Shown here piece by piece: positions 1-10,957 of a stretch of 10,957 bases of DNA. The DNA lies in contig JAUYMQ010000554.1 of NCBI GenBank assembly GCA_030698575.1, positions 1-10,957 of the forward strand, given 5' to 3'. The position numbers and the translations under genes are program-made. Origin of the DNA: Deltaproteobacteria bacterium. GTDB taxonomy: Bacteria > JAUYMQ01. The notes under the pieces are model-generated. The model made no database searches. It saw only the letters and a list, made by a program, of their open reading frames with translations, and had not been told where the DNA came from. Numbering within the stretch: the first letter of the stretch is position 1; each line of letters starts with the position of its first letter.

Positions 1-9
1 TGGGAGCCG

Positions 10-660
10 ATGAGCGAGCTCGATCAGCACGTTTATCAGTATCTACGCCCCTGGCGGTATCTCTGGCGATTTGAACCAAGTCCCGTCGGCGATCTCGAGC
101 GCGCTGAAGTCGATGCCTATTTTGAGGATCTCAGAGACTTCCTGGGGAAGGAGTTCGCAGTCCCGGGCGTCATGGAGGATCCGGAGGGGGCTCGCCATCA
201 TGCTTATCTTCTCGCGGCGTCCGGCGGAATCCTGAAGCTTCGCAAGCGTCCCCAGGACGCCTTGGTGCTCGTCGAACTGGCTTCGCGCCTAAAGACGGAC
301 GACGCCGTGCTGACCAACGAGCTTGCCCGGATCTACAGCGGTTTCGGTCGGTGGACGGAGGCGGAAAGGCTGTTCCGGCGAGCTTCCGAGCTCGATCCGG
401 CCGAGCCTTCGCATCTGCTCAACGTGGCCAAGCTCGAGTCGCACCTGGGCCGACTGACCGAGGCGGAAGCCACGATTAGATCCGCACTACGCAATCACGC
501 GGGGGCGCCGGAGCCCTACTACCAGCTTTACGAACTGGAAAAGAAGCGAGGGCGTAACACCGCGGCCCGAGAGGCCCTCGAGCAGGCCATCACCCGGACC
601 CGCGATGAGGGCGACCGTGCGCGCTGGCGCGCGGCCCTCGGCGCGGGAGAGAAGTCGTGA
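10..660 (+). CDS. TPR-repeat protein, likely cytoplasmic
   Basis: Predicted 216 aa soluble protein with no signal peptide or membrane helix. Three consecutive 34-residue tetratricopeptide units are visible at about residues 98-131, 132-165 and 166-199. They show the usual pattern of a small residue at position 8, Gly-Arg turns (GRWTEAE, GRLTEAE, GRNTAAR) and Ala at position 20. The N-terminal 95 residues are helical and match nothing I recognise, although residues 64-97 may be a degenerate fourth repeat. TPR arrays are protein-protein scaffolds, so a role assisting the following membrane glycosyltransferase is inference from position only. The ATG at 10 sits in an ATGA, and the frame reading TGA at 11-13 could be the end of an upstream gene, which would make this gene translationally coupled. 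A GGGAG stretch lies just upstream. The end overlaps or abuts the next start. Confident on the repeats; function unknown. Confidence 0.85.
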   Translation: MSELDQHVYQYLRPWRYLWRFEPSPVGDLERAEVDAYFEDLRDFLGKEFAVPGVMEDPEGARHHAYLLAASGGILKLRKRPQDALVLVELASRLKTDDAVLTNELARIYSGFGRWTEAERLFRRASELDPAEPSHLLNVAKLESHLGRLTEAEATIRSALRNHAGAPEPYYQLYELEKKRGRNTAAREALEQAITRTRDEGDRARWRAALGAGEKS

Positions 661-2492
661 TGCGATCCCAGGGAGGTTTCAGGGAGATCTTCGCGATCGC
701 CGCGTGGCTCTGGCTGGGCGGCGTGCTGCTCTACGCGGCGGGGATCGCCGGCGCCCTCGGGCAAGCCACGCTCGTCTTTCTGGCGGTCGTCATCGGAGGC
801 GGACTCGTCGTGCTGGCCGCGCGATCACCCGCATCGCGCCGGGCCGTATCGGCGGCTGTGCGCGCACATCCGCTGCCCGCCGTCGCGCTCGCGGCCGCTG
901 CCGCAATCCCGCTCTACCTCGGACTCTCGCCGCCTGTCGCGCGTGACGCGCTCATTCACCACCTCGCGCTTCCGCGCCTGTTCCTCGATGCGGGTCGCAT
1001 CGTCGACGTCCCCTTCGCCCTGCATGCGGCCTATCCGCAGGGGACCGACATGCTCTACCTGCTCCCCGTGGGGCTCGGCGCCGACTGGACCTCGGGGTGG
1101 ATTCATCTCGGCTTCGGGATCCTTGCGTCGGCCGTGCTGGGCATGCGCGCGCGCCGCTGGGCGGGAGACCGCGCGGGGCTGCTTGCCGCGGCGCTCTTCC
1201 TGGGCCTCCCCGTGGTGGCGCGGCTCGCCGGGTCGGCATACGTCGATCTGGCTTTCTGCCTCTATGTTTTCCTGGCGATGGAGGCGTTCCTCCGCTGGCG
1301 CGAGGCGGGCTGCACCGGACCCTGGTTGGCCATGGCCGGACTCGCCGCGGGCTTCGCCCTGTCTTCGAAGTACCAGGCGCTTCTTGTCATCGCGCTCCTG
1401 GGCGTGATGGTTCTCTTAAGCGCAGTTCGCCGTGGAGGCATCCTCCGGGGAGCGCAGGCGGCATGCCTGTTCGGGTTGCTGGCGCTGCTGCCACCCTCGC
1501 CGTGGCTCGCCCAAAACGCCTGGGCGCATCACAATCCGGTGTATCCGCTCTTCTCGCATCAGATCGGCGACGCTGCCGGCGATGCCGCCGAGAGTGCCGG
1601 CCCACTGCTGCTCCGGCGCCTCCAGTACGGCGAGAGCAACCTTGAGATTGCCGCCCTTCCGTTCCGCATCTTCCTGTCCGGGCGAGAGAACGATCCGCGC
1701 CGATTCGACGGGCGACTGAACCCCTTCCTCCCTCTGCTTGCGGCGGCAGTGCTGCTGCTCCGGCGTCGCGGCGCCACGCTTTCCGGAGCGGGTCTGCTGA
1801 CGGCCTTCGCCGTCGCCGGCGTTTTTCTGGCTCTCGGCACCCAGGTGGCGCGGGCGCGCTACGTGCTCCCCTTCGTGGCGCTGCTTTGCCCACTGGCAGG
1901 GGCAGCGGCGGTTCGCTGGCGCGCGCCGGCGGCGCGTGCGCTCCTGGCTTGCGCGCTCATCTGGAACGGCTTCTTCGGGCTGCGCGCCGCATGGGAGGCC
2001 GATCTGTTTTCATACGTCGCGGGAAGCGAGAGCCGCGAGGCCTACCTCGTGCGACGCCTCCCCGCCTATCCGCTCTACGCGTCCGTGAACGCGCTCGTTC
2101 CGAAGGAGGGGCGGGTCCAGCTCCTGTTCATGGGGGACCAGGGCTACTACCTCGACGTGCCCTACATCTACGAACCCTATTTCAGCGGGGTGGGCCTTGC
2201 GCGAGCGCTGGCCGCGGGGCCGGACGGCGCCGCAGACTACTTCCGGGACCAGGGCGTGACGCACTTCCTGGTCAACGAGACGCTGCTGCGCCGGTTCCTC
2301 GACGGCCGCCGGGGGAGCGGGGGCAGCGCGGGCTTCGAGGCCTTCGCGAACGCCTGGACGACCAGGCTCGACGGGCGGGGCGCCTGGTCGCTATACGAAA
2401 TCGACAATATGAAGCCAGATCAAGAGGTTATGGCGGGGAAGGCGGTCAAGATAGCGCCCGAAACTGCCGATGAGTGGACCAGGGGCGGGTAG
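660..2492 (+). CDS. GT-C type membrane glycosyltransferase (ArnT/PMT-like, GT39/GT83 style)
   Basis: About 610 aa, with roughly ten hydrophobic helices in the first 430 residues followed by a soluble C-terminal domain of about 170 residues. After the second or third helix comes a loop with R-D-A-L-I-H-H (Asp at about residue 96), then LALPRLFLDAG and a downstream YPQGTDMLYLLP. This is the arrangement seen in PMT_2/ArnT-like enzymes, where an acidic residue in the first external loop is catalytic. Such enzymes transfer a sugar from a polyprenyl-phosphate donor on the periplasmic or outer face of the membrane. The neighbouring GT2 gene could make that donor. The start is ambiguous: GTG at 657 (GTGA overlap with the TPR gene) or the next codon, ATG at 660 (TGATG overlap). 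A GGGAG at 645-649 serves either, and ATG is chosen here. Acceptor and sugar are unknown. A polymerase-like or purely transport role is less likely. Confidence 0.85.
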   Translation: MRSQGGFREIFAIAAWLWLGGVLLYAAGIAGALGQATLVFLAVVIGGGLVVLAARSPASRRAVSAAVRAHPLPAVALAAAAAIPLYLGLSPPVARDALIHHLALPRLFLDAGRIVDVPFALHAAYPQGTDMLYLLPVGLGADWTSGWIHLGFGILASAVLGMRARRWAGDRAGLLAAALFLGLPVVARLAGSAYVDLAFCLYVFLAMEAFLRWREAGCTGPWLAMAGLAAGFALSSKYQALLVIALLGVMVLLSAVRRGGILRGAQAACLFGLLALLPPSPWLAQNAWAHHNPVYPLFSHQIGDAAGDAAESAGPLLLRRLQYGESNLEIAALPFRIFLSGRENDPRRFDGRLNPFLPLLAAAVLLLRRRGATLSGAGLLTAFAVAGVFLALGTQVARARYVLPFVALLCPLAGAAAVRWRAPAARALLACALIWNGFFGLRAAWEADLFSYVAGSESREAYLVRRLPAYPLYASVNALVPKEGRVQLLFMGDQGYYLDVPYIYEPYFSGVGLARALAAGPDGAADYFRDQGVTHFLVNETLLRRFLDGRRGSGGSAGFEAFANAWTTRLDGRGAWSLYEIDNMKPDQEVMAGKAVKIAPETADEWTRGG

Positions 2493-2504
2493 ACACCGCT
2501 TGCC

Positions 2505-2510
2505 AGGGGG
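2505..2510 (+). promoter_or_regulatory. Ribosome binding site deciding the GT2 start
   Basis: AGGGGG lies five bases before the GTG at 2516 in the 23-base gap after the GT-C stop codon. No comparable purine run precedes the alternative in-frame GTG at 2474. This favours the shorter 316 aa product. Confidence 0.55.
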
Positions 2511-2515
2511 TACGC

Positions 2516-3466
2516 GTGTACCAAGGGAAGAAAGTGGGCGTGGTCGTTCCCGCCCACAACGAGGAACTGCTCATCGGGCGGGTGCTCTCCACCATGCCCG
2601 AGTTCGTCGATCGCATCATCGTGGTCAACGATGCGAGCAGCGACAAGACCTCAGACGTCGTCCGCGCCCACCGCGGTTTCGAGTCGGGGCGCGTCGTCCT
2701 CCTGCACCACGAATTGAATCGCGGCGTCGGCGCGGCCATCGTCACCGGCTACCAGCGGGCCCTCGAGATGGGGCTCGATGTGGCGGTCGTCATGGCCGGC
2801 GACGCGCAGATGGATCCTGCGGACCTCCCGCGCCTTCTCGACCCCATCGCCGCCGGCGAGGCCGACTACGTGAAGGGAAATCGCCTGTTCCGCGGGGAGT
2901 CGTGGGAGATGATTCCGCGGGTCCGGTATCTGGGAAACGCCTTTCTTTCACTCTTCACCAAGATTGCGTCGGGCTACTGGCACATCGCCGACTCCCAGTC
3001 GGGCTACACGGCGATCACGGCGACCGCGCTCGAAAGAATCGATCTGGATCGGATCTACACCCGCTACGGGATGCCGAACGACATCCTGATCCGGCTCAAC
3101 GTGGCGAACTTCCGTGTGCGGGACGTCTCCGTGCGCCCGATCTACCACATCGGCGAGAAGTCGGGCATCCGGCTCCACAGCGTGGTCCCGCGCATTGCCT
3201 GGCTGCTCGTGCGGGGCTTTGCCTGGCGGCTCAAGGAGAAGTACGTCATCCGCGACTTTCATCCACTGCTCTTCTTTTACCTGATGGGGCTTCTGCTCAC
3301 GCCCATCGGTGTCGCGATCGGATCCTGGGGGCTTCTCCATCGCTTCCTGATCGGGCCGATCTCTCCCACGACGGCGATCTTCGCGGCGTTTCTGTTCATC
3401 TCCGGATGTCAATCGCTGTTCTTCGCCATGTGGTTCGACCTCGACTACAACAAGCACCTCCGCTGA
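2516..3466 (+). CDS. Family 2 glycosyltransferase, polyprenyl-phosphate sugar synthase-like (DPM1/GtrB type)
   Basis: 316 aa from the GTG at 2516. The GT-A fold is clear: VVVPAHNEE (residues 9-17), VVNDASSD (36-43) for nucleotide binding, NRGVGAAI (68-75), and the metal-binding DAQMD (96-100). The C-terminus has two predicted membrane helices, at about 251-273 and 288-307, as in GtrB-type and some dolichol-phosphate-mannose synthase-like proteins. The inferred reaction is transfer of a sugar from a nucleotide donor to polyprenyl phosphate at the inner face of the membrane. That would supply the GT-C enzyme encoded just upstream. The frame is open from a GTG at 2474, inside the previous gene, but that start has no visible ribosome site. 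The GTG at 2516 has AGGGGG at 2505-2510, five bases upstream, and places the first beta strand at the very N-terminus as is usual. The sugar specificity cannot be read from the sequence. Confidence 0.9.
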   Translation: MYQGKKVGVVVPAHNEELLIGRVLSTMPEFVDRIIVVNDASSDKTSDVVRAHRGFESGRVVLLHHELNRGVGAAIVTGYQRALEMGLDVAVVMAGDAQMDPADLPRLLDPIAAGEADYVKGNRLFRGESWEMIPRVRYLGNAFLSLFTKIASGYWHIADSQSGYTAITATALERIDLDRIYTRYGMPNDILIRLNVANFRVRDVSVRPIYHIGEKSGIRLHSVVPRIAWLLVRGFAWRLKEKYVIRDFHPLLFFYLMGLLLTPIGVAIGSWGLLHRFLIGPISPTTAIFAAFLFISGCQSLFFAMWFDLDYNKHLR

Positions 3467-3467
3467 C

Positions 3468-3488
3468 GCTGCCCCCACGCGGGGCGGC
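3468..3488 (+). other. Intergenic GC-rich hairpin between GT2 and GT4 genes
   Basis: Positions 3468-3475 (GCTGCCCC) can pair with 3481-3488 (GGGGCGGC), giving an 8 bp stem with one G-U pair and a five-base loop. It starts two bases after the GT2 stop and ends 13 bases before the GT4 start. It is not followed by a T-run, so it is not a typical intrinsic terminator. It could stabilise the upstream message or modulate coupling, or be a chance fold in GC-rich DNA. Confidence 0.4.
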
Positions 3489-3501
3489 AACGGGAAGAAT
3501 C

Positions 3502-4686
3502 ATGCGCGCACTCTGGCTTACCAGTTCCTATCCGAGATCGACCGAAGATCATGCCGGAATATTTCTGCACCGCTGGGCCCGCGGGCTCGTGCGGCGCGGG
3601 GTCGCGGTGCGCGTGCTCGCGCCGGGAGCCCCCGACGCGCCGGCGCGGGAAATGCTGGACGGCGTCGAAGTGGTCCGTTTCTCTTACTTCTGGCCCCGGT
3701 GGAAGCAACGCCTGGCCTACGGCCGCGCGGGACTCATGGTCGGGCTCAAGGACAGCCCGCTCGCGCAGGCGCAGCTCCCGACCTTTGCAGCCAGCCTTTT
3801 CTGGAACACCCTGCGGGAGTGCGGTGACGCCGATGCCCTCCACGCCTTCTGGACCCCGATGGGCGCTGTGGCGCTGGCTGTCCGCCAGCTGAGGCGGCGC
3901 CCCGTGGTGCTCTCGCCCCTCGGCACCGACCTGCGATCACTTCCCCGGTCCTTCAACCGCGTCGTTGTGGCGGGGGCGCAGGCCATCGTGGCGGGAGGCG
4001 GTGCCGGCACGGAGGTGCACGATCGGCTGGCGACCATGACGCGCAAGCCGCTCCACCCGATCTTCCTGCCCATCGACGAGGCCGGCCTCGACGCCGCCGA
4101 CGGCGAGGCATTCCGGAACGAGCTGGGGCTCAAGAGAGAGCCGGTGGTCACCTTCATCGCGCGGATGTACGAACAGAAGGATCCCTGGACCTTCCTCGAC
4201 GCCGCGCCGCTCATCCTCGCAAAACGGCCCAGAACGCGCTTTGTGATGGTCGGCGACGGCCCGCTTCTGCCGCTCCTGCGGGAAGGCGCCAAGGCGCGGG
4301 GGATCTGGGACAGCACCTTCCTCACGGGCGCCCGCAACGACGTCGGCGCGATCCTCAAGGCTTCGAACGTCTTCGTCTCGCTCAACCTGCTGGACAACTG
4401 CTGGGCCACAACCATCGCCGAGGCGATGCACCTCGGCGTTCCCTGCGTGGTGAGCGACGGCGGACAGGAGCGAAAACTCTTCCCAGACGGAGACGCAGCC
4501 CTGCTCGTGCCACAGGAGGACCCTGCCGCGCTGGCCGGCGCCGTTCTGCGCATCCTGTCGAAGCGCGATCTCACCGCGCGGCTTGCCGAGGGTGGCCGGG
4601 GGCTTCTGGCGGCTCACCGCAGGCAGGACGATCTCATCGTGGAGGACACCATCAACCTCTATCAGAGCGTGACCAATGGCCATTGA
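3502..4686 (+). CDS. Family 4 glycosyltransferase (GT-B fold)
   Basis: 394 aa, soluble, the usual length for GT4. The N-terminal Rossmann half begins MRALWLTSSYP and has the G-I-F helix segment (residues 19-33) that follows the first strand in this family. The C-terminal nucleotide-sugar half has FIARMYEQKDP (218-228, with Arg221 and Lys226 in donor-phosphate positions), VGDGP (250-254), and IAEAMHLGVPCVVSD (305-319). The retaining-GT4 signature is normally E-x7-E. Here the second Glu is E307 but the first position is Asn299, preceded by Asp298. The start is the ATG at 3502 with GGAAG at 3493-3497. The frame is open much further upstream, across the GT2 gene, but that part is a shadow with biased composition. 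The enzyme probably adds a sugar to a lipid-linked intermediate in the cytoplasm. The last 11 bases overlap the next gene. Donor and acceptor are unknown. Confidence 0.92.
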   Translation: MRALWLTSSYPRSTEDHAGIFLHRWARGLVRRGVAVRVLAPGAPDAPAREMLDGVEVVRFSYFWPRWKQRLAYGRAGLMVGLKDSPLAQAQLPTFAASLFWNTLRECGDADALHAFWTPMGAVALAVRQLRRRPVVLSPLGTDLRSLPRSFNRVVVAGAQAIVAGGGAGTEVHDRLATMTRKPLHPIFLPIDEAGLDAADGEAFRNELGLKREPVVTFIARMYEQKDPWTFLDAAPLILAKRPRTRFVMVGDGPLLPLLREGAKARGIWDSTFLTGARNDVGAILKASNVFVSLNLLDNCWATTIAEAMHLGVPCVVSDGGQERKLFPDGDAALLVPQEDPAALAGAVLRILSKRDLTARLAEGGRGLLAAHRRQDDLIVEDTINLYQSVTNGH

Positions 4687-5632
4687 GGGGAAGAATATCT
4701 TTGTCACGGGCGGCGCCGGCTTCATCGGCAGCAAGTTCGTCGAGCGCGTCATCGAGAAGAATCGGGTCGTGGTGTACGACAGCTTCGCGCGAAACTCGAT
4801 CGAAAGCGGCCCGGCCTGGAATCACCCGAACCTCCGGATCGTAAAGGGCGACATTCTGGACTTCGCGCGCCTCAAGGAAGCGATGCGTGGCACCCAGATT
4901 GTCATCCATCTGGCCGCGGTTGCGGGCATCGACACCGTCATACGCAGCATCACCAACACGATGAAGGTCAACCTCATCGGGACCTACCACGTCCTGGAAT
5001 CGGCGGTGGCGCTGGGCGGGATCGAGCGCCTCGTGGATTTCTCGACGAGCGAGGTCTTCGGGAGCTACGCCTACAAGAGCGAGGAAGGCGACACGACCGC
5101 ACTCGGAAGCGTGGGGGAGGGGCGGTGGACCTACGCCGTCTCCAAGCTCGCAGCCGAGCATCTGGGGCATGCCTACTGCTCGGAGCAAGGATTGCCCCTG
5201 GTAAGTATTCGCCCCTTCAACGTCTACGGCCCGGGCCAGGTCGGAGAGGGCGCAATTCACATTTTCGTTCGCCGCGCGCTGGCGAACGAGCCGATTGAGA
5301 TTCACGGCGACGGCGATCAGATCCGGAGCTGGTGCTACGTGGACGATCTAGTGGACGGCCTGATGGCCTGCGTCACCAACGAGAAGGCCGTGGGGAACGT
5401 CTTCAACATCGGCAACCCCCGGGGAACCATCACCATCTTCGGTCTCGCGGAGACCGTGCTCAGGGTGACCGGAAGCCGGAGCGAGTTGCGGTTCGTTCCG
5501 AAGAACTACGCGGACGTCGAACTGCGAATTCCCAGCATCGAGAAGGCGAAGACGATACTCGGCTTTTGCCCCCAGGTGGATCTCGAAGAGGGCATCCGCC
5601 GCACCGCGGAGTGGTATCGTGCCGGCGCATGA
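4676..5632 (+). CDS. NAD-dependent epimerase/dehydratase, extended SDR family (nucleotide-sugar)
   Basis: 318 aa, the usual size for nucleotide-sugar epimerases and 4,6-dehydratases. The dinucleotide-binding motif is TGGAGFIG (residues 11-18). An Asp at position 35 after the second strand suggests NAD rather than NADP. The catalytic centre is S123-T124-S125-E126 with Y153-A-V-S-K157, followed by RPFNVYGPGQ, which is typical of nucleotide-sugar binding members. The DxF or DE pair after the Ser/Thr, typical of strict 4,6-dehydratases such as RmlB, is not seen: the segment reads STSEVFG. An epimerase, a decarboxylase-like enzyme or a different dehydratase are therefore all possible. It acts in the cytoplasm on a UDP-, GDP- or dTDP-sugar. 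The following aminotransferase suggests a keto-sugar product. The start overlaps the GT4 end by 11 bases and has only a weak ribosome site, suggesting translational coupling. Confidence 0.92.
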   Translation: MAIEGKNIFVTGGAGFIGSKFVERVIEKNRVVVYDSFARNSIESGPAWNHPNLRIVKGDILDFARLKEAMRGTQIVIHLAAVAGIDTVIRSITNTMKVNLIGTYHVLESAVALGGIERLVDFSTSEVFGSYAYKSEEGDTTALGSVGEGRWTYAVSKLAAEHLGHAYCSEQGLPLVSIRPFNVYGPGQVGEGAIHIFVRRALANEPIEIHGDGDQIRSWCYVDDLVDGLMACVTNEKAVGNVFNIGNPRGTITIFGLAETVLRVTGSRSELRFVPKNYADVELRIPSIEKAKTILGFCPQVDLEEGIRRTAEWYRAGA

Positions 5633-6749
5633 CGAAACGGTCCGCCTGGGCCGCCCGATGATCGACATCGATGACATTCAGGCCGTGGCCGCGGTCCTCG
5701 CCACCGGCGATCTTGTGCAGGGCCGGGTGGTCGAGGCTCTCGAGCGAAAACTTTCCGGTTTCCTGGGAGACGTCGAGGTGGTGGCGGTCAGCTCCGGCAC
5801 GGCGGCGCTCCACCTGGCGCTGAAAAGCGTGGGTGTCGGGCCCGGAGACGAAGTCGTGGTGCCGGCCTTCACCTTTCCAGCGACCGCCAACGTCGTCGAG
5901 TGGCTGGGCGCTCGTCCGGTCTTCTGCGACATCGCGCCGGGGAGCTTCAACGCCGGCCCGCGGGAGGTCCTTCGCGTGCTGAGCCGCAGGACCCGCGCAG
6001 TGATGCCGGTGCACGCCTTCGGTGAACCCGCCGACGTGCGCGGCATCGCGCATGCCATCAGGGGCGCCGGTCGGGGAAAGCAGCCGGCAATCATCGAAGA
6101 CGCCGCCTGCGCGCTGGGCGCGGAGCGCGGGGGCCAGGCTGCGGGAACCATCGGCGACGCGGGCTGCTTCTCCTTTCACCCGCGCAAGATCATGACGACA
6201 GGCGAGGGAGGGCTCGTCATCACCCGAAGGGCGCCGCTCGCGCGGCGGATCCGCGCGTTGCGATCCCACGGTCTGGTCCGGGGATCCCGCGGCTTCGATC
6301 TCGTCGAGCCGGGGCTCAACTATCGCATGACCGATTTCCAGGCGGCCCTGGGCCTCGCCCAGCTCTCGAGGCTCGGCACGCTCATCGCCCAGCGGGCGGC
6401 GCTCGCCGAGGCCTACCGCGAGGCGCTTGACGGTCTGCCGGGCCTCACACTTCCGCCCATCCCGCTCGAAGGAGTCGGCGTTGCGCAGTCCTTCGTCGTG
6501 ACGTTCCGCAGCCGCCGGCTGCGCGCGCGGGCCGAGGCGGCGCTGGGGAAGCACGGCATCGAGACAACCTTCGGCACCCACTGCGTGCCCTTGCTCGGCT
6601 GGTACCGGAGGCGCTACGGCCACGAGCGCCGCGATTTTCCAAACGCCGTCGCGGCCCGCGAGCGCACCCTCTCGCTTCCGCTGCACCCTTCCCTCACGGC
6701 GAAGGACCAGGCGCGCGTCATCAGGTGCCTGGAGGAGGCGCTGCTGTGA
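5619..6749 (+). CDS. DegT/DnrJ/EryC1/StrS family sugar aminotransferase (PLP-dependent)
   Basis: 376 aa, normal for the family. These enzymes add an amino group to a nucleotide-linked keto-sugar, usually from glutamate. Visible landmarks are the N-terminal LGRPMID (residues 10-16); SSGTAALHLAL (58-68), which holds the cofactor phosphate; PAFTFPATAN (82-91); EDAACALGA (160-168), with Asp161 facing the pyridine nitrogen; and FSFHPRKIMTTGEGG (184-198), with Lys190 as the expected Schiff-base lysine. The GTG at 5619 is preferred because GGAG at 5608-5611 lies seven bases upstream and because the LxRP element would be lost if translation began at the ATG at 5658. It overlaps the SDR gene by 14 bases. 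With that gene it forms a probable dehydratase or epimerase plus transaminase pair. The regiospecificity (C3 or C4) cannot be decided from the motifs. Confidence 0.94.
   Translation: MPAHDETVRLGRPMIDIDDIQAVAAVLATGDLVQGRVVEALERKLSGFLGDVEVVAVSSGTAALHLALKSVGVGPGDEVVVPAFTFPATANVVEWLGARPVFCDIAPGSFNAGPREVLRVLSRRTRAVMPVHAFGEPADVRGIAHAIRGAGRGKQPAIIEDAACALGAERGGQAAGTIGDAGCFSFHPRKIMTTGEGGLVITRRAPLARRIRALRSHGLVRGSRGFDLVEPGLNYRMTDFQAALGLAQLSRLGTLIAQRAALAEAYREALDGLPGLTLPPIPLEGVGVAQSFVVTFRSRRLRARAEAALGKHGIETTFGTHCVPLLGWYRRRYGHERRDFPNAVAARERTLSLPLHPSLTAKDQARVIRCLEEALL
6731..6738 (+). promoter_or_regulatory. Strong Shine-Dalgarno deciding the GTG start at 6746
   Basis: GGAGGAGG lies inside the 3' end of the aminotransferase gene, seven bases before GTG 6746. 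That GTG shares bases with the aminotransferase stop (GTGA). It favours this start over the in-frame GTG at 6725. Confidence 0.6.
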
Positions 6750-7807
6750 TTCACGCGGAGCCGGGGCCCGGAGGCGTTCATCCCGAGCGGCTTCGTTCGC
6801 TCGTGGCGGAATGGATCGCGCGGGTAGGGCTGGATCTTCGCGACCGCGTGGTGCTCACCGAAGCGGCCACCGGACACTTCGCGCTGACGCCCGTCATTGC
6901 CGCGCAGGCCGGAGCGGATCGCGTGCTGGCCGTTGCAGAGGACTCCCGCTGGGGGAGCGCGCGGGAGGCTTGTGATGCCGTAGGGGCCGCTCGCCGGGCG
7001 CTTGGTGCGCCGGATCGCATCGACTGCCTGGATCGCCTCGATCCGGACACGCTCGCCGTGGCCGACCTGGTGACGAACCTGGGCGCTGTGCGACCCCTCG
7101 ATGCGGCGCGAATCGCCTCGCTGCGCGAGGGGAGCGTGGTCGCGGCGATGTGCGAGGCCTGGGAGATCCGTGAGGGCGACATTGATCAGGGGGCCTGCGC
7201 TCGCCGGGGGGTTCGCGTGGCCGCCGTGAATGAGGATCATCCCCTTGTCGATGTCTTCGAGCACAACGGGCTGCTGGCGGTGAAGATGCTTCAGGAACTC
7301 CAGATCGAGGTGCATGGCACGCGAATCTGCGTCGCGGGGCGCGGGAAGTTCGCCGCTCGCATCGCGCCCGTGCTGGCACGGCTGGGGGCGGACGTGCGAA
7401 GGGCCGAAGCGCTGGAGGGCGAGGCCGCCTTGCAGGCCGTCGAGGGCGCCGACGCGCTTGTCGTGGCCGACTACGACCGGACGGACCTGCTTCTTGGGGA
7501 GGGGGGCGGACTTTCCATCGGGGCGCTGCAGAAGCGCGCGCCGCACGTGGCGGTTGTTCAGTTCGCCGGGTGGATCCGCCCGGGAGAGCTTCGCGCGGCG
7601 GGTCTTCGCGTGTTTCCGGAGGAAGAGATCGGCCCTCGTCGGATGGGCCGGACCATGGCCTACCTGGGCCCCGCGCCGCTTGTGGGGCTCCACTCCGCCG
7701 GCATGAAGGCGGCCGAGATGCTGCTCGGCGGTGATGGGCCGATCGGGCTGGCGCAGATCGTCGTGGGCGGGGGGGATGCCGCTCGGGCTGCGGAGGTGTC
7801 GCGATGA
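6746..7807 (+). CDS. Uncharacterised protein with Rossmann-like (dehydrogenase/SAHH-like) organisation
   Basis: 353 aa, soluble, with no confident family name. The N-terminal half has VVLTEAATGHFALTPVIAA (residues 35-53), AVAEDSRWGSA (62-72) and ADLVTNLGAVRPLD (106-119). The middle has a Glu/Trp-rich EAWEIREGDID (137-147) and NEDHPLVDVF (162-171). From about residue 191 a second alpha/beta unit begins, GTRICVAGRGKFAARI, resembling the glycine-rich strand-turn-helix of an NAD(P)-binding domain, although with GRGKFA rather than a textbook GxGxxG. The order of a split alpha/beta domain and an internal nucleotide-binding unit recalls the hydroxyacid dehydrogenase / S-adenosylhomocysteine hydrolase superfamily, without the diagnostic residues of either. 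I have an impression of similar unnamed proteins in glycan clusters but cannot verify it. Four-base overlaps on both sides (GTGA at 6746, ATGA at 7804) tie it to the aminotransferase and methyltransferase. An oxidoreductase acting on the sugar is only a guess. Confidence 0.8.
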   Translation: MIHAEPGPGGVHPERLRSLVAEWIARVGLDLRDRVVLTEAATGHFALTPVIAAQAGADRVLAVAEDSRWGSAREACDAVGAARRALGAPDRIDCLDRLDPDTLAVADLVTNLGAVRPLDAARIASLREGSVVAAMCEAWEIREGDIDQGACARRGVRVAAVNEDHPLVDVFEHNGLLAVKMLQELQIEVHGTRICVAGRGKFAARIAPVLARLGADVRRAEALEGEAALQAVEGADALVVADYDRTDLLLGEGGGLSIGALQKRAPHVAVVQFAGWIRPGELRAAGLRVFPEEEIGPRRMGRTMAYLGPAPLVGLHSAGMKAAEMLLGGDGPIGLAQIVVGGGDAARAAEVSR

Positions 7808-8631
7808 TCCCGCTCCGGGAAGACGCGTCCTGCCCCCTCTGTGGGCGGTTCAGCCACCCGTCGGTCGTCGAGCCGGTCGTCGAAAAAGATCCCTATGCCA
7901 TCGTGCGGTGCGCTGTGTGCGGCATCTGCTTCGCGAGCCCGCGCCCGACACCGGCCGCGATGGCGGAGTTCTACGAGCGATACTTCGCCGAGGACCCGCT
8001 GGCCGGCTACGAGCACTACCGGGAAGGAGAGGCGTGGCGGGCCCGGGTGGCGAGGCACCGTCTCGCCCTGCTCGGGCGTTTCATCGCCCCGGGGCGCATC
8101 CTCGATCACGGCTGCGCGACGGGGGTCTTTCTCGATGAGGCAGTGAACGCTGGATGGGAAGCATACGGCGTCGAACCCTCCTCGGCGGCGCGCTCCCTCA
8201 TACTGCGGCGGGCCCCCTACGTGAAGGTGCTTCCGCCGGAGGATCTGGCGACGCTTCCGGACGGCATGTTCGATGCGGTCACGATGTTCGACAACTTCTG
8301 CTACCTGCACGACCCGATCGGCGCGTTGCGGGAGTTCGGGCGGTTGCTGCGGCCCGGCGGGGTTCTCCTGTCCATCGGGGCCCTCGATCACGGCCCGGCT
8401 CACCGCGCACCGGAGCCCGGGATCACGCACACGTTCTACTACTCTCCCCGTTCCGTGGCGCGGCTTTGCCGCGCGGCGGGGCTCCGGGTGCTCATGAACA
8501 GGACGATCGTCAAGAACGCGAACAACCCGGGTAAGCACCCCTTCGCCTGGCTCTTCCAGGAGGTTCCCTGGGTACGCAACCTGTTTTTCCGGCAACACTG
8601 TTTCGTCGCAACGCCAGAGGGCGGAGCCTGA
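7804..8631 (+). CDS. Class I SAM-dependent methyltransferase with N-terminal zinc-ribbon-like segment
   Basis: 275 aa. The N-terminus carries two CxxC pairs (Cys10/Cys13 and Cys36/Cys39), as in a zinc ribbon, followed by FASPRPTPAAMAEFY, a linker common in Methyltransf_23-type proteins of glycan clusters. The SAM domain starts at about residue 86. Motif I is ILDHGCATGVFL (99-110), with an acidic residue in GVEPS (122-126) to hold the ribose, FDAVTMFDNFCYLHDP as the motif II region, and LLRPGGVLL as the post-II loop. It probably methylates a sugar or a related small molecule in the cytoplasm; O-, N- or C-methylation cannot be told apart. NovU/TylCIII-type sugar C-methyltransferases also begin with a zinc-binding segment but are longer, with an extra C-terminal domain not present here. 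The ATG at 7804 has GGAGG at 7792-7796 and overlaps the preceding stop (ATGA). Confidence 0.9.
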   Translation: MIPLREDASCPLCGRFSHPSVVEPVVEKDPYAIVRCAVCGICFASPRPTPAAMAEFYERYFAEDPLAGYEHYREGEAWRARVARHRLALLGRFIAPGRILDHGCATGVFLDEAVNAGWEAYGVEPSSAARSLILRRAPYVKVLPPEDLATLPDGMFDAVTMFDNFCYLHDPIGALREFGRLLRPGGVLLSIGALDHGPAHRAPEPGITHTFYYSPRSVARLCRAAGLRVLMNRTIVKNANNPGKHPFAWLFQEVPWVRNLFFRQHCFVATPEGGA

Positions 8632-8653
8632 GGGCCGAATGCTCCCGGCCTCA
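8629..8653 (+). other. Hairpin spanning the methyltransferase stop codon
   Basis: TGAGG at 8629-8633 can pair with CCTCA at 8649-8653, and CCG at 8635-8637 with CGG at 8646-8648, leaving G8634 bulged. The loop is eight bases (8638-8645). No T-run follows; AAGAGGAATGATTTA leads straight into the next ATG. The hairpin ends next to the AGAGG ribosome site of the radical SAM gene, so it could affect its translation or mark a processing site. It may also be a chance GC-rich fold. Confidence 0.35.
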
Positions 8654-8667
8654 AGAGGAATGATTTA

Positions 8668-9804
8668 ATGTCCAGCGTATTGAGCAAGCTCAGGATGCCG
8701 AACTTCCACCGCGCCCGTTACCTGACGCGCGCGCTCTGGAACAAGAACAAGCTCGACGCGCTGCGGCTCATCGAGCTGCGCACTCTCAAGCGCCACTCGC
8801 GCCTGCGCTACTACAACTTCCCTCCCTCCGTGGTCCAGATCGAGATCACGAATCGCTGCAACATGCGTTGCAAGTGGTGCTACCGCGAGAATCTGGAAAT
8901 GCTCGGCAAGGTGGGCGACATGCCCCTCGAGCCTCTCATGAAACTGATTGAAGGCTGCCGCGGAGTTCGCCTTCTGCATCTGTTCGGCGAGGGTGAGCCG
9001 CTCATGTACCCCGGGATCATCGAAGTGATCCGGCACGCGGCGAAGTACGTGAAGTGTCCCTCCGTCACCACGAACGGAACCATGCTCCGACATCTCGGCA
9101 AAGAGCTGGCGGAGTCGGGCCTGGGCGAGCTGGCGGTGAGCATCGACGGGACCGATCCGGAGACCTTCCGGGAGATTCGCAAGGTCGAGCTCTCGCGGAT
9201 CCTCGACAACATGAGCTACTTCGCCTCGATTTCGGATATTCCCATCCGGATCAACGCCGTCGTGAGCAAGGACAATCTCGACTCGCTCCGCAACATGCCG
9301 GAACTCGCCCGGAGCATCGGAAACGTGAAGGAGCTGCACTTCCAGGGGCTCCACGAGAGCGAGGCCAGCAAGCAGCACGGCTTCCTCAAACTCAGCGTCG
9401 AAAACCCCGACGTGAAGTCGTTCATGGACGAGGTCCGGGAGAAGTGCCGGCGGCTCGGCCTCGAGACCAACGTCGACAATCTCGAGTACTTCCTCGAACG
9501 CCCGACTCCCTGCATGAGCCCCTTCGCGGGAATCGTCTACATCAACAAGGACGGTTACCTGGCCCCGTGCTGCAACTACGCGCACCGCTCGCTGGCCAAC
9601 GCCTTCGAGCTGGGGCTCCAGGGAGCGCTGGAATCGCAAAACGCCCGCGAGTTCCGGAAGCTCATGCTCGACGAGGACTATCCCGATCATTGCCAGAGCT
9701 GGTGCAGCATGGTGTCCAAGCCTCAGCCCGGTCCCTCGCGCGGAAACATGCCGGGCCACGCGGGGCAGCCGGGGCCGACCGGGGCCGGCGCCGCAGGAGG
9801 GTGA
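8668..9804 (+). CDS. Radical SAM enzyme with SPASM-like C-terminal cysteines
   Basis: 378 aa. The radical SAM 4Fe-4S motif CxxxCxxC is Cys64, Cys68 and Cys71, within EITNRCNMRCKWCYREN. A GEGEPL segment at 107-112 matches the GGEP-type SAM-binding motif, followed by VTTNGT and AVSIDGTDPETF as in MoaA/SPASM-type barrels. The C-terminal part has Cys282, the pair Cys301-Cys302, Cys342 and Cys346, set around INKDGYLAPCC. This is the pattern of a SPASM or twitch domain that binds auxiliary Fe-S clusters. The first 50 residues are basic and helical. The last 25 residues are a Pro/Gly-rich low-complexity tail. Family members modify peptides or oxidise/epimerise sugars and aminocyclitols (BtrN type). 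Sugar modification fits this cluster but is inferred. The ATG at 8668 has AGAGG at 8654-8658. The gene ends one base before the flippase GTG. Confidence 0.92.
   Translation: MSSVLSKLRMPNFHRARYLTRALWNKNKLDALRLIELRTLKRHSRLRYYNFPPSVVQIEITNRCNMRCKWCYRENLEMLGKVGDMPLEPLMKLIEGCRGVRLLHLFGEGEPLMYPGIIEVIRHAAKYVKCPSVTTNGTMLRHLGKELAESGLGELAVSIDGTDPETFREIRKVELSRILDNMSYFASISDIPIRINAVVSKDNLDSLRNMPELARSIGNVKELHFQGLHESEASKQHGFLKLSVENPDVKSFMDEVREKCRRLGLETNVDNLEYFLERPTPCMSPFAGIVYINKDGYLAPCCNYAHRSLANAFELGLQGALESQNAREFRKLMLDEDYPDHCQSWCSMVSKPQPGPSRGNMPGHAGQPGPTGAGAAGG
9795..9800 (+). promoter_or_regulatory. Consensus Shine-Dalgarno for the flippase-like gene
   Basis: AGGAGG lies five bases before the GTG at 9806 and inside the last codons of the radical SAM gene. 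It selects 9806 over the out-of-frame GTG at 9801. Confidence 0.6.
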
Positions 9805-9805
9805 C

Positions 9806-10822
9806 GTGCGCGCCTGGGCAGAGCGGGCGATCCTGCTCGCGGCGGGGGGGTTGGCCTTCTGGGCCTTGCGCAACCTGGACCTGCGCGCGCTTGCGGGCGT
9901 GCTCGGCCCCGGAGCCTGGGGCTGGATCATTTTTCTGTTCGCACTCTCGACTTTTCTGGCGTTCCTTCCCTCCTGGCTCTACCTCAGGAACGCGGGGCAT
10001 CGCGTGCCGCTCGCCTCGTTCTGCGGCATCATGCTGGCCTCGCAGGCGCTGAACTCCACCAATCCGCTGCGCATGGGGTTTCCTTTCCGGGTGTATCTCC
10101 TGAAGGAGCGCCACCGGGTTCCCCTCGGAGCCGGGTCACTGTTGATTCCGCTCGAGGCATTTGCAGCCTTTGTCGTGGCACTCGGGGCGGCGTTGCTCGC
10201 GGCGCCGCTTCATCACGCAGCGCTCGCAGGACCGTGGCGGGCCGGCCTGGTTCTGGCGGCCATCAGCGGTGTGGTTGCGACAATCACACTCGCCCGGCTC
10301 GCGGCCGCGGGCAGGATATCGGTGCCGCGGAGGCTCCCCGGCCGGGCGGCTTCGGTGGCGCGCGCCATGCTCGAAGCGCTTTCGCGGGTGACGCCGCTCA
10401 CGCTGGCGAATTTCGCGATCCTCTACCTCGCCAGCGACCTCGCCGTGGCGGGCATTCTTGATACAGCGGTTGGCGCTGCGGGTTTCGATGCACCGTTCCT
10501 TTACCTTTTCGCCGCCTACTGCGCCGCCTATCTGATCGGGTCGGTCTCCTTCATGCCGCAGGGGCTCGGCACGCGCGATGCCGCCCTCGGCCTCCTGCTC
10601 CACGCTGCCGGGGCCGCGCCTGACCAGGCGGCCTACGGCGCGCTCGTCGTGCGCGTGGCGACTACCGGCTTTTCGTTTCTTTTCGGAATGCTTTCAGCGT
10701 GGGCCATCGGGCTGAGTCGCAAGGGCAGCGTCTCGCCATCGCATCGAACGCTGGATGCGCTGGGGCTTGGCGGTAGGGCGCGGCGGGCGGCGGAACCCCG
10801 CGAGGGGGGGGTGGGCCGGTGA
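9806..10822 (+). CDS. Flippase-like integral membrane protein (UPF0104 / LPG-synthase TM family)
   Basis: 338 aa with roughly eight hydrophobic segments between about residues 8 and 305, then a basic cytoplasmic tail of about 33 residues. Family landmarks are the N-S-T-N-P-L-R-M-G segment followed by FRVYLLKERHRVPLG in the first third, and SVSFMPQGLGTRDAALG near the end, which matches the P-x-G-L-G-x-x-(D/E) signature of the AglD/MprF-type transmembrane domain. Members of this family are found in glycan and glycolipid loci. They have been linked to lipid translocation or to the use of polyprenyl-linked sugars, and most lack biochemical proof. No soluble MprF acyltransferase domain is present, so lysyl-phosphatidylglycerol synthesis is unlikely. 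It starts with GTG after an AGGAGG and overlaps the next gene by GTGA. An 8-G tract at 10804-10811 lies near its end. Confidence 0.87.
   Translation: MRAWAERAILLAAGGLAFWALRNLDLRALAGVLGPGAWGWIIFLFALSTFLAFLPSWLYLRNAGHRVPLASFCGIMLASQALNSTNPLRMGFPFRVYLLKERHRVPLGAGSLLIPLEAFAAFVVALGAALLAAPLHHAALAGPWRAGLVLAAISGVVATITLARLAAAGRISVPRRLPGRAASVARAMLEALSRVTPLTLANFAILYLASDLAVAGILDTAVGAAGFDAPFLYLFAAYCAAYLIGSVSFMPQGLGTRDAALGLLLHAAGAAPDQAAYGALVVRVATTGFSFLFGMLSAWAIGLSRKGSVSPSHRTLDALGLGGRARRAAEPREGGVGR
10804..10811 (+). repeat. Poly-G tract (8 G) at the 3' end of the flippase-like gene
   Basis: Eight consecutive G lie within the last seven codons of the flippase-like gene and end seven bases before the GTG start of the next gene. 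It may double as a G-rich ribosome site. Gain or loss of a G would change the stop of the upstream gene. Shorter G7 runs occur at 7769-7775 and 9844-9850. Confidence 0.6.
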
Positions 10823-10957
10823 GCAGCGCGAACCCTGTGCGCGGCGTGGCGCTCGTCGCCGCACTCCTCTGTTTTGCATTTCTCGCGGGCCTGTTCCAGG
10901 TTTACGATCACGACGTCGGCTACCACATGAAGACCGGCGAATGGATTGCCACGCAAG
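10819..10957 (+). CDS. Multi-pass membrane protein, N-terminal fragment (cut by the window edge)
   Basis: 46 codons are visible, with no stop before the edge. The product starts MSSANPVRG, followed by one hydrophobic helix (about residues 9-26). After it comes YDHDVGYHMKTGEWIA, with an Asp-x-Asp-like acidic pair and a His ahead of the G-E-W-I element. A helix followed by D-x-D, H and TGEWI is typical of large GT-C-like or otherwise uncharacterised membrane proteins in glycan clusters, where the acidic residues sit in the first external loop. The GTG at 10819 overlaps the flippase stop (GTGA), with the G8 tract placed as a possible ribosome site. That it is a second polyprenyl-phosphate-sugar-using glycosyltransferase is a tentative reading from these few residues. 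Confidence 0.7.
   Translation, partial: MSSANPVRGVALVAALLCFAFLAGLFQVYDHDVGYHMKTGEWIATQ

Follow-up and report, generated by a model that had tools for sequence, protein, structure and literature searches.

Dipicolinate synthase A (DpsA/SpoVFA; PDB 2rir and 3d4o), the D-2-hydroxyacid dehydrogenases (2-HADHs, such as PGDH, D-LDH and PdxB) and S-adenosylhomocysteine hydrolase (SAHH) are the described systems that come closest in fold to the protein of 353 aa studied here. In the 2-HADHs the catalytic Arg, Glu and His lie largely in the NAD-binding half, SAHH, a hydrolase, uses NAD, and Rossmann enzymes in general keep their active sites at strand ends. In terms of pathway, the genes found around this protein family resemble a WbpB/D/E-type 3-amino sugar-nucleotide cassette together with an ArnB/PseC-like amination, and we know of no protein of the family in the described WbpB/D/E-type pathway.

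The window, i.e. the whole stretch of 10,957 nucleotides of deltaproteobacterial DNA that was analysed, encodes on its + strand a TPR protein, a membrane glycosyltransferase-like protein and two glycosyltransferases before an SDR, and from the SDR on a DegT aminotransferase, the 353 aa protein, a methyltransferase, a radical SAM/SPASM protein and a flippase-like membrane protein. The genes at the centre of this analysis are the following:

4676..5632, + strand: SDR, nucleotide-sugar epimerase/dehydratase/decarboxylase-like, with the motif STSEVFG (PDB 8vr2, 396 bits, 314 residues)
5619..6749, + strand: DegT/DnrJ/EryC1/StrS aminotransferase, PseC/ArnB-like, directly upstream of the 353 aa protein and a conserved partner of its family
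6746..7807, + strand: 353 aa protein of an unnamed family with two Rossmann domains, from the ORF, its homologues and the predicted fold
7804..8631, + strand: class I methyltransferase (Methyltransf_23), a neighbour in the window only

The ORF at 6746-7807 has a GTG start, is open throughout and overlaps by four bases both the DegT gene (5619-6749) and the methyltransferase gene (7804-8631); these overlaps, the ORF itself and all five motifs quoted in an earlier, sequence-only reading were confirmed in the sequence. Seven independent full-length relatives with 35-40% identity indicate that the ORF encodes a real protein. They come from Chloroflexota (a Chloroflexi MAG, L001, and a second genome, G188/L027), from Pseudomonadota (a Burkholderiales MAG, L002, a Paracoccus plasmid, L005, and the genomes G533/L021 and G863/L029) and from one planctomycete plasmid (Isosphaeraceae, L004/L035). 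A full-length match was present in 2 of 400 Chloroflexota and 3 of 398 Pseudomonadota genomes, query genomes counted, which is about 0.5-0.8% of those sampled; hence the family is rare and scattered. Among 98 genomes, of which the 97 others are related to the window's genome at the level of the domain only, the homologue search returned the window's own protein only, and no meaningful relative from viruses came out of the search of BFVD. A viral contig of 8 kb from IMG/VR carries the first part of a homologue at its very end (L032, 4971-5318), where the contig is cut; it adjoins small ORFs, and one neighbour matches two PHROGs of unknown function.

The same reading had called the protein unrecognised and without the diagnostic residues of any dehydrogenase or SAHH that it could name, and the family models agree. 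Indeed, no Pfam model matches the 353 aa protein even at an E value of 1, the sequence search of the PDB assigned no family, and the best NCBIfam model, that of dipicolinate synthase A (NF006162), is reached with 16.2 bits and an E value of 0.0049, far below its cut-off of 261 bits. The window protein matches neither the 2-HADH models PF00389 and PF02826, although one of the eight family members reaches E 2.4e-4 with PF02826, nor the AdoHcyase family models, for which the best member (E 0.0023) is also the only one. Furthermore, no dipicolinate synthase A was found above the cut-off in the window's own genome.

A full-chain model was computed with AlphaFold2 from three alignment rows (mean pLDDT 76.8, pTM 0.76, a moderate confidence) and shows two Rossmann-type domains, which bears out the Rossmann-type fold proposed from the sequence. 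The Foldseek search against the PDB gave dipicolinate synthase A first (E 1.4e-9), then D-2-hydroxyacid dehydrogenases and SAH hydrolases. With VIA-align, DpsA is the best whole-chain match (Z 16.8, rmsd 4.6 over 260 residues), followed by SAHH (Z 16.1 over 303 residues) and phosphoglycerate dehydrogenase (Z 15.5), the 2-HADHs having the two-domain architecture in common with the 353 aa protein at a Z of about 15. The two-Rossmann-domain topology of DpsA is likewise matched, on a model of moderate confidence. The protein also matches weakly the HMM of the DpsA NAD domain, and in profile comparisons the family aligns with a PdxB (residues 144-241) and with a DpsA-like protein (residues 181-288). 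The likeness to DpsA and the 2-HADHs is thus supported by the predicted fold together with a weak sequence signal. However, identity to DpsA is 13-14% and the genomic setting differs: the flavoprotein subunit DpsB is not adjacent in the window, where the neighbours are the DegT aminotransferase and the methyltransferase. SAHH differs in length, with 400+ residues compared to about 350 in the family, and the family has a glycan context.

Taken alone, the N-terminal domain (mean pLDDT 83) is nearest to NAD-type Rossmann domains, namely those of DpsA (residues 151-271, Z 11.4), shikimate dehydrogenase and alanine dehydrogenase. This bears on a reading as a SAM-dependent methyltransferase-like protein working with the neighbouring methyltransferase, for which the match to aKMT among the N-domain folds (Z 9.2) and a phmmer match to PRMT6 (E 0.39, residues 30-94) could be cited. 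No methyltransferase Pfam model matches the protein. We regard this reading as very improbable, given that the NAD-type domains come first and that the family has no conserved methyltransferase neighbour. The substrate shared with the methyltransferase, as suggested by the sequence-only reading, was not borne out either: the Methyltransf_23 gene follows the protein in the window only, and a partnership with it was dropped because the gene does not recur beside the homologues at the other loci. This methyltransferase (7804-8631) carries an N-terminal CPLCG...CAVC stretch that is zinc-ribbon-like.

The conserved parts of the 353 aa protein are located as follows:

6773..7264, + strand: N-terminal Rossmann domain, residues 10-173, with all invariant polar residues (conservation and fold)
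6857..6892, + strand: motif TEAATGHFALTP, residues 38-49, in the loop after strand 35-39; T38-G43 and T48 invariant
7073..7096, + strand: TNLGAVRP, residues 110-117; T110, N111, G113, R116 and P117 invariant
7154..7186, + strand: EAWEIREGDID, residues 137-147; E137, W139, E140, R142, D145 and D147 invariant
7229..7258, + strand: NEDHPLVDVF, residues 162-171; E163 and H165 invariant
7337..7351, + strand: GRGKF, degenerate NAD-type glycine motif of the C-terminal Rossmann domain (alignment and model)
7688..7702, + strand: LHSAG, residues 315-319; His in subfamily A, Gln in subfamily B

The family alignment, which like all family comparisons here comprises eight sequences only, has 44 invariant columns. 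The residues invariant throughout the family fall within TEAATG, TNxGxxRP, ExWExRxxDxD and [N/D]ExH; hence four of the five motifs noticed earlier as conserved-looking do hold invariant residues, while the fifth, EDSRWGS, is only partially kept. Residues 28-175 contain 32 of the 44 invariant positions, sixteen of them polar or aromatic, whereas the twelve in residues 176-330 are only F, L, G, A, P and M, with none from the polar/aromatic set. Unlike in DpsA and the 2-HADHs, the conserved motifs and the invariant polar residues therefore sit in the N-domain. Eleven of the sixteen lie at a strand end or within seven residues after it, positions that make up 48 of the 148 in this range, and the sixteen residues, grouped in a small number of N-domain motifs, have the appearance of an active site.

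The C-domain divides the family in two. Subfamily A (the window, L001, L002 and L027) has GxGxF and LHxAG, and subfamily B (L004, L005, L021 and L029) has CDNDF, CDNPF or SDNPF and LQxGG, so that the GxGxxG NAD motif of the 2-HADHs is replaced by GxGxF in four of the eight members and by these glycine-poor forms in four. Between the subfamilies identity is 48% in the N-domain against 28% in the C-domain. The glycine-rich strand-turn-helix reported near the middle of the protein is indeed present at residues 193-212 (GRGKF at 198-202), but its motif is found in half of the family only. As regards the Arg-Glu-His triad of the 2-HADHs, the alignment shows no invariant Arg, Glu or His in the C-domain, and H316 is Gln in half of the members. 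Given that the invariant polar residues are all in the N-domain and that the glycine-rich NAD motif is lost in half, the family is a standard member of none of DpsA, SAHH and the D-2-hydroxyacid dehydrogenases. The loss also means that NAD-dependent redox chemistry may not be the common function, and it disfavours a simple dehydrogenase common to all members. A non-redox enzyme of the same pathway (lyase, epimerase or hydrolase), using the invariant acids and His of the N-domain with the C-domain as a lid, would agree with a dispensable NAD motif and with the concentration of Glu, Asp, Arg, Asn, His and Trp in the N-domain motifs. It is nevertheless an unlikely solution, since both domains resemble dinucleotide-binding Rossmann domains and the nearest hydrolase by fold, SAHH, is itself NAD-using.

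The neighbourhoods were surveyed by tblastn of all loci with the genes of the window and of L027. In agreement with the sequence-only reading, the homologues are in glycan loci together with DegT and SDR genes. All eight carriers, genomes or plasmids, encode the SDR-DegT pair and in addition a MocA-type oxidoreductase, a hexapeptide acyltransferase and a cassette DegT; these three genes form a cassette resembling UDP-GlcNAc(A) 3-dehydrogenase, 3-aminotransferase and acyltransferase. In seven of the eight the cassette and the SDR-DegT pair are at the same locus as the family protein, at distances that range from direct adjacency to about 35 kb; the exception is the window's genome, which has the cassette on a different contig (C569). 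The MocA protein of this cassette has UDP-GlcNAc 3-dehydrogenase as best match, under the cut-off of that model. Such a cassette is not rare by itself: in control searches a WbpD-like acyltransferase was present in 70 of 299 Pseudomonadota (23%) and 139 of 301 Chloroflexota (46%) genomes sampled, and of the genomes with such a gene only a small fraction encodes the 353 aa family.

The second DegT, that of the SDR-DegT pair, lies directly upstream of the family protein in five of the eight carriers (the window, L001, L027, the Isosphaeraceae plasmid and Paracoccus), and in four of these five the two genes overlap by four bases; in the remaining three carriers it is 7 to 26 kb away. Its identity matrix also correlates best with that of the 353 aa family (r 0.87, permutation p 0.00025, partly inflated by the shared ancestry of the two closest genomes), compared to 0.75 for the cassette DegT and 0.62 for the SDR. 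This adjacency and co-variation, together with the degenerate cofactor motif, would be expected of a non-catalytic or regulatory DegT partner (a subunit, chaperone or substrate channel), i.e. a Rossmann pseudo-enzyme. We find this improbable in view of the three genomes where the DegT is distant and of the active-site-like clustering of invariant N-domain residues just after strand ends.

Around this core the loci vary. The best solved relative of the window's SDR (4676-5632), a very close one, is PDB 8vr2, and a literature search on the pathway and on entries 8vr2, 8vr3, 8vr5, 9bgp and 9bgr returned no paper on those entries. The SDR motif is STSEVFG in the window and SSSEAYG, SSSEVYG or SSASVYG elsewhere; with at least three types of SDR across the loci, a single common substrate is uncertain. 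On the Paracoccus plasmid the SDR (L005, 6752-7745) seems to be split over two frames, possibly by a frameshift. In the window, the radical SAM/SPASM protein of the polysaccharide locus (8668-9804) is well under the curated NCBIfam cut-offs shown.

Candidate genes for the capping of an amino group are not the same at all loci. A formyltransferase adjoins the homologue on the Isosphaeraceae plasmid and in G533 and is nearby in Paracoccus, L027 has an LpxD-like hexapeptide protein and KAS III, L029 has GNAT and FkbH-like proteins, and L001 has phosphosulfolactate synthase (ComA), a sulfopyruvate decarboxylase-like protein and a PylC-like (ATP-grasp) protein. The first two of these L001 genes (6695-8628) are directly downstream of the homologue, and such a pair in a bacterial polysaccharide locus suggests a sulfonate substituent. 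Given the varying cap genes, methyltransferase and SDR type, the constant core consists of the cassette, the second DegT and the 353 aa protein, along with an SDR whose type changes. Acid-making neighbours such as ComA with the sulfopyruvate decarboxylase-like protein in L001 and the FkbH-like protein in L029, along with the whole-chain 2-HADH/DpsA fold, could be taken to mean that the protein is a genuine 2-hydroxyacid or imino-acid dehydrogenase, dependent on NAD(P), whose role is to supply a small acid, e.g. for an N-acyl or amide substituent, and not to act on the sugar. This also appears improbable, because these genes are not common between loci, the C-domain has no invariant Arg, Glu or His, H316 is Gln in half of the members and the glycine motif is likewise lost in half.

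From what was computed, namely the predicted fold, the conserved N-domain residues and the co-location and co-variation with the DegT, we infer a substrate, an order of steps and a chemistry. The 353 aa protein probably acts on a nucleotide-linked amino sugar, in a step that has not been described before, and it is possible, as a tentative assignment, that it is a tailoring enzyme of that pathway acting before the variable N-capping. The MocA-type 3-dehydrogenase, the cassette DegT and the hexapeptide acyltransferase would build a 3-acylamino sugar nucleotide, on which the SDR would make a keto group, and the second, PseC/ArnB-like DegT would aminate this keto product. The cleft that separates the two Rossmann domains of the 353 aa protein may then take up the resulting UDP-amino sugar, which the protein would change before a locus-specific N-capping enzyme of formyl-, acyl-, GNAT or ATP-grasp type would finish the sugar nucleotide. 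Our guess for the change is a redox or a stereochemical one with a transient hydride, the C-domain perhaps binding a dinucleotide in those members whose glycine motif is retained, i.e. in subfamily A.

The O-antigen of Psychrobacter cryohalolentis carries 2,3,4-triacetamido-2,3,4-trideoxy-L-arabinose (PMC8040287). By analogy, the SDR/DegT pair might make a triamino pentose; this is a lead only, since the branch is not covered by that paper and the loci differ in the catalytic motif of their SDR.

The idea of an undescribed step put forward in the sequence-only reading thus finds partial support, as far as the pathway is concerned, in the amino-sugar gene context, and catalysis of a new step is plausible. 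The 353 aa protein belongs to a new, uncharacterised family on a known fold, not to a new kind of system. It may represent, at somewhat less than even chances, a new enzyme family whose scaffold is like that of the 2-HADHs and DpsA and whose active site is built on the N-terminal Rossmann domain, converting a UDP-linked di- or triamino sugar in an undescribed way, one branch of which gave up the NAD motif. Bacterial surface glycans contain many amino sugars whose biosynthesis is unfinished, and a family that is tied to a defined sugar-nucleotide gene set and has a known fold, but not the catalytic set usual for it, indicates that a step is missing there; it would also be an example of a remodelled dehydrogenase scaffold.
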